Positions 1 through 64,000 of a stretch of 64,000 nt of DNA are shown one piece after another. The notes below the pieces were generated by a model. That model worked only from the letters and a program-made list of their open reading frames with translations, was not told where the DNA came from and searched no databases. The translations under genes were made by a program, and so were the position numbers. The number at the start of each line of letters is the position of its first letter. Positions within the stretch are counted from its first letter, which is position 1. The DNA is from Prosthecobacter algae (GTDB lineage Bacteria > Verrucomicrobiota > Verrucomicrobiia > Verrucomicrobiales > Verrucomicrobiaceae): the NCBI RefSeq assembly GCF_039542385.1, contig NZ_BAABIA010000001.1, forward strand, positions 124,001 through 188,000, written 5' to 3'.

Positions 1-1405
1 TGGAAAGCAGGCCTGCGGTGGCGTAATTTGAACTGCCCTGAAAGGACGTCAATTTACCGCCAGAGACCTGCATCCAGGCACCGTGACCAGTGGTATTCAC
101 CACGGCGGACCAGGGACCTAAAAAGCCATCGGCCATGGTCGTGCTGACCACATCCGGTTGGCTGGTGGTGAGCGTGAGCGAGCCTGGACTGGTGCGCACC
201 ACATTGCCGATGCTGATCTTCATGCTGCCGCCGAAACCTGGATTCAGAACGAGGTTCGAGCGGGCCGCTGAGACGGCTAGATCCCCAAAACGCTGGGTGT
301 TATCAGTGAAGTCTTTGCCCTGGAGAATGAAGACGCTGGGGGCCGTGGTGCCACCGATAAGGCTGAGGCTGCCGGGAGTGGCTAACCCGCTGTAAAGCAT
401 GTCTGCCTGTGGTGCGGCTGGTGCGGCGAAATTCAAGATGGTGATGCCTGCCGCCGTGGCTCCACTGCGGCCGATGATGGTGGCACCGCCGTAGGTGCTG
501 GTGCCATTCAGCGTGACCACGCTATCCGTCGAAGTGGAAAAACGCTGGAAGCCAAAGTTGCCGCCGCCATCGGTGATGGCTGCATTGATTACCGTGTTGA
601 GGATGCTGCGATTGGTATAGAGGGCGGCCTCTTCGCTGAGGGTGATCTGGCCATTGAACTGCATGTTGCTGCTGTCCACCCGGATGGCTCCATTGCCCTG
701 CCCGTTCCCTGCGATGGTCATGGGCACGTTGTAGATATTCCCTGTGCCGCCTGCGGCCAACACGCTGCCGGATTGGACCACGATGCGCTCCATGCCGCTC
801 ACCGTATTGCTACCTGCCAGGAGCAAGAAGATACCATTGATGGAGGAGCGGCTGTTCACATTCAGTACACCGGTGAGGTTTGGGCTAGCCGTGGAAAAGC
901 GAATGTATTGAAAGGCATTGATGCGTGTTTCATCTTTGCGCTGAAGCGTGAGGCCATTGCCCACCAGCACGGAATTAAGATTGATAAACAGCACGCCGGA
1001 ACTGCCGCTGGAGGTGTTGTTCGCGGCCTCAATGATGGCGTTGTTGGCAAACTGAATCGTGCCGCCAGCGATGGTGTAGGCGCTGGTGACGGGAAGGTCC
1101 TGTATGGTGGAGGTGCTGAAGGGATTGAAGACCATGCCGCCCACCTTCACCGTGCCTTCCACGGCCACAGTGCCCCCTGTCTTCGTTGCGCTGGTGCCAA
1201 AGGCAGCGATGGTGCTGCCCGCATTATCCCAGACAGCGTTGCTGCTGCCATTCCACCAGTTGGTGTTAGTCAGATTCCAGTTGCCATTGCCATTTTGGAC
1301 ACCGGTCGTCACTGTATCGGCATCCCAGGTGAGCTGGGCGGGCAGCGGACCGCAGGCAAACATCAGCAGGCCAAAAAACAGGGGCAGGGGAGATGAAGCT
1401 TTCAT
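1..1405 (-). CDS. Autotransporter-associated beta-strand repeat protein, N-terminal part (runs off the window)
   Basis: The frame is open on the minus strand from an ATG at 1405 to the window edge, giving about 468 residues. It begins with a signal peptide (MKASSPLPLFFGLLMFACGP...AQ), followed by LTWDADT and NWNLTNTNWWNGSSN. This W/N/G-rich opening is typical of verrucomicrobial secreted proteins built from autotransporter-associated beta-strand repeats. The rest is Ser/Thr/Asn/Gly-rich with repeated short segments such as TLNGTSTYGGATII and GSLTLTTS, as expected for a beta-helix. It is probably a surface or secreted passenger-like protein; its partner or substrate is unknown. The C-terminus, and so any PEP-CTERM or autotransporter barrel, is outside the window. 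The start lies inside an inverted repeat. Confidence 0.8.
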   Translation of the reverse strand, partial: MKASSPLPLFFGLLMFACGPLPAQLTWDADTVTTGVQNGNGNWNLTNTNWWNGSSNAVWDNAGSTIAAFGTSATKTGGTVAVEGTVKVGGMVFNPFSTSTIQDLPVTSAYTIAGGTIQFANNAIIEAANNTSSGSSGVLFINLNSVLVGNGLTLQRKDETRINAFQYIRFSTASPNLTGVLNVNSRSSINGIFLLLAGSNTVSGMERIVVQSGSVLAAGGTGNIYNVPMTIAGNGQGNGAIRVDSSNMQFNGQITLSEEAALYTNRSILNTVINAAITDGGGNFGFQRFSTSTDSVVTLNGTSTYGGATIIGRSGATAAGITILNFAAPAAPQADMLYSGLATPGSLSLIGGTTAPSVFILQGKDFTDNTQRFGDLAVSAARSNLVLNPGFGGSMKISIGNVVRTSPGSLTLTTSQPDVVSTTMADGFLGPWSAVVNTTGHGAWMQVSGGKLTSFQGSSNYATAGLLS

Positions 1406-1455
1406 GGTGCAGGAGAGTCGCCGCCCGCGCCGGGCCGTGGACTTCCTGCACCATG
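1403..1455. repeat. Inverted repeat spanning the start codon of the beta-strand repeat gene
   Basis: Two perfect 12-base arms, CATGGTGCAGGA at 1403-1414 and TCCTGCACCATG at 1444-1455, flank a 29-base GC-rich loop. In the minus-strand transcript the 3' arm contains the ATG of the large secreted protein, so a folded hairpin would bury the start codon. It may be a translational control structure or a dispersed palindromic repeat that happens to lie here. Confidence 0.6.
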
Positions 1456-1584
1456 AGGTGCCTGTTTTTGGCTTCAGTTTCGGGGGGTATGAAGTCACTT
1501 AGCTTGGCCTGTGCCAAGACACCCCGTGCGGCCCGAAGTGGGCACAAACGGATGGGTTTCCATCCCCCGAGCATGTGCCCAGCC

Positions 1585-2664
1585 CTACAGCTCCACGCGG
1601 AAGGCATCTTTATCCGTGACGCTTTCGGCGAATCCTACCAAAAGGTCGATTACCTGCTCCACATCCCGCAGGTCGGCCATCTCCACCACGCTGTGCATGT
1701 AGCGCAGCGGCAGGGAGACGAGGGCACTGGGGATGCCGTGCTGCTGGGTGAAGATGACATCCGTATCCGTGCCGGTGAAACGGGAAGAGGATTCATGCTG
1801 GATGAGCATCTTTTTTTCCTCGGCCACGGCCATCAACCGCTTTACCACCTCGGGGTGATTGGCGCTGCCATGGGTGAGGCTGGGGCCGCCACCCAGAGTC
1901 ACTTCGCCATGCTTCTTTACATCTACATTCGGGGTGTCCGTGGCATGGGTCACATCCAGCACGATGGCCACATCTGGCATCAGCCGATGAGCGGCCATCT
2001 TCGCCCCATTGCCGCCGATCTCTTCCTGCACGGCATTCACCGCCATCACGGAGGCGGGGAGGCGTGTCTTGCGCTTACTGAGGCGCGCGATGACCTCCGC
2101 GATGATGAATCCGCCGATGCGGTTGTCCAAAGCACGGCCTACCAGGCGATGCGCGCCGACCTCCTCCACCGTGTCTGAATACACCGCAGGGTGGCCCACG
2201 CGGATACCTGCATCGCTGACTTCGCCCGCGCTGCGTGCGCCGATGTCAATCCACAGCTCATGCACCTTCGGCGCTTTTTCATTGTCCCGATCTTCACGGA
2301 TGTGAATGGCGATGTTGCCAATGATGCCACGCACCGTGCCTTTGTCTCCTAGGATGTCCACGCGGCGTCCACGTGCCGTCGCCACATCGCTGCCGCCCAC
2401 ACGATCCACGCTGATGAAGCCTTCTTTGGAGATGTATTTCACCATGTAGCCGATCTCATCTGCGTGAGCTTCAAACATGATCTTCTTCGGCTTCTTACCC
2501 TTGCCATCCAGCGTGGCCCAGGCGGTGCCGTAAGCATCGCTCTCCACCCGGTCGGCAAACTTGCCCACATACCCCGCCCACTTGCGCTGGCCGCGCACTT
2601 CAAAACCCGTGGGGCTCGGCGTGGAAAGGAGATCAAAAAGAAAAGTCTTGGAGGCGGCGGTCAT
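1585..2664 (-). CDS. M42 family metallopeptidase (glutamyl aminopeptidase / endoglucanase-like FrvX)
   Basis: This 359-residue cytoplasmic protein has the usual length of the M42 family, tetrahedral dinuclear-metal aminopeptidases that trim oligopeptides from the N-terminus. The expected metal and catalytic positions are visible: H67 in EAHADEIG, bridging D180 in GRALDNRIGG, catalytic E214 and metal E215 in VQEEIGGNG, D237 in VLDVTHATD and H324 in RYMHSVVE. No signal peptide is present. It is on the same strand as the two genes upstream of it but separated by about 90 bases, so it may have its own promoter. Substrate specificity cannot be read from the sequence. Confidence 0.9.
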   Translation of the reverse strand: MTAASKTFLFDLLSTPSPTGFEVRGQRKWAGYVGKFADRVESDAYGTAWATLDGKGKKPKKIMFEAHADEIGYMVKYISKEGFISVDRVGGSDVATARGRRVDILGDKGTVRGIIGNIAIHIREDRDNEKAPKVHELWIDIGARSAGEVSDAGIRVGHPAVYSDTVEEVGAHRLVGRALDNRIGGFIIAEVIARLSKRKTRLPASVMAVNAVQEEIGGNGAKMAAHRLMPDVAIVLDVTHATDTPNVDVKKHGEVTLGGGPSLTHGSANHPEVVKRLMAVAEEKKMLIQHESSSRFTGTDTDVIFTQQHGIPSALVSLPLRYMHSVVEMADLRDVEQVIDLLVGFAESVTDKDAFRVEL

Positions 2665-2753
2665 AAGGCATGAAGAGATGTTACGTCTGTAAACGAGGTC
2701 TCAGCCGGAGCAAGCCTCGGCCAAGCGCGAATGATGGGCCTATCTGCCACGCT

Positions 2754-3626
2754 TCACTTCGGCACCACTGCTAAGTAATTGCGTACGGTGCTCCAGCCGG
2801 GGCGGTTGATTTCCTGGCCATCTGTCTGCCGGACGTAGAGCGCGGTGGAGCGGCCTCCATCCAGGTTCAGCGCTCTCTGAACCTGCATGTCGGGGAGCAG
2901 GCTATCACTGGCCAGAAGTTCTCCCAATCCCGCCAAAGTGGTGCTGCGGACGGTGCCCAGGGCCCAAAGGCGCTGACCGTCTGTGGCGATGAAGCTGCGG
3001 GCCGCGTACTTGGTGCGATTTAGCGAGGGCAAAGGCTGGCCCGCATCCACCAGTCGCGGTCCCGCCTGCACCATCTGAGTTACGCCTTTTTCGCCTAAAA
3101 ACTCGGAATTCCACACGAGATAAGGTTCCTGCCCAATGACGACCATCGCCCCTGAAACGAGGCTGCTGCGCATGAACTGGCCAGTCGTGCGCCCATCGGC
3201 TATCATCAGGCCCAACGTAGAGAAGTTGGGGTGGAAAAAGCCTCCGTTCACTCCCGCGATAGCCCCCGCTTGGCGCATGATAGACGCCAGAACGTGGCCC
3301 CCTGCGTATTCCGTGGGCTGGTCCAGTACCCGTAGCGAGCAGCGCTGACTGTCAAAAATCACCACACTCAACTCAGCCTTGCCTTCGGCACTGCGAGCGG
3401 TGAATTCATAAAACTGCGCCCCCGATCCCAAAGAACTGCTGCGCACTGATGACGCCTGTTGCCAATGGGCGAAATCCCGAGGCGGTGCCATTGGGGGGTG
3501 TGCGGCACTGGTCGATGGCGCTACGCTAGGTTGAAAAATCGGGGGTGCTGGAGTGGTCTGAAACTCCTGCTGAACGCACTGGGTGAGACACAGGCTGGCC
3601 AGGAAGAGAAAAAGACAGGCTTTCAT
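2754..3626 (-). CDS. Phosphodiester glycosidase family lipoprotein (NAGPA/DUF2233 fold)
   Basis: The start is placed at the ATG at 3626 because MKACLFLFLASLCLTQC forms a proper lipoprotein signal peptide with its Cys. An in-frame ATG further upstream would overlap rdgB and add a non-signal extension. After a Pro-rich linker, the domain shows the family hallmarks GVNGGFFHPN, ADGRTTGQ, QAGPRLVDAGQP, RSFIATDG and LNLDGGRSTALYV. Homologues cleave phosphodiester-linked GlcNAc (human uncovering enzyme) or act on cell-surface glycans in bacteria; the substrate here is unknown. It lies 13 bases downstream of rdgB and is probably cotranscribed with it. Confidence 0.8.
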   Translation of the reverse strand: MKACLFLFLASLCLTQCVQQEFQTTPAPPIFQPSVAPSTSAAHPPMAPPRDFAHWQQASSVRSSSLGSGAQFYEFTARSAEGKAELSVVIFDSQRCSLRVLDQPTEYAGGHVLASIMRQAGAIAGVNGGFFHPNFSTLGLMIADGRTTGQFMRSSLVSGAMVVIGQEPYLVWNSEFLGEKGVTQMVQAGPRLVDAGQPLPSLNRTKYAARSFIATDGQRLWALGTVRSTTLAGLGELLASDSLLPDMQVQRALNLDGGRSTALYVRQTDGQEINRPGWSTVRNYLAVVPK

Positions 3627-3639
3627 GGTGGCAATGCCA

Positions 3640-4281
3640 TCAACCCGGGAGGGCAATATGGGCATTCACAATGAGAGCTTCGGGGCTGCTTTTTAGCCAT
3701 TTTTGCATGGACTCCAAGGCATGAGCACGATGGCTGAGCTGATTTTTAGTCTCTGCGGGCAGTTCTCCAAAGGTTTGATTGTAACCTTGCGGCGTGAACA
3801 TGGCATCATAGCCGAACCCCCCGCGGCCGCGCTCAATGGTGCTGACGTGGCCTTCGATCGTCCCATGTGTGACGTGCAGCACTTGACCATCTCGGATAAG
3901 GGCCAGACAGCAGCGGAATCGAGCCGAGAAAAACTGGCCTGGATTGGTGCTCACTCGGCGGAGCCGGTCCTTGAGAAATTTCCGGTTGTCAGCATCACTG
4001 GCGTCTTCCCCTGCATACCGAGCAGAACGAACACCTGGCTCCTTATTCAAAATGTCTACTTCGAGGCCAGAGTCATCCGCCAAGACCAGCATGCCTGGGC
4101 ATGCTCGGCTACCTGCCTGGGCTTTGATGATCGCGTTTGCTTCGAAAGTACTGCCTGTTTCTTCTGGCTGCGTAACACCAGGATGGGAGTGAAAGTCTTG
4201 AACCTGCCATTCGGTTCCGAGCATGGCGGAAACCTCTTGAGTTTTATGGGCATTCGAAGTGGCAAGTAACAGTTCAGGCAT
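3640..4281 (-). CDS. rdgB: Non-canonical purine NTP pyrophosphatase (dITP/XTP), RdgB/HAM1 family
   Basis: This 213-residue cytoplasmic house-cleaning enzyme hydrolyses dITP, ITP and XTP to monophosphates and keeps deaminated purines out of nucleic acids. Family motifs are all present: LLATSNAHKTQE at the N-terminus, ETGSTFEANAIIKA, LADDSGLEVDIL, GVRSARYAG, GRGGFGYDAMFTP and ELPAETKNQLSHRAHAL near the C-terminus. Length fits the family, with a short extra tail. It is the first gene of a minus-strand unit with the glycosidase lipoprotein and reads away from the AT-rich region upstream of lpxC. Confidence 0.93.
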   Translation of the reverse strand: MPELLLATSNAHKTQEVSAMLGTEWQVQDFHSHPGVTQPEETGSTFEANAIIKAQAGSRACPGMLVLADDSGLEVDILNKEPGVRSARYAGEDASDADNRKFLKDRLRRVSTNPGQFFSARFRCCLALIRDGQVLHVTHGTIEGHVSTIERGRGGFGYDAMFTPQGYNQTFGELPAETKNQLSHRAHALESMQKWLKSSPEALIVNAHIALPG

Positions 4282-4660
4282 AGGTTAGATGTAAGCAGGT
4301 CTTATAATGCAGGAATGACAGATGATCAAGTTGACAAGCCTTTACTGTTACTTGGTTAATTTATCCTGGTTCATGCATAATTATTTGATGATAACGTCAG
4401 TCTTTATTATCTAATGATAATACATTTAAATGTATAATAATTTGATTTAAGATGGCGGAATCTAGGGTAAGCTTAGGTTGTTTGAATGCCGCTGAAAGTC
4501 ATTTTTGAAGTGCGGCTGGGGCATGCGGCTCTTCATTCGCGATATAAAACGCTGCGTTTTCTGATGGATAATCGCAGTGTTGTCGGGGCCAAGCATGTGG
4601 CTCGCTGGGATTTTCCTTTGACCCCACCCCCCCGCACGGCTAAAACGGGCATCCCTTTCC
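4282..4660 (+). promoter_or_regulatory. AT-rich intergenic control region between rdgB and lpxC/fabZ
   Basis: This 379-base gap has no convincing gene. Roughly 4300-4480 is strikingly AT-rich for this genome. It holds a TTGACA at 4331-4336 with a weak -10 (GTTAAT) about 18 bases on, a perfect TATAAT at 4433-4438, and a perfect 16-base palindrome ATACATTTAAATGTAT at 4420-4435 that overlaps it. Further down, AAAACGC/GCGTTTT at 4546-4560 forms a one-base-loop palindrome. It probably carries divergent promoters for rdgB and the lipid A genes, with a dimeric regulator site; the exact start sites are not determined. Confidence 0.45.
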
Positions 4661-5980
4661 ATGCCTGCTTCAGACCGTCAACACACGCTGGCCAAGCCCG
4701 CCTCCATCACCGGCACTTCACTGCATACCGGTGAGCAAGTCACCCTCACCCTGCAGCCTGCGCCGGAGAACTTCGGTTTCAAGTTTCGCCGCATGGATCT
4801 GGAGGACAAGCCTTTCATCCCGGCCCTGGTGGAGAAAGTGCAGAAGGTGGAACGTGCGACCACCATCGCCGAGGGCGGTGTGAATGTGCATACGGTGGAG
4901 CATGTCATTAGCGCTCTGGCTGGCATGGGCGTGGACAATGCCATCATTGAGATGGATGCCAATGAGCCCCCCATCGTGGACGGCAGTTCCCAGCCCTTTG
5001 TGGAACTGATCAAAAAAGCAGGCCTTCAGGAGCAGTCAGAGCCGCGCAAGATTTTCGAGATCCGTGAGCCGATTTATCAGGAGACCCGCGATGGAACCAT
5101 CATCACCATCGTGCCGGACAAAAAGTTCCGCATCAGTTGCACCAACGTGGGGCCGGAAGGGCGCTTCACCCAGTATATCTCCCTGGAGATCAATCCGGAG
5201 ACGTATGAAAAGGAAATCGCCCCGGCTCGCACCTTTGTTTATTATGAAGACATCGCTCCGCTGATGGAGAAGGGGCTGATCAAGGGTGGGACACTGGAAG
5301 CCGCAGTGGTTGTCCGTGGGGAAACGCTGCTGTCGAAGCAGCCCCTGCGTTTCAACAACGAGTTCGTCCGCCACAAGATTCTCGACATCATTGGTGACCT
5401 CATGCTTTCGGGCAAACGGATCACCGGTCATGTCATCGCCGTGCGTCCAGGCCACGGCCCCAATACCGAGATGGCTCGTGCCATTGTCTCCCAATACAAC
5501 GCCATGCGCGCCATGGTGCCGCCGGCGGTGAACATCCCAAGTGGTGAGGCCGTGCTGGACATCAATGAGGTGATGAACATCCTGCCTCATCGCTATCCCT
5601 TCCTGCTGGTGGACCGCATCATTGGCTTTGAAGGTGAGACCAAGTGCCGTGGCATCAAGAATGTCACCATCAATGAGCAGTTCTTCCAGGGGCATTTCCC
5701 AGGCCACCCGATCATGCCAGGGGTGCTGCAACTCGAGGCGATGGCTCAAGTGGCCAGCATCGTGCTTCTGAGAATGCCAAGCCACCAGGGCAAGATCGGC
5801 TACTTCCTAAGCGCCAACAACGTCAAGTGGCGGAAGCCCGTGGTTCCTGGCGACACGCTCATCATTGAGACTGAGATCACGAAGGCCAAGCGCAGCATCG
5901 CCCAGGCCATTGGGCGCTGTCTGGTCAATGGCCAGGTCGTCTCCGAAGCCGAACTGATGTTCAACGTGGTTGATCGTTAG
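4661..5980 (+). CDS. lpxC/fabZ: Bifunctional LpxC deacetylase / FabZ 3-hydroxyacyl-ACP dehydratase
   Basis: A 439-residue fusion of two cytoplasmic enzymes. Residues 1-290 are LpxC, which commits UDP-3-O-acyl-GlcNAc to lipid A; Zn ligands H81 (HTVEH), H238 and D242 ([10 protein letters not shown]) and the late H265 (RPGHGPN) are visible. Residues about 295-439 are FabZ of type II fatty acid synthesis, with [13 protein letters not shown]345 in [11 protein letters not shown] and E359 in LEAMAQ. The two activities compete for the hydroxyacyl-ACP pool, so fusing them fixes their ratio. Such fusions are known in Bacteroidetes, Chlorobi and PVC bacteria. lpxA follows 66 bases on. Confidence 0.95.
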
Positions 5981-5992
5981 TCGGCCCGCCGA

Positions 5993-6014
5993 GCAGGGCC
6001 TTTCCTGCCTTTTT
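5993..6014 (+). terminator. Weak possible intrinsic terminator between fabZ and lpxA
   Basis: A 5-bp hairpin GCAGG/CCTGC (5993-5997 with 6004-6008) is followed by CTTTTTAT. The short stem suggests partial termination at most, so lpxA may still be read from the upstream promoter. Confidence 0.3.
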
Positions 6015-6046
6015 ATCCTCCAGTCTGACCCGCTGCTCCATCACTC

Positions 6047-6847
6047 ATGCCCATTCATCCCACTGCCATCATTGATCCTTCTGCAAAAATTGGTGCTGAT
6101 GTCACGATCGGCCCCTACTGCATCATTGGAGCGGGCGTAGAACTGGGCGATGGCACCACGCTACAGCATCACGTGACCGTCATAGGTCCGACGAAGATCG
6201 GGAAAAACAACCGGTTTTATGCCTATGGCTCCATTGGCCAGCAGACGCAGGATTTGAAGTATGCGGCGGAGCCGACGTACCTGGAGATTGGTGACGACAA
6301 CACCTTCCGCGAGTTTTGTTCTGTGCACCGAGCCACCAGCCCTGGTGATAAAACGGTGATCGGCAGCCACAATAATTTCCTCTCTTATGTGCACATCGCC
6401 CACGACTGCATCGTGGGTAACCATGTCATTTTTTCGAACAACGGCACCCTCGCTGGCCATGTGGTGGTGGAGGACCACGTGATTTTAGGAGGGCTCAGCG
6501 CCGTGCATCAGTTCTGCCGAATTGGCACCCGCAGCATCATTGGCGGCTGCTCGAAAGTGGTTCAGGATGTGACGCCGTACAGCACTGCCGATGGCAATCC
6601 GGCCCGCACTCGCGGGCTAAACATTGTGGGGCTGCAGCGGGCGGGTTTTACCCGTGAGCAGATGCGCGCCATCCGTGCCGCCTTCCGCAAAGTCTATCGC
6701 AGCGGCTTGAACAATGCCCAGGCTGTGGAGGAACTGCGCAGCGGCCCGCTGACGACGGAAGCGACCGTTTTCACGGATTTTGTTTCCACCACAAAACGCG
6801 GTATCACCCCAGGGAGCAAAGCTGGTGTGGAAGACGGCGAGGATTGA
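6047..6847 (+). CDS. lpxA: Acyl-ACP--UDP-N-acetylglucosamine O-acyltransferase
   Basis: This 266-residue protein has the length and structure of LpxA, the first enzyme of lipid A synthesis. Residues 3-190 are hexapeptide repeats forming a left-handed parallel beta-helix (IHPTAIIDPSAKIG, VTIGPYCIIGAGVELGDGT). Catalytic H119 sits in YVHIAHDCIVGN, and DGNPARTRGLN marks the active-site groove. Residues 195-266 are the helical C-terminal domain. It acts as a cytoplasmic homotrimer, and its product is deacetylated by the LpxC half of the preceding gene. lpxD, lpxB and lpxK are not in the window. Confidence 0.95.
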   Translation: MPIHPTAIIDPSAKIGADVTIGPYCIIGAGVELGDGTTLQHHVTVIGPTKIGKNNRFYAYGSIGQQTQDLKYAAEPTYLEIGDDNTFREFCSVHRATSPGDKTVIGSHNNFLSYVHIAHDCIVGNHVIFSNNGTLAGHVVVEDHVILGGLSAVHQFCRIGTRSIIGGCSKVVQDVTPYSTADGNPARTRGLNIVGLQRAGFTREQMRAIRAAFRKVYRSGLNNAQAVEELRSGPLTTEATVFTDFVSTTKRGITPGSKAGVEDGED

Positions 6848-6872
6848 TCGCGCCTTCCACTGCAAAGCACAT

Positions 6873-7511
6873 TTAAGCCGTCTTTTCCATCAGGCCATGC
6901 TGGATGCAGTATTGCACCAGCTCTGGCAGGGACTTGACCCGCAGCTTTTCCATGAGGCGCACCCGGTAAGTGCTGACGGTCTTGCTGCTGAGGCTGAGAT
7001 CGGAGGCGATTTCTTTGATGGCATCGCCGTTGATCAGCTTGCGCAGCACCTGAAACTCCCGCTCGGAGAGCGTCGTATGGGGCTGCTCCTGGAAATCGGA
7101 ACGGACAAAGGCGGCCAGATTTTGGGCCAGATTAGGACTGATGTAATTCTGACCCACCAGGATTTCCTTGATGGCTTTGAGAAACTCACCGGTGCCGGCG
7201 CTCTTGCAAACATAGCCTGCAGCTCCAGCCTTGAAAGCCCGGACGCCATAGACGGATTCATCATGTCCGCTGCAAACTAGAACCGCAGGAGCGTGGGGAC
7301 GTGCTTTCATTTCGGCCAGAAAGTCTAACCCGTTCCGCCCCGGAATGGTCACGTCCAGGATCACCACATCCCATGACTGGGCGGCCATCATATCTTGGGC
7401 TTCCTGGTAAGTGCCGGCTTCGCCGAACTCATAACTGCCCAGCGTCATCATCGCGTGCTTGTAGGCGTCGCGCATGAGCTGGTGATCATCAACAATGAGA
7501 ACTCTCTTCAT
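6873..7511 (-). CDS. NarL/FixJ-type DNA-binding response regulator
   Basis: The start is placed at the ATG giving MKRVLIVDDH, three codons inside the longest frame, because it begins the receiver domain properly. The receiver spans about residues 2-120 with acidic D8/D9, phospho-acceptor D53 in VVILDVTIPG and the Lys in AAGYVCKSAGTGEF. A LuxR-type helix-turn-helix follows (TLSEREFQVLRKLINGDAIKEIA, LSSKTVSTYRVRLMEKL). No cognate histidine kinase is adjacent, so it is an orphan here. It converges on lpxA and lies downstream of the MacB-like permease on the same strand. Confidence 0.9.
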   Translation of the reverse strand: MKRVLIVDDHQLMRDAYKHAMMTLGSYEFGEAGTYQEAQDMMAAQSWDVVILDVTIPGRNGLDFLAEMKARPHAPAVLVCSGHDESVYGVRAFKAGAAGYVCKSAGTGEFLKAIKEILVGQNYISPNLAQNLAAFVRSDFQEQPHTTLSEREFQVLRKLINGDAIKEIASDLSLSSKTVSTYRVRLMEKLRVKSLPELVQYCIQHGLMEKTA

Positions 7512-7582
7512 TAATCTCAAATTTGGCGGAACTTTTTGTGAAATACAGCAATAATTATGGATTCATCAATCAGATTTGCGAC

Positions 7583-8905
7583 TTACTCGTGTCGAAGGGC
7601 CTCAACAGGGTTCATCCGGGCTGCCCTACGGGCGGGATAGATGCCAAAAGCAATGCCAGTGAAGACGGAGATCAGGAAGGCCAGGGCAGGGGACCATATT
7701 TTGACAACCGTGGTTACACCAGCAAAGTGTTCCACCGCAATCGGGATGGAGACACCAACGATGACGCCGAGCACCCCCCCGGCACCTGAGAGCAGGACGG
7801 TTTCAATAAGGAATTGGACAACGATGTCCGCCTGACGTGCGCCCATGGCGCGTCGGATGCCGATCTCGCGGGTGCGCTCCGTAACGCTCGCCAGCATGAT
7901 GTTCATGATGCCGATGCCACCCACCAGCAGGGAGATGGCAGCGATGCTGCCGAGCACGATGCTGAAGATCTGCTTGGTACGCTCCGCCTGGCGAAGCAAT
8001 TCGACGGGGACGATGATGCGCCAGTCTTCCTTTTTGTGATTCTTCGTCATGAGATGGCGGATAGCATTGGCCCGGCTTTCCACCTGGTTCACGTCTTCCA
8101 CGCGTATGATGGCCTCGTGGAACTCGACTTTTTCCGCCTCAAAGCTACCGCTGCGCATGCGAAAGAAGGTCTCGCCATACTGGTCCATCAGCGTGGAAAA
8201 GGGAATCATCACCTGGGCGCTGCCCACATTGCTGGTGTTGCTGCCGCTGTCGCCCCCCACGCGCTGTCCCTCATCTTCCATGATGCCCAGAATCTTGTAG
8301 TAGTAGCCTTTGACGCGCACGGATTTGCCTGTGGGGGTAGAAAGCGGGAAGAGTTTGGCCGCTGCCGTCTGGTTCAGCACGCAGACGGGCAGTTTTTCAT
8401 TGAGTTCCAGATCGGTGAAAAAGCGGCCCTGAATCACCGTGCGGTTGCGCATCTGCGGATAAACCGGCAGCACGCCCAGGATCTGGCCGTCCACGCTGCG
8501 GTCCAAGTTCCAAATGTTTTCGCTGAGGATGCGACTTGGCACTACGACGCTGACGCCGGGCACTGTCTGGCGGATCTGCTGCATGTCACGGGTGGTGAGG
8601 CCGTATTCCAAGACCATGCTGCGCGCCTCAGCGGAGGATCCCTGGCCGTCTGGCGGTTTCACGCTTTCGAGAATGATGTTTTGGCTTCCCAGCCGACGGA
8701 TCTGCTCCTGCGCCTCATGGCTGGCACCTTCGCCGATGGCCAGCATGGCCACGACTGAAGCCACCCCAAAAATGACCCCCAGGGCGGTTAGAAAGGAGCG
8801 TAGCTTGTTGAGCCAAATGCTCTTCATCCCCAGGGAAACGGTGCGCCACAAATGCTGGGGCGAGGCAAAAAGACGGAGGATGGGATGGCGGGCTAACAGA
8901 GACAT
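7583..8905 (-). CDS. MacB-type ABC transporter permease (FtsX family)
   Basis: This 440-residue inner-membrane protein has the MacB permease topology: one transmembrane segment near residues 38-60 (FLTALGVIFGVASVVAMLAIGEGA), a large periplasmic MacB core (about 65-310), and three C-terminal membrane segments ending in the FtsX block (GGIGIMNIMLASVTERTREIGIRRAMGAR ... GIYPARRAARMNPVEALRHE). Such permeases do mechanotransmission in export of lipoproteins, peptides or antibiotics. No ATPase or periplasmic adaptor gene adjoins it, so the ATP-binding partner must be elsewhere. Confidence 0.88.
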   Translation of the reverse strand: MSLLARHPILRLFASPQHLWRTVSLGMKSIWLNKLRSFLTALGVIFGVASVVAMLAIGEGASHEAQEQIRRLGSQNIILESVKPPDGQGSSAEARSMVLEYGLTTRDMQQIRQTVPGVSVVVPSRILSENIWNLDRSVDGQILGVLPVYPQMRNRTVIQGRFFTDLELNEKLPVCVLNQTAAAKLFPLSTPTGKSVRVKGYYYKILGIMEDEGQRVGGDSGSNTSNVGSAQVMIPFSTLMDQYGETFFRMRSGSFEAEKVEFHEAIIRVEDVNQVESRANAIRHLMTKNHKKEDWRIIVPVELLRQAERTKQIFSIVLGSIAAISLLVGGIGIMNIMLASVTERTREIGIRRAMGARQADIVVQFLIETVLLSGAGGVLGVIVGVSIPIAVEHFAGVTTVVKIWSPALAFLISVFTGIAFGIYPARRAARMNPVEALRHE

Positions 8906-9046
8906 CTATCAAAAAGGGGGGCTTATAGCACGGTGTGAGAGGGCGGGTTCCTTCAAATGTCCAAGGATTAGTGATAAATCCCGTGCCGAGATGAGGGGGA
9001 TTTTACTGCTTGCGACGAAGAGTCGGCCCCGTTAGAGCCGCTGACG

Positions 9047-10039
9047 ATGCGTGCATTTGCTGCCCTCTCTCTGCTGCTGTTTTTGCCGGGTTGTACGGAG
9101 TTGGCCGATCATGGTCCCGCCTCAGCCCGCACCCTGGCACGGATGGAAACGCAGGCTGTGACAAAGGATGTTTTTCTTCGCCGCATGCAGACTGTCGTGC
9201 CCCTGCCGACTTCTCCCGTCACGCTTCCATTCAAGCTCGTGGATGGGGTGCCTGTGGCAAAGGCAAGGCTGAACAATCATGGTCCTGTGCCCATGATGCT
9301 GGATACCGGGGCCTCTCGCACGATGGTCCAGGCTTCGTTGGTCGTGGAGGCCAAGGTCCCTGTCATGCATGCCTCGGATGCCACCGTGGAATTGCAAGGC
9401 ATCGTTGGGCGCGAGCAGGGGCGCATCGGCCTGCTGGATCCATTGACGCTGGGTTCCTGGTCGCTGCATGGCTATCCCTGTCTCGTTAGGACTTACGAAA
9501 ACAGGCTGACGAACCGCCGTGGGGCCAGCCGGTTCCCCGAATGCCTGCTGGGATTCGATGTGGCTCTAAACCGTTGTACTTTCTTGACCCTCGATTACAC
9601 CTCCAACGAGATCACCTTTAGTTTTCAGGAAAGATTCAGGCCTCAAACAGGCAAAAGGTTGGCGAGCACGCCTTTCCGGCTGAAGCAAGGGGTGCCTGTC
9701 ATCACCCTGCGCTCCGGTGCTGTGAGATGGGAGGCGATTGTGGATACGGGATCCTTTAACAAGATCGAGATCAGCGAATCACTGGCGGGTCGCCTTGGGG
9801 TGCAGCAGCAGGGAGAACAAGTGAAGGGGCTGTATCTCATGGCAGTAGGGGGCACGGTGACGTCTGGCCAGGCTAATTTGCGCACGGTCAAGCTGGCGGA
9901 TCTGAAGCTGGCAGGGGACCAATATCGGGATGTTCGAGTGGACATCGCCCCCGGGCCGCCAAGGGTGGGCAGCTTTTTCCTGAAGGACTATCGAGTCACC
10001 TTCGATATGAGGCGGAAACTTCTCCATCTGGAGTGGTGA
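9047..10039 (+). CDS. Retropepsin-like aspartic protease, probable lipoprotein
   Basis: A 330-residue exported protein. The N-terminus MRAFAALSLLLFLPGC is a lipoprotein signal with Cys16. Two aspartyl motifs are present in tandem half-domains: MLDTGAS (D86) and IVDTGSF (D233), each followed by strands resembling the retroviral-type fold (LGFDVALNRCTFLTLDY; VGSFFLKDYRVTFDM). Bacterial proteins of this kind have one or two such halves that form the active dimer; here both are in one chain, pepsin-like in layout. The role is unknown. It stands alone between the permease and the act operon. Confidence 0.75.
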   Translation: MRAFAALSLLLFLPGCTELADHGPASARTLARMETQAVTKDVFLRRMQTVVPLPTSPVTLPFKLVDGVPVAKARLNNHGPVPMMLDTGASRTMVQASLVVEAKVPVMHASDATVELQGIVGREQGRIGLLDPLTLGSWSLHGYPCLVRTYENRLTNRRGASRFPECLLGFDVALNRCTFLTLDYTSNEITFSFQERFRPQTGKRLASTPFRLKQGVPVITLRSGAVRWEAIVDTGSFNKIEISESLAGRLGVQQQGEQVKGLYLMAVGGTVTSGQANLRTVKLADLKLAGDQYRDVRVDIAPGPPRVGSFFLKDYRVTFDMRRKLLHLEW

Positions 10040-10129
10040 CAACATTCAGGCTGTCCATCCGTCCCAGAAACCGCTAAAAAATTCATTTCCAGAGTTGCAA
10101 AGCCCTTCCGGACTTCTATTCTCCAACCT

Positions 10130-10151
10130 GCTTGTGAAATTTTTCACAAGC
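10130..10151. promoter_or_regulatory. CRP/FNR-type palindromic operator upstream of actA
   Basis: Two perfect 10-base arms, GCTTGTGAAA (10130-10139) and TTTCACAAGC (10142-10151), are separated by two bases. The core TGTGA-N6-TCACA (10133-10148) matches the CRP-family half-site arrangement exactly. It ends 17 bases before the ATG of actA. The same sequence could also fold as an RNA hairpin in the leader. A CRP/FNR-family regulator is the simplest reading; its position so near the start suggests repression unless the promoter is unusually placed. Confidence 0.6.
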
Positions 10152-10168
10152 GCATTCACCGAGATTTT

Positions 10169-10972
10169 ATGGGTAATTTCTTTCCGCGTTGGACCAATTG
10201 GCTGCCTCTCAAGCTGGCCGTCGGGGTCGCATTCATCGCTTTTGGGGTGAGTGTGGGCGTCGCTTATTATTTCACCCCCAAGTACACACGGGTGGGGTAT
10301 GAGCCGACACAGCCTGTACCATTCTCCCACAAGATTCACGCAGGCCAGCTCGGCCTGGACTGTCGTTACTGCCACTCCTTCGTGGAGAATTCCAGTCACG
10401 CCAACGTGCCGACCAACCAGACCTGCTTCAATTGCCACGGCCCAGGCAAAGGCAACGTTAAGTCTGCCAGTCCGAAGCTGGAACTTGTTGTCAAGGCTCA
10501 TGAAACCAAGCAGCCCATCCCATGGGTTAAGGTACACAAGGCCCCTGACTACGTTTATTTCAATCACAGTGCTCACTTGAATCGCGGCATCTCCTGCCAG
10601 TCCTGCCACGGACAGGTCAATGAGATGGAAGTCGTGAAGCATGCTGAGCCTCAGTCCATGGGTTGGTGCCTTGATTGCCATCGCAACCCGGAGCAAAAGC
10701 TCCGTCCGCTGGATCAGATAACGAATCTGAACTATAAGCCTGAGCAGCTCGACCGTGCCGCTTTCTACCAGAGTCTCATCGCCAAAGGTGTGAAGACGGG
10801 TGAGATTGCTGAAACCATCCAGGAGGGCGGCAAAGCTGCCTCGATTGAAGAGCTTGTCTCTCTGGCCTCCGTCACTTTCGGCAAGCAGGTGACCCAGCTC
10901 GAAGTGGGCAGCCAGCTCAAGAAGCACTGGCAGGTGCAACCACCTGAAAACTGCACATCCTGCCACCGCTAA
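10169..10972 (+). CDS. actA: Alternative complex III pentaheme cytochrome c subunit ActA
   Basis: A 267-residue protein anchored by one N-terminal membrane segment (about residues 15-34, LKLAVGVAFIAFGVSVGVAYY) with a periplasmic heme domain. Five CXXCH heme c sites are present: CRYCH (65), CFNCH (86), CQSCH (143), CLDCH (167) and CTSCH at the C-terminus. The count matches the family's ActA. In alternative complex III, a quinol:electron-acceptor oxidoreductase that replaces cytochrome bc1, ActA passes electrons between the iron-sulfur subunit and the terminal acceptor. It is first gene of the act operon, 27 bases before actB. Confidence 0.93.
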   Translation: MGNFFPRWTNWLPLKLAVGVAFIAFGVSVGVAYYFTPKYTRVGYEPTQPVPFSHKIHAGQLGLDCRYCHSFVENSSHANVPTNQTCFNCHGPGKGNVKSASPKLELVVKAHETKQPIPWVKVHKAPDYVYFNHSAHLNRGISCQSCHGQVNEMEVVKHAEPQSMGWCLDCHRNPEQKLRPLDQITNLNYKPEQLDRAAFYQSLIAKGVKTGEIAETIQEGGKAASIEELVSLASVTFGKQVTQLEVGSQLKKHWQVQPPENCTSCHR

Positions 10973-10999
10973 CCCTGCGCCCCCTTTTTATCGCCCCTC

Positions 11000-13900
11000 A
11001 TGAAACGCATCTGGAATCACCCCGAAGAGCCTCAGACCGGCAAGCGCTACTGGCGCAGCACTGGCGAACTGGAGCAGCGCTCGGAGTTTCTGAACAAACT
11101 CGGTGTCGAGTTCCCCGCCGGTGACACCCTGAACGAGGAAGAGCGCGAGACCTCTCGCCGTGATTTCCTCAAGCTCATGGGTGCTTCCACAGCGATGATG
11201 GGCCTGGCCTCCTGCCGCCGTCCGCTGACGAACATCCTTCCTTACACGGACCACGTGGAGTGGGTTGTTCCTGGCAAACCTCTTCTTTACGCGACGGTCA
11301 AGCCAACCGCGACGGGCGCCATCCCGATGGTGGCCATCACTCATGAAGGCCGCCCAACGCACCTTCAGGGCAATCCTCTTCACCCCCTCGGTGGTGGTTT
11401 GGACAGCTTCGCCCAGGCCTCCATCCTGGACGTGTATGATCCAGAGCGTTCCCAGGCCCCTCTTGCCGCCGGCAAAAAGACCTCTTGGGATTCTGCCAAT
11501 AAGATTCTGACAGCGGCTATCGAAGCCTCCAAAAAAACCGCAGGTGCCGATCTGGCCCTCGTTGTCGGTAGCACTACCTCACCGACCACCCATCGCCTCC
11601 TGGGCGAAATCAAGGCCGCCCTGCCTCAGGTCAAACTCATTGGTTACGAGGCCCTCGGCACCGAAGCTCAGTTCCAGTCCAACAAGGACGTGCTGGGTGC
11701 GGGTGTGAAGACCTTTGTTCGCTTCAGCAAGGCGCTGCGCATTCTCTCCCTTGATTGCGATTTCCTCGGGCTCGACCCTGTTGCAGGCGAGCCGATCAAG
11801 CAGTTCACCAAGCAGCGTTCCAAAGACGCTCCTGGCGGTGACATGAACCGTCTCTACACGCTGGAAAACCGTTACACCGTCACGGGTGGTATGGCCGACC
11901 ATCGCAAGCCTCTGGCAGCAAGCCTCATCCCCGTCGCCGCAGCGGTCATCGCTTCGGAATTGGGTGAAGCCTCCGCCAAAGCTCTGGCAGACACCGCTTC
12001 CGAAGAGCTCAAGAAGTGGCTGGCTCCCGCCATCGCTGACTTGTTGGATAACAAAGGCAAGTCCGTTGTCCTCGCTGGTTCCCGCTACGGCGCTGAAGTG
12101 CACGCTCTCGTCGCTGCCATCAACAACGCCCTCGGTGCCTACGGTGAAACCGTTGGCTTGCTACAGTCCACCGGCGAAGCTGAATTCGGCACTCTGACTG
12201 ATCTCACCACGGCTCTGGCCGCTGGCACTGTGAAGACCGTGATCTCCCTCACGCCTTCCAACCTCCTGTTTGATGCTCCAGACGCCGTCGCTCTGGCCAC
12301 GACGATCAAGGACAAGGCTGTTCAGTTGATCCATCTCGGTCACTTGGCAGATCTCACGGCATCAAAAGCTGCCCTGCACATTCCTTCGGCGCATTATCTG
12401 GAATCTTGGAGCGACGTCCGCGCCGCGGATGGCACCTATTCTATCGTTCAGCCGCTAATCCTGCCTCTCTACGACGGCGTCAGCGAAACCGAACTTCTTC
12501 TCGCCATCCTGGGCCGCAAGAAAATCGGTCCTGCCGAAGCTGTGAAGGCTGAAGCGGGTGCTCCAGCGCCCGAAGATCCGGCCTACCAGGCCGTGCGTGA
12601 CACTTTCGCAGCCGTCGTCGGCAGCCTGGATGAAGTGAAGTGGAACCTGACCCTGCGTGATGGTTTCCTCAAAGGCTCTTCCTATGTGAAAGCGACGGGC
12701 GTGGTTAATACCACCGCCATCGGCACCCTGGTGGCTGCTGCCAAGGCTGCTCCCGTTGCCCCGACGGTCGAGTCCCTCGAAGTCGTCCTCACTCCTGACT
12801 CAGGCGTCTATGATGGTCGTTACGTCAACAATGCTTGGTTGCAGGAAGCTCCAGACCCCATCACCAAGCTCACTTGGGACAATGCCGCCTGGATCGGTGC
12901 CGCCACCTTCCGCGCGTTGGGTCTCAAGGAAGGACAGAAGGTTCAGATCACCATCGGTGACACGGTCCTGAAGATCGCCGCCATCGAAGCTCCCGGCCAC
13001 GTCTCGAATTCCATCACAATCCCCGTCGGTTACGGCCAGGAAAACCTCGGTTTCATCGGCTCCGGTGACTTTGACAAGCGCAAGGGTTTTGTCCGTGGTT
13101 TCAATGCCTACCCGCTTCGCAAGAAGCTGGGCGATTACGTCTTCACGGGCGCTAAGATCGAGAAGCTCGAAGAATACTATGAGCTGGCAGTGACGCAGGA
13201 GCACAACACGATGGAAGGCCGTGCGCTTTATCGTGAAGGCACCCTCGATACCTTTGCCAAAAAGCCCGACTTCGCCCAGACCACGGGCATGGACGGCCAC
13301 ATCCCGCAGAACATCTCCTTCTACAAAGGCCAGGTGGGCGTGCGCAGCGAGACGAATCCCGAAGGTTTTGACTACGAGAAGCAGCACCAGTGGGGCATGA
13401 CGATTGACCTCAGCAAGTGCTTGGGTTGCAACGCTTGTAACATTGCTTGTACCTCCGAAAACAACATCGCGGTTGTTGGTAAAGATCAGGTCCGCAAAGG
13501 CCGTCTCATGCAGTGGATCCGTATGGACCGCTACTTCGCCAGCGCCACCTGGGGTGAAAACAACGCGAAGTCGGATGACGTCAACGTCGAGCCTACCGTC
13601 GAGCAGCTTGAAAATGCTGAGATGGTGCAGCAGCCCGTCGCCTGCCAGCAGTGCGAATCCGCTCCTTGTGAAACCGTCTGCCCGGTGAATGCCACGGTGC
13701 ATACCACGGATGGTCTGAACGCCATGGCCTATAACCGTTGCATCGGCACCCGTTATTGCGCCAACAACTGCCCTTACACAGCGCGTCGTTTCAACTGGTT
13801 CGACTACAACAAGCGTCCTCTGGATGAGCTTTACTGGGGTCCGCTTTCCACCGCTGAGAAGACTGGCGTGCGTGAGTCCGTGCAGCTTCAGAAGAATCCA

Positions 13901-14257
13901 AACGTCACCGTCCGTATGCGCGGTGTCATCGAGAAGTGCACTTACTGCGTCCAGCGCCTGGAAGCAGCCAAGATTCAGCAGAAGCAGAAGCAGCGTGATT
14001 CGAAGAACTTCCGTATCCCGACGGATTCCGTCAAGGTGGCCTGTCAGGCTGCCTGCTCCACGGATGCCATCGTCTTCGGTGACCTTGCCGATCCAAAGTC
14101 TGCGGTCGTGAAGTCGAAGGCTTCTCCTCGCAACTATCAGCTTCTCAAATACATCGGTACCCAGCCTCGCACGAGCTACCTGGCCCGTCTGCGCAATCCT
14201 AACAAAAACATGCCAGGCTGGAAAGACATTGCCGCCTGGAGCGCCCACCAAATCTAA
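11000..14257 (+). CDS. actB: Alternative complex III molybdopterin-oxidoreductase-like/ferredoxin subunit ActB
   Basis: A 1085-residue periplasmic subunit. A Tat-type motif SRRDFLKLMG (residues 52-61) follows a family-typical N-terminal extension. Residues about 80-740 resemble the molybdopterin oxidoreductase fold, which in this family is known to have lost the cofactor. The C-terminal part (from about 800) is a four-cluster ferredoxin domain: CLGCNACNIAC, CQQCESAPCETVCP, CIGTRYCANNCP and CTYC with a later CQAAC. It corresponds to a fusion of the catalytic-like and NrfC-like subunits, and relays electrons from quinol at ActC. Intact, with normal length. Confidence 0.94.
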   Translation: MKRIWNHPEEPQTGKRYWRSTGELEQRSEFLNKLGVEFPAGDTLNEEERETSRRDFLKLMGASTAMMGLASCRRPLTNILPYTDHVEWVVPGKPLLYATVKPTATGAIPMVAITHEGRPTHLQGNPLHPLGGGLDSFAQASILDVYDPERSQAPLAAGKKTSWDSANKILTAAIEASKKTAGADLALVVGSTTSPTTHRLLGEIKAALPQVKLIGYEALGTEAQFQSNKDVLGAGVKTFVRFSKALRILSLDCDFLGLDPVAGEPIKQFTKQRSKDAPGGDMNRLYTLENRYTVTGGMADHRKPLAASLIPVAAAVIASELGEASAKALADTASEELKKWLAPAIADLLDNKGKSVVLAGSRYGAEVHALVAAINNALGAYGETVGLLQSTGEAEFGTLTDLTTALAAGTVKTVISLTPSNLLFDAPDAVALATTIKDKAVQLIHLGHLADLTASKAALHIPSAHYLESWSDVRAADGTYSIVQPLILPLYDGVSETELLLAILGRKKIGPAEAVKAEAGAPAPEDPAYQAVRDTFAAVVGSLDEVKWNLTLRDGFLKGSSYVKATGVVNTTAIGTLVAAAKAAPVAPTVESLEVVLTPDSGVYDGRYVNNAWLQEAPDPITKLTWDNAAWIGAATFRALGLKEGQKVQITIGDTVLKIAAIEAPGHVSNSITIPVGYGQENLGFIGSGDFDKRKGFVRGFNAYPLRKKLGDYVFTGAKIEKLEEYYELAVTQEHNTMEGRALYREGTLDTFAKKPDFAQTTGMDGHIPQNISFYKGQVGVRSETNPEGFDYEKQHQWGMTIDLSKCLGCNACNIACTSENNIAVVGKDQVRKGRLMQWIRMDRYFASATWGENNAKSDDVNVEPTVEQLENAEMVQQPVACQQCESAPCETVCPVNATVHTTDGLNAMAYNRCIGTRYCANNCPYTARRFNWFDYNKRPLDELYWGPLSTAEKTGVRESVQLQKNPNVTVRMRGVIEKCTYCVQRLEAAKIQQKQKQRDSKNFRIPTDSVKVACQAACSTDAIVFGDLADPKSAVVKSKASPRNYQLLKYIGTQPRTSYLARLRNPNKNMPGWKDIAAWSAHQI

Positions 14258-14266
14258 GCCGGAACC

Positions 14267-15745
14267 ATGGAAGCCACCGCTACCACTCACTCAACGGAAG
14301 CCCACACTGGCCCCGCTCGCATCCTGGATCGCGAGCCCCTGGTGCTGAACAACCGTTCCTACTCCTGGATCACCAACCGCATCTGCGGGATCGTGGAAAA
14401 CAAGCAGCCCATGCTTTGGTGGGTGCTGTTTGTGCCCTCCGTCCTGCTGACGTTGCTCACCGTGTTCTGCTTCACTTACCTCATCTCCACCGGCGTCGGT
14501 GTTTGGGGTCAGAAGCAGCCCGTCGCCTGGGCCTGGGACATCACGAACTTCGTGTTCTGGATCGGTATCGGCCACGCCGGTACCCTCATCTCCGCCATTC
14601 TTTTCCTGACTCGTCAGAAGTGGCGTACGTCGGTGAACCGTGCTGCTGAGGCCATGACCATCTTTGCCGTGATGTGCGCCGGTTTGTTCCCGGCCTTCCA
14701 CGTCGGTCGTGTCTGGATGGTGTGGTTCCTCGCTCCGATCCCGAACGCCAACGCGGTCTGGCAGAACTTTAAGTCGCCGCTCCTTTGGGACGTGTTCGCC
14801 GTGTCCACCTACTTCACGGTGTCCGCCGTGTTCTGGTTTCTCGGTCTGGTGCCTGACTTGGCCACCCTGCGTGACCGCTGCAAACCCGGCCTGCGCAAGA
14901 CCCTCTACGGCATCTTCTCCCTCGGCTGGCGCGGTGCCAACCGTCACTGGAGCCACTACGAAACGGCCTACATGTTGTTGGCGGCTCTCTCCACCCCGCT
15001 GGTGCTTTCCGTGCACTCCGTGGTGTCCTTCGACTTCGCCACCTCCATCGTTCCTGGTTGGCACACCACCATCTTCCCGCCTTACTTCGTGGCTGGCGCT
15101 ATCTTCGGCGGTTTCGCCATGGTGCTCACGCTTATGATCCCGGTCTCGAAGATCTATGGCCTGGGCGACCTCATTACGCCCAAGCACATTGATAACATGG
15201 CCAAGATCATCCTGCTCACAGGAACGATCGTCGGTTACGCCTACTGCATGGAGTTCTTCATCGCTTACTACGGTGCGAACAAGTATGAGCTTCAGACCTT
15301 CCAGCTTCGCGGTCTTTACGGTCCTTCCACCTGGGCTTACTACTTCATGTTCGGGTTCAACGTGTTTGCCCCGCAGCTTTTCTGGTATCGCCCCTTCCGC
15401 CACAATCTGTGGGTCGTCATGTTCGTCTGTATGTGCGTGAACGCTGGCATGTGGTTCGAGCGTTACGTGATCATCGCCACCACGCTGGAGCGCCATCTCA
15501 CCCCAGGTTCCTGGCGTGTGTATGAGGCCACTTGGGTGGATAAATACACCTTCCTCGGCACCTTCGGCCTGTTCATGATGTTGTTCCTGCTGTTCCTGCG
15601 CTTCCTACCAGTCATCGCCATCGGTGAAGTGAAGGGCGTGCTGCCTCAGTCCAATCCTCATGCGAGCGATCACGACGAGAAGGGCATTCAGGAGGAGGAC
15701 CTCATGAACTACTCCGACCGCCACGTGGCTAAGACCGTCGCCTGA
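14267..15745 (+). CDS. actC: Alternative complex III quinol-binding NrfD/PsrC-like subunit ActC
   Basis: A 492-residue polytopic membrane protein with about ten hydrophobic segments, starting with [19 protein letters not shown] and ending with [20 protein letters not shown]. Family-typical stretches include [32 protein letters not shown] and [12 protein letters not shown]. NrfD-type subunits hold the quinol oxidation site and possibly a proton path. It begins 9 bases after actB, so the two are cotranscribed. The C-terminal tail is hydrophilic and cytoplasmic. Confidence 0.94.
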
Positions 15746-15779
15746 TGCGGATTTCAAATTTTACCTTTTAAAATCCATC

Positions 15780-16379
15780 GTGAGCACCACCCTCAAAAGA
15801 GTACACGGCTTCCTCGCTGAATTCGACAGCGTTCAGGATCTCTATCATGCCGCCGAGCATGTCCGCGATGCTGGTTACCAGCGCTGGGATGTGCATACGC
15901 CCTTCCCGATTCACGGCATGGATGCCGCCATGGGCGTGAAGCGTTCCAAGCTGCCCTATTTCGTCTTCTTCGGCGGTCTGACCGGCACCTGCGTGGCCTT
16001 CACCCTGCAGACGCTGACCCAGACCACCTTCTGGTCGGACATCGGTCTCGGTTTCCTTCAGACTCTGGCTGAAACCTACCCCACGGTGGTGCAGGCCAAG
16101 CCGACTCACATCTGGACGCTGCCAGCGTTCTTCCCCGTGATGTTCGAGCTGACGATTCTGTTCTCCGCCTTCACCGTGCTGTTCGGCCTGCTCTCCATGA
16201 TCGGCCTGCCACGTCTGAACCATCCTCTGTTCGTCTCTAAGCGTTTCGCCAAGTTCTCCGATGACGGCTTCTTTGTCTGCATCGAAGCCCGCGATCCGAA
16301 GTTCTCCCAGGAAGGCACGAAGTCTTTCCTCGAGAAGCTCGGTGGCAAGAACATCGAACTGATCGAAGACGACATTTAG
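15780..16379 (+). CDS. actD: Alternative complex III subunit ActD (DUF3341)
   Basis: A 199-residue DUF3341 protein that starts with GTG at 15780; no upstream ATG in frame gives a better start. It has a short cytoplasmic domain (GFLAEFDSVQDLYHAAEHVRDAGYQRWDVHTPFPIHGMDAAMG), two membrane helices (about 58-80 and 118-145) and a C-terminal domain ending ELIEDDI. ActD is a structural membrane subunit of alternative complex III without known cofactors. It is the last gene of the unit, just before a strong terminator; actE, actF and oxidase genes are not here. Confidence 0.92.
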   Translation: MSTTLKRVHGFLAEFDSVQDLYHAAEHVRDAGYQRWDVHTPFPIHGMDAAMGVKRSKLPYFVFFGGLTGTCVAFTLQTLTQTTFWSDIGLGFLQTLAETYPTVVQAKPTHIWTLPAFFPVMFELTILFSAFTVLFGLLSMIGLPRLNHPLFVSKRFAKFSDDGFFVCIEARDPKFSQEGTKSFLEKLGGKNIELIEDDI

Positions 16380-16408
16380 TCGCGATTATTGTTTGGATCT
16401 CCATTCCT

Positions 16409-16440
16409 AACAGCCCATCGAAAGATGGGCTGTTTTGTTT
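16409..16440 (+). terminator. Strong intrinsic terminator of the act operon
   Basis: An 11-bp perfect stem AACAGCCCATC/GATGGGCTGTT (16409-16419 with 16424-16434) closes on a GAAA tetraloop and runs into TTGTTTTC. It ends transcription about 30 bases after actD. Confidence 0.93.
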
Positions 16441-16499
16441 TCTTCGAGTCTTCTAGGAGAACGGTGACCGTTAGCAACGGACGAGCCCTGCTGGCCGGC

Positions 16500-17756
16500 T
16501 CAGTTTGAGCCGCGTAGTTTTTTCACTTCGTCGGCCAGGATCTCCAAGCCTTCTTGGACGATGTGGGCTGGCTGGCTGTAGGTGAGTCGCAGGCATTCGT
16601 GGGGATGCTTCCATTCACCCTCCAAGCCAAAGGCAAAGTAGTGGCCGGGAATGACGAGCACCTTGCGGGCTTTGAGTCGGCGATAGAGTTCGGCAGCCGT
16701 GATGGGCAGATCCTTGAGCCAGAGCCAAAGAAAGAAGGCGCCCTCCTGCGCGTGCAGGGCCCAGGGGACGGAATCTCCCAGGGCGTGGGTCAGGGCGGCT
16801 TTGGCAAAGTCGGACCGTTCCTTGTAAAAGGGGCGGATGGTTTCGCGGCCCAAACGCAGCAAGGTGTCGTCCTTCAGCAACGGCCCGAGCAGAGCTTGAC
16901 CGACATTGCCATTCGCCAGGGAGACGATGGCGTTCATGTTGGACAGGGCTTTAACGATGGCGGGATCGGCGACCACCACAGAGGTGCGCACGCCGGGCAG
17001 GCCGACTTTGGATAGGCTGATGCTGAAGATCATCCCTGGCTCCCACTTCGGCCGGAAGCTGCCATGGATCACATCTGGGAAGGGGTGGCCGTAGGCGTTG
17101 TCGATCATCAGGGGGATGCCATGATGCCGGGCGAGTTCACGCAATTGGTTAAACTCGGCCTCTGTTAGGACATTGCCTGTTGGATTCGTCGGGCAGGAGA
17201 CGCACATGGCGGCGATATCCGGCGTGATTTTGAGCTGCTCAAAATCCACGTGGTATTTGAACTCACGCTCTCCCTGTGGGGTGATGATGGGACGGCAGGC
17301 GGTGAACTGGCCTTCGGTCAGGGCCTGGTTGGCGTAGCCGATGTAGTCTGGAAGCAGGGGGAACAGGATGCGTTTTTTCCCCGTGGGGGTGTCACCGGCC
17401 AAGAGATTGAAGAGCAGAAAAAAGGCGCTCTGGCTGCTGGGCATGACAGCGATGTTTTCGCTGGTCACGTCCCAGCCGCACTCGCGTTTTAGAAAGGTGG
17501 CAAAGGCCTCACGAAAGACGGGATTGCCACCTGGAGGATCATAATTCAACAGGGTGCGGTCCAGGCTGCCATCCTCCAACATGGTCTGCATCTGCCTGCG
17601 CCACAAGGCCTGCACCTCGGGTATGGCGGCAGGCTGGCCCCCGCCCAGCATGCGCATGTCTGGAGTGATGGAGAGGGCCTCGCCTAGGTCATCCATCAGT
17701 TCTTGAATGCCACAGGGGCCTGAAAGCCGCTGACCGATGGTGGAGAAGGTGGACAT
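16500..17756 (-). CDS. avtA: Valine--pyruvate transaminase
   Basis: The ATG at 17756 (MSTFSTIGQRLSGPCGIQELMDDLG) fits the family start; the longer open frame upstream is not protein-like. The 418-residue product tracks E. coli AvtA throughout: LGGGQPAAIPEVQ, LNYDPPGGNPVFREAFA, SSQSAFFLLFNLLAGDTPTGKKRILFPL, VSCPTNPTGNVLTEAEF, IDNAYGHPFP, PLP-lysine segment SLSKVGLPGVR and LWLWLKDLPITAAELYRRLKARKVLVIPGHYF. It is a cytoplasmic PLP fold-type I enzyme that exchanges amino groups between valine/2-ketoisovalerate and alanine/pyruvate, linking branched-chain synthesis with alanine. Confidence 0.93.
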   Translation of the reverse strand: MSTFSTIGQRLSGPCGIQELMDDLGEALSITPDMRMLGGGQPAAIPEVQALWRRQMQTMLEDGSLDRTLLNYDPPGGNPVFREAFATFLKRECGWDVTSENIAVMPSSQSAFFLLFNLLAGDTPTGKKRILFPLLPDYIGYANQALTEGQFTACRPIITPQGEREFKYHVDFEQLKITPDIAAMCVSCPTNPTGNVLTEAEFNQLRELARHHGIPLMIDNAYGHPFPDVIHGSFRPKWEPGMIFSISLSKVGLPGVRTSVVVADPAIVKALSNMNAIVSLANGNVGQALLGPLLKDDTLLRLGRETIRPFYKERSDFAKAALTHALGDSVPWALHAQEGAFFLWLWLKDLPITAAELYRRLKARKVLVIPGHYFAFGLEGEWKHPHECLRLTYSQPAHIVQEGLEILADEVKKLRGSN

Positions 17757-17850
17757 GGGAAGGGTAGGGCGGTTGGCGGGGTAAAGTCGCTGAGGCTGAA
17801 GTAGCTCACCACAGCATCGTGCTTTCGTCACCCGTTGATTCGCCCTTTCT

Positions 17851-18288
17851 TCACTCCACGTGGGTGCTGATCCATCCACGCAAATCAAAGTCATCCGCCA
17901 CTTTTTCCAACTGCCAGCGACCGTCTGCATTGAGCCGAAAGGTGCCGATCCATTTCTGATGCCAGGATTCAGGCTCGATCATGCTGAGGTGGTGTTTTCC
18001 TTCCACAGCGTAAAGATGGTAAACCTCGCCAATCACCGGCTCGAAACCAAAATGGGCCTCGTAGATGAGCTTGTTCCAATTGAAGGAATCAATGACCTGA
18101 AGATATTTTTCGCGCAGTTCGATGAGTTCCTGCTGTAGCTCGCGCTCAACCCGGGAGACGCCCCGGCTTTTGAAATTGGTGAGGTCCTGCGGGATGATTT
18201 TTGCGCCCAGCCTTGAGGTGGGGTAATGCAGGAAATTTCCGCGTGGGGTGGTTTGCGCGAGGTCGGTTTCGATTGGGTCGTGAGCCAT
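17851..18288 (-). CDS. DUF2452 domain protein
   Basis: A 145-residue protein without signal or membrane segment. The central block ELIELREKYLQVIDSFNWNKLIYEAHFGFEPVIGEVYHLY followed by LSMIEPESWHQKWIGTFRLNADGRWQ matches the DUF2452 pattern, small cytoplasmic proteins of unknown function found in several phyla. It lies upstream of avtA on the same strand with a gap of about 95 bases and diverges from the lipoprotein gene at 18378. No function can be assigned. Confidence 0.75.
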   Translation of the reverse strand: MAHDPIETDLAQTTPRGNFLHYPTSRLGAKIIPQDLTNFKSRGVSRVERELQQELIELREKYLQVIDSFNWNKLIYEAHFGFEPVIGEVYHLYAVEGKHHLSMIEPESWHQKWIGTFRLNADGRWQLEKVADDFDLRGWISTHVE

Positions 18289-18377
18289 GGAGTCGGGAGT
18301 GGAGTCCTTGCATTACGCCAGCCGGAGCGGTGCGGTTTGGATTGAAAAGGCCCGCAGAGTCCGTTAGCGTCATTCTT

Positions 18378-18842
18378 ATGCGTTTCCGCCACGGTTTCTT
18401 TCTTTGTCTTGCCGTCTCCTTGAGTGCCTGTGTCAACAGCGTGCCCACGGCGGAAAAGCTGGATGAGCTGGAGCACAAGGTCCGCGCCGAATACCGGCAG
18501 GAGTACGTACTGCTGGAAGATCAGCGGCGCAGCGGCGCACTGGATGCTGAAGGCTACAAGCTGGCCAAAGACCAACTGGACCAGCGGGTGCAAAACCGGG
18601 TGGATACCATGGCCTGGAGCCGCCATGCCCTGGTGCAGAGCGACATGAAGGCGAATGCCATCCCCACCCCGGACAAGCCCCAGCTCAATTTGCCCCCAGG
18701 AGTCGGCACGTTGCAGGGATCCGTCTATAACTCGACCCGTCAGAATGGTCTGGGCAGCCAGGTCATGGGCACGATGATGCAGGAAATGGGCGGCACCACC
18801 ATCAATGGCCGTCGTCCAGGAACGGTGTATGACGACCAGTAA
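18378..18842 (+). CDS. Small lipoprotein of unknown function
   Basis: The ATG at 18378 opens a clear lipoprotein signal (MRFRHGFFLCLAVSLSAC, Cys18), so the longer open frame from 18201 is not the true start. The 154-residue product has an acidic helical stretch (EKLDELEHKVRAEYRQEYVLLEDQRRSGALDAEGYKLAKDQLDQRVQ), likely a coiled coil, and a Gln/Gly/Asn-rich tail. I do not recognise the family. It ends 9 bases before the zincin-like gene, with argS beyond, so the three probably form one transcript. Confidence 0.7.
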   Translation: MRFRHGFFLCLAVSLSACVNSVPTAEKLDELEHKVRAEYRQEYVLLEDQRRSGALDAEGYKLAKDQLDQRVQNRVDTMAWSRHALVQSDMKANAIPTPDKPQLNLPPGVGTLQGSVYNSTRQNGLGSQVMGTMMQEMGGTTINGRRPGTVYDDQ

Positions 18843-18851
18843 TGGCCTGCC

Positions 18852-19223
18852 ATGACGGATGACCGGCTCGATACCCTGGCTGCGGCAGTCGTGCGGCAGA
18901 CCATGCGCAGCCTGCCTGAAAGCATTCGTGAGGCCGCCAAGGGCTGTGTGATTGAGCCTGTTTTCATGGCGGACTGCCTTGCTGCCGGGGAGGCCATCGA
19001 GGATGATCTGCTGGGCCTTTTTGAGGGAAACTCGCTGGCGGATCCTGAGCCGGAGTTTCCCGGGCATCTGCCGCGAATCCGGCTTTTTCTCGACAATCTT
19101 TGGGACTACGCAGAAGGCAAACCGGAAACATACCGGGACGAGGTGCGCGTGACCTTGCTGCATGAGCTGGGGCATTACCTGGGCTTTGATGAAGAGCAGG
19201 TTGCGGATCTGGGGCTGGCCTGA
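18852..19223 (+). CDS. Zincin-like metallopeptidase family protein (PF06262 type)
   Basis: A 123-residue cytoplasmic protein. It ends with LLHELGHYLGFDEEQVADLGL: HELGH plus the later Glu/Asp gives the zinc-binding HExxH motif of the small zincin family. The upstream part (FEGNSLADPEPEFPGHLPRIRLFLDNLWDYAEG) matches the family's 'P-R-I-x-L-F' region. The family is widespread next to housekeeping genes and has no well-established substrate. It lies between the lipoprotein gene and argS. Confidence 0.85.
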   Translation: MTDDRLDTLAAAVVRQTMRSLPESIREAAKGCVIEPVFMADCLAAGEAIEDDLLGLFEGNSLADPEPEFPGHLPRIRLFLDNLWDYAEGKPETYRDEVRVTLLHELGHYLGFDEEQVADLGLA

Positions 19224-19284
19224 AGTCATGGCGGAACGCAATCCGTGTTCGACTTTTCCCAGAAGTCAGTATCTTCGCCACCCC

Positions 19285-21045
19285 ATGTTTCGCGCTGCTC
19301 TTACCGATCGTCTCCAGGCCGCTTTCACCACCGCTGGCATTGTTTTGCCAGAGGGTTTCCCTGTCTCGGTGGAACTCGCCTCAGACACCCGATTTGGCGA
19401 TTACCAGAGCAATGCGGCCATGACGCTGGCCAAGCAACTGAAGACCAATCCGCGTGCCCTCGCGGAGCAGATCAAGGCTTCCTTCTCAGCCGATGAACTG
19501 TGCAGTGAGGTGAGCATTGCCGGACCTGGTTTCCTGAATTTCCGCATCAGTCCTGCCGCGCTTTCGGCCAAGGTACAGGCCATCACCACCGGTACGTCCT
19601 GTGACGTGGTGCAGGTGGCACAGCCCAAGACCATCGTCATTGATTTCAGTGCGCCTAACATCGCCAAGCCTATGCATGTGGGGCACATCCGCAGTACCTT
19701 CATTGGCGACTGTCTGGCCCGTGTGAGTCGGTTTGTTGGCCACAAGGTCATCACAGACAATCACGTGGGCGACTGGGGCACCCAGTTCGGCATGATCATT
19801 CATGGCTGGAAGACCCAGCTCGACCATGAGGCGCTGAAAAAGCACCCCATTCAGGAACTGGTGCGCACCTACAAACTCATCAATGCCGAGGCCAAAGCGG
19901 ATGAAACCGTGCTGACCCTCTGCAAGACCGAGCTGGTGAAATTGCAGCAGGGCGACGAGGAAAACCTCGCCATCTGGAAGGAATGCGTGCGGCTTACCCT
20001 CGTGCAATTGGAAGAGGTGTATGGCACCTTGGACATCGAGTTTGACCATTACCTGGGCGAAAGTTTCTACAACGAGGCGCTGGGACCCTTGGTGACGGAT
20101 CTGCTCTCTCGCGGCATCGCCGTTTTGAGCGAAGGCGCGGCGGTGATCTTTAGCGAAGGCACGGCGGCCGTGGAGGATGATCCCTTCATGACGCGTGACC
20201 GCGAGACGAAGGAGTGGGTGCAGCTTCCGTTGATCATTCAAAAGTCCGATGGCGGTTTCCTCTATGGCACCACCGACCTCGCGACCATCAACTACCGCGT
20301 CCAGGAGTGGCAGGCGGATGAAATCTGGTACGTCGTGGGTGCTCCGCAGCAGCTTCACTTCCGTCAAGTCTTCGCCGCCGCCAAACGCATGGGCCACAGC
20401 ACCGGCATGATGCACATCGCCTTTGGCAGCATCCTGGGGCCGGATGGCAAGATGTTCAAAACCCGTAGTGGTGAAACCGTGGGCCTCCTCGAAGTCATCG
20501 AGGAAGCGATTGAGCGTGCCCGCGCGGCGGCTGAAGAGAAAGATCAAGGCCTCTCCGATGCGGAGAAGGACGAGATCGCCCGCATCATCGGCAGTGGCTC
20601 CGTGAAGTATGCCGAGCTGAGCCAGAATCGTCTCACCGATTATAAATTTAGCTGGGATAAGATGCTGTCCTTGCAGGGCAATACCGCGCCTTACCTCATC
20701 AATGCGTATGTGCGCACGCGCGCCATCTTCCGCAAGCTGGAGGGCAGCGAGGTCACGCTGACACCTGAGATCGCGCTCACCGAGCCTGCCGAAATCGCCC
20801 TGGCGATGAAGCTGGCCCAGTTCGCTGAGGCGACCCATGACGTGCTGGTGGATCACCGCCCGAACACGCTGGCTAACTACTTGTATGAACTGGCCAATAC
20901 GTACCACAGCTTTTACGAAGCCTGTCACGTGCTGAACAGCGCGGGCGTCGTTCGCAATACCCGTCTCACTTTGTGTGAGGCGACGAGTCGGGTGCTGAAG
21001 ACCGGGCTCGGTTTGCTGGGCATCCAGACGACGGAGCGGATGTAA
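19285..21045 (+). CDS. argS: Arginyl-tRNA synthetase
   Basis: A 586-residue class I aminoacyl-tRNA synthetase. The start is the ATG at 19285 (MFRAALTDRLQAAF), which opens the ArgS N-terminal domain directly. Other motifs are the HIGH-like HVGHIRSTFIGD, DNHVGDWGTQFGMI, the AMP-site region FGSILGPDGKMFKTRSG with a KMSKS-like KMFKT, and the C-terminal anticodon-binding DALR domain (EIALAMKLAQFAEATHDVLVDHRPNTLANYLYELANTYHSFYEACHVL). It charges tRNA-Arg. It follows the zincin gene by 61 bases and faces recQ. Confidence 0.96.
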   Translation: MFRAALTDRLQAAFTTAGIVLPEGFPVSVELASDTRFGDYQSNAAMTLAKQLKTNPRALAEQIKASFSADELCSEVSIAGPGFLNFRISPAALSAKVQAITTGTSCDVVQVAQPKTIVIDFSAPNIAKPMHVGHIRSTFIGDCLARVSRFVGHKVITDNHVGDWGTQFGMIIHGWKTQLDHEALKKHPIQELVRTYKLINAEAKADETVLTLCKTELVKLQQGDEENLAIWKECVRLTLVQLEEVYGTLDIEFDHYLGESFYNEALGPLVTDLLSRGIAVLSEGAAVIFSEGTAAVEDDPFMTRDRETKEWVQLPLIIQKSDGGFLYGTTDLATINYRVQEWQADEIWYVVGAPQQLHFRQVFAAAKRMGHSTGMMHIAFGSILGPDGKMFKTRSGETVGLLEVIEEAIERARAAAEEKDQGLSDAEKDEIARIIGSGSVKYAELSQNRLTDYKFSWDKMLSLQGNTAPYLINAYVRTRAIFRKLEGSEVTLTPEIALTEPAEIALAMKLAQFAEATHDVLVDHRPNTLANYLYELANTYHSFYEACHVLNSAGVVRNTRLTLCEATSRVLKTGLGLLGIQTTERM

Positions 21046-21055
21046 AGTGGTGCGG

Positions 21056-21129
21056 GCACTCCTGCCTGCAATTCTTCGAACCTTGATGGCTCTAGCGGTT
21101 TTGGCCTTCGGTTATGCAGGCAGGAGTGC
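21056..21129. repeat. Inverted repeat between convergent argS and recQ
   Basis: Perfect 15-base arms GCACTCCTGCCTGCA (21056-21070) and TGCAGGCAGGAGTGC (21115-21129) flank a 44-base loop. There is no T tract, so it does not look like a standard terminator. Its position between two gene ends and its within-arm repetition (CCTGC) suggest a dispersed palindromic repeat; copy number cannot be judged from one window. Confidence 0.6.
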
Positions 21130-21138
21130 CTGCATAAC

Positions 21139-23301
21139 TTAAGCCCCGTGCTTTTTGATCACTTGGATGAACTCGGGCAGGTAGGTGTGGGCTTTCTTGT
21201 CACCGACGCCGCGGATCTTTAATCCGGCCTCCACGGACGTGGGTTTGAGGCGGGTGAGGAACTCCAGGGTTTGATTGCTGAAGATGAGGTAGGCGGGCAC
21301 GCCCTCGGCCATGGCCAGGACGTTGCGGTGGCGTTTCAGCTTTTCAAAAAGAGCATCGTCAAAACCGAGTTCGCGGGTGGAGATCTCGGCAGGGGTCAGT
21401 TTCGCCCCGGGCTTCAGCGGTTGCTCCACCTTGGGCTCTGTGTTGGGCCACATCATGCGCACGTTGGCCCCCTTTTTCATCACGTCTGCACCTTTGGCGG
21501 TGAGGGTGACGAGGGGGTATTCTCCCGTGGTGGTTTCGATGAGGCCCTGCTTTTCCATTTCGGCAAACAGCGGGTGCAGGGCATTGGAACCCACGGCCTT
21601 CAGTAGGCCGTAGGTGGTCAGTTGATCCAGACCCGCATCCACGATTTCCTTCGACTTGCTGCCCACCAGCATCTGGATGATGCGGCCTTTGCCATAGCGA
21701 CCTTCCCAGGTGCCATCCGTCAGGCGGGTGGACATGCGAGCGATGCCGCTGAGGGCCTGGCGCAGCATCATCACCTCGGCCGCGTTGCCATCGCGGGGCA
21801 CCTGCACGCCGCTGCGGCGGCAGATGTCGCAGGTGCCGCAGGGCTGGCTTTCCGTCTCGCCAAAATAGGCCAGGATTTGCTCCTGACGGCAGCGCTGCTC
21901 ATCGTAGCAGAGGTCCACCATGGACTTCAGCTTGGAGCGGTCTCGGCGTTCCTTTTCGCGCAGCGCGTCCACGTCGAATTTCAGGCTTCGCGTCATCACC
22001 TCGGGCTGTAGCAGGCGGGTGCCACGGATGCGTTTGCCGGGGATGTCGAATCGTTCGATGTAGCCCGCGCGACCCAGATGACTGAGGGCCGAGCCAACGG
22101 CCATGCCGTTCTTCACGCCGGCGCGGTCCGTGATGTCGTCAATGCTCAGTTCCACTTCATGCTGTTGGTTAGACGCATTCAGCAGAGCTTGATAGACGCT
22201 TTGCAAGGTCTCCAGGCTGGGGTTGTTCCCCTCGATGAAAAAGTCCTGGGTTTTGGTATCGGCAAAGTTGAAAAAAAGCTCGCAGTGAGAAGGCTCACCG
22301 TCACGTCCGGCGCGGCCTGCTTCTTGGTAGTAGGCCTCCACACTGCCGGGGATGTCGTAGTGGACGACGAAGCGCACGTCGGAACGGTCAATGCCCATGC
22401 CAAAGGCATTCGTGGCCACGGCGACATCGTGCTTTTTGGAGATGAACTTGTTTTGCCGATCCTCGCGCTCCTTGTCGTCTAGACCGCCGTGGTACTGGAT
22501 GGCGCGGATGCCGAACTCGCGCAGGGCATCGCCCACTTCTTCCACCCGCTTGCGTGTGGAGCAGTAAATGATGCCCGTCTTGTAGTCCTGGATGATCTTT
22601 TTCAGCCGCGTGTATTTGTCATCGCCCTTCTTCGTGTGGGTGACGTTGAGGCTGAGATTAGGTCGTTCAAAGCCACGGATGGTGATGAAGGGATCTCGCA
22701 GGTCCAGCACGCGGCGGATGTCCTCGCGCACTTCCGGGGTAGCGGTGGCGGTGAGGGCCACCACCTGCGGGCGGCCCAGGGCCTCCAGCGCTTCGCCTAA
22801 CCGAAAGTAATCCGGCCGGAAATCATGACCCCATTGCGAGAGGCAGTGCGCCTCATCTACAGCGAAGAGGGCGATCTCCACCTGACGCATGGTATTCAGA
22901 AACATCCGGCTGCGGAAGCGCTCCGGTGCCACATAGACCAGGCGATATTCCCCCCGACGAAGGGCCGCGATGCGTTCCTGCTGCTCGCTCGGTGAAAGGG
23001 TGCTATTGATGACGGTGGCGGCAATGCCACGCCGCTCAAGGGCATCCACCTGATCCTTCATCAGAGCGATGAGTGGGCTGACCACGATGGTGACGCCCTC
23101 CATGACCATGGCGGGGAGTTGATAGCAGAGGGACTTGCCGCCGCCTGTGGGCATGATGACCATCGTGTCCCGCCCACTCAGGATATTCGCCATCACCGTT
23201 TCCTGGCCGTCGAGGAACTCACGAAAGCCAAAATACTTCCGCAAAGCCTCGCGGGCATCGTGAATGGGGGTGGATGTGGCGATGGAGTCGGTTTCGGTCA
23301 C
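21139..23301 (-). CDS. recQ: ATP-dependent DNA helicase RecQ
   Basis: About 720 residues; the GTG at 23301 has a GGGAG-type ribosome site about 10 bases upstream and is preferred to a TTG seven codons earlier. Helicase motifs are clear: Walker A MPTGGGKS (residues 50-57), VDEAHC (149), [48 protein letters not shown] and [11 protein letters not shown] zinc-binding subdomain follows ([20 protein letters not shown]), then a winged-helix RQC domain and a C-terminal HRDC domain ([25 protein letters not shown]). It is a 3'-5' helicase in recombination and fork repair. Confidence 0.96.
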
Positions 23302-23455
23302 TGGGCACTCACTCCCTTGCAAGGGACGGCGGCTTTGTCCATCGGATCGCGTAAATTTAACAACGAGAAGTCTCTCGCCCGCACGTACTTATGAGTGTCA
23401 CTGGGTCGCGTTTGGCTCGGTGTTTTAATCGTTCAGTCAACTAGCGCTTCATCCC

Positions 23456-23668
23456 ATGAAAACTCTGTTCTCCGTCCTCGCTCTCAGTGCGATCGCCAGC
23501 TTTGCCTCGGCCGCCCCAGTCAATACCGAATGTCCTGTGAAAGAAGGCAAGCCAGTGAAGGCCACCCTCACCACCACCCACAAGGGCAAGGAAATCGGCT
23601 TTTGCTGCAAGGGCTGCAAAGAAAAATTCGAGGCCGATCCAGCCAAATACGAAAAGGCCATCAAGTAA
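23456..23668 (+). CDS. Small secreted YHS/TRASH-like metal-binding protein
   Basis: A 70-residue exported protein with a signal peptide (MKTLFSVLALSAIASFASA). The mature part has NTECPVKEGKPVKATLTTTHKGKEIGFCCKGCKEKFEADPAKYEKAI. The C...FCCKGCxxxFxxDPxKY pattern is that of YHS/TRASH heavy-metal-binding modules found in copper proteins and in many planctomycete and verrucomicrobial periplasmic proteins. A role in metal binding or sensing is inferred. It has its own terminator directly downstream. Confidence 0.8.
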   Translation: MKTLFSVLALSAIASFASAAPVNTECPVKEGKPVKATLTTTHKGKEIGFCCKGCKEKFEADPAKYEKAIK

Positions 23669-23693
23669 GCCTGACCCCTCAGGTTTTCCCCAA

Positions 23694-23723
23694 GCGGTGT
23701 CTGGAAACAGGCACCGCCTTTTT
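23694..23723 (+). terminator. Intrinsic terminator after the YHS-like gene
   Basis: A 10-bp stem GCGGTGTCTG/CAGGCACCGC (one G-T pair, 23694-23703 with 23708-23717) with GAAA loop is followed by CTTTTTG. Confidence 0.9.
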
Positions 23724-23770
23724 GTGGGCTCGACACTCAACCCTTTTTTGCCCACCTTGGCTGCCTGCTT

Positions 23771-24967
23771 ATGAAATTGCTGCCTTCGTTGCTTTGCCTT
23801 CTTCTGTCTCTTTCGCTCGTCGCGCCTGCCGAGATCCCTGTGAAATCGGCCCCTATCCAGGCCGCCTTGCAGCCCTTCATGGATCAATCGCAGCTCTCCG
23901 GGGCGGTGACGCTGGTAGCGCAGGACGGGAAGATCCTCAGCTTTGAGGCCACCGGTTTGCAGGACCTGGAAAGCCGCACGCCGATGGCGAAAGACAGCCT
24001 GTTTTGGATCGCCTCCATGACGAAACCGATCACGGCCATGGCGGTGATGATGCTGCAGGAAGAGGGGAAACTGAACATCGAAGATCCGGTGATGAAGCAT
24101 CTGCCCGAGTTTAAAGGACAGATGCTACTGAAGGAAAAGACCGAATCACAAACCGTGCTGGTAAAGCCCGCGCGCCCTATCACGATCAAGGACTTGCTCA
24201 CCCACACCAGTGGTCTGGTGGGCAGCTCGCCTTTGGACAAGGATGCCATTGATGTGCTGAGCCTCAAAGAATCCGTGATCACCTATGCCCTGAGCCCGTT
24301 GCAGTTCGAGCCCGGCAGCAAATGGTCCTACTGCAATCCCGGCATCAATACCGTGGGTCGCATCATTGAGGTGGTGAGTGGAGACGAGTACGCGAAGTTT
24401 TTGGACAAGCGTTTGTTCAAACCTCTGGGCATGAAAAGCACCACCTTTTGGCCCAAGGAAAAAGAGATGGCTAAACTGGCCACCTCTTACAAACCCACCG
24501 CCGATGGCAAAGGCCTGGAAGTGGCGACGATCAAATACCTGACACCGCCTTTTTCTGATCATCGGCGCACGCCCCTGGCCGCAGGCGGTCTGTTTTCCAC
24601 GGCAGAGGATCTGTATCGGCTTTATTCCATGCTGCTGAATGGCGGTGAGTCTAACGGCAAGCGTTACCTTTCTGAGGCGACGCTGAGACTCATGACTCAA
24701 AACCACACGGGTGATCTCAAGGCTGGTTTTACCGATGGCATGGGCATGGGGCTCGGTTTCCAAGTGGTGGTGAAGCCTGTGGAAGTCACCGTCATGCTGA
24801 GCCCCGGCACGTATGGTCACGGTGGTGCCCATGGCACCCAGGGCTGGATTGACCCCGTGAAAAAGACCGTTCACATCCTCCTCATCCAACGCGCTGGCCT
24901 CGCTAATGGCGATGCTTCCCCCATGCGCAAAGCCTTTCAAGAAGCAGCGACCGGGCTGCTCAAGTGA
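23771..24967 (+). CDS. Secreted class C beta-lactamase-fold serine hydrolase
   Basis: A 398-residue exported enzyme with an N-terminal signal (MKLLPSLLCLLLSLSLVAPA). It has the three active-site elements of the class C beta-lactamase/DD-peptidase fold: S82-x-x-K85 (ASMTKPITAM), Tyr-x-Asn (KWSYCNPGIN) and, in place of KTG, HGG (YGHGGAHGTQGW). Related proteins are esterases, D-amino peptidases or peptidoglycan enzymes; the HGG variant argues against a true beta-lactamase. A bidirectional terminator follows. Confidence 0.85.
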   Translation: MKLLPSLLCLLLSLSLVAPAEIPVKSAPIQAALQPFMDQSQLSGAVTLVAQDGKILSFEATGLQDLESRTPMAKDSLFWIASMTKPITAMAVMMLQEEGKLNIEDPVMKHLPEFKGQMLLKEKTESQTVLVKPARPITIKDLLTHTSGLVGSSPLDKDAIDVLSLKESVITYALSPLQFEPGSKWSYCNPGINTVGRIIEVVSGDEYAKFLDKRLFKPLGMKSTTFWPKEKEMAKLATSYKPTADGKGLEVATIKYLTPPFSDHRRTPLAAGGLFSTAEDLYRLYSMLLNGGESNGKRYLSEATLRLMTQNHTGDLKAGFTDGMGMGLGFQVVVKPVEVTVMLSPGTYGHGGAHGTQGWIDPVKKTVHILLIQRAGLANGDASPMRKAFQEAATGLLK

Positions 24968-24977
24968 GACTTCCATG

Positions 24978-25011
24978 AAAAAGCCCATCCTGTTTTTAGG
25001 ATGGGCTTTTT
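24978..25011. terminator. Bidirectional intrinsic terminator
   Basis: Perfect 14-bp arms AAAAAGCCCATCCT (24978-24991) and AGGATGGGCTTTTT (24998-25011) around a 6-base loop. T tracts on both strands serve the hydrolase gene on the plus strand and the PEP-hydrolase gene on the minus strand. Confidence 0.93.
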
Positions 25012-25027
25012 CTTGATTTATAACTCT

Positions 25028-25888
25028 TTACCCTCGAGTCACTTTTTTAAACTCGCGGGTTAGGGTGGTCAGCGAGTCTTCCACGCCCATGCGCTCCAGG
25101 CTGCTAGCACCCACGAAGCCGTCGGCACTGGTTTTGCTGAGGATGAATTCGACGTCCTTGGGCGTGTTGATTGGGCCGCCGTGGGTGAGGGTGAAAACAT
25201 TCGGGTTCACGCTCTTCGCGGCATCAATGATGTCTTGAGTCACCTTGACGGTGTGGTCCCAACTCACCACCGCATTGGTCACGCCGATACTGCCACCGAC
25301 GGTGGTGCCCACGTGAGCGATGATGGCATCGGCTCCGTTCTTGGCCATCTCGATGGCTTCTTCCGGTGTGGCCACATAGACGATGCTGAAGAGGTCCATG
25401 CGCGTGGCCAGACCCACCATTTCAAATTCCTTCTGCACGCTCATCCCGGTCTCCTCCAGGACGCCCCGGAAGTGGCCATCCACAATGGTGTGGGTGGGGA
25501 AGTTATTGACGCCGGAAAAGCCCATCTCCTTCACGCGGCCTAACCAATGCCACATGCGGCGGCGTGGGTCTGTGGCATGCACGCCGCAGATGACAGGGAT
25601 CTCTTTGACCACGGGCAGCACTTCGTATTCGCCTATTTCCATGGCGATGGCATTGGCATCTCCATAAGCCATGAGGCCGCAGGTGCTGCCGTGACCCATC
25701 ATGCGGAAGCGGCCGCTGTTGTAGATGATGATGAGGTCCGCGCCGCCTTTTTCGATGAACTTGGCGCTGATGCCCGTGCCAGCACCGGCAGCGATGATGG
25801 GCTCACCTTTAGCCAGCGTCGCCTTGAGACGATCCACGACTTCTTGCTTGGTGTAGGGATTTCCGGTTCCGGTCCAGGGATTAGGCAT
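25028..25888 (-). CDS. Phosphoenolpyruvate hydrolase family TIM-barrel protein
   Basis: The ATG at 25888 (MPNPWTGTGNPYTKQEVVDRL) is taken as start; the frame upstream of it crosses the divergent promoter. The 286-residue product is a TIM barrel of the PF09370 type: GEPIIAAGAGTGISAKFIEKGGADLIIIYNSGRFRM, GSTCGLMAYGDAN, VLPVVKEIPVICGVHATDPRR, GFSGVNNFPT and FVGASSLERMGVE. In fungi and plants this domain is fused to a Tm-1/UPF0261 domain; that partner is absent here. The biochemical reaction is poorly established. It is divergent from an AraC-type regulator, the likely controller. Confidence 0.82.
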   Translation of the reverse strand: MPNPWTGTGNPYTKQEVVDRLKATLAKGEPIIAAGAGTGISAKFIEKGGADLIIIYNSGRFRMMGHGSTCGLMAYGDANAIAMEIGEYEVLPVVKEIPVICGVHATDPRRRMWHWLGRVKEMGFSGVNNFPTHTIVDGHFRGVLEETGMSVQKEFEMVGLATRMDLFSIVYVATPEEAIEMAKNGADAIIAHVGTTVGGSIGVTNAVVSWDHTVKVTQDIIDAAKSVNPNVFTLTHGGPINTPKDVEFILSKTSADGFVGASSLERMGVEDSLTTLTREFKKVTRG

Positions 25889-26000
25889 AAAGTAAAGTTG
25901 GCGGTTGTTTGCGATAGCTGGCTGTGGATTGCCGTTGTTTGAAGAACCACCGCAAACGTGCGAAGCACAAGCCACGGTAAACAACTGCAAACCTCCCGCA
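25889..26000. promoter_or_regulatory. Divergent promoter region with repeated GTTGTTT half-sites
   Basis: This 112-base gap between the PEP-hydrolase gene and the AraC gene holds GTTGTTT at 25904-25910 and 25934-25940, exactly 30 bases apart (about three helical turns). A third copy in inverse orientation (AAACAAC) lies at 25979-25985. Bases around them are also alike (GCGGTTGTTTG, GCCGTTGTTTG). In-phase repeats of this kind are typical of AraC-type operators, so the adjacent regulator probably binds here. Confidence 0.5.
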
Positions 26001-26888
26001 ATGCACGCAGCTTCTTCCATCCTCGAACTATCCGAAACGCACACCCACGGGGCCGACACGGAATTTCGCGTGGTGCGGGCCACGGAGGCGGATAACCGCG
26101 CTTGGCTGCGCGGAGCCCCGGTGTGCGGTACATTGAAGACGCATCGCATCTCTCATGCGGGAGTCATGACGGCCAGGGCCCCCTACCGCATCGTGCGCAT
26201 GCACCAGGGTGGGCTGTATTTTCTGGCCTGTGTGGCGGGGGAAGGGCGTGTGCTGGTGGATGGCCGCTGGCAGAAATGCAGCGCGGGCATGGCCGTGGCG
26301 CTGCCGCCATTCATGGTGAACGCCTTTGAGGCCGTGAAGGGAAAAGACTGGCGCTGCTGCTGGGTGCGGTATGAGCAGCAGCCCGAGCAAAAACCCATCC
26401 TCAGCAGCAGCTCCCCGCAGATGGCCGCCTTTCATGGCCAGGCGCTGTGGAGTGCCATCGAGGGTTTGATTGATGAAAGCGGTCACGATCCTAAACCTGC
26501 GGCCATGTTTCATTGGGTGGAGCTCATTCAAAGTTATGTCGAGCGCTTTGCCCAGCCCTGGCAGCAGGATGATCGCCTCTGGCGCGTGTGGGAACTGGTG
26601 GCCGCCGATGTGGGGCGTGACTGGACGCTGGATGAACTGGCGCATCAGGCCCATGTGAGTGCTGAGCACCTGCGCCGTCTCTGCCGCCGCGCCCTGGGGC
26701 GTACGCCCATGCATCACGTCACTTGGCTGCGCATGCGCAAGGCGTGCGAGCTGCTTTCCACCACGAACCTGAAGGTGGAAACCGTGGCTCACACTGTGGG
26801 TTACCAAAACCCCTTTGTCTTCAGCAACACCTTCAAAAAATGGATCGGCTGGCGGCCCAGCGAACATCGGTCCAAGATGGCGATGTGA
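26001..26888 (+). CDS. AraC family transcriptional regulator
   Basis: The ATG at 26001 (MHAASSILELSETHTHG) is chosen; the longer frame extends through the operator-like region. The 295-residue protein has an N-terminal cupin-like sensor (about 35-130, with GEGRVLVDGRWQKCSAGMAVALPPFM) and a C-terminal AraC double helix-turn-helix (DWTLDELAHQAHVSAEHLRRLCRRALGRTPMHHVTWLRMRKA; VETVAHTVGYQNPFVFSNTFKKWIGWRPSEH). Its sensor suggests a sugar or small organic ligand. It likely regulates itself and the divergent PEP-hydrolase gene. Confidence 0.9.
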   Translation: MHAASSILELSETHTHGADTEFRVVRATEADNRAWLRGAPVCGTLKTHRISHAGVMTARAPYRIVRMHQGGLYFLACVAGEGRVLVDGRWQKCSAGMAVALPPFMVNAFEAVKGKDWRCCWVRYEQQPEQKPILSSSSPQMAAFHGQALWSAIEGLIDESGHDPKPAAMFHWVELIQSYVERFAQPWQQDDRLWRVWELVAADVGRDWTLDELAHQAHVSAEHLRRLCRRALGRTPMHHVTWLRMRKACELLSTTNLKVETVAHTVGYQNPFVFSNTFKKWIGWRPSEHRSKMAM

Positions 26889-26916
26889 TTGCGCCTTCTC
26901 ATTAATGCAATTTTCG

Positions 26917-28173
26917 TTAGGCAGCAGCGGTCGGCGCAGTTTCCTCAGTCACCACAGTTTCCTTTTTCCCGAGGAACCTTCCCAAGATCATGCCTACGGC
27001 AATCAAGGCGGTGGGCAGGGCAGGTGGGCACCACAGGAGGTTCGACTGAAAGCACAGGTAACTCACCACCAGTGCCGCAAAGATGAGGCCCAGTCCCGCC
27101 CGGAAGGCGCGCACTCGCCGCACCCGCAGCACGATCCACAGGGCCGCAACCCCCGCGATGCCCCAGGCGATCCACTGTTCCATCTCCGTCAGCACCCGCA
27201 GCCGTGGCAGGGCCAGCAGGCGATTCAGCGCACGTGCATACAGAGTCGGCAGGGAAGGGGGCGCACCCGGTACCTCGGCCTGGGTGGTGCCCACCACCAG
27301 GATGCGGGCCTTTTCCAGCGCCGCTTTTTCTTCTTCCGGCAGCACATCCACCAGATTGCCCGCCATCAGATGCAGCGCATTCACCGTCGGCACCGTGGCC
27401 TCCTCCGGCACGGTAAATTCGCCACTGATTTCCAGGGGCACGTATTGCCCGCCTTGCAGGTAAGCCCCCGCCCCTGGGCCTAGGCGCAGACGATGCCCAC
27501 CCGAGTAAGGACTGCGGCTGTGGCGGGCCAGCGCCGCTGCCAGCACCGTGGGAATGAAACGATCCTGATCCCGCAGCGCATACGGCAGCCGCCATTCATC
27601 CTCCACACGATTCGCGGAAAGCAGCCCCAACTCCGTTGAAGCACGCACGGAGGCATCTGGCGCGGTGATGAGGCTGGCCAGCCGGGGTGCGCGGCTGAGA
27701 TCGCCATCCACCTGCTGAAAGTGCGGCAGCAAGGAGTCCAGATCTCCCAAAAAAGCCGCATCTGTTTTCGTCGTTTCTGCCACCTGAGTTTCGATGCCCA
27801 AAATCACACTGGGAAAAGCCAGCAAGGCCTCCGCCACCGCTGGTGCAAAGTCCGGTGTCGGTTTTCCCCAGTTCAGCGGAGTGGCGATGACAAGCACCTC
27901 CGGCTTGTACGTCTGCAGTTGCTTCAGCAGCGTCTGCCAATCCAGTGGTGGAGGTGGCCATGAGGCATAGTCGGTCCGTTCTTGCTCGCGCATTTCCACT
28001 AGCACCACGTCCCCTCCGCCTTCAGGTTTTTCAAAACGGCCCCGCGTGTTCGAAACCAAAAAGTCCAGGAACAGCTCATCCACCCGGTGAAACCGCCCCG
28101 CCTTCTGTTCACGGTCCAGGTACCCAGCGGTGGCCGCCAGGCAGAGGAGAGTCAAAACAAGACGCAGAAACAT
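26917..28173 (-). CDS. CHASE2-like sensor membrane protein without an output domain
   Basis: A 418-residue protein with an N-terminal membrane anchor (MFLRLVLTLLCLAATAGYL), a periplasmic domain of about 300 residues, and two or three closely spaced C-terminal membrane segments (WIAWGIAGVAALWIVLRV; AGLGLIFAALVVSYLCF; ALPTALIAVGMILGRF). The domain opening, DELFLDFLVSNTRGRF...DVVLVEMREQE..WPPPPLDWQTLLKQLQTYKPEVLVIATPLNW, matches CHASE2 sensor domains. CHASE2 usually precedes a kinase or cyclase; here the chain ends after the membrane segments and a short tail. Function unknown. Confidence 0.6.
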   Translation of the reverse strand: MFLRLVLTLLCLAATAGYLDREQKAGRFHRVDELFLDFLVSNTRGRFEKPEGGGDVVLVEMREQERTDYASWPPPPLDWQTLLKQLQTYKPEVLVIATPLNWGKPTPDFAPAVAEALLAFPSVILGIETQVAETTKTDAAFLGDLDSLLPHFQQVDGDLSRAPRLASLITAPDASVRASTELGLLSANRVEDEWRLPYALRDQDRFIPTVLAAALARHSRSPYSGGHRLRLGPGAGAYLQGGQYVPLEISGEFTVPEEATVPTVNALHLMAGNLVDVLPEEEKAALEKARILVVGTTQAEVPGAPPSLPTLYARALNRLLALPRLRVLTEMEQWIAWGIAGVAALWIVLRVRRVRAFRAGLGLIFAALVVSYLCFQSNLLWCPPALPTALIAVGMILGRFLGKKETVVTEETAPTAAA

Positions 28174-28364
28174 GCTTCACTTTGGGCGAGAGAGATGATT
28201 CTGCCAGAACAATTCCCCACCGTTCCGACCTCCCACCCCATCTTTCCCCTGCTTTCGGGTCGATCACTCCTAGTTACCCGACCATGCGTAGAGATTTGTC
28301 TTTCCTCATGAACCTCCGCTTGCACTCTCCTCAAACCATGCCAGACTGCATGTCCCATATTCAC

Positions 28365-28438
28365 TACCCCTTGGTGTAATGGTAACATAACAGATTCTGA
28401 CTCTGTTGTTCAAGGTTCGAGTCCTTGAGGGGTAGCCA
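28365..28438 (+). tRNA. tRNA-Gln (anticodon CTG)
   Basis: A complete cloverleaf: 7-bp acceptor stem TACCCCT/AGGGGTA (28365-28371 with 28428-28434), anticodon stem ACAGA/TCTGT with loop TTCTGAC and anticodon CTG at 28397-28399, T arm CAAGG-TTCGAGT-CCTTG, discriminator G28435 and an encoded CCA (28436-28438). It decodes CAG. A terminator follows within 10 bases. Confidence 0.96.
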
Positions 28439-28445
28439 ATCACAG

Positions 28446-28470
28446 AAGCCTCGCATTTGCGGGGCTTTTT
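28446..28470 (+). terminator. Intrinsic terminator of the tRNA-Gln gene
   Basis: A 9-bp stem AAGCCTCGC/GCGGGGCTT (one G-T pair, 28446-28454 with 28459-28467) with ATTT loop is followed by a run of T. Confidence 0.88.
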
Positions 28471-28482
28471 CGTGTCTGCTAA

Positions 28483-28501
28483 CCGCACAGGGACTGTGCG
28501 G
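28483..28501. repeat. Short palindrome with GGA loop between the tRNA terminator and deoC
   Basis: A perfect 8-bp stem CCGCACAG/CTGTGCGG with loop GGA lies 14 bases before the 3' end of deoC. It has no T tract. Its shape (short GC stem with a GGA/TCC loop) matches the hairpins at the ends of the transposase element inside recG, so it may be a REP-like repeat. Confidence 0.45.
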
Positions 28502-28514
28502 GCTACCGTTCACC

Positions 28515-29273
28515 TCAATACCCCCCAGCGCCAATACTCGCACTCCCACCGCTCTCACCCGTGGCTTCGCGGCGGCGGTATTCGTCGAGGATGGCCTTGG
28601 TGGCGCTGGCACCCAGGCGGGTGCAGCCGAGGTCGCGGACCAGGATGAGGCCGTCGAGATCGCGCACGCCGCCGGCGGCTTTCACCTGGACGTGGGCGGG
28701 GCTGTGCTGGCGCATGAGTTTCACGTCGTGCTCAGTTGCGCCTTGGTAGTTGTAGCTGCCATCGGGCTGCTTGCTGAAACCGTAGCCGGTGGAGGTCTTC
28801 ACCCAGTCGGCCCCGACGCGGGCGCAGATTTCGCAGAGGTGAATTTTGAGGGCGTCATTCGGCAGGTAATCGTTTTCAAAGATGACCTTGAGTTTGGCCC
28901 CGTGTTTGTGGGCTTCATCGGCGATGACCTGGATCTCCCGCTCCACGTAGTCCCAGTCGCCGCCGAGGGCTTTGCCGATGTTGATGACCATGTCTATCTC
29001 CCGAGCCCCGTCCTTGCAGGCGAGTTCGGTCTCGTAGCGTTTCACCTCGGTGCTGCTGTTACCGGCAGGAAAGCCGATGACGCAGCCGACGATGACGCCC
29101 GTATCCGCGAGCAACGAGGCGGCGCGGGGGACAAAGTAGGGCTTCACACAAACGGAGGCCACGCCGTATTCGGCAGCCAGGATGCAACCGGCCTCGGCTT
29201 CGGCATCGGTGAGACCGGGCTGAAGCAGGGAGTGGTCAATCATGCCCGCGAGTTCGGCGTAGCTGTATTTCAT
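28515..29273 (-). CDS. deoC: Deoxyribose-phosphate aldolase
   Basis: A 252-residue cytoplasmic class I aldolase that splits 2-deoxyribose 5-phosphate into glyceraldehyde 3-phosphate and acetaldehyde in deoxynucleoside salvage. Family landmarks are IDHSLLQPGLT, GVASVCVKPYFV, GCVIGFPAGNSSTEVKRYE, EIDMVINIG, the Schiff-base lysine in DWVKTSTGYG and VKAAGGVRDLD. A short Ser/Gly-rich C-terminal tail is extra. No other deo genes are adjacent. Confidence 0.95.
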   Translation of the reverse strand: MKYSYAELAGMIDHSLLQPGLTDAEAEAGCILAAEYGVASVCVKPYFVPRAASLLADTGVIVGCVIGFPAGNSSTEVKRYETELACKDGAREIDMVINIGKALGGDWDYVEREIQVIADEAHKHGAKLKVIFENDYLPNDALKIHLCEICARVGADWVKTSTGYGFSKQPDGSYNYQGATEHDVKLMRQHSPAHVQVKAAGGVRDLDGLILVRDLGCTRLGASATKAILDEYRRREATGESGGSASIGAGGY

Positions 29274-29323
29274 GAGGAGCAGGAGAGGGGATAAAACGGC
29301 GGAGATGGGGACTGGGGGCAGGA

Positions 29324-30895
29324 CTATTCCAGACGGGACAGACTGCCGATGCGGAACATGCCATTCATGAGCTGGAGGTTATCCTTCTCCACCTTGGTGG
29401 CATCGAGATAGAGGATGAAAGGGAACTGGTCCAGTTTCACCACATGCAGGCCATCCTTGGGCTTTTTGAAGGCCTCGGCCACGTCTTCGATCTGGGAGAT
29501 TTTTACGCCATTGATCTCATCCACTACTTGGCCGCTGAGGCGCTCGTAACCCTGGGTGCTGGTGGTGGGCAGGACGGCGCTGAGGAAGACCACGCGCTTG
29601 CGGCCTTTCTTCTCATACTCTTCCGGATTGCTGGCGATGCGGGCTAGGCGCAGGATAGGGCCGCCCTGCTGCTCGGTGCCAAAAGAGTTCAGGTAGGGGC
29701 GGGTGAGTTCCTGGAAGAGCATGCCGCCATTGATCAGGTACTTCGGCCCTTGATCAAACTGGTAGGGAAGCACGAGGTAGTCGGTGGGTTGCTTGCGGGC
29801 CAGTTTGCCCGTGAGCGTCACTTCTTTGCCATCACGCAGGACTTTCATCTCCACTTCATCGCCCACGAAGGCTTTGCCCCGGACGATGTGGCTGACACTG
29901 AGGGGCCCGAAGAGAGGGTCCTGATAGTCGCCGCGGGAGTCAATGGTGAAGCCATTGATGGAGAGCATGATGTCGCCTTTTTTCACTCCAGCCTTGTCGG
30001 CGGAGGCACCTTTTGTGACGCTGCTGATGTAAACACCGGGTTGGTCGGCCTTCATGCCCAGGTAGTCACGGAACTGCTCATCCAGGGTGATTTGGAACTC
30101 GATGCCCAGGGAGGGGAAGCCATCGTATTTGCCATCGGCCACATCTTTGAGGAAGTGCTCAATGATGGGCGCGGGCAGCAGGGTGGCGAGCTGGTTTTTT
30201 GAATCGTAACGCAGCAGCAGAGCGGCGAGTTTACGGCCCTTCGCCACGGGCAGGGTGAAGCTATTCGCTTCACTGCGGATGATGCCCTGCGCTTCATAAA
30301 CGATGAAGCTGGCGTTCTCCACCACGTAGCCCTGATTCATGACCTTGCTGATGCGCATGGGGGTGACGATGAGCTCACCCACGCGGCCGGTTTGCCATAC
30401 CACCAGTGTGTCACCGATACGGGCCGTGGTATCCACCTCCATGGGGCTAAGACCGGCGAAGAAGGCCGCCTCACGCGCAGGGGAATTGGGAGCCAGGAGG
30501 GCGAGGTTAGCCTCGTAATCCACGGCGATGACGCGGGCAGGGATCTTCTGGCCGCTCTCTGGAAGCTCCAGCTCGATGTAGGTGGCATCGCTGACCATCT
30601 GGCCAGTGACGAGGATACGGTTTCCCTCCAGCACCACGCCCAGGCCGCGACGGCCCCCGGCGCTCTCTTTCTGCCAGGGGATGCGGAGGTTGTAGCTCTG
30701 GTAGGTGACGTTCACCTTCAGCAGGGAGCTGGTCTGGATGCCCGCCTGCTGCTGTGGCTGCGGCGGCTGGGTGGGGGCGTTTGGATTGATGAGCACCCGA
30801 CGCGGGCCGATGGGCGGCTTGGGCGTGGTGGGGGCGACCTGGGCCTGCACGCTGGCGGCGTTCAGCAGGGCGAAAAGAAAGGAAAGGGACTTCAT
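29324..30895 (-). CDS. Degenerate Deg-type (S1C) protease paralogue with PDZ domains
   Basis: A 523-residue exported protein (signal MKSLSFLFALLNAASVQA) starting at the ATG at 30895. It aligns with the intact protease upstream: trypsin-like domain, central PDZ (VYISSVTKGASADKAGVKKGDIMLSINGFTID), and a C-terminal PDZ-like part (GQVVDEINGVKISQIEDVAEAFKKPKDG). The catalytic triad is lost: the His position is Q (ILVTGQMVSD), the Asp is N (ANLALL), and the GNSGGP box is replaced by EANSFTLP. It lies 51 bases downstream of its active paralogue and is probably cotranscribed; a chaperone, adaptor or regulatory subunit role is inferred. Confidence 0.82.
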   Translation of the reverse strand: MKSLSFLFALLNAASVQAQVAPTTPKPPIGPRRVLINPNAPTQPPQPQQQAGIQTSSLLKVNVTYQSYNLRIPWQKESAGGRRGLGVVLEGNRILVTGQMVSDATYIELELPESGQKIPARVIAVDYEANLALLAPNSPAREAAFFAGLSPMEVDTTARIGDTLVVWQTGRVGELIVTPMRISKVMNQGYVVENASFIVYEAQGIIRSEANSFTLPVAKGRKLAALLLRYDSKNQLATLLPAPIIEHFLKDVADGKYDGFPSLGIEFQITLDEQFRDYLGMKADQPGVYISSVTKGASADKAGVKKGDIMLSINGFTIDSRGDYQDPLFGPLSVSHIVRGKAFVGDEVEMKVLRDGKEVTLTGKLARKQPTDYLVLPYQFDQGPKYLINGGMLFQELTRPYLNSFGTEQQGGPILRLARIASNPEEYEKKGRKRVVFLSAVLPTTSTQGYERLSGQVVDEINGVKISQIEDVAEAFKKPKDGLHVVKLDQFPFILYLDATKVEKDNLQLMNGMFRIGSLSRLE

Positions 30896-30946
30896 GAGCA
30901 CGAAAGGAAAAAAGGTGGCAGGGACAGTCTCGGAAAAGAGGGCGGG

Positions 30947-32476
30947 TTATTCGCCCAGGTAGGCGTCTTCCGGGATGTTGTAGGTCTGCATGATTTTAGG
31001 GTGGGCGGCATCGGCGAGGTCGCGCTTCAGCACCAGGGGCCGGCCTTTTTCCAGCAGCTTGATGACGATGAAGTCTGCCTTTTCACCTTTCTTCTCCAGG
31101 GCGGTTTTCACGTCCTTGAGGCTGCGGATTTTGACCCCGTTGATCTCATCCACCACGCTCTGCGCATAGGGGGTGATGTAGGTATTCACTTCATCGGCCA
31201 GGATGCTCGTCAGCAGCACCGGCTCTGGCCGTTCCACGTAGAGTTTTTCCGTCAGGTAATTGTCAAACAAGTAGTTAGCCGCCGAGTCGGCGATCTGGTG
31301 CGCATCCATGAGGTTCTTGTCCATGGGCTGGAAGACCAGACCGGCATAGACGAGGTAACGCGGGCGCTGATTGTACTGCTCTCCCAGCTTCACGTAGGGG
31401 TCAAAACGCTTCAGCACCACCTCGGTCTCCGTCTTTTTGCCATCGCGCATGTAGGCCAGCTTCAGCTTGTCCCCGGCGAACTTGCGCTCCACCACTTCGT
31501 TCATGTCCATCAGCTCGCCTTCAAAGCGGATGAGGCCATTGTTCATGATGGGGTTGTCATCCATGGAGAGGAGCACATCTCCGCGCTTCAGCAGATTTCC
31601 CGCGCTGCCCGCAGGCTCCACATCGGCGATCATCACGCCCACACCACCGCCATTGAGGCCCATGGCCTTTTTCTGCGCGCTGTTTTCGATGGGGAAATCG
31701 CTGACGGCGAGGTCCACGTAGTGGTCATACTTGCCATCGTCCACATCCTTTAAAAAGCGCTGCACCACCGGCACGGGGATGATGTAGCCGACATTCTGTG
31801 CTACGCGGCCATTGAAGCCCTGGAAGGCCACGCCCACGACTTTGCCATCCTGGATGACGGGGCCGCCTGAGTTGCCGGGGTTGATCGCCGCATCCACCTG
31901 AATGGCGAGGTGGGAATCCACCTGCGTGTGGCTGAAAGGGCGGAAGTCAATGCGTGAGACCACGCCGCGAGTGACGGAGATGCGATCTCCGCCGATGGGG
32001 TAACCGACGGCTATGACCTCGGTATTCAGCTTGGGGATACCGCCGAAGGTGAGGGGCTTCAGCTTCTCAAAGTGGGAGCCGTCTTCGGCCTCCAGGATGG
32101 CGAGGTCACAATCATGCGCCACATGCACCACGCGGGCCGGATGGGGCTCGGGGTCATTGGTGGTGCGGATCACCAGCTTGGTGGCATTGCTGATGACGTG
32201 GGCATTGGTGAGAAAGCGATTTTTACCAATGAGGAAGCCGGTGCCTGATCCGCCGGAGGGCTGGCCGGCATTCCAGGGTTCGCGGTAGTCCGGAAGCAGA
32301 ACGGAAGCGTCAATGTTGACGATGCCTTCCCATTCATCAATCAGCGGGGCCTCAGGAGCAGGAGGAGATGCGGCAGGGACGGAGTCCGGCACGGTATCCG
32401 GCGCAGTTTGCTGGGCAGGGGAGAGAACGGAAAACGCCAAGGCTGCGACGGCGGGGTAAAGGGGACGCATTTTCAT
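30947..32476 (-). CDS. Secreted Deg/HtrA-type serine protease
   Basis: A 509-residue exported S1C protease. An N-terminal signal peptide and a Pro/Ala-rich linker precede the trypsin domain, with catalytic H93 (LTNAHVIS), D124 (HDCDLAIL) and S203 (INPGNSGGP) all intact. A PDZ domain follows (GVGVMIADVEPAGSAGNLLKRGDVLLSMDDNPIM) and a second PDZ-like C-terminal region (AQSVVDEINGVKIRSLKDVKTALEKKGE). This layout resembles plant Deg proteases with a divergent second PDZ. It acts in the periplasm in protein quality control. It is the upstream gene of a pair whose second member is degenerate. Confidence 0.9.
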   Translation of the reverse strand: MKMRPLYPAVAALAFSVLSPAQQTAPDTVPDSVPAASPPAPEAPLIDEWEGIVNIDASVLLPDYREPWNAGQPSGGSGTGFLIGKNRFLTNAHVISNATKLVIRTTNDPEPHPARVVHVAHDCDLAILEAEDGSHFEKLKPLTFGGIPKLNTEVIAVGYPIGGDRISVTRGVVSRIDFRPFSHTQVDSHLAIQVDAAINPGNSGGPVIQDGKVVGVAFQGFNGRVAQNVGYIIPVPVVQRFLKDVDDGKYDHYVDLAVSDFPIENSAQKKAMGLNGGGVGVMIADVEPAGSAGNLLKRGDVLLSMDDNPIMNNGLIRFEGELMDMNEVVERKFAGDKLKLAYMRDGKKTETEVVLKRFDPYVKLGEQYNQRPRYLVYAGLVFQPMDKNLMDAHQIADSAANYLFDNYLTEKLYVERPEPVLLTSILADEVNTYITPYAQSVVDEINGVKIRSLKDVKTALEKKGEKADFIVIKLLEKGRPLVLKRDLADAAHPKIMQTYNIPEDAYLGE

Positions 32477-32620
32477 GAAAAGGACAATCTATGCCAAACA
32501 TACGTAGGGCGGTGCATCAAAGACAAGCGCTTCTGCCGACCTGCTCAAACAATACGCAACGAAGTTCGCGGACTCTTGTTGCTCCGTTTCAAAGATTCGG
32601 CAGGATCAGGCCGCAAATCC

Positions 32621-32929
32621 ATGGCCAATCCCTCTCAGTCAGAATCCATTGATCAACTTCGCCAGGATGCCTGGGTGGGAGATGCAGTGCTGGAACTTTA
32701 CGTCCGCAGTTACATCCTGCGCCTGCATGGAAAGGTGGATGCGGAGATGAAGACCCGCTTTACCTGCAATCAATTTCTCAACTGCGTGGGCAACCCTACC
32801 AAAGTGGAGGCCGACATCGGCATCATCTACCAGAAGAGCGGGCTGGAGACGGCCTTTGCCTGGATCCGTGAGAACCTGGAGCCGCTGTTTATCAAACAAG
32901 AGGCCAAACGCGTGCGCACCGGTAAGTGA
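32621..32929 (+). CDS. Compact RNase III-domain protein
   Basis: A 102-residue cytoplasmic protein starting at ATG 32621 (MANPSQSESIDQ). It begins with a signature-like helix DAWVGDAVLELYVRSYIL and ends with KVEADIGIIYQKSGLETAFAWI, which parallels the RNase III 'EALIGAIYLDxGLEAA' helix. This gives the first acidic cluster and the second Glu/Asp of the RNase III fold in about two-thirds of the usual length, with no dsRNA-binding domain. It is closest in layout to Mini-RNase III enzymes of 23S rRNA maturation, but the typical Mini-III 'KRGRN' loop is not seen. Nuclease activity is inferred only. Confidence 0.6.
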   Translation: MANPSQSESIDQLRQDAWVGDAVLELYVRSYILRLHGKVDAEMKTRFTCNQFLNCVGNPTKVEADIGIIYQKSGLETAFAWIRENLEPLFIKQEAKRVRTGK

Positions 32930-32953
32930 GCGCGAGATTCAAAAAGCCCTTTC

Positions 32954-32982
32954 TTGACAGGGCCTAACCATTCGGTTAATCA
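32954..32982 (+). promoter_or_regulatory. Sigma-70-type promoter for the EamA operon leader
   Basis: TTGACA at 32954-32959 and TAATCA at 32977-32982 are 17 bases apart. Transcription would start near 32989, about 215 bases before the EamA start codon, giving a long leader that contains the attenuator. Confidence 0.65.
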
Positions 32983-32988
32983 CGAGCC

Positions 32989-33172
32989 TCGTTTGATGAA
33001 TTCTCTCCGTCACCCATGTCACGCCGCCGTCGCTGGTTCCCCAGCGAAACGTAGCGTCATGGTTTGGGCCGTTATCGCGGCCTGGCCACGCCAGGTGGGT
33101 TGAGATCTTCGTTTATCTAAATTTCCAAACGTATCTCCCAAACCCACCCCGGACACAGGCGGTGGGTTTTTT
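32989..33172 (+). promoter_or_regulatory. Leader RNA with terminator/antiterminator switch (candidate riboswitch or attenuator)
   Basis: Three segments compete. Segment a (GGTGGGTT, 33094-33101) and segment c (GGTGGGTT, 33161-33168) are identical, and both are complementary to segment b (AACCCACC, 33141-33148). Pairing a:b is extended by GAGAT/ATCTC and CGTTT/AAACG (33102-33137) into a long antiterminator; pairing b:c forms the terminator. Upstream, small hairpins are visible (TCGCTGG/CCAGCGA, GGCCG/CGGCC, TGGC/GCCA) between 33029 and 33093, which could be a sensor. I could not match it to a known riboswitch class. A 35-codon open frame (32996-33103) whose stop touches segment a allows a leader-peptide mechanism instead. 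Confidence 0.65.
33140..33172 (+). terminator. Intrinsic terminator upstream of the EamA gene
   Basis: A 9-bp stem AAACCCACC/GGTGGGTTT (33140-33148 with 33161-33169) runs into six T. It lies 34 bases before the EamA start codon, so it is an attenuator of that operon and does not end an upstream gene. Confidence 0.85.
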
Positions 33173-33205
33173 CTTGCCGCTGCGTGATTCCCAAAATCAC
33201 TTTTC

Positions 33206-34162
33206 ATGAGCAGCCCCAGCATTACGGTCGAATCTTCCGCCTCGCTTCCCGAGGTCGGTCCCTCAGGTCCTCCCTTCAGTCTCATCATCGCAGCCTTTGC
33301 GGCGGTGTATCTGATCTGGGGTTCCACGTACCTGGGCATCCGTCTGGCCATTGATTCCATCCCCCCTCTGCTGATGGCGGGCAGCCGTTTTGTCATCGCT
33401 GGCGGTGTCTTGTTTTTGGTCATGCGAATGCGCGGTGCCCCACGTCCGGACTGGGATCACTGGCGGGGTTCCATCATCATCGGTGGCCTGCTGCTGATGG
33501 CGGGCAATGGCGGTGTGTGCTGGGCCCAGCAGACGGTTCCTTCCGGTGTGGCGGCGCTTATTGTGGCCTCCGTGCCGCTATGGATCATGCTGGTGGATTG
33601 GCTGCGCCCCCAGGGCCTGAGACCCACACGCCGGGTGGTGGCGGGCTTGGTCATCGGCATGACAGGGGTGGCGGTGATCATCCTCGGTCGTGGGGAATTG
33701 GGCCAACGAGTGGTGGAGCCGATGGCGGCTCTGGTGCTCGTAGGGGCCAACATCTGCTGGGCCCTCGGCTCCATCTATGCCCGCCATGCGCGAAAGCCTA
33801 GCTCAGCCCTGCTGGGGGTGGCTATGCAGATGCTGTGTGGCGGCGGATTGCAATTGTTGTTAGGTCTGATTTTGGGTGAAGCGCAGGATTTAAATCTGGC
33901 TGCCATCACTCCCACCTCGGCCTGGGCTTTTGTTTATCTCACCTTCATCGGCTCCCTGGTGGGTTTCACCGCCTACATCTGGCTGCTTCAGGTCAGCACC
34001 CCCGCACGGGTCTCCACCCATGCTTATGTGAACCCCCTCGTGGCGGTGCTGCTCGGCAGTTGGTTCCTCCATGAGCCCATCTCCCAGAACGTGATCATCG
34101 CGGGCGCTCTGGTTCTTTTTTCCGTGATTCTCATCACCCGTTCCTCTCCTTCCCCCAAGTGA
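33206..34162 (+). CDS. EamA/DMT family transporter (YedA-like)
   Basis: A 318-residue inner-membrane protein with ten predicted helices in two EamA repeats, beginning with FSLIIAAFAAVYLIWGSTYLGIRLAIDSIPPLLMAGSRFVIAG and with the second repeat opening in ICWALGSIYARHARKPS. The WGSTYLGIR and GSRF motifs are typical of the YedA/RhaT-like branch. Related proteins export amino acids, purines or other metabolites; the substrate is not evident. The gene is preceded by an attenuator and overlaps the methyltransferase gene by four bases. Confidence 0.92.
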   Translation: MSSPSITVESSASLPEVGPSGPPFSLIIAAFAAVYLIWGSTYLGIRLAIDSIPPLLMAGSRFVIAGGVLFLVMRMRGAPRPDWDHWRGSIIIGGLLLMAGNGGVCWAQQTVPSGVAALIVASVPLWIMLVDWLRPQGLRPTRRVVAGLVIGMTGVAVIILGRGELGQRVVEPMAALVLVGANICWALGSIYARHARKPSSALLGVAMQMLCGGGLQLLLGLILGEAQDLNLAAITPTSAWAFVYLTFIGSLVGFTAYIWLLQVSTPARVSTHAYVNPLVAVLLGSWFLHEPISQNVIIAGALVLFSVILITRSSPSPK

Positions 34163-34926
34163 ACACCCTTTCCATTAGCAGTTTTTATCCTCCCAGCCTC
34201 ACCTTGCCTGCCGGGGACTTCATGGCGCGTCGCAGCGCCGGCACTCATGCAGCCTTTGCCCTGCCGTTGATGCGGCCAGGCATGCGCCTCCTGGACTGCG
34301 GCTGCGGCCCCGGCTCCATCACCCTCGGTCTGGCGGAGCGCATCCGCCCGGGCGGCATCGTCGGAATCGATTGCCAGGGTGAGCAGCTTCGCCAAGCCAA
34401 TGAAAAAGCCGTGGAGCGGAATCTTAACGCCGCTTTCATCCAGGCCAATGTCTATGAGCTGCCCTTCGGCGCCGCGGAATTTGACGGCGTGTTTTCCCAT
34501 GCGCTGTTCGAGCACCTTGCCCGTCCGACCGCCGCACTCATGGAACTGCGCCGTGTGATGAAACCTGGCGCTTTCATCGCTCTGCGCAGCCCTGACTGGG
34601 GCGGCTTTGTCCTGGACCCCTGGGACGATGATGTTTCCGCAGCGATCCATGCCTATCGGGATCTCCAGATCGAAAAGGGCAGCGATGTCATGGCGGGACG
34701 GAAGCTGGGAACCTGGCTGCGTGCGACGGGGTTTCACCACGTCACACCCTCAGCGAGCTACGAGATCTATCCCTCCACGAGATTGATTGCCGATTACCTC
34801 GCCCGTGAATTAGAACAAAATAACCAGGAGGCGGGTGCCTTCATCCTGCGCGAGTGGGCGGAGAAGCCCGGCGCCATGTTTGCCCAGTCGTGGTTTGAAG
34901 CCGTGGGCTGGAAACCCTGGTTGTGA
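34159..34926 (+). CDS. Class I SAM-dependent methyltransferase
   Basis: A 255-residue cytoplasmic enzyme starting with a GTG at 34159 within a GTGA overlap with the transporter stop, which implies translational coupling. The Rossmann methyltransferase motifs are RLLDCGCGPGSITLGLAERI (motif I), GIVGIDCQGEQLRQA (motif II), NVYELPFGAAEFDGVFSHALFEHLARP and LRRVMKPGAFIALRSPDWGG. It looks like the UbiE/Methyltransf_11 group, which methylates small molecules. The coupling to an exporter suggests that the product, or its methylated form, is exported. Confidence 0.85.
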   Translation: MNTLSISSFYPPSLTLPAGDFMARRSAGTHAAFALPLMRPGMRLLDCGCGPGSITLGLAERIRPGGIVGIDCQGEQLRQANEKAVERNLNAAFIQANVYELPFGAAEFDGVFSHALFEHLARPTAALMELRRVMKPGAFIALRSPDWGGFVLDPWDDDVSAAIHAYRDLQIEKGSDVMAGRKLGTWLRATGFHHVTPSASYEIYPSTRLIADYLARELEQNNQEAGAFILREWAEKPGAMFAQSWFEAVGWKPWL

Positions 34927-35001
34927 GGGCTGAAGCGTCGGCTTATCCAAAAAACATCCTTTGCAGACGGCGTGGGCGGTCCTTTGATAGGGGCCCTCCC
35001 C

Positions 35002-37401
35002 ATGCGCGCGCTTTTTTCCAAACCTTGGTTCATCGGTCTCCTCATCCTGCCGCTTTTCATCGGCGGGCTGATGCGCCTGAAACTGGAGACCGACATCCTA
35101 GCCACCCTGCCTGGCGAGGTGCCGGAGGTGCGTGCCCTGAAGCTGCTGCGGGATGGCTTTACCGGCGGCAGTGATTTGCTCATTGCCCTGGAAGCTGAAG
35201 ATGAGCTGGCGGCAGAGGAGGCGATGACAACGCTGGCCGAGAGGCTACAGAAGCGCACAGATCTGGTGAAGGAGGTGCGCTGGGCGCAGCCGATGGAGCA
35301 GCAGGCGCAGTCTGGAGCAGCGCTGATGGCTTGGTCGCTGCAAAATACGGATCCGGCGCAGCTCCAGGCCGTGCGCGCCCGGCTGGAAGGAGAGGGAGCC
35401 AAAGCCAAGCTGCAGCAGTCTTTGCAGACGGTGGCGAATTCCCTGGATGCCGAGAAGGTGCAACGTGCGTCTTATGATCCCCTAGGCCTGCTGGACAGTC
35501 TAGACGCCTCGGCCATGAGCGCGCTGGAGGGATCCATGTTTGGCTTGGTGTCTGAAGACGGTATGTTCCGCCTGCTGTTGGTGACGCCTGCGACCAGTGT
35601 GGGAAATTACAAATCCGCCGAGGCTTGGCTGAAGCAGATCAAGGCCGAAGTGGCAGAGTGGCGTGGCGACGAAAAACTGACCCTGCGCTATACCGGCGAG
35701 CCTGCCTTCCAGGCGGAGATTGGGGCCGGGATTGAAAAGGACATGTCCAGCACCATTGGCATTACGGAGGTGCTTATCGCCCTGCTGTTCTGGATCATGT
35801 TTCGCCGCCTGAAGCCCCTGCTCTGGATCCAGGGCCTGCTGATGCTGAGCATGGTGCTGACCATGGGGGCGGGAGGTCTGCTGGTGGGCAAACTTTCCAT
35901 CATGAGCTTGGGCTTTGCTGCGATCGTATTGGGCATCATCGTGGACTACGCCGTTCTGATCATCCAGGAGGCGCGTCAGCATCCGGAGATGGATGCGCGG
36001 GGGCTGTGCCGTCTGGCGGCTCCAGGCATCATTGCGGGGGCGTGTACCACGGCTACAGTCTTTCTTTCTCTGCTGTTCAGCGGACTACCGGGTCTGGCGG
36101 AACTGGGATTGCTGGTCGCCCTGGGGGTGCTGGTGGGGCTTTGCGTGATGCTGGCCCTGGCCCCTCGTTTTACGGCAGGCAAGCAGCCGCCGAATTCCGT
36201 GGTGACGATCACCGGTGCGCCCGCCCGTCACGGTCCGGCTGCGGTAGGCACGCTCTTGTTGTTAGGCGGTATAGCCTGGGTTTTTGCCACGCACGGGCTG
36301 CCCAAGTTCATGACGGGGGCTGAATCTCTGCGCCCGACCAACAGCGAGGCGATGGACACCTTGCAATGGATGCAGGACCGCCTGGGGCAGCAGAATGAGG
36401 CCAGCCTGCCGATTCTCATTACCGGCCCAGCAGTAGAACTGCGTGCTCGTGCCCAGGCCCTTTCGGTGAAGCTGGATGCGGCAGTTAAGGATGGAACGCT
36501 CATTCGCCAAGCCCTGCCCACCTTGCTGATCAGCGACCCTGCGGCACAGACGGCAAACCGTGAATTTATCCAGTGGCTGCTGGCTGAGCAGGCACGGCTG
36601 GAAAAAGAGGTGGACGCCGCCGGTTTTGCCGAGGCTGCCGTGGCCCTGTTGCGGGGAGTTTGTGGCGTGTGGAAGCCTGCCCTCGAAGGTCCCTGGCCTC
36701 AGGATGAGGCCAACGCAGCCGCAGGACCGGTGCTCGGCCGCCTGCTGGCGACGGGCGACCGCGCGACGGGGGCGGATATGAAACCAGGTGAAGGTGTCGC
36801 CCTGGCCTCCATCAGCATCACGGGCAAACCGGGCCTGCCAGATCGGGCCAAACTTGCCGCTGTGCAGAAGCTCCTGACGCCGGATACCGGAGCTTGGGTG
36901 GCTGGTTGGGAGACGCTCGGCGGCGCGCTTTCCACGATTGTGCAGCATGATCTCAATCAGCAGTTGCTGCCCATCATGGGGATCATCGGCTTCACACTTC
37001 TGATCACTTTCCGGGGAGTGAAGGACCTGCTGCTTTCGGTGCTGCTGCTGGGCGGCGGCCTGGGAGCTTTGGCGGCGACCATGAGTTTGTTAGGCCTGGG
37101 GTGGAATCTCGCCAGCCTGGCCGCTATTCCTCTGCTGCTGGGCACGGGGATTGATTATGGCATTCATCTTCTGCTCGCTCTGAAGCGGACTGGCAATGAC
37201 ATCCGCTATGTGCGGGCCACCACCGGCAAGGCGGTCTTCTTTTCTGGCATGACGACGGTCATCGGGTTCGCTAGCCTTTTCTTTGCAGGGAATCGTGGCA
37301 TCTCCAGCCTGGGCTTGGCGTGTTGCGTGGGGACTTTATGGATCCTCCTGATCGTGCTGTGGTTGTTGCCTCATTGGCGGGCTTGGTTGCGTGTGAAGTA
37401 G
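35002..37401 (+). CDS. MMPL/RND superfamily exporter
   Basis: The ATG at 35002 (MRALFSKPWFIGLLILPLFIGG) starts at the first membrane helix; a GTG ten codons earlier is less likely. The product of about 799 residues has the two-fold RND layout: helix, a periplasmic loop of about 200 residues, five membrane helices (TEVLIALLFWIMF, SLGFAAIVLGIIVDYAVLIIQEA, GIIAGACTTATVFLSLLFSG), then a second loop and five more helices (LIITFRGVKDLLLS, PLLLGTGIDYGIHLLLALKR). The acidic GIIVDYAVL and GTGIDYGIH motifs are typical of MMPL lipid and hopanoid exporters. It is 75 bases downstream of the methyltransferase and probably in the same operon. Confidence 0.85.
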   Translation: MRALFSKPWFIGLLILPLFIGGLMRLKLETDILATLPGEVPEVRALKLLRDGFTGGSDLLIALEAEDELAAEEAMTTLAERLQKRTDLVKEVRWAQPMEQQAQSGAALMAWSLQNTDPAQLQAVRARLEGEGAKAKLQQSLQTVANSLDAEKVQRASYDPLGLLDSLDASAMSALEGSMFGLVSEDGMFRLLLVTPATSVGNYKSAEAWLKQIKAEVAEWRGDEKLTLRYTGEPAFQAEIGAGIEKDMSSTIGITEVLIALLFWIMFRRLKPLLWIQGLLMLSMVLTMGAGGLLVGKLSIMSLGFAAIVLGIIVDYAVLIIQEARQHPEMDARGLCRLAAPGIIAGACTTATVFLSLLFSGLPGLAELGLLVALGVLVGLCVMLALAPRFTAGKQPPNSVVTITGAPARHGPAAVGTLLLLGGIAWVFATHGLPKFMTGAESLRPTNSEAMDTLQWMQDRLGQQNEASLPILITGPAVELRARAQALSVKLDAAVKDGTLIRQALPTLLISDPAAQTANREFIQWLLAEQARLEKEVDAAGFAEAAVALLRGVCGVWKPALEGPWPQDEANAAAGPVLGRLLATGDRATGADMKPGEGVALASISITGKPGLPDRAKLAAVQKLLTPDTGAWVAGWETLGGALSTIVQHDLNQQLLPIMGIIGFTLLITFRGVKDLLLSVLLLGGGLGALAATMSLLGLGWNLASLAAIPLLLGTGIDYGIHLLLALKRTGNDIRYVRATTGKAVFFSGMTTVIGFASLFFAGNRGISSLGLACCVGTLWILLIVLWLLPHWRAWLRVK

Positions 37402-37416
37402 TGCCTACCTCAGGAA

Positions 37417-39042
37417 TCAGGAGGCGGGTTGCAGATAAAGGGCGCTAAATCGGATGTCGGTATTGCGGGGACCTTCAAAGGTTACTCGCAGACGAATGCG
37501 AGCAGGTAGGCCGGAAATCTCTCGCTGACCTTTCCATTCGATGGGGGTTTGGAAGCCGCTCTGGCGAATCACGGCTGCATCCTTGCCGGAATATCCGGGC
37601 AGCGGTCGTTCCTGAGCATCCAGGATTTCTATTTTGAGGGCGGCCTCGGCCCCCAGGCCTTCAGCATTGAGGTGGAAATGCTGGGGCTGGTCGGCTTTCA
37701 TATCCACGGCGGCGGTGATGAATTCGCTGGTGATCTCGGGGAGCTGATAGTCGCCGGGGCCTTTGCCTGCCTCTTCAACGACAAGATCGCCGAAACGATC
37801 GCGTGGCAGCAGGGCGATGCCCAAGCCACCGCGAGGAGGCTCCTTTTCCCAATGCCGAGGATCCCAGGCACCGTAGTAAACATAGGTCTGGTCGCCGACG
37901 TTTTCAAAACCTTGGCCTTGTATCAGGCCGCCCTGGTCCCACTCGCCGTCATCGCCTCTTTTGAGGAAGGTCCATTCGTTGGCAGGTTCGCGAAAAAGGA
38001 CGCCGTCATTGCTGACGACAAACCCAAGGTCAATGGTGACGTCCTTCCATTCTTTGGCCCCATGCCAGATGCCGAAGATGCCCAGAAGCACGTTGCGGCG
38101 GTTCCAGACACTGATGCCTTCGTGGGTTTGTTCGCCCTCGCGGCTGCGGCCAGGGCCTAACAAGGTATGCTGTGCGGCGCGGGTGAAGGAGATGCCGCTT
38201 GTCTGGGACCAGTTCAAAAAGTCAGCGGAACGATAAACCCGCGCCACGCGACCATGATAGGGGCGTGTGGCATCCATGGAGTTCTGACCAGAAGCGTAGA
38301 ACATGCCATCCCATTTGTACAGCCCCCCCGAGGGCTCAAAATGGATGCCAGGAAGCACCAGATCCTTTTTTAATAGCTCAGCCTTTTGGCTTTTGACTTC
38401 GTTCTCCATCTTCCAGGTAAGGCCATCAGGGCTGACAAAGGGGGCCAAGGTGCCCAGCCGCCGATGGTGTCTGAAATAGACATGGGTGGAGATCTTGTAG
38501 CGTCGCGCAGGGTCCGGATCTTCAGGGTCGGCCAGCACTTTGATATTCACGAAACCAAGCGGGCTTGGGTCTGTGCGGATGAGATTGTTGTTTTTGCTGC
38601 CCTTGTAGCTGACCAGTCCCAGGTTGGGCTTGATCCAATGCACTCCATCGTCGCTTTCAGCATAGGCAGCGCGCCAGCGGGAGGAGGCCACACTGTTGGC
38701 AGAGTCATCGTCAAAGGCGACGTACCAGAGACGGAATTTACCCTGTTCCCGGATGATGGAGCCATAGAACTGCACGCCTTTGGCATCGGGTGTTCCAGGC
38801 TGCCCACGTGTTACGACAGGGTTGCCCGGATGCTTCTTCGGCTGCCGCATTTCCAGCCGCAGATTTTGGGAGTGGGGTATCGAAACGTTATCAAAGGCAA
38901 AGAGTGTGGTGGCCTGGGTTTCGTCGAAAAAATCCTCGGCAGCAGTTGGGGAGGTAGTGAAAAGGCCCAGCGTGAAAGCTGCCGTGATAGCAAAATCAAT
39001 TAGCCGTGAACGGGCTGGACCGGATTGGGGAAGCAGGCGCAT
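37417..39042 (-). CDS. Secreted beta-propeller protein resembling GH43/GH32-type glycoside hydrolases
   Basis: A 541-residue exported protein with an N-terminal signal (ITAAFTLGLFTTSPTAAEDF). Residues about 55-410 repeat a pattern typical of five-bladed propellers in glycoside hydrolase clans: RLWYVAFDDD, AYAESDDGVHWIKPNLGLVSYKGSKNNNLI, PFVSPDGLTWKME, LYKWDGMFYASGQN, RVYRSADFLNWSQT and GFVVSNDGVLFREP. A C-terminal beta-sandwich follows. Clear catalytic residues cannot be assigned, and many planctomycete/verrucomicrobial members are unannotated. It probably binds or cleaves a polysaccharide. It shares its orientation with the large repeat protein, 62 bases away. Confidence 0.6.
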   Translation of the reverse strand: MRLLPQSGPARSRLIDFAITAAFTLGLFTTSPTAAEDFFDETQATTLFAFDNVSIPHSQNLRLEMRQPKKHPGNPVVTRGQPGTPDAKGVQFYGSIIREQGKFRLWYVAFDDDSANSVASSRWRAAYAESDDGVHWIKPNLGLVSYKGSKNNNLIRTDPSPLGFVNIKVLADPEDPDPARRYKISTHVYFRHHRRLGTLAPFVSPDGLTWKMENEVKSQKAELLKKDLVLPGIHFEPSGGLYKWDGMFYASGQNSMDATRPYHGRVARVYRSADFLNWSQTSGISFTRAAQHTLLGPGRSREGEQTHEGISVWNRRNVLLGIFGIWHGAKEWKDVTIDLGFVVSNDGVLFREPANEWTFLKRGDDGEWDQGGLIQGQGFENVGDQTYVYYGAWDPRHWEKEPPRGGLGIALLPRDRFGDLVVEEAGKGPGDYQLPEITSEFITAAVDMKADQPQHFHLNAEGLGAEAALKIEILDAQERPLPGYSGKDAAVIRQSGFQTPIEWKGQREISGLPARIRLRVTFEGPRNTDIRFSALYLQPAS

Positions 39043-39104
39043 GGGTGGCGGTTATAACGTGCCTTTCCATCCGGCTTGTCCCTGAATCTGTGGTTTCGTG
39101 TGCT

Positions 39105-42100
39105 TTACAAGCCTTGCGTGATCGAGCGGTGCCGGCGGCCTAGCAGAAACAGGCCTCCGAGCGTGAGCAATAGCGCGCGGGAGGGTTCCGGGATCACGGC
39201 CACGTAGATGATGCCATGCTCGAGGAACTGGGAGGTTTCGAAAAACCAGCCATTGTTCATGAGGATGGCGTTGGCGCTGGTCAGGTCCAGATCGGCTAGG
39301 GTGAAGGCTCCCGCACCGCCGGCTCCATCGGCATCGGGGTTCAGCGTGGTGGTCCAGTCTAGCAGGTTAAAGACATCGCCGAGTTGCGGGACGTAGCTGC
39401 CCTGGAGTTCCACCTTCAGGGTGCTGCCTGCATTCAGGCCCAGAGTGCCATTGACTTGCAGGCTGTCGTAGAGGCCGCCGGAGTCGGCATTGGCAAAATA
39501 GGCCGGGTTTCCGGCAGATAAAATATCGGCCAGGTTGCTGCTGGTGGCACCGATTTGGAAAAGGGCGCGCAGGGTGGGCGTGCCGCCTTGCAGGGTGAGG
39601 TTGGTGAAGGTCAGTTCGCCCAGGCCATTGCCCGCATTCGCCAGGCTGCCTGTGGAGTCACCGGGGCTGAGGTAGCTGCTGCCTGCCACATTTAGTAGCC
39701 CATTCACGCTGCCGCGTCCAGAGAGCACTTGCGCATTGAGGGTGTAGTCACCACTGCTGCGGCCAGAGATGCTGAAAAGCGCATTTTGATCCACCTGGAT
39801 CCAGGGGGTGCCGGTGAGGTTGCCGTTTTCACTGAGGGCCAGGGTTCCCGCGCGGATCGTGGTCTTGCCCGTGTAGTTGCTGACGCTGGCGACGGGGGTG
39901 GTGACCAGCGGAGAAGCGGTCACGATGGCGTTGAAGGTATTGGTCAGCGTGAGGGTGCCGGCGCCTTCTTTGATGAAAGCTAGATTCCCTGTGATCTTGC
40001 CACTGTAGGTTTGATTCGTCGCTTGATTGAGGGTGAAGATGGACTCGTCCCCGGCCTGAGAATTGGTGATGTTGATGTTGTCTACGTTCGATACCACCCC
40101 ATGGCGCAGGCCGGAGACGGTCTGGTCAAAACCATAAAGATCCACGGCCACGGCTTCCGTCACGACGGTGTTGGTGAGCAAGGAGAGCACGGTGGCGGAG
40201 GCGAGGGCATTGTCCTGCCCCAGGCGCAAGGTCCCACGGATCATTTCGGTGACTCCGGTGTAAGTATTCGCTCCCGAAAGGATCACGGTGCCGCCGCTTT
40301 GGGCACTGATGCCCAGCTTGCTTCCGGCTCCGTTTTTGATGACCCCACTGATGGTGAGGACACCCGTGGCAGTGCCGGTGCCGATACGCGCCGCGTCATT
40401 GCCGATGATGATGTCGCCCGCCCATTCCGCACTGCCGGTCTGCACTTGCAGGTTCCCCTGGTTATTGCCTGGGCCGTTGAGGGTGAGGGTCTCACCGGTG
40501 ACGGTGATGCCTTCATTCAGTCGTAGGATGCCCGCGCTGGCCACTTGGGTGCCACCGGCCGTGCTGCCCAGGGCTTGATTGTGAGAGATCAGGAGCGTGC
40601 CGGAGGTGACGACGGTCTCCCCCGCATACGTATTCGCACCAGTGAGGGCGAGGGTGCCAGATCCATTGACGCTGCCGGTGGCCAGCTTGGTCAGGCCTCC
40701 AGGGCCGCTGATGATGCCGCCGTAGGTTGTGGTGTGAATTTGCGTGTCGAAGGCTCCACCGCCCGCCAGCAGGGCGATGCCACGATTGCTGCTGAGATTG
40801 AAGCCTGTGGCCCATTGCAGCGTGCCGCCATTGAAGGTGAGATTACCCGCCTGTGCACTGCCAGGAATGGCCCCTAGGCTGCGGTCTGCGGCGATGCGGG
40901 TGAGGCCGCCATTGAGAAAAGTGCCGCCCGTGTAGCTGCTGGTGGTGCCCGCTAAGATGAGGGTGCCGGGACCGTTTTTCACCACCGCCACCGTAACACC
41001 TGCGCCGTTGTCATTGATGATGGAGTTCACCGTGGTGACTTGGGCGGCCACTTGGTCCGTGAAGGAGATCTGCCCAGCCGTGCCGCTGACGCTTCCTCCG
41101 GCTGTGAGCACGCTTCCATTGTTAGGCGCAGCGCCCACGGTCAAGTTCCCCGCATCGGTGGTCAGGAGGATGCCTCCCTGGGTGCCTAGGCGAAGCGTGG
41201 CCGTGGACCCACTGGCGATGACGGCAGGCCCGACGGATGCCTGGACGAGGGTATTGATGTCCGTGATGCCGCTAGGATTTCCCAAGGCGATGTCGCCCGC
41301 TGTCCCGCCGTCCACGATTTTGACATTGGCATTGGGGTTGTTAGGCAGAGGGCCTTGCGAGTTGTCGCCGCTGCTGAAGTTTGTGATCTGTTGATAACCT
41401 GTGTAGGCGACGATGTTGCCTCCGGAAACGCTGGCCCAGTCATTGCCATTCACGGTGGCCCAGCCGCCTAGGATACCGCTGGCATCATTGATACTGGTGG
41501 TGCGGATGCCGTTGCTCACGCCCTGGGTCCCGGCGGGCAGGATGAAATTCACCGTGCCACCATTCTGGACCGTGATCGCGCCGACATTGAGAAGCAGATT
41601 CTGCGGCGTGGTTGCATTGGTGGTTAGGCTGATCGTGGATCTGCCAGGTGCCACGGTGAGTCCATTGACCGTCTGGCTATTGGCAGCGGAGGCTCCGCCC
41701 GTGAGGGCCAGGGTGCCGCCATTGAGGACGAGAGTGGAACTGCTGCCCAAGATGTTAGACGCAGGGGCACCCGTGGCGGCGAAGTCCAGTTGCAAGCTAC
41801 CAGCCGTGATGGTGGTGCTGCCGGTGTAGGTGTTCGCCCGGGTCAGCACCTGGGTGCCTAGGCCGGTTTTCACCAGAGACAGCGCGCCGCCGCCGGTGCC
41901 ATCGGAAAGGCTGCCGCGAAAGGTCTGCGTGGTCGCATTTCGAAGGGTCAAAGTAGCGGGTGTGGCATTGGCATTCTGCACCGTCACCACATCGGTACTT
42001 CCTTTAGTGGAAAGGCCCGCTGTGGTGATGGAAAAACCATCGAGCACCACGGACTTGGCCTGGGTGCTGTTGGCGAAGGTGAGCAAATTCGGGCTGCTGC

Positions 42101-43106
42101 TGTTCAATGCGCCCACACTACCGATGCGTAGCGTGCCGTTGTTCACGATGACCCCACCCGTAAAGGTGTTATTGCCACTCAGGACGATGGTGCCAGCGGC
42201 GGCGGTGCTGCTGTTGATCGTTAAGGCGCGGCTACCGCCAAGTTCGCCGATGTTCCCGGCGATGTTTCCGGTGGTTGCACCCGCGTTGGTGGAGATGCCT
42301 GCCCCAGCAGTCAGAGTGATAGGGCCTGAGAGTGTGCGGTTTTGATCAAAACGCAGGGCTCCGCGCGCACCATTGCCCGTACCGGCGAGCGATATGGCCA
42401 CATTCATCGCGTTAGTCTGACCATAGTTGATGACCAAACTGTTGTTAGTCTGCACATCAATGGCCCCCAGACTGCTGATGGAGGCAATGTTTCCCACGCT
42501 GAGAAAAACGCCACCGGAGTTGGCCAGTGTCGGCATCGTCAAAGTCCCAGTCCAGGTGTTGGCACCATTGAGGGTGATGAGCCCCAGGTCGGTGCCTGTT
42601 TTCTCCAACTTGATGTTATTGCCAGAGATGGCGGAACTGATGGTGATGCGGGCATTGCCGACATTGGAGCTGCCATTGGCTAGGCTGATGGTCGCTTCAT
42701 TGGTTAGGGCCAGCGTTCCCCCTGTCAGCACGTAGGCGCGTGTTTCCGCATTGGTGAGATTGAGGGTATTGAATTGCAGCCCCCCGGCATTCAAGGTGCC
42801 GTTGAGAGTGATGGTGGCCGCTGCGGTGGATAGGCCTGGCGAGGTGCCATTTCCCAGCACGGCGATGCTTCCTGCGGCATTGTTCCAGCTCACGTTCGTG
42901 CTGCCATTCCACCAGTTGCTGTTGCTGGTGTTCCAGGTGCCGCCGCCATCGGTCACGCCATCTCCAGTGCCATTGGCATCCCACTGCAAAGTCTGAGCGG
43001 GGAGGGGGCTGGCCAGCAGCAGGCTTGACAGGGCGGCGAGCAGGCGGCAGTCACGGGTGACGCGCAAGGCGCAGCCGTGAACGACTTTCAGGGCGGTCAG
43101 TTTCAT
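39105..43106 (-). CDS. Autotransporter-associated beta-strand repeat protein with PEP-CTERM sorting signal
   Basis: A 1333-residue exported protein. Its signal peptide has a long, unusual n-region (MKLTALKVVHGCALRVTRDCRLL) and is followed by LQWDANGTGDGVTDGGGTWNTSNSNWWNGSTNVSWNN. The body is a chain of beta-strand repeats of the form LTLTGANTYTGGTTITAGTL (for example ALTGANTYAGETVVTSGTL, VILSGANTYTGVTEMIRGTL), at least ten copies. The end, VIPEPSRALLLTLGGLFLLGRRHRS, is a PEP-CTERM motif (PEP, hydrophobic helix, basic tail) recognised by an exosortase. It is a probable surface or extracellular-matrix beta-helix; no exosortase gene is in the window. Confidence 0.9.
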   Translation of the reverse strand: MKLTALKVVHGCALRVTRDCRLLAALSSLLLASPLPAQTLQWDANGTGDGVTDGGGTWNTSNSNWWNGSTNVSWNNAAGSIAVLGNGTSPGLSTAAATITLNGTLNAGGLQFNTLNLTNAETRAYVLTGGTLALTNEATISLANGSSNVGNARITISSAISGNNIKLEKTGTDLGLITLNGANTWTGTLTMPTLANSGGVFLSVGNIASISSLGAIDVQTNNSLVINYGQTNAMNVAISLAGTGNGARGALRFDQNRTLSGPITLTAGAGISTNAGATTGNIAGNIGELGGSRALTINSSTAAAGTIVLSGNNTFTGGVIVNNGTLRIGSVGALNSSSPNLLTFANSTQAKSVVLDGFSITTAGLSTKGSTDVVTVQNANATPATLTLRNATTQTFRGSLSDGTGGGALSLVKTGLGTQVLTRANTYTGSTTITAGSLQLDFAATGAPASNILGSSSTLVLNGGTLALTGGASAANSQTVNGLTVAPGRSTISLTTNATTPQNLLLNVGAITVQNGGTVNFILPAGTQGVSNGIRTTSINDASGILGGWATVNGNDWASVSGGNIVAYTGYQQITNFSSGDNSQGPLPNNPNANVKIVDGGTAGDIALGNPSGITDINTLVQASVGPAVIASGSTATLRLGTQGGILLTTDAGNLTVGAAPNNGSVLTAGGSVSGTAGQISFTDQVAAQVTTVNSIINDNGAGVTVAVVKNGPGTLILAGTTSSYTGGTFLNGGLTRIAADRSLGAIPGSAQAGNLTFNGGTLQWATGFNLSSNRGIALLAGGGAFDTQIHTTTYGGIISGPGGLTKLATGSVNGSGTLALTGANTYAGETVVTSGTLLISHNQALGSTAGGTQVASAGILRLNEGITVTGETLTLNGPGNNQGNLQVQTGSAEWAGDIIIGNDAARIGTGTATGVLTISGVIKNGAGSKLGISAQSGGTVILSGANTYTGVTEMIRGTLRLGQDNALASATVLSLLTNTVVTEAVAVDLYGFDQTVSGLRHGVVSNVDNINITNSQAGDESIFTLNQATNQTYSGKITGNLAFIKEGAGTLTLTNTFNAIVTASPLVTTPVASVSNYTGKTTIRAGTLALSENGNLTGTPWIQVDQNALFSISGRSSGDYTLNAQVLSGRGSVNGLLNVAGSSYLSPGDSTGSLANAGNGLGELTFTNLTLQGGTPTLRALFQIGATSSNLADILSAGNPAYFANADSGGLYDSLQVNGTLGLNAGSTLKVELQGSYVPQLGDVFNLLDWTTTLNPDADGAGGAGAFTLADLDLTSANAILMNNGWFFETSQFLEHGIIYVAVIPEPSRALLLTLGGLFLLGRRHRSITQGL
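43051..43080. repeat. Inverted repeat inside the signal-peptide n-region of the PEP-CTERM protein gene
   Basis: TCACGG (43051-43056) and CCGTGA (43075-43080) flank a GC-rich loop and encode part of the unusual n-region VVHGCALRVTRDCR. It may be a small dispersed palindrome that has become coding, or a 5' structure in the message. Confidence 0.35.
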
Positions 43107-43234
43107 GGTTGGGGGGATTCCCAGCCTAACTCATCCCGATCTTTTTTCAGCAGAAACGTACGTAAAAGCATCAGGATAAGGGATTTCCCCACCCTGATGC
43201 GATTTTTGCAAACCTAGCCGCGAGGGGCTGCGGA

Positions 43235-46200
43235 TCAATCTTCGGAACGCAGTGCTTCTTCGGCCTCCAGGCCAAAGAGGAACTCGAAGTCGGATTTTTC
43301 CAGCGTGCTGGAGAAGCCGCCTTCGCCCAGAATATTGGCGGACATGAGGCTCTTCTTCTGCTGCAGGAGCATGATCTTTTCTTCGATGGTGCCTTTGGTG
43401 ATCATCCGGTACGCCATCACGGGCTGGGTCTGGCCGATGCGGTGGGCACGGTCAATGGCCTGCGCTTCCACGGCAGGGTTCCACCACGGATCGTAAAGGA
43501 TGACGTAGCTGGCCGAGGTCAGGTTCAGACCGCTGCCGCCTGCCTTCAGAGACAGGAGGAAGACGCATGGATCTGGATCTTCCTGGAAGCTCTGTACCAC
43601 TTCGGAACGATTGTTAGTGCTGCCAGTGAGCCAGTAGTGCGGGATTTTCATGGTATCCAGGTTGTCCCGGATGATGCTCAGCATGGTAACAAACTGGCTG
43701 AAGAGCAACACCTTGTGCCCTTCGGCATGGAGGCCTTCGATGAGCTCCAGGGTGGAGGTCAGCTTGGCGCTGTCCTCATCTCCGGCAGATTTATCCACAA
43801 GGGCGGGGTGACAGCAGATCTGGCGCAGGCGGGTGAGGGCCTGTAGGATGGCGAAGCGCTTCTGCGCGAGCACTTCAAAGCCGGAGGCGGTGAGCACCAT
43901 GTGCTGGGCCTTGGCCAGTTCTTCCCGATACAGGCGCTCCTGCGTGCCGCTCATTTCACAAAGCATGGCTTCTTCACTACGTGCAGGCAGGTCTTTAGCC
44001 ACCTGCGATTTTGTACGGCGTAGCAAGAACGGTTTCAAGCGGGCGGAAAGGCGCTCGCTGGCCTTGGCATCCTTGCGGCGGTCGAAGTGGCGATGGAAAT
44101 AATTACGATCTCCTAGGGCACCAGGGGCAGCAAAGGTCATGAGGCTCCATAGGTCTAACAAGCGGTTCTCCACCGGTGTACCGCTGAGAACGAGACGGCT
44201 TTCAGCCTTTAGCATGCGGGCGGCCTTGGCAGCTTTGCTGTCAGGGTTTTTGATGTGCTGTCCTTCATCGAGGATGACGGCCAGCCATTTCACGGATTCC
44301 AGCAGCTCGATGCAGCCACGGAGCTGTGCGTAGTTCATCACCATGACGTGGTAGTCCTTGTAGAGGGCTTCCAGATTCAGCTCTTCTTTGTCGCGCAGTA
44401 CTTGCACTTTCAGCCCTGGGGCTGCCTTGGCGAATTCTGTGGCCCAGACGTCGAGGACTGACTTCGGACAGACGACGAGGCACGGCCAGGCATTGCGGTA
44501 GCGACTGCGCAGCCACAGAATCCATGTGATGCTCTGGATGGTTTTACCCAGACCCATGTCATCAGCCAAGATGCCGCCGAATTTGTTTAAGCTGAGGTAG
44601 GAGAGGAAATGGAAGCCCTCTTCCTGGTAGGGACGAAGGGTCACACCCAGGCCTTCCGGCACGGGTGGGCGCTCTTCCAGTTTTGCCTCTTCCATGCGCT
44701 GGGTCAGATTCTGCCAGGCGCGTGGGTTGATGATTTCTTTGGCCCCCTGGCCTGTGAGCTGACGCCAATGCAGGCGATGCGCCTCATTGCTGAATTCATC
44801 CATGTCCAGACCTAGCTGGTCCATCATAGCCTGCTGTTCTTCGCTGAGCTCCAGCTTGACGCGGCGCCAGGTGCCATCGGCAAGCTGCACAAAGCCCCCT
44901 TTGGCAGCGATGAGGCGGCGGATGTCTGCGGCTTTCAGGTCGGCACCGTCCACTTCAAAGACCATTTTCAGGTCAAACCAGTCAATGTTGGCTGTCTGGG
45001 AGGCCTCGATTCGCACGCGGGCGATGAGGGGATCTGCCAGGATGGATTGCAGTCGTTCGTCCGCCGTCAGGCTCATGCCGTCAGGCAAGCTTTGGGCCCA
45101 GTTATTGAACTGGTCTGGAAAGGTCTTGGTGAGACGCACGCGGAAGCCTTCATGCTCGGCGTCGTAAACAGGACGCATGTCTTGCAGCGCAGCTTCGGCC
45201 AGACCCAGGGCGGTGCGGTCACGGCAGATGATGCTGTTGTCATCATCGGGCCGGGCGTTTTCTGTGGGCTGCCAGCCAGCATAGCGGAGGACTTCTCTCA
45301 CGGTGCCATCGGGAGTGGCGGCCTCCACTTGGAAAACGGCGTGCTCTGTGCTGGTGGCATGGGAGCGGGCGATGCAACTGGCTCGCACCTGTACTTGCAG
45401 CGGCTCATGCCGGATACGGGCAGCGATGTCCGCAGGCAGGGGCAAGCTCAGCTTTTCCAGGAAGGCGATGCCATCCTGGGTCGCCAGGGCATTGATCGGG
45501 ATGGAAGCCGGTGAATCGAGGCGGGTCTCCTCAGGGAACCACAGCGGTCCTGTGAAGACGGTGTCTGCCGAGAGGAAGAGAGGTTCCACGCCATGCATCA
45601 CGCGAAGGGGGAGCGGGGCCGGGGTGCCATCGGACTGGATGAGTTCCAGCCGCAGTTGACCCGTTTCAGCCTCTTCTTTGCTAGACCAGCGAAGGGGTTC
45701 ATTCACCCTGCGGAATGGCATTTCATCCAGCGTCAGCAGGCGTGCCTGCAAGGCTGGTTGTTGAAACAGGGTGCCCAGCCAGCGGCTGTGCGTATCTAGA
45801 TCAAAACGGCAGACATCCCCTGGGTTGGCCCCGGCCTGGCTCACGCAGGTCAGCAGCAGCAGTTCTGCGGCGGCAGGCAGCGTCAGCGCGCCGCGTTCAT
45901 ATTCGTTTTCCAGGGACGTCAGCTCTGCACCCGCCACATTGCGGAAGGCGGTGTCCTCACCGGCACGCATTTGCAGGCGGGCCTCGGAGGGGGTGATGAT
46001 GAGGCGTAAGTCACAGTTGCGGCGCAGTTTTGGCGGAGCGTCAGACAAGCTGCGCAGTAGGGTGCGGATGCGTTCGCGCCACAGGGGCAGCGTGCGTTCC
46101 TGACGCCAGGCACTGAGGCGGGCGCGCACGGCATCCAGGTCCACACTGTTGCGTAGGAAGGATGGAGCGGGCAGGCTGCGCTCATTCAGCGCTAGGGCCA

Positions 46201-46744
46201 CGTATTCCCAGAACTCGCGCAGGTTCACCGGCGGCTCAGGCCAAAGGGCCAGGGGATCCACACTTTGGATGCTCCAGCGCGGGTGCAGACGCACCATGTC
46301 CTGATCATAAATGTGGCCGCTCTGGCGCACGCGTTGAAAGCGTTTTTCCAGCTTGCTGAGGTATCCTTCTTCTTCGGGGGTGAGCTGGCGGGCGAGACGC
46401 CGTTCCAGCATGAGCTGAAAGGTTTCCTCGGGGGGCAGGGAAGGCGCAGTGCTGTTGGGTGCCTGGCGAGCAAACCGACGCTGCGCGGCCACCAGGGCAG
46501 CACACAGGGCGAGCAGATGCAGCGGCTCTTCATCGCAGTCGCTTTCCGAGATCCAGGCATCGTCCTCGAGGGCCCATCGCACGTTCACACGGCGGTCGTC
46601 TAAGATCACCTCTGCCAGCACTTCGTCCTCCACAATGTCGAGACCGCGAATGGCATCATCATCGGCGAGGCGTTCCGCCTCCTGTCGGAGGCGTGGATCA
46701 AAAGACTGAAGGAGACCGGGGAGGGATGTGGCGAAGTCAGGCAT
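43235..46744 (-). CDS. SNF2-family DNA-dependent ATPase / helicase
   Basis: The ATG at 46744 ([26 protein letters not shown]) is taken as start; 16 further codons are open upstream. About 1169 residues. The N-terminal 650 residues are divergent and acidic. The C-terminal SNF2 engine has motif I [11 protein letters not shown], Ia [22 protein letters not shown] (a DEAH variant), III [17 protein letters not shown], and helicase C motifs [64 protein letters not shown]. Bacterial SNF2 proteins of this type act on DNA-bound proteins or RNA polymerase recycling; the partner is unknown. No methylase or nuclease adjoins it. Confidence 0.9.
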   Translation of the reverse strand: [1169 protein letters not shown]

Positions 46745-46963
46745 GAGCACAAAACCCACGGTGGAGACCGGGGGAACTGGTTGCCTTAGCACAGTGATTC
46801 GCTCCGCGCCAGAGCAGTCTTAGAGATGTCACCCTTGTCACGTGAAATTCTTTGGACTCCGAGACCTGAGGAGCCGGGTTGACGGATCATCAGCCCGCCT
46901 GATCTCAAAAAAAACCAATACCCGGTCAAGATAACCGTTGCTCACTTGTTGTATTATACCGCC

Positions 46964-47824
46964 ATGAAAATCCCCCCTCAGGAGACCAGCTTTCTCAAGA
47001 ATCTCTACGCCACTCCAGCGGACTGGCAGAGAGACTTGTTTTATTCAGTGGTCAGGGCCGGGCATTTGAAAGCGGGGGTCGAGCACCGCATCCAGCGGGA
47101 AACCTACCCAGGGCATGAACTTATTCTCTGCCTCAGTGGCCAGGGCTGGGTGCAGGTGGCCGGGAAAAAACATGAGGTGGGTCCGCAGCAACTCGTGTGG
47201 GTGAACTGCCACCACCCCCACGCCTACGGGGCCGTTTCCAAAGATCCGTGGGAGGTTTATTGGGTGCGGGCCGAGGGGCGCTCGCTCGACCGCATTTCTC
47301 AACTGCTGGAGGTGCGCTCCATGCCGGTGTTTGCAGGCTTTGATGCGGGCCAAGCTGCCATGGAGTTTGAGCGCAGTTTCGATTATTTAGAGGGCAATCG
47401 GCCCTGCGATGCCGCTCACGTTAATGCTGCAGTTTCGTCCATCATCGCCATGGCCTTTGATGCGCGTTTGTCAGATCCAGATCTCATTCGCCCGGATCTG
47501 CCCATGCCGGTCCAGAAGGCACTGGAGAAAATGCGTCTCTACTTCCACCAACCCATCCGCGTGGTGGAACTGGCCCAACTCGCAGGCATGAGCGAAAGCC
47601 ATTTCAGCCGCCAGTTCAAAGCCGCCATCGGCACCAGCCCCATTGACTGGCTGCGCCGCGAGCGCATCAACCAGGCCAAGCGCCGCCTCATTGAGTCCGA
47701 CGACCCCGTCAAAGAAATCGCCCGCCAAGTGGGGTATGCCGACCAGTTTTTCTTCAGCAAGGACTTCAAACGCATGACCAAGCTAACGCCCACCCAGTTC
47801 CGCGAAGAAGAGCGGCAGAATTAG
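46964..47824 (+). CDS. AraC family transcriptional regulator
   Basis: A 286-residue regulator starting at ATG 46964 (MKIPPQETSFLKNLYATPADWQ); a TTG six codons upstream is less likely. The N-terminal cupin-like AraC-binding domain (about 25-150, HELILCLSGQGWVQVAGKKHEVGPQQLVWVNCHHPHAYG) points to a carbohydrate or related ligand. The C-terminal part has two helix-turn-helices (IRVVELAQLAGMSESHFSRQFKAAIGTSPIDWLRRERI; VKEIARQVGYADQFFFSKDFKRMTKLTPTQFREE). Targets are not evident; neighbours are SNF2 and maf. Confidence 0.9.
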   Translation: MKIPPQETSFLKNLYATPADWQRDLFYSVVRAGHLKAGVEHRIQRETYPGHELILCLSGQGWVQVAGKKHEVGPQQLVWVNCHHPHAYGAVSKDPWEVYWVRAEGRSLDRISQLLEVRSMPVFAGFDAGQAAMEFERSFDYLEGNRPCDAAHVNAAVSSIIAMAFDARLSDPDLIRPDLPMPVQKALEKMRLYFHQPIRVVELAQLAGMSESHFSRQFKAAIGTSPIDWLRRERINQAKRRLIESDDPVKEIARQVGYADQFFFSKDFKRMTKLTPTQFREEERQN

Positions 47825-47849
47825 GGCGGAATACAGAAGGCTGCGAAGA

Positions 47850-48434
47850 TCAGGCACCCGCTGCCTTCCCAAGCACCTCCACCAACTTCTCCATGGGCAG
47901 GCCCATGACGTTGGTCCAGGAGCCTTCGTATTGGTCCAGAATCATCTCGCTGCATTCCTGGATGCCGTAGGCACCGGCCTTGTCCAGGGGATTGACTCGG
48001 GCGTGGTAGGCCTGGATGAGTGCATCCGTGAGCGGTTTAAACGTGACTTCGGTGATGACATGGAAACCTTCCCCCGCACTGCCTCCTTCGCGAGCTAGAT
48101 AAACCCCCGTGCAGACCTGATGCTGGCGGCCCGAAAGGCGGCGCATCATGGCCAGGGCTTCATCCAAATCCTTCGGTTTGCCCAGTGGATCTCCATCCAC
48201 ATAGACGAGGGTATCTGCGCCGATGACGAGGGCCTCCGGTCTCAATGCAGCCCCTACAGCAGCTTTGCGCCGGGCGTTTTCCACCGTCAGAGCCTCGGGC
48301 GTCAGGCTGGCATCGTGGGCTTCTTCTACGTCAGGGACGAGGATGTCAAAGGCGTAGCCCGCTTCTCGCAGCAGTTCGATGCGCCGGGGAGACTGAGAGG
48401 CCAGCACCAGAGGCGGCGGGGGGAGGGAGGTCAT
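47850..48434 (-). CDS. maf: Maf-type nucleoside triphosphate pyrophosphatase
   Basis: A 194-residue cytoplasmic enzyme with Maf motifs: LVLASQSPRRIELLREAG, the VIGADTLVYVDGDPLGKPKDLDEA segment with the catalytic Asp, HQVCTGVYLA, and DKAGAYGIQE...GSWTNVMGLPMEKL. Maf proteins hydrolyse dTTP, UTP or modified nucleotides and affect septation. The ATG overlaps the stop of the upstream lipoprotein gene (ATGA at 48431-48434), so the two are translationally coupled. Confidence 0.93.
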   Translation of the reverse strand: MTSLPPPPLVLASQSPRRIELLREAGYAFDILVPDVEEAHDASLTPEALTVENARRKAAVGAALRPEALVIGADTLVYVDGDPLGKPKDLDEALAMMRRLSGRQHQVCTGVYLAREGGSAGEGFHVITEVTFKPLTDALIQAYHARVNPLDKAGAYGIQECSEMILDQYEGSWTNVMGLPMEKLVEVLGKAAGA

Positions 48435-48661
48435 GTGCCTTGTTCTTCGATCATGAGCACTTCATCGGCCCGCAGCAGTGAGTCACGATCCTGAAAAGTC
48501 TTGTAGCGGTAGTAGCCTGTTTTGCCCTGAAATTGGGGCCGACCTTTGCACAGGTATTGGCGGCCATCTTTGAGCGTGATCTTATAACTGCCGGTGGACT
48601 GGCAACTGGCCAAAAGGGAGGCCAGGGCGACGATGCTGAGGGAACGCTGGAGCAGGGTCAT
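48431..48661 (-). CDS. Small YgdI/YgdR-like lipoprotein
   Basis: The ATG at 48661 gives a 76-residue protein with a lipoprotein signal MTLLQRSLSIVALASLLASC; the longer frame antisense to the methyltransferase is not real. The mature part (GSYKITLKDGRQYLCKGRPQFQGKTGYYRYKTFQDRDSLLRADEVLMIEE) has the SH3-like pattern of DUF903 (YgdI/YgdR), 'xItlkdGrxyxxxgxPxxxxxtgyyxYxdxxGxxxxIxxxdV'. Small outer-membrane lipoprotein; function unknown. Coupled with maf. Confidence 0.78.
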   Translation of the reverse strand: MTLLQRSLSIVALASLLASCQSTGSYKITLKDGRQYLCKGRPQFQGKTGYYRYKTFQDRDSLLRADEVLMIEEQGT

Positions 48662-48728
48662 GCAGGAAGAACGCTCTCCAAGGAAAAACATTCGCACCGT
48701 TTCGCAAGTCCGGTTATATCCGCTGCCC

Positions 48729-49304
48729 ATGTCCGCCGCCACTTTTCTGCATGAATTCGTCCGTAATTGGAAGACCGTCGGCGCGGTGGCACCTTCCAGC
48801 GCGGCTTTGGCCTCCCGGATGATGGAATCTGCCGAAGTGGGTAAGGCTCGACATGTGCTGGAGCTGGGCCCTGGCACCGGCGCTTTCACCGAGGCCATTT
48901 TGGATTCCATGCCCCATGGTTCCAGCTACTTGGGCATTGAGCTGAATGAGACCTTTGTAACTCAGCTCAAGACGCGTTTTCCCTCCATGAACTTCCACAT
49001 CGCGGGGGCGCAGGAGTTCGATTTCGCCAGCTACTTGGCGGATCGCGAGCCTTTTGATGTCATCGTGAGCGGTCTGCCCTGGACGGCTTTCCCACGTGGG
49101 CTGCAGGAGGCGATTTTGGGCAATGTGCTGCCGCATCTGCGTGAAGGCGGTCGTTTTGCCACCTTCGCCTACTACGGCTTTCATCGCCTGCCCAGCGGTC
49201 AGCGTTTCCGGGGCCTGCTGCATGATCTGCTGCCCGGGGTGGAAACCAGCCGTGTGGTGTGGGGCAATGTGCCGCCGGCCTTTGTTTACGTGGCGCGTAA
49301 ATAA
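48729..49304 (+). CDS. SAM-dependent methyltransferase (phospholipid N-methyltransferase-like)
   Basis: The ATG at 48729 gives a 191-residue protein (MSAATFLHEFVRNWKTVGAVAPSSAALASRMM). The N-terminal pattern 'FLxEFxRxxxxVGAVxPSS' followed by VLELGPGTGAFTEAILD, YLGIELNETFVTQLKTRFP and FDVIVSGLPWTAFPRGLQEAIL resembles the PmtA/rRNA adenine dimethylase-related group that methylates phosphatidylethanolamine. Membrane association is expected from the family, but the substrate is not proven. It ends four bases before the convergent recG. Confidence 0.75.
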   Translation: MSAATFLHEFVRNWKTVGAVAPSSAALASRMMESAEVGKARHVLELGPGTGAFTEAILDSMPHGSSYLGIELNETFVTQLKTRFPSMNFHIAGAQEFDFASYLADREPFDVIVSGLPWTAFPRGLQEAILGNVLPHLREGGRFATFAYYGFHRLPSGQRFRGLLHDLLPGVETSRVVWGNVPPAFVYVARK

Positions 49305-49308
49305 GGCC

Positions 49309-51972
49309 TCACTGCATCATCGCCTGCGGGGTGTCTTCCTGGAAGACAAAGGGCCGCAGCTCCGCCAGTCGCGGGGCCTGCATTTGCGGGTCTTCATCCA
49401 GGGTCTTTTCTGCGAGTTGGCGCGCCAGCCGCACCAGACGGGTATCTGCCAGCAGCTCGGCGAATTTCAGCGGTGCTTGCCCGCTTTGCGCCTTGCCCAG
49501 CACATCACCCGGCCCCCGGCGTTTCAGGTCTTCCTCTGAGATGCGAAAGCCATCCGTGGTCTCTTCCATGATGGCCAGGCGGGATTTCGCCTCCTCATCT
49601 TTATCCTTCACAAAGAGCACGCAATAAGAGGTGTGCTCACCACGGCCAATGCGGCCGCGCAACTGATGCAACTGCGCGAGGCCAAACCGCTCGGCATTGT
49701 GAATGTACATCACCGTGGCATTCGGCACATCTACCCCCACCTCGATGACGGTGGTGGAGACCAGCACATCCAGCTTGCCAGCGCGGAAGTCCCGCATCAC
49801 CAGCTCTTTCTCCTCGCCACTGAGTTTCCCATGCAGTAGGCCTACCTGGAAGTGTGGTAAAAGTTTTGTCCACTCCTCGTGGCCTTTTTTGGCCGCCGTG
49901 GCATCCAGCTTTTCAGACTCTTCAATGAGTGGGTACACCAGGTAGCCTTGGCGGCCTTCTTCCAGTTGCTCCTTCAGAAATTTCGCCGCTTCCTTTTGCT
50001 TCGTGGCCGGGCGCACTTTGGTGATGATCTTGCCGCGCTCTTTGGGTCGCTCATCAATGGTGGAGACATCCAAGTCCCCATAGATCGTCAAGGTGAGGGT
50101 GCGGGGAATGGGGGTGGCGGTCATCACCAGCACATCCGGCGTGTTCCCCTTTTGAATCAAACGCGCGCGCTGGGCCACGCCAAATTTGTGCTGCTCATCA
50201 ATCACCACCAAACCCAGGTTCCGCACCAGTTCCTCGTCGTGCAGCAGCGCATGGGTGCCAATGACGATTTCGGGTCCTTTTTTACATGGAGCGCACGCGT
50301 CTCGCGTGCTGAGTTCTGCGTCCCGCGGAACTCCGTCCAAAGGAGGCCATAACCACTCATACTCCTGCGCATGAGTGACGAGGCCTTCCTCACGAGGATT
50401 GCTAACGATGTACCCGAAGGTCTCTTGCAGGTCTGCCTCAGAACGGATCAGCCTGTCAAAGGTCTCCTTTTCCCAAACACGCGCATCTTCCCATCCCAGT
50501 TTCAGGATAGCTTTCGAGCTAAAAGATTTGATGGAGTGCAGCAGTTCACTGAGTGGATAAAACACAGGATCACCTGTTTCTGGGTCGCGATTTTTCACCC
50601 CAGGTTCTAAGAGCAAATGCACGTGATCAGGCATCACGCAGGCCGCATACAGTTGATAGCGCTGACCATGAAAATGCAGCGCAGCCTCCAGGGCGAGTTT
50701 GCGAGCCTCCGGTGGCAAGGGCCTTCTCAAGGCCGTTGTAAACGTCAGAAAGTATTTCCCCCAGGGACGCTCGAAGTGTGGGAGGCGTCGTTTGGCATAG
50801 TGGACCTCGCGGGCGGCCTTGAGAACGGTTTCCCGCGAGACGCGTGAAACTGCACGCGGGACGCGTGCGCTCCATAGCTCAGTCCCCCCATCCTCGGCTC
50901 GCGTCCCCGTGCGCAGGGAGACATTCAGTCCCAGCGGCTCCAGCCACTTGCGCGCGGTGAGGAAATGTTGCTCGGCCAGGATCTGCGTGGGGGCCATCAT
51001 GGCGGCTTGTTTGCCCGCCTCCACAGCGCCCAGCATCGCAGCAAAAGCCACCACCGTTTTGCCACTGCCCACATCCCCGTGCAGGAGGCGATTCATCGGC
51101 GCGTTGCTGGCCATGTCGCGTTGGATTTCCTCCAGCGACCGCTTTTGTGCGCCCGTCATTTGAAAGGGCAGGGAAGCCTCGAACTCCTGTGCCAGAGGGC
51201 CGGCTGCATGCGCGTGACCGCCGGATTCTAACACTGCGCGCCGCCGCCGCACCACCCGCAGTTGATAGCCATAAAACTCCTCGAGGGCCAGGTAACGACG
51301 GGCCTTCTCCAGGTACTCCATCGTCTCGGTGAAATGCACCGCCTTGATGGCCCGCGCGCGGCTCCAGCCGGCGAACTCTCCCTGCTGGCTCGGGGGCGGT
51401 AAAAGATCGCGGGTAAAGTCATCGCCCAGGGCCTGGATGACATGCCAGGTCGCCGTGCGCAGCGTCTTCTGGGTCACGCCTGATTTCAGCCGATAAACAG
51501 GCGTGATGCGGCCGCTGTGGATGCGGGTGGTTTCCTCTTCATCGCCCAAGACCTCATACTCGGGGTGATCCATCAGCAGGCGATCCTTCGATTCCTTCAC
51601 CTTGCCGTAGATGATCAGCTCCTGGCCTTCCGCGATGGCCCGGCTCATGAACGGCATGTTCCACCAGCGCAGCGTCAGCAGCCTACCCATGGCCGCGCCG
51701 CCGATGGGCTCTACCTGCGCCTCAAACAGCCCCGCCCCACGCCGCGCACCAAAGTACTTGTTCCCCGTCTTTGTCACCAGCACCTGGTAGCAGGCAGGCA
51801 GCTCGCTGACCTGAAAGGTGGCCCCCTCCATCTGCCGCCGATCTTCATGGCGAAACGGCAGCCAGTTCACGATCTCCCCCACCGTCAGCACTTGCTCCTT
51901 GGCCAGTGCCTTCACCACCCGTGAGGGCAGGCCGGGAACATCTGAAAGGGAGGCGTCTAGAGCGAGGGGCAT
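49309..51972 (-). CDS. recG: ATP-dependent DNA helicase RecG carrying an in-frame transposase insertion
   Basis: The ATG at 51972 (MPLALDASLSDVPGLPSRVVKAL) gives 887 residues. Without residues 367-562 the length is 691, normal for RecG, which rewinds stalled forks and branch-migrates Holliday junctions. The wedge domain (about 1-180), Walker A GDVGSGKT (299-306), DEQH (592-595), TATPIPRTL, and C-terminal LRGRIGRGEH and LKRRGPGDVLG are all intact. The inserted 196 residues form a REP-associated tyrosine transposase domain and sit in the first helicase lobe, between motifs Ia and II, where RecG normally has a short linker before EIVIGTHAL. The reading frame is unbroken. Whether this RecG is active is unknown. 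Confidence 0.93.
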   Translation of the reverse strand: MPLALDASLSDVPGLPSRVVKALAKEQVLTVGEIVNWLPFRHEDRRQMEGATFQVSELPACYQVLVTKTGNKYFGARRGAGLFEAQVEPIGGAAMGRLLTLRWWNMPFMSRAIAEGQELIIYGKVKESKDRLLMDHPEYEVLGDEEETTRIHSGRITPVYRLKSGVTQKTLRTATWHVIQALGDDFTRDLLPPPSQQGEFAGWSRARAIKAVHFTETMEYLEKARRYLALEEFYGYQLRVVRRRRAVLESGGHAHAAGPLAQEFEASLPFQMTGAQKRSLEEIQRDMASNAPMNRLLHGDVGSGKTVVAFAAMLGAVEAGKQAAMMAPTQILAEQHFLTARKWLEPLGLNVSLRTGTRAEDGGTELWSARVPRAVSRVSRETVLKAAREVHYAKRRLPHFERPWGKYFLTFTTALRRPLPPEARKLALEAALHFHGQRYQLYAACVMPDHVHLLLEPGVKNRDPETGDPVFYPLSELLHSIKSFSSKAILKLGWEDARVWEKETFDRLIRSEADLQETFGYIVSNPREEGLVTHAQEYEWLWPPLDGVPRDAELSTRDACAPCKKGPEIVIGTHALLHDEELVRNLGLVVIDEQHKFGVAQRARLIQKGNTPDVLVMTATPIPRTLTLTIYGDLDVSTIDERPKERGKIITKVRPATKQKEAAKFLKEQLEEGRQGYLVYPLIEESEKLDATAAKKGHEEWTKLLPHFQVGLLHGKLSGEEKELVMRDFRAGKLDVLVSTTVIEVGVDVPNATVMYIHNAERFGLAQLHQLRGRIGRGEHTSYCVLFVKDKDEEAKSRLAIMEETTDGFRISEEDLKRRGPGDVLGKAQSGQAPLKFAELLADTRLVRLARQLAEKTLDEDPQMQAPRLAELRPFVFQEDTPQAMMQ
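50293..50333. repeat. REP-like hairpin pair at the 3' (recG sense) end of the element
   Basis: Two adjacent hairpins: GCACGCG-TCT-CGCGTGC (50293-50309) and GAGTTCTGCG-TCC-CGCGGAACTC (50311-50333, one G-T pair). Three-base loops and GC stems are typical of REP units recognised by RAYT proteins. Confidence 0.75.
50828..50868. repeat. REP-like hairpin pair at the 5' (recG sense) end of the element
   Basis: Two adjacent hairpins: GTTTCCCGCG-AGA-CGCGTGAAAC (50828-50850, one mismatch) and GCACGCG-GGA-CGCGTGC (50852-50868). They mirror the pair at the other end in order and loop type, so the element is bounded by inverted REP pairs. Confidence 0.75.
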
Positions 51973-52065
51973 GAACGAAGAATGAAGGGGCGGGAATGGA
52001 AAAGATGGCTCGCCTTTCCGGTTAATCTTTAAAATCTTGTTCAACCTGCCAAAAATCATCCCGTC

Positions 52066-53001
52066 ATGACCACCGGCCTGCACCTCGCCCCTCTCTACAC
52101 GGATCACGATCCCGGCCCAGGCCACCCGGAGAGCCCCGCCCGCTACACCGCCATCCTGAAGGCTCTGGGCACCTCCGGCCTACTACCAAAGCTGGCCTCC
52201 ATCCCCAGCTGCCAGGCGGAGCTGCCTGAGATCGAGCTCTGCCACCCGCGCCACTACATCGAACTGGCTCGGGATGAAGTCGCCGCGGGGCTGGATACCC
52301 TCAGCACGGGCGATACCCAGATCTGCGAAAAGAGCTACACCGTGGCCACCCATGCCGTGGGGGCCGTGCTGAATGCGGTGGATGCCGTCATGACGGGCAA
52401 ACTGAGCCGCGCCTTTTGCGCCGTGCGTCCGCCTGGCCACCATGCTCGGCCCGCTCAGGGCATGGGCTTTTGCCTGTTTAACAACATTGCCGTGGGGGCC
52501 CGCCACGCTCAGAAAAAACACGGGGCTGCCAAGGTAGCCATTGTGGACTGGGACGTGCATCACGGCAATGGCACCCAAGACATTTTCTACGATGACGGCA
52601 GCGTCCTCTTTGCCAGCACCCACCAGTCCCCCTGGTATCCCGGCACCGGTGCCAAGGAAGAAACCGGTGCTGGCAAAGGCCAGGGAACCACCCTGAATTT
52701 CCCCTTCGCCGCCGGGGCAGGCATGAAACAAATCGGTGCCGCTTTTCAAGACCACCTCCTGCCCGCGCTCGCTCGATTCAAGCCCGATCTCATCATGATC
52801 TCCGCTGGTTTTGATTCTCGCGTGGATGATCCCCTCGGCCATTTCAAACTCACCGATGACGACTTTGCCCAGCTGACCCGATGGCTCATGGCCGCTGCGG
52901 ATGAGCACTGCCAAGGCCGCCTCATCTCCGTCCTCGAAGGCGGTTACAACCTCACCGGTTTGGCCAGTGCCGTGACCTCGCACGTCACCGCCCTGATCTG
53001 A
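52066..53001 (+). CDS. Histone deacetylase superfamily protein (acetylpolyamine amidohydrolase-like)
   Basis: A 311-residue cytoplasmic zinc hydrolase. Motifs of the arginase/deacetylase fold are complete: HPESPARYTAIL, the tandem His of AVRPPGHHARPAQGMGFCLFNNIAVGA, metal site VDWDVHHGNGTQDIFYDD, the loop SAGFDSRVDDPLGHFKLT and EGGYNLTGL near the end. Bacterial members deacetylate polyamines, acetoin-related compounds or proteins. It is divergent from recG, sharing an intergenic region of 93 bases. Confidence 0.9.
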   Translation: MTTGLHLAPLYTDHDPGPGHPESPARYTAILKALGTSGLLPKLASIPSCQAELPEIELCHPRHYIELARDEVAAGLDTLSTGDTQICEKSYTVATHAVGAVLNAVDAVMTGKLSRAFCAVRPPGHHARPAQGMGFCLFNNIAVGARHAQKKHGAAKVAIVDWDVHHGNGTQDIFYDDGSVLFASTHQSPWYPGTGAKEETGAGKGQGTTLNFPFAAGAGMKQIGAAFQDHLLPALARFKPDLIMISAGFDSRVDDPLGHFKLTDDDFAQLTRWLMAAADEHCQGRLISVLEGGYNLTGLASAVTSHVTALI

Positions 53002-53214
53002 CTCAACAGCGCGATTGCCGCGTGTAGAGTCACGCATCTCTTTGAGACCTCATTGTCAAACCCACTTTGGTAAACCACCTCCCGGCATGGATCGAAAGCC
53101 TCGCATCTTCATGTCATCGTTTCCATGCACGAAATACGCATGAGGTAGAGAGTACCAAGATTCGGTGCTTACTCTGTAGTAAATTCACCATTTCCTGCTG
53201 TAATCCGGTAGCCC

Positions 53215-54972
53215 ATGCAAAAATCTGTTCACTTCCGAGTTGATCCAAAACTCGCCCACGTTCTGGGCGAAAACTACACGTCGAGCGAAAAAGCACTGAA
53301 AGAACTCATCGACAATGCATGGGACGCCGAGGCTACCGAAATACATGTCACAGTTCCAAACATCCTCACAGATTCCCCCATCATCGTACAGGACAACGGG
53401 AGCGGCATGAAGACGGCGGAGGTCGAGTCCGAATACCTCAACATCGCCAGCCCGCGATTCAGTCGCAAAGGTGATCGCACCCCCAATCTCAACCGCACTG
53501 TCAAAGGCCGCAAAGGCATAGGCAAGTTCGCAGGACTCATCCTTGCCTGTGAGATGGAACTTATCACCCAAGCTGCCGGGAAGCGCACCAGAGTCCTCAT
53601 CTCCAAACTTGTTCTGATGGAGGCTCTTGGCGACCTAGAGAAAGTGCCCTTGCCCCTCGATGTCGCCGACTCAGATGCACCGGATGCTAAAGGAACTACT
53701 ATCACCCTGCGAAACCTCAATCCCAAGCTCTCGCACATCCAGCCCGACAAACTCAAAGAGCTACTTGCACTCGATTATGGCCGGGAACCTTCCTTCGTCA
53801 TCTTTGTGAATGGGGAAAGAGTCTTCCACCACGACATTCAGGGCGAGAAATTTCAGACGGAAATCACACTGCCTAACGGACTGATCGCCAAGGTCTCCTA
53901 CACAATCGCCAAGAACCCTCTACCAACTAGGATAGTTGGCCTGATTCTCCGTGTCGGGGGCAAAAGCATCGGTAACCCACACCTCTTTGGCCTCGAGAAT
54001 GACGAAGCTCTTTCAGACCGACTCCGTCGCCGAATCGTTGGGGAAATCAATCTCCCAGCCGACTCGCTCGAGCTAACCGCTGCCGGAGGTGATGTCATTG
54101 AAAGTGACAAGGGGTTTGAAATGCTGATGCAGATAATTCCCGCCGAATTGAAACGGAACCTCGAAGCCACACACAAGAGAGAGTTCGACCTCGCAAAAGG
54201 CAGGCTTACTCAAGCGATGAATAGGCGACTGGAAAACGTACCAGAGCACCGTCGAGCCATTGCCGAGGAACGCATCACCCGCCTCATGCAGCGGTCTTTT
54301 CAGGAGGGTGAAAAGCTGGAGCGTATCGAAGCCCTCGTCGCTCTCGTGCTCGATGCCTTGGAGATTGATGAATATTGGACTGTCTGCCAGCACGTCCACG
54401 AAGCAGAAAAAGTGGATGTATTCCACTTCGCCACCGCTCTTGAAGAATTCGGTCTATGCGACCTCGCCTTCATGGGCACACAGGCCAAGCGGCGACTGGA
54501 GTTCCTTGATGGACTCGACCGACTCGCCAACGACCCAAAGACGAGCGAGGCTCAAATGCACAAGGCACTCGCCACCAACCTCTGGGTCTTCGGTCCGGAA
54601 TATAGCCTCATGGCCAGTAACCGCCAGCTCCGCACCATCATTGAAGACTACATCGGCTCCGATGCCACCGACCGCCCGGACCTCTTCCTCGCAGGCAACG
54701 TCCTCAAACAACACCTCCTCATCGAGTTCAAGAAGCCCACACTCACAGTAGGACGCGACGCCGAGAATCAGGCCAAAAAGTACGCCGACACCCTCACTGG
54801 CAAACTTGGCATGTCCCTCGAAATCCTCATCATCGGCGGAGAGGTTGATGCCAAGCTCGTTGACGAATACACAGGCAAGAAAACCAATTTTGCCAGTTAC
54901 CGAGCCGTCATCTCAACTGCGAAGACGCAGTTGGAGCGGATGCTCAAAGAGCTTGCGTCTAACCTCAATTAA
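53215..54972 (+). CDS. GHKL ATPase fused to a PD-(D/E)XK (Shedu-like) nuclease; candidate defence protein
   Basis: A 585-residue cytoplasmic protein. Residues 1-300 are a GHKL (Hsp90/MutL/MORC-like) ATPase: N-box ALKELIDNAWDAEA (E30, N34, D37), G1 DNGSGM (60-65), and the glycine loop GRKGIGKFAG (98-107). A helical region with likely coiled coil spans 310-440. The C-terminal part (about 445-580) has LWVFGPEYSLM, D489 in RPDLFLAG, E504-x-K506 in LLIEFKKP, and Q519...Y523 in ENQAKKYAD, the arrangement of Shedu/DUF4263-type PD-(D/E)XK nucleases. It is a single gene with the VapBC-like pair downstream. A role in phage or plasmid defence is inferred; no homologue search was possible. Confidence 0.7.
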   Translation: MQKSVHFRVDPKLAHVLGENYTSSEKALKELIDNAWDAEATEIHVTVPNILTDSPIIVQDNGSGMKTAEVESEYLNIASPRFSRKGDRTPNLNRTVKGRKGIGKFAGLILACEMELITQAAGKRTRVLISKLVLMEALGDLEKVPLPLDVADSDAPDAKGTTITLRNLNPKLSHIQPDKLKELLALDYGREPSFVIFVNGERVFHHDIQGEKFQTEITLPNGLIAKVSYTIAKNPLPTRIVGLILRVGGKSIGNPHLFGLENDEALSDRLRRRIVGEINLPADSLELTAAGGDVIESDKGFEMLMQIIPAELKRNLEATHKREFDLAKGRLTQAMNRRLENVPEHRRAIAEERITRLMQRSFQEGEKLERIEALVALVLDALEIDEYWTVCQHVHEAEKVDVFHFATALEEFGLCDLAFMGTQAKRRLEFLDGLDRLANDPKTSEAQMHKALATNLWVFGPEYSLMASNRQLRTIIEDYIGSDATDRPDLFLAGNVLKQHLLIEFKKPTLTVGRDAENQAKKYADTLTGKLGMSLEILIIGGEVDAKLVDEYTGKKTNFASYRAVISTAKTQLERMLKELASNLN

Positions 54973-55136
54973 TCCCTGCAATATTTCATCGGCTTGCGCG
55001 CAACTGTGAAGGTGGACGGCGATAGTGGTGAAGTACCTGCTGCCGACTTGCCAGATGGCAAGGGTAACCACTCCTGCGGGCAACCACCCCGGTAAACGTC
55101 AGCTTGGCAGCGAGACGGGCCGTGTTACAATGCGGT

Positions 55137-55352
55137 ATGTCGTTCCAACAACTCCTCATCACTGAAGTCTCCCAGCAGCCGGAGCCGCTGCTGCGTGAAG
55201 TGTGGCATTACCTGAATTTTCTCAAATCGAAGGCGAACATGGAGCCTCATGAACAGGCGTCTGTTCGACCTGGTTTTGGTTCTGTTCCAGGAATCAAGCT
55301 GGCCGATGACTTTGAAGCGCCGCTCGAAGCTTTTGCGGATTATCGCCCATGA
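55137..55352 (+). CDS. DUF2281-type antitoxin (VapB-like)
   Basis: A 71-residue protein from ATG 55137. The helical N-terminus (LLITEVSQQPEPLLREVWHYLNFLKSKA) is followed by the DUF2281 tail pattern PGFGSVPGIKLADDFEAPLEAFADY. Such proteins neutralise PIN-domain toxins. It overlaps the PIN gene by four bases (ATGA at 55349), the normal antitoxin-first arrangement. Confidence 0.78.
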   Translation: MSFQQLLITEVSQQPEPLLREVWHYLNFLKSKANMEPHEQASVRPGFGSVPGIKLADDFEAPLEAFADYRP

Positions 55353-55735
55353 CTGCTCTTCTGGATGCTCATGCGCTGCTTTGGTTCCTGTCCGGTAGCA
55401 GCCAACTCAGTGCCAAGGCGCTGGCGTTCATTCAAGATGCGCAGAACACCCTCTTCGTGAGCCCCGCGACCTTGTGGGAGATCGGCATTAAGGATTCTTT
55501 GGGAAAACTCACTTTGCCGGAACCCTTTGAAAAGCTTTTTCCCGCGCGACTTGATGTTTCAAACATCATTACTCTTCCCATTCTGATTCCGCATCTTCAT
55601 GTTCATCGAAGGCTGCCGTTCCATCACAATGACCCTTTTGATCGCCTGATCATAGCACAGGCGTTGGCGGATGATCTCACCATTGTCTCCTGCGATTCGC
55701 AGTTTCCAGCCTATGGCGTCAAACTGCTCTGGTAA
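55349..55735 (+). CDS. PIN-domain ribonuclease toxin (VapC-like)
   Basis: A 128-residue PIN domain. The acidic active-site residues are present: D6 (LLDAHALLWFL), E44 (SPATLWEIGIKDSLGKL), D95/D98 (HHNDPFDRLIIAQA) and D116 (TIVSCDSQFPAYG). VapC toxins cleave tRNA or rRNA when the antitoxin is degraded. It pairs with the overlapping upstream gene as a type II module, possibly stabilising the neighbouring defence-like gene. Confidence 0.88.
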   Translation: MTALLDAHALLWFLSGSSQLSAKALAFIQDAQNTLFVSPATLWEIGIKDSLGKLTLPEPFEKLFPARLDVSNIITLPILIPHLHVHRRLPFHHNDPFDRLIIAQALADDLTIVSCDSQFPAYGVKLLW

Positions 55736-55768
55736 TGTGCCGCCCTTCGCGGCACCCATGCGCCCCCA

Positions 55769-57037
55769 ATGACCGACCTTCTCCAGATTGAAAAACGGTA
55801 TCTCTGGCATCCCTTCACGCCCATGCAGGCGTGGTGTGAGGATGGACATGAGCCACTGATGTTGGTGTCGGGTCAGGGCTGTTATTTGCGGGATCAGCAT
55901 GGGCGTGACTACCTGGATGGCAACAGCTCCATCTGGACGAACATTCACGGGCATAGCCACCCCACCATCCATGCTGCCATCCGGGCTCAGTTGGATCATG
56001 TCGCGCATACGTCCTTCCTCGGCTTCACGCATGAGCCTGCCATTCAGCTCGGTCAGCAACTGGTGGATCTCTTGCCCGGCAGCGCCCTGAGCCGGGTGTT
56101 TTATTCGGACAATGGCTCTACCGCCATCGAGTGTGCCATCCGCATGGCCTTGCAGTATTGGAAACAAAATGGGCAGTCGCAGCGGGATACCATCCTGGCC
56201 TTTGACCGCGCTTATCATGGCGATACCCTGGGGGCGGCCAGTGTGGGGGGCATCCCGGTCTTCAAAGGCAGCGGCAATGACTTCGGTTATCGCGTTCAGC
56301 GTGTGCCCACTTTTGAGGCTTTGGATCAACTGTCCCCCGAGGAAGTGTCGCGTCTTTCCGCCGTCATCATTGAGCCTCTCATCCAAGGCAGCGCAGGCAT
56401 GCGCCTGTGGCCTAGCGGGATGTTGAGGGCCCTCAGCGACTGGTGTCGCGAGCGCGATATCTTCCTCATCCTGGATGAAGTGATGACGGGTTTTGGTCGC
56501 ACAGGAAAGATGTTTGCCTGTCAGCATGAGGACGTGGTTCCAGACTTTCTCTGCCTGGCCAAGGGCCTTACGGGTGGCTACTTGCCGCTGGCTGCGACGA
56601 TGACCACGGAGCGTGTGTTTGAAGGGTTTCTCGGGGCCGGGCGTGCCTTTTATTACGGTCATAGTTATACCGCGAACCAACTCGGCTGTGCTGCTGCGCT
56701 GGGGAGTTTGCAAGTCTTCCGGGAAGAACAGGTCATGGAGCATCTGCCGGAAAAGATCCGCGTCTTCACGGCTCTGCTCGGTGCTCTGCGAGATATCCCC
56801 TGCGTCATGGACATTCGCCAATGTGGGCTGGTGGCGGGCATCGAGATCGGACCTTATGCACCTGAGGCCCTCATCGGCGTGAAGACCTGCCTGGAAGCCC
56901 GCCAGCATGGCCTTCTGACTCGGCCCGTGGTGGATACGCTCGTGCTCATGCCACCGCTCGCTGCGACGGAGTCCGAGCTGGAAAAAATGGTGAACGCTTT
57001 GCGCCAAGCCATCGTGACCATCGCCGCTACGGCGTAA
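55769..57037 (+). CDS. bioA: Adenosylmethionine--8-amino-7-oxononanoate aminotransferase
   Basis: A 422-residue PLP class III aminotransferase of biotin synthesis, converting KAPA to DAPA with SAM as amino donor. BioA signatures include LWHPFTPMQAW at the N-terminus, DGNSSIWTNIHGHSHP, FYSDNGSTAIECAIRMA, YHGDTLGAASVGG, LDEVMTGFGRTGKMFACQHE, the PLP-lysine in LAKGLTGGYLPLAAT, and the YYGHSYTANQLGCAAALG substrate loop. No other bio genes are in the window. It follows the PIN gene by 33 bases. Confidence 0.94.
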   Translation: MTDLLQIEKRYLWHPFTPMQAWCEDGHEPLMLVSGQGCYLRDQHGRDYLDGNSSIWTNIHGHSHPTIHAAIRAQLDHVAHTSFLGFTHEPAIQLGQQLVDLLPGSALSRVFYSDNGSTAIECAIRMALQYWKQNGQSQRDTILAFDRAYHGDTLGAASVGGIPVFKGSGNDFGYRVQRVPTFEALDQLSPEEVSRLSAVIIEPLIQGSAGMRLWPSGMLRALSDWCRERDIFLILDEVMTGFGRTGKMFACQHEDVVPDFLCLAKGLTGGYLPLAATMTTERVFEGFLGAGRAFYYGHSYTANQLGCAAALGSLQVFREEQVMEHLPEKIRVFTALLGALRDIPCVMDIRQCGLVAGIEIGPYAPEALIGVKTCLEARQHGLLTRPVVDTLVLMPPLAATESELEKMVNALRQAIVTIAATA

Positions 57038-57087
57038 ATTGGACCTCAAGGTAAAAGAATCGGTATAACCAAAAGAGTGGCGATTCA

Positions 57088-57276
57088 GGCGAGCCAAAGT
57101 AGCCAGAGCTTTAGCTCGCCAAAGCTCCACCTTCCATTCGGCTTGTTATCTCTTCTGCTTGGCGCAAAGCGAGGCTTTCTTGGGGTAGAGTTGGTTGTAG
57201 CTGCCCGCCTAGCGTGTGGGCGAAGGGTCTTGAGCATCGAGTTTCACCATCCCCACGCCCTGGCGGGCGCAGCTAC
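57088..57276. repeat. Two nested palindromic repeats between bioA and prlC
   Basis: The 245-base gap has GGCGAGC/GCTCGCC (57088-57094 with 57114-57120). A larger inverted repeat follows: GTAGCTGC-CCGCC at 57197-57209 and GGCGGGCGCAGCTAC at 57262-57276, with a two-base difference. No coding gene is seen. It is likely a dispersed repeat at a convergent gene end. Confidence 0.5.
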
Positions 57277-57282
57277 TCAAAA

Positions 57283-59397
57283 TTACGCCAAGGCCGCGCG
57301 AATCAGCAAGGCCATCGGGTCCGGATCACGGCCCATGAAATCGCGGAAGAGCTTCGCAGGGTCCTCGGAGTTGCCCTTGCTTAGCACCTTGTCACGGAAG
57401 TCACGGCCCACCTTGGGATTCAGCACCCCTTCGTTTTGGAAGCGGGTAAAGGCATCGGCATCCAATACTTCCGCCCACTTGTAGCTGTAATAGCCGGCGG
57501 CATAACCGACTGGGCTACTGAATAGGTGACCAAAACGCCGCGCCATGGAGGGCGTCTCTGTCTTCAGCGGCATGAGGTAAGGCTTCAACAACTGGCGTGA
57601 GAGCTGATCCAGATCTGCGCCTTCGTCGGTGGCGTGGTGCATGTGCAGCTCCAGGTCCAGCTTGCCAAAGGAAAGTTGGCGCACGATGTCGCTGGCGCTG
57701 CGGTAGTTCTTGGCAGCCAGCACTTTCTTGAGGAGGCGGGCAGGGATGGTCTCTCCTGTCTCATGATGACGGGCAAACAGGTCCAGGCTTTCACGCTCCC
57801 AGCAGAAGTTTTCTAGGATCTGGGAGGGTAGCTCCACAAAGTCCCAGTAAACATTCACGCCATTGAGAGAGGGGATCTCCACATTGCCTAACAATTGATG
57901 CAACAGGTGGCCGAATTCATGGAAGACGGTGCACACTTCATCATGCGTCAGCAGGGCAGGCTTGCCATCCACAGGGGGAGTCATGTTGCCGCAGATGAGG
58001 CCCAGGTGCAGGCGGCGGTCGCGCTCGCCACTCGGGGGCACGCCGCCTTTGAGATAGTTCATCCAGGCACCGCCACGCTTGGAGTCGCGCGGGTGCCAGT
58101 CTGCGTAGAAGGAGCCGATGTGGACACCCTTTTCGTTACGCACTTCGTAGAATTTCACATCCGGGTGCCACACTTCTACCGGGCCCAGTTCCCCAGGTTG
58201 GGTGCTGGCAGGGCCAGATTCCCCGGCAGGGTAGTGCACCACATCCCGACCCACGATGCGGAGGTCAAAGACCATCTCCGCCAGCCTGAACATGCCGCCT
58301 AGCACCTTATCGAGCGGGAAGTAAGGGCGCAGTTCTTCCTCATCAAAGTCGTACTCAGCCTTGCGCTGTTTTTCCGCCCAGTAGCCCACTTCCCACGGTT
58401 GCAGGAGATCGGCTGCCTGGCCCACGGCATCGGCACGGTATTCTTGAAGCTGGATCGTTTCGCGATCAAAGGCTCCCTTAACCTTAGCGTGCAGGTTCTC
58501 GATGAACTGGAGCGCCGTTTGCCCATTCTTCGCCATGCGCTGCTGCAGCACGTGGTCGGCAAAGTTCGACTTGCCCATGAGTTGGGCCTTTTCGTGACGC
58601 AGACGCAGGATCTTCCAGATGAGTTCCGTGTTGTCATGGTCACCGCCACGGCCAATGCCGGTGGAGCCTTCCCACACGGCTTTGCGCAGGCTTTCATCTT
58701 CCGCATACTCCATCACCGGGATCATGGAAGGGGCCTTGAGTGTGAGTCGATACTGCGGGGCCTCAGGGGTGCCTAGTCCCTTGGCAGCAGCCTCAGCGCG
58801 TGCGGCATCAATGGCCGATTGCGGCATGCCTTTGAGGCGATCCGCATCCGTCAGGATGAGCTCCCACTTGTTGGTGGAATCGAGCACGTTCTCAGAGTAC
58901 TTCTGGGTGGCCTGAGACAGCTCGGACTCCAGTTCTTCCAGGCGCTTCTTTTTCTCCGGTGGCAGGTTGGATCCCGCCTGGATAAAGCTTTCCATCGTCT
59001 CCTTCAGCGCCCGTTTGCGCACAGGCGGCAGGTCGCGGGCCTCTTCCGTTTTGCTGTAGGTCTCCAGCAGATCCCACAGGTGTTCATTTAGGGGGATCTT
59101 GGCGAAAAAAGAGCTCACTTCCGCCAGCATGGCATTGTGCGCTTCCCGCATGGCGGGGGAGTTGCACAGGGCATCCAGGTGCTGCACCAGGCCCCAGGCT
59201 TCATTGAGTGAGCGGGTGGACTCATCCAGCGCCAGCACGACGGTGTCGAAGTTCATCTTGCCGCGATCTTGCTCGATCAGGCGATTGATGTTCGCGTCGG
59301 CCTGCTCCAGGGCGGTTTTGATATCCGCCTGAATGCAGTTGGAATCCAGGGTGGACCAGCGGATGTGAAAGTCCTGAGTGAGGAACGGTTGAGCCAT
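57283..59397 (-). CDS. prlC: M3 family oligopeptidase (oligopeptidase A-like)
   Basis: A 704-residue cytoplasmic metallopeptidase of the M3 (thimet oligopeptidase) family; length matches PrlC. The zinc motif is in CTVFHEFGHLLHQLLG, with the downstream Glu in FVELPSQILENFCWERE. Other landmarks are LTLKAPSMIPVMEYAEDESLRKAVWEGSTGIGRGGDHDN, GSFYADWHPRDSKRGGAWM and VGYAAGYYSYKWAEVLDADAFTRF near the C-terminus. It degrades small peptides such as cleaved signal peptides. Confidence 0.93.
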   Translation of the reverse strand: MAQPFLTQDFHIRWSTLDSNCIQADIKTALEQADANINRLIEQDRGKMNFDTVVLALDESTRSLNEAWGLVQHLDALCNSPAMREAHNAMLAEVSSFFAKIPLNEHLWDLLETYSKTEEARDLPPVRKRALKETMESFIQAGSNLPPEKKKRLEELESELSQATQKYSENVLDSTNKWELILTDADRLKGMPQSAIDAARAEAAAKGLGTPEAPQYRLTLKAPSMIPVMEYAEDESLRKAVWEGSTGIGRGGDHDNTELIWKILRLRHEKAQLMGKSNFADHVLQQRMAKNGQTALQFIENLHAKVKGAFDRETIQLQEYRADAVGQAADLLQPWEVGYWAEKQRKAEYDFDEEELRPYFPLDKVLGGMFRLAEMVFDLRIVGRDVVHYPAGESGPASTQPGELGPVEVWHPDVKFYEVRNEKGVHIGSFYADWHPRDSKRGGAWMNYLKGGVPPSGERDRRLHLGLICGNMTPPVDGKPALLTHDEVCTVFHEFGHLLHQLLGNVEIPSLNGVNVYWDFVELPSQILENFCWERESLDLFARHHETGETIPARLLKKVLAAKNYRSASDIVRQLSFGKLDLELHMHHATDEGADLDQLSRQLLKPYLMPLKTETPSMARRFGHLFSSPVGYAAGYYSYKWAEVLDADAFTRFQNEGVLNPKVGRDFRDKVLSKGNSEDPAKLFRDFMGRDPDPMALLIRAALA

Positions 59398-59533
59398 AGG
59401 GGGTGGTAGGCGTAGGAGCCGCGATTATCGGCGGGGAGGCTCGGGTGGCAAGGATGAACGCGCAGGAATGAATTTTGTTAAGCTAGGGTAAAGGTCCAAG
59501 TCATCTGGAGGAGTCGGGCGTTCAAGAGGAAGT

Positions 59534-60469
59534 ATGAAACGAACGACGATTCTTCTCTGGCTGTGCGCTGGGCCTGTTTTTTCCCAAACTCCGCCTCCTG
59601 AGGCCACCGTGCGAGAGCAGGCCGGGTGGCGCATGGTGTCCTCCAATGGCATTGCCAATCACGTCATGGGGGCGTTTCCCAATGCGCACAATCCGAACGC
59701 AATTGCCCCTCAGAAATACGAGTTTCGCGTCACGTTGAAGCCCCAGGTCGCCGCCCAGCCCACCCGGGCAGAGCGAGCCTTTTTTGGCGTGGCAGTGAAT
59801 GGCGTGCCTTTTGAACCGGGCACGGCGGAGTTTTGGCAGCGCGATCCCCGCTCCGGCTGGGTGGCTGAGGCCAAAAGTGGCCAGGTGGACCTGGGGCTGG
59901 ACCAAAACGATGCCCACGTGCAGCCCAATGGGGCCTACCATTACCACGGCCTACCCACCGGGCTAATTCAAAATCTGGGCGGAGATGCGGCGGATAAAAT
60001 GCAGTTGTTAGGCTGGGCGGCCGATGGTTTTCCCATCTACTCCAGCCGTGCGCATCAAGCCCCTAAAGATGCCACCAGCCCCCTGGTGAAGATGCGCAGC
60101 AGCTACCGCCTGAAAGCGGGTGAGCGTCCCGGTGGCGATGACGGCCCCGGTGGCCCTTACGATGGTTACTACACCCAGGACTATGAGTACGTGGCAGGTT
60201 TGGGAGATCTGGATGAATGCCATGGGCGCTTCGGCGTCACGCCGGAATATCCCGCTGGCATCTACCACTACTGCATCACCGATGAGTTCCCCTACATGGG
60301 CCGCCAGTGGAAAGGCAGTCCGGACAAGAGCTTTCAAAAACAAGGTGGCGGCCCTCCCGGTGGTGGCCCGCCACGCCGGGGGCGGCGCGGTGGCCCAGGA
60401 TTTGGCCCGCCTCCTGGAATGGGGCCTCCAGGTGGCCCCAGAGGTGACGGTCCACCCCCTCGTCCCTGA
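59534..60469 (+). CDS. Secreted YHYH-domain protein with Gly/Pro/Arg-rich tail
   Basis: A 311-residue exported protein (signal MKRTTILLWLCAGPVFS). The YHYH domain motif is in PNGAYHYHGLPTGLIQNLGG, with a second His/Cys-rich part DLDECHGRFGVTPEYPAGIYHYCITDEFPYMGRQWKG. The last 45 residues are a low-complexity GGGPPRRGRRGGPGF-type tail. YHYH proteins are secreted and of unknown function, possibly metal-binding. Its stop codon abuts that of selO (convergent, no spacer). Confidence 0.82.
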   Translation: MKRTTILLWLCAGPVFSQTPPPEATVREQAGWRMVSSNGIANHVMGAFPNAHNPNAIAPQKYEFRVTLKPQVAAQPTRAERAFFGVAVNGVPFEPGTAEFWQRDPRSGWVAEAKSGQVDLGLDQNDAHVQPNGAYHYHGLPTGLIQNLGGDAADKMQLLGWAADGFPIYSSRAHQAPKDATSPLVKMRSSYRLKAGERPGGDDGPGGPYDGYYTQDYEYVAGLGDLDECHGRFGVTPEYPAGIYHYCITDEFPYMGRQWKGSPDKSFQKQGGGPPGGGPPRRGRRGGPGFGPPPGMGPPGGPRGDGPPPRP

Positions 60470-61942
60470 TTAGGTGCCGCAAAAGGTGCGGTAATCTTCC
60501 GCTGGCTGCGGTTGGCTGTATTCGGGTAAGTCCACGCGGTGATCATAAGGCGTGGCCAGCACTTGGAGCAGTCGCTGCATGACGCTGAGGTCCTCGTTTT
60601 GCATGGCGGCTGCCAGGGCCTCTTCCACCTTGTGATTGCGCGGGATAAAGGCGGGGTTGTGCGCTTGCATCAAGGTCGTCACATCAGTGGCAGATTGTGG
60701 CTGCCGAGTTAACCGCAGTTTCCATTGAGACAGCCAGTCTGAAAAAGATGCATCATTGGTTAGGTGGTTTTTCACCCCGACGGTCGCGGAGAGAGCGCGG
60801 AAGGTGTTGGTGTAGTCGGCTTCCTGCGTGTGCATCCAGCTCAGCAGGGTATCCGCCAGGGCCTTGTCTTCGGTTTCTTCATTGAACAGGCCTAGCTTCT
60901 TCCTCATGCCGGCGAGCCAGGCCTCATCGAAGCGGCTGCGGAAGCTTTCCAGCGCGGCATTGGCCAGATCAATGGCCTGCTTTTCATCGGGGTGCAGCAG
61001 GGGTAAAAGCGCCTCCGCAAGCCGGGCCAGATTCCACTGGGCGATGGGGGCCTGATTGCCATAAGCATATCGGCCATGATGATCAATGGAACTGAAGACT
61101 GCGCCGGGATCATAGGCGTCCATGAAAGCACAGGGGCCATAGTCGATCGTCTCGCCCGAGAGGGCCATGTTGTCCGTATTCATCACGCCATGGATGAAGC
61201 CCACATGCAGCCACTGGGCGATGAGGGAGGCCTGACGTCCAATGACGGCATGGAGCCAAGCTAGATAAGGCGAATCCTCACCCGCCAGCGCCGGGTCGTG
61301 CCGTGCCAAAGTGTAGTCAGCCAGGGCCTTCAGCGCGGTTTTGTCTTGATTCGCCGCAGCCCACTCAAAGGTCCCCACACGAATGTGACTGGCCGCTACC
61401 CGAGTGAGAACCGCCCCCGGCAGGGGCTGCGGGCGATACACCGCCTCCCCCGTCGTAGCCACAGCGAGGCTGCGCGTGGTGGGGATACGCAGAGCGTGCA
61501 TGGCCTCGCTGATGATGTATTCACGGAGCATCGGCCCCAGCGCAGCGCGGCCATCTCCCCGTCGCGAATAGCGGGTGGGACCGGGACCTTTAAGCTGGAT
61601 GTCGAACCGCGCCCCACTCGGCGTGATTTGCTCGCCTAACAAAATGGCGCGTCCATCTCCCAGCGTGGTGAAGTTGCCAAACTGATGCCCCGCATAGGCT
61701 TGGGCGATGGGGTGGGCCCCAGGAGGCAATTCATTGCCCGTAAAAAGTGCCGCCGCCTCCGGCCGATCCAGCAGCTCGGGTTTCAAGCCTAGCTCATGTG
61801 CCAAGGCGTGATTAAAAATGGTTAGGCGCGGTGTGGCGACTGCCGTCGGTTTAGCCAGGGAGTGAAACAGCGCGGGAAGCTGCGCATAGCTGTGTTCCAA
61901 ACGCCAGCCAGCGTCGGCGGAGGAAAGAGGGGACTCGTTCAT
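60470..61942 (-). CDS. selO: Protein adenylyltransferase SelO (YdiU family)
   Basis: Start at ATG 61942 (MNESPLSSADAGWRLEHSYAQLP), with a purine-rich AAAAGG upstream; two earlier in-frame ATGs exist. The 490-residue pseudokinase-fold enzyme transfers AMP to protein Ser/Thr/Tyr under oxidative stress. Family blocks are AYAGHQFGNFTTLGDGRAILLGE, FDIQLKGPGPTRYSRRGDGRAALGPMLREYIISEAMHAL, VGFIHGVMNTDNMALSGETIDYGPCAFMD. The chain ends in FCGT, placing a Cys where eukaryotic homologues have selenocysteine. Confidence 0.93.
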   Translation of the reverse strand: MNESPLSSADAGWRLEHSYAQLPALFHSLAKPTAVATPRLTIFNHALAHELGLKPELLDRPEAAALFTGNELPPGAHPIAQAYAGHQFGNFTTLGDGRAILLGEQITPSGARFDIQLKGPGPTRYSRRGDGRAALGPMLREYIISEAMHALRIPTTRSLAVATTGEAVYRPQPLPGAVLTRVAASHIRVGTFEWAAANQDKTALKALADYTLARHDPALAGEDSPYLAWLHAVIGRQASLIAQWLHVGFIHGVMNTDNMALSGETIDYGPCAFMDAYDPGAVFSSIDHHGRYAYGNQAPIAQWNLARLAEALLPLLHPDEKQAIDLANAALESFRSRFDEAWLAGMRKKLGLFNEETEDKALADTLLSWMHTQEADYTNTFRALSATVGVKNHLTNDASFSDWLSQWKLRLTRQPQSATDVTTLMQAHNPAFIPRNHKVEEALAAAMQNEDLSVMQRLLQVLATPYDHRVDLPEYSQPQPAEDYRTFCGT

Positions 61943-62019
61943 GAAATAAGGTTCCCTTTTCATGCACCCTGCCTTTGCCACAGCAAGCTCAGATGTGGGA
62001 GATGCGGCGATCTCTCGCC

Positions 62020-62556
62020 TCAGTGAAGATTTTGCGGCACCTTCACCAGCTTCGCCCGGTCATAACCCTGGGCCTCCAAACGTTTCAGGATGCCCTGGTA
62101 AGTCGCCTCATCCAGGCTGGGCTTCCGGCTCAGCACCCAGGCCAGCTTGCGATTGGGATAACCAATGACACTCCACTGATAATCGGGGTCCAAATCAATG
62201 ATCAGGTAGGGGATGCGAAAGGGCCACAGGAGCTGCACGCGCCATTCGGCATTCGTTTCTTTATTGTGCACCCAGGCCTTGCCTTTCCACTGCTGGAGCG
62301 GGGCGTCTAATGAACCTTTGCGAAAGAGAAAGATGTTGTCCATCTTTCCATCCGGTCGTGGGGTGTAACGATCCAGCGTGCCCACCTTGCCTTTTTCAAG
62401 CGAGTAGGGAATGTGGGCAAAGACATACCAGTCCCCCATGTAACGTGGCAGATCCACGTGGGCGACGGTTTTGAGTGGGGGCTGTTTCACGGCGGTGGAG
62501 CATGAGGTGAAAGAAAACAGGCACGCCGCAGCGAGCAGGTAGTAAAAAGTTTTCAC
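62020..62556 (-). CDS. blc: Outer-membrane lipocalin lipoprotein
   Basis: A 178-residue lipoprotein (signal MKTFYYLLAAACLFSFTSC) with the bacterial lipocalin fold: VDLPRYMGDWYVFAHIP (GxW motif), LDRYTPRPDGKMDNIFLFRKGSL, AEWRVQLLWPFRIPYLIIDLDPDYQWSVIGYPNRKLAWVLSRKPSLDE. Blc proteins bind lysophospholipids and are often stress-induced. The match is clear in the early and late motifs. Confidence 0.9.
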   Translation of the reverse strand: MKTFYYLLAAACLFSFTSCSTAVKQPPLKTVAHVDLPRYMGDWYVFAHIPYSLEKGKVGTLDRYTPRPDGKMDNIFLFRKGSLDAPLQQWKGKAWVHNKETNAEWRVQLLWPFRIPYLIIDLDPDYQWSVIGYPNRKLAWVLSRKPSLDEATYQGILKRLEAQGYDRAKLVKVPQNLH

Positions 62557-62670
62557 ATCCTAGAGAACGCCTCGCACTGACCAAAAGGGGCAAGGAAATG
62601 CGAGCTGTGCAGCGTATGATTCTCCTGTAGGGCAATCAAACGACAATCGCCTTTAAATGGGTTTTGCGCT

Positions 62671-63123
62671 TCATTTCAATCGTTCCAGGGCGATGACATC
62701 TAACCGATCCTTTTCCCTGACTGAGGTCGATTTGAGCCGGATCAGGGCCGCTTTAGAAGCGTAACGAACAATGCGATCTCCGATTTCCAAAGTGCCAGCA
62801 TCGGGAAGTAGGTCGCTGTAATACAGACCCGTCATGCGAGTGAAGATATCAATTTGGCAGTATTCAGATTCTTCCACTACACGAATAGCTCCTTCTTCAT
62901 CCGTGAAGTCATCCATGGATAGTTCACGGGCAAATCCCTCGCCATAATCCGACAGTGCATCGAGCAAGCGGGATACATTTTGAGTGCTTGCCTCGATGAG
63001 AATATCCACATCCTCCGTCATTCGCATGTAGCCTTGAAGGGCCACGGCCACTCCACCGACGACGATGAATTGAACATCGTGATCAGCGAGGCGCACCAAC
63101 AGTTTTTCGAATGAGGGTTCCAT
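62671..63123 (-). CDS. Nucleotidyltransferase-fold protein (DUF6036-like)
   Basis: The ATG at 63123 (MEPSFEKLLVRLADHDVQFIVVGGVAVALQG) is preferred to one 15 codons upstream. The 150-residue protein has the polymerase-beta-type nucleotidyltransferase start FIVVGGVAVALQGYMRMTEDVDILIE (GG plus DxD). Later AALIRLKSTSVREKDRLDVIALERL is typical of DUF6036-like proteins. Related proteins are toxins or antitoxins in MNT/HEPN-like or AbiE-like pairs. It overlaps the small upstream gene by 41 bases. Confidence 0.7.
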   Translation of the reverse strand: MEPSFEKLLVRLADHDVQFIVVGGVAVALQGYMRMTEDVDILIEASTQNVSRLLDALSDYGEGFARELSMDDFTDEEGAIRVVEESEYCQIDIFTRMTGLYYSDLLPDAGTLEIGDRIVRYASKAALIRLKSTSVREKDRLDVIALERLK

Positions 63124-63262
63124 CGGATTCAGGAGTTCGCCAAACACCGCCACGCAGCCGTTGTGCATTTTTCCACAGCATTTCCAGACGCTTCAGTGGT
63201 GGCAGACTGGAAAGGCTGCCACCCACGGTTCGGCGCAAGGTCTCCTGTAAATCGTCAGGCAT
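63083..63262 (-). CDS. Small protein paired with the nucleotidyltransferase
   Basis: A 59-residue basic protein starting at ATG 63262 (MPDDLQETLRRTVGG); 11 more codons are open upstream. It contains LSSLPPLKRLEMLWKNAQRLRGGVW and no signal or membrane segment. I do not recognise the family. Its overlap with the nucleotidyltransferase implies coupled expression, so it may be the partner in a toxin-antitoxin-like unit. Confidence 0.55.
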   Translation of the reverse strand: MPDDLQETLRRTVGGSLSSLPPLKRLEMLWKNAQRLRGGVWRTPESDGTLIRKTVGAPR

Positions 63263-63361
63263 GGATGAACATAATGAATACTCTGTAAAATACAAGGTGA
63301 ACGCGTGAGATGTGTCTCCTCGGATTCAGGAGCTCTGAATCCAAGGAGAGGGGGCTAAAAT

Positions 63362-64000
63362 TTACCCTTTCTCAAACACAGGCTTCCCATCCTTCATCGT
63401 GGCGATGATAACATCGCCATCCTTGAAGCCGCCTTCCAGCACTGCCAAGCTTAGCGGGTCCAGCAGATGTTTCTGGATGGCACGCTTCAGCGGGCGGGCT
63501 CCATAGACCGGATCAAAACCAGCGTCGGCCAGGTAACGGGTGGTCTCATCCGTGACGGTGAGGTGGATGTTTTGTTTGGCCAAACGAGTGATCACACGCT
63601 GAAGCTGGATCTTCACGATCTTGTCGAGCTGGGCGGCATCCAGGCGATCAAAGATGACGATTTCATCAATACGATTGAGGAACTCGGGGCGGAAGAATTG
63701 CTTGAGCGACTCACGCACCAGGGCGTCGCGTTGCTCGGCATTGTTCACGTCCTGAATGGCGTTGCTGCCGATGTTGCTGGTCATGATGATGACCGTATTT
63801 TTGAAGTCCACGGTGCGGCCCTGACCGTCGGTGATGCGGCCATCATCCAGCACTTGCAGCAGGCTGTTGAACACGTCGGGGTGGGCCTTTTCCACCTCGT
63901 CAAACAGCACCACGCTGTAAGGGCGGCGGCGCACGGCCTCGGTGAGCTGGCCACCTTCGTCATACCCCACGTAACCGGGAGGCGCACCGATCAGGCGACT
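63362..64000 (-). CDS. clpB: ClpB disaggregase, C-terminal part (continues beyond the window)
   Basis: The frame enters at the window edge with [45 protein letters not shown], the second AAA+ domain's pore loop (GYVGYDEGG) and Walker B. It continues through sensor [15 protein letters not shown], arginine-finger region [17 protein letters not shown], sensor [26 protein letters not shown] and stops at 63362. About 212 residues are in the window; the rest lies outside. ClpB works with DnaK to rescue aggregated proteins. Confidence 0.95.

Follow-up and report, generated by a model that had tools for sequence, protein, structure and literature searches.

A RAYT transposase with REP ends read in frame within recG of Prosthecobacter algae, and its relatives embedded in other core genes

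Inverted REPs on both sides are described as a constant of RAYT transposases (PMC2817692). REPs have also been reported in frame within genes, many of them for DNA repair and tRNA synthetases, and that report gives Opitutus terrae (Verrucomicrobia) as the richest in GTAG-type REPs (PMC3733652). The Rickettsia palindromic elements (RPEs) are in-frame palindromic inserts (PMC10969869), and REPs are noted in frame inside tnpAREP genes of subclass 2.4 in a 2018 survey of HUH proteins (PMC6006769). That survey excluded 'a few unexpectedly long proteins', which it took to be fusions or mistakes of annotation. The long persistence of single-copy RAYTs and REPINs has been modelled (PMC8049555). Searches of the open-licence literature yielded no description of a complete RAYT lying inside recG, alaS or another gene.

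We describe here a RAYT in such a position. The window, by which we mean the whole 64,000-nucleotide stretch that was analysed, contains a recG frame on the minus strand of 956 codons from stop to stop, which encodes 887 residues from a likely ATG at 51972 (recG with the RAYT insert, 49309–51972). The RecG wedge, DEAD, Helicase_C and RecG_dom3_C domains flank the insert, and NCBIfam RecG models match the frame in two stretches with the REP_Tyr_transpos model (NF047646) in between. This last match has an E value of 3.9e-20 and 72.2 bits against a curated cut-off of 80, which is exceeded by the relatives L136 (87.2 bits) and L142 (125.5 bits). The Pfam Y1_Tnp match to the insert is marginal (E 0.0075, 16.8 bits; cut-off 23), and no intein family is found among the Pfam hits of the window protein at E ≤ 1. 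The only other recG match in the genome (39%) is to the helicase part and lies in a frame of 1168 codons, which is probably Mfd.

The embedded REP–RAYT–REP unit occupies 50286–50875 on the minus strand, as are all features given below, and BLAST finds one complete copy of it in its own genome, where three other RAYTs are 34–40% identical and lie in frames of 215–264 codons. The original prediction, of a RAYT with REP ends lying in frame in recG over exactly 196 codons, is confirmed: positions 50287–50874 make up 196 codons of the recG frame, translated to 196 residues without a stop, with both the HUH and the tyrosine motifs. The inverted ends that it described, with one mismatch, are present, the outer 24 bases of the unit ends showing one difference by eye, but the length of 23 bases fell short, as the unit extends one base further on each side. 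The inverted arms (50286–50336 and 50825–50875) are 51 nt each and 78% complementary. Each is a REP pair that is read in the recG frame, as had been predicted for the ends of the element. The pair at the recG-upstream end (50825–50875) is translated as (W)SARVPRAVSRVSRETV and that at the recG-downstream end (50286–50336) as ...RDAELSTRDACAP, and the terminal bases of both recur elsewhere in the genome. The REP ends of the window start ATGGAGCGC, with GGAG where a GTAG head is expected; GGGTAG can be read in some relatives (L138, L147, L148 and L151). Since the REP head in Stenotrophomonas is given as GT(A/G)G in PMC2817692, a GTAG head is no rule for all RAYTs.

The HUH motif (H84-V85-H86 of the query protein P0001, in MPDHVH) is encoded at 50617–50625 and the catalytic tyrosine (Y155, in the motif YIVSNP) at 50410–50412; both histidines and the tyrosine are invariant in the inserts of nine Prosthecobacter species. 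Among the features by which a RAYT is known, the window unit has the HUH and YxxxNP motifs, two inverted REPs as flanks and a TnpAREP fold, but it has no open reading frame of its own and is coded in that of recG.

An AlphaFold2 model of the 887-residue chain (32 sequences) has a mean pLDDT of 74.7 and a pTM of 0.58, a value at which the placement of the domains is unsure. Its best match in the PDB is RecG (1gm5; E 5.8e-39). The RAYT part has a pLDDT of about 58–87 and lies between two stretches with pLDDT below 50, which include REP-encoded residues. These are predicted to be disordered linkers: residues 357–401 before the RAYT domain (50770–50904), with the first REP pair, and residues 541–565 after it (50278–50352), with the second. 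When the RAYT is modelled alone its pLDDT is 90.5 and the top PDB match is 4er8, TnpAREP with a REP hairpin (E 1.6e-6, TM 0.58/0.54); a profile search also matched TnpAREP (E 9.6e-7). These models predict that the RAYT folds as a separate domain within the RecG chain.

The RAYT core used for comparisons between species (50308–50790; 161 codons from RRLPHFERPW) is free of indels in the nine species, and all 36 of their pairs align without gaps. Its dN/dS (NG86) is 0.02–0.24 where dS is not saturated, and that of recG outside the insert is 0.03–0.30 where finite. From the first residue of the insert to the start of the core there is no in-frame ATG, GTG or TTG in any of the nine genus copies; in three of them a TTG follows, two codons inside the core. 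The RAYT domain would therefore be translated as part of RecG, barring initiation at an unusual start codon. A knock-out of recG, one of the outcomes originally considered, finds no support, as relaxed selection is not seen in the recG genes of the nine bearers and the genome has no other match than the 39% one in the probable Mfd. The other outcome, a RecG–transposase chimera, is the one that fits best, with purifying selection on both the RecG flanks and the RAYT and with no start codon before the core. RecG with the insert probably stays functional. In other hosts the dN/dS of the RAYT is 0.04–0.13 in 12 of 14 pairs, the remaining two being saturated; the pair L137/L178 was left out of the comparison of host C-terminal parts, as one contig ends early.

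Our sample of the genus consists of 48 genomes, among them that of the window (G000). RAYTs at 62–100% identity are found in nine, always in a recG frame of 796–956 codons, and there are six weaker matches (38–45%) in frames of 207–378 codons. The recG loop could be read in 46 genomes (47 recG frames), the gene being cut before the loop in G022 and G009 giving no recG match. Nine of these loops have the full insert, one (G034) has an in-frame REP scar and 36 are empty, with varied sequence; the flanks of the insert also differ somewhat in each bearer. Removal of the insert leaves a protein of 691 residues, as had been stated, but the loops of empty relatives differ in both sequence and length, so that this need not reproduce the exact empty site.

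On the recG tree of the 46 genomes the presence of the insert requires eight changes, at least seven of them forced by starred branches, and a topology that unites the insert bearers and the scar in a single clade is rejected (p-AU 1.9e-5). The RAYTs of the nine bearers form one starred clade (97), next to copies in alaS of Opitutaceae. The insert-bearing recG genes are thus not one clade, yet their RAYTs are. In pairs within the genus, dS of the RAYT is mostly as large as that of recG or larger, so that there is no sign of a recent transfer from one species to another. Two points were missed at first: the insert is not recent, and it does not represent a single event. A recent single insertion is ruled out by the nine species and by dS, and one conserved ancestral insertion that was merely inherited is insufficient, since the recG genes of the bearers are not one clade. 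The possibility that RecG always carries the domain as an old insertion, which was to have counted against the original prediction, holds in part: the insertion is old and has been kept in nine species, but it is absent from 36 of the 46 readable recG genes. The history may have involved an old insertion with repeated loss, exchange of alleles by recombination, or repeated gain; many separate deletions are disfavoured by empty loops that are alike across one half of the genus. The recG gene of G016 and the empty gene of G029 are about 89–100% identical on both sides of the loop region, and their identity falls to 51–75% over some 30 codons to the left of the insert. This pattern would fit a gain with a co-converted flank and a loss in G029 with a rewritten flank alike.

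At the level of the class, P0001 was compared with 384 genomes, drawn evenly, with at most eight first-look candidates scored per genome. There were 43 class matches in 35 genomes at E ≤ 1e-22, and all 43 lie in open frames of 698–1513 codons. Outside the genus the class matches number 41, in 39 frames, two of which have two RAYTs. Clustering with the RAYT masked places these 39 frames as alaS (20), recG (11), thrS (5) and metH (3), and NCBIfam confirmed the host identity on two representatives of each. The frames with two RAYTs are an alaS frame of 1398 codons with one at each of two alaS sites (L146:4309-8502) and a metH frame in which the first is cut by the contig end (L142:3-3692). An ispG frame (L163:8328-11000, plus strand) carries a more distant, weaker RAYT, and the same genome also has a RAYT in alaS. 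In one alaS locus (L172:4072-8054) a stop separates the N-terminal piece of alaS from the RAYT; this is either a broken gene or a sequencing error. Many of the genomes used are metagenome bins.

A wider profile search of named genomes gave 263 confirmed relatives, of which the best 80 were considered. We counted a RAYT as embedded if at least 120 residues precede and at least 60 follow the core; 37 of the best 80 of the 263 are embedded by this rule of length, and the others are free-standing, cut by contigs or short of the rule. Further hosts, identified with NCBIfam on one representative each and by clustering for the rest, are priA in Limisphaerales and valS, ileS, purH and rdgB in Planctomycetota, again among the best 80 of 263. 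A tie to the replication fork, through RecG and PriA, was considered as the reason for embedding and rejected, as most hosts are not fork proteins. For L225, L230 and L246 NCBIfam gave no host family at 1e-8, and for L224 it gave one only C-terminally. The cyanobacterial and acidobacterial relatives among the best 80 of 263 are short free-standing frames. In a delta-proteobacterium a RAYT lies in a DUF1156 protein (L214:3837-7310) that resembles an anti-phage family (194.6 bits; cut-off 1000).

A RAYT tree was calculated by a quick search from 131 rows (nine duplicates having been dropped) and 149 columns, with SH-aLRT support. It has a clade of 72 (SH-aLRT 84) in which 70 RAYTs are embedded and two free-standing, the hosts being alaS (33), recG (23), metH (7) and thrS (7); RAYTs outside this clade are mostly free-standing. 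The host labels require 26 changes on the tree, compared with a mean of 76 when shuffled, and starred branches force at least three changes for alaS, four for recG, two for thrS and two for metH. The host genes have therefore been long retained yet switched several times. In genome G412 the RAYTs of L147 (in alaS) and L138 (in thrS) belong to one starred group of four, as would result from a move within the genome. The two free-standing members, L184:4878-5555 and L192:4899-5525, have similar neighbour genes, apparently of one pilus- or secretion-like operon. L192 is without the catalytic tyrosine and L184 is altered beside both motifs. Of the 85 embedded rows, 82 retain the full set of catalytic H, H and Y (one has no first histidine, one no tyrosine and one is cut): the first histidine is present in 84, the second in all 85 and the tyrosine in 83, with a serine in one row and a contig end in the other.

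When the hosts were aligned after the RAYTs had been taken out, the junctions were found to recur. In alaS, 27 of 33 are at one place and four at a second, with two unplaced at contig ends. All 17 recG junctions examined (15 from other families, G000 and G016) are in one loop, all seven in thrS are at one place, and those of metH are at two places (four and three of seven). Junctions also recur at one site in valS (4/4), priA (2/2) and purH (2/2). Exact inverted repeats of at least 12 nt join the flanks of 68 of 81 embedded copies (median 17) and of 20 of 30 free copies, and are present in none of 102 control pairs taken 640–900 bp out. The alaS loop is permissive with or without a RAYT. In the genus it has unrelated in-frame stretches of 53–112 residues in G000, G004, G008, G011 and G012; the alaS gene of the window's own genome (L260, G000:C2:637900-641900) has about 112 such residues (336 bp in frame) at the loop that elsewhere bears RAYTs. 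By eye these stretches, including the 336 bp, are not REP-like.

A search of the window's own genome for the element end, as originally proposed, gave 23 places that match the 22-base end with at most two mismatches, two of which are the ends of the element itself; they often form opposed pairs that span about 150 bp. REP matches beyond the element's own two are present in all nine insert genomes (1–29, median 4), and of the 39 genomes without the insert 22 have no REP matches (median 0) and 17 have some (Mann–Whitney p 4e-4, with kinship ignored). G018 has 17 matches to the REP end, an empty recG loop and no P0001-like RAYT at E ≤ 1e-15, and G034, which has the scar, has nine matches. In-frame REPINs in other genes of the window's genome were considered and rejected: of six frames that span REP sites and were compared with Pfam, one (L013) has domains, and these lie beyond the REP part.

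In our view, the best explanation of the data as a whole, with a probability of roughly 0.75, is that a RAYT lineage persists as an unspliced, intein-like passenger domain in core proteins. On this view the element is a REPtron without a gene of its own: recG carries it in frame, and it forms part of the RecG polypeptide as an added domain, placed at a surface loop that separates helicase motifs and tethered by two flexible linkers, which its REP ends encode. This domain would cut and join single-stranded REPs and so spread short REP pairs (REPINs) in the genome; the embedded RAYT probably still acts on REPs. Its persistence would rest on two things: an important gene supplies its expression, and an imprecise deletion or a frameshift in it would in most cases disrupt the host gene too. 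In this it would resemble an intein or homing element, but without splicing. The species with only a REP scar and the many empty loops suggest that it is sometimes lost or exchanged. A fuller version, that the lineage occupies a few docking loops (recG, alaS, thrS and metH, with valS, ileS, purH and rdgB in other phyla), moves between them within genomes, spreads REPINs and is shielded from deletion by the host gene, so that its members are in effect inteins run by an HUH enzyme without splicing, is offered tentatively, at a little under even odds. Against the passenger explanation stand the REPs of 17 of the 39 genomes without the insert, above all those of G018, the stop in L172, the free-standing L184 and L192, the low pTM of the whole-chain model, the many metagenome bins among the genomes, and the bearers' recG genes, which unlike their RAYTs are not one clade.

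Homing, in which the element would invade alleles where that loop is empty, through recombination or its own HUH activity as inteins and homing introns do, would account for the patchy presence on the recG tree (eight changes, at least seven forced, one clade rejected) and for the divergent flank of about 30 codons between G016 and G029. We nevertheless regard it as doubtful, since in the pairs compared the RAYTs have mostly diverged at least as much as recG, which gives no sign of recent transfer among species, and the G016 pattern equally fits a loss in G029. It is also unlikely that RAYT units land anywhere and survive, with no adaptation to in-frame life, wherever a permissive loop of an expressed gene tolerates them. 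The unrelated inserts of 53–112 residues in the alaS loop are what such tolerance would give, as are the in-frame REPs in repair genes of Opitutus and others (PMC3733652), but it leaves unexplained why one clade has 70 of its 72 members embedded when RAYTs outside it are mostly free-standing, and why a handful of genes and sites are used again.

Domestication, in which the RAYT domain now serves its host (in RecG by cutting single strands or binding hairpins where forks stall) and is no longer mobile, we consider quite improbable. Most hosts are tRNA synthetases or metabolic enzymes, to which a DNA nuclease would be of no use; 36 of 46 recG genes in the genus do without the domain; and 68 of 81 copies still have REP ends that form inverted repeats. 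These points have to be set against a long, vertical-looking persistence under purifying selection and the presence of two fork enzymes, RecG and PriA, among the hosts. An assembly chimera or annotation error, which is how overlong proteins were treated in the 2018 survey (PMC6006769), is close to refuted, as the same junction region is found within contigs of separately assembled species with 60–99% RAYT identity.

If the passenger explanation is correct, staying in the mature protein would add to inteins and introns a third means by which a selfish element can endure in core genes, and it would bear on how single-copy RAYTs and REPINs persist for so long. Surveys that drop transposases as 'too long' (PMC6006769) will miss embedded RAYTs. 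The inserts also mark, in nature, those loops of RecG, AlaRS, ThrRS and MetH that can carry domains of 200 residues.

Compared with in-frame REPs and RPEs, which encode about 20–82 residues and no transposase, the window unit encodes a whole conserved RAYT and is not a short palindromic insert. In subclass 2.4 (PMC6006769) a REP enters a RAYT gene with the frame kept; here the nesting is the reverse, REP–RAYT–REP within a host gene. With the RAYT/TnpAREP proteins and REPtrons of E. coli (yafM), Stenotrophomonas and Pseudomonas the unit shares the Y1 HUH core and the flanking inverted REPs, and, as in REPtrons, its genome has further REPs and REP pairs and its best fold match is 4er8. Those RAYTs are described as having open reading frames of their own, whereas here the frame of a core enzyme runs through REPs and RAYT alike, an arrangement that characterizes an entire clade. 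Inteins and homing introns are in-frame passengers at recurring sites in conserved proteins, with patchy presence and a nuclease core, and the window element resembles them in its in-frame position, recurring sites, patchy presence and nuclease core. We know of no splicing motifs in the insert, and in contrast to inteins no splicing is proposed for it, so that the host must tolerate the added domain. The window element is accordingly classed as a RAYT on account of its anatomy and fold, but one with a new way of life, akin in logic to an intein without splicing.
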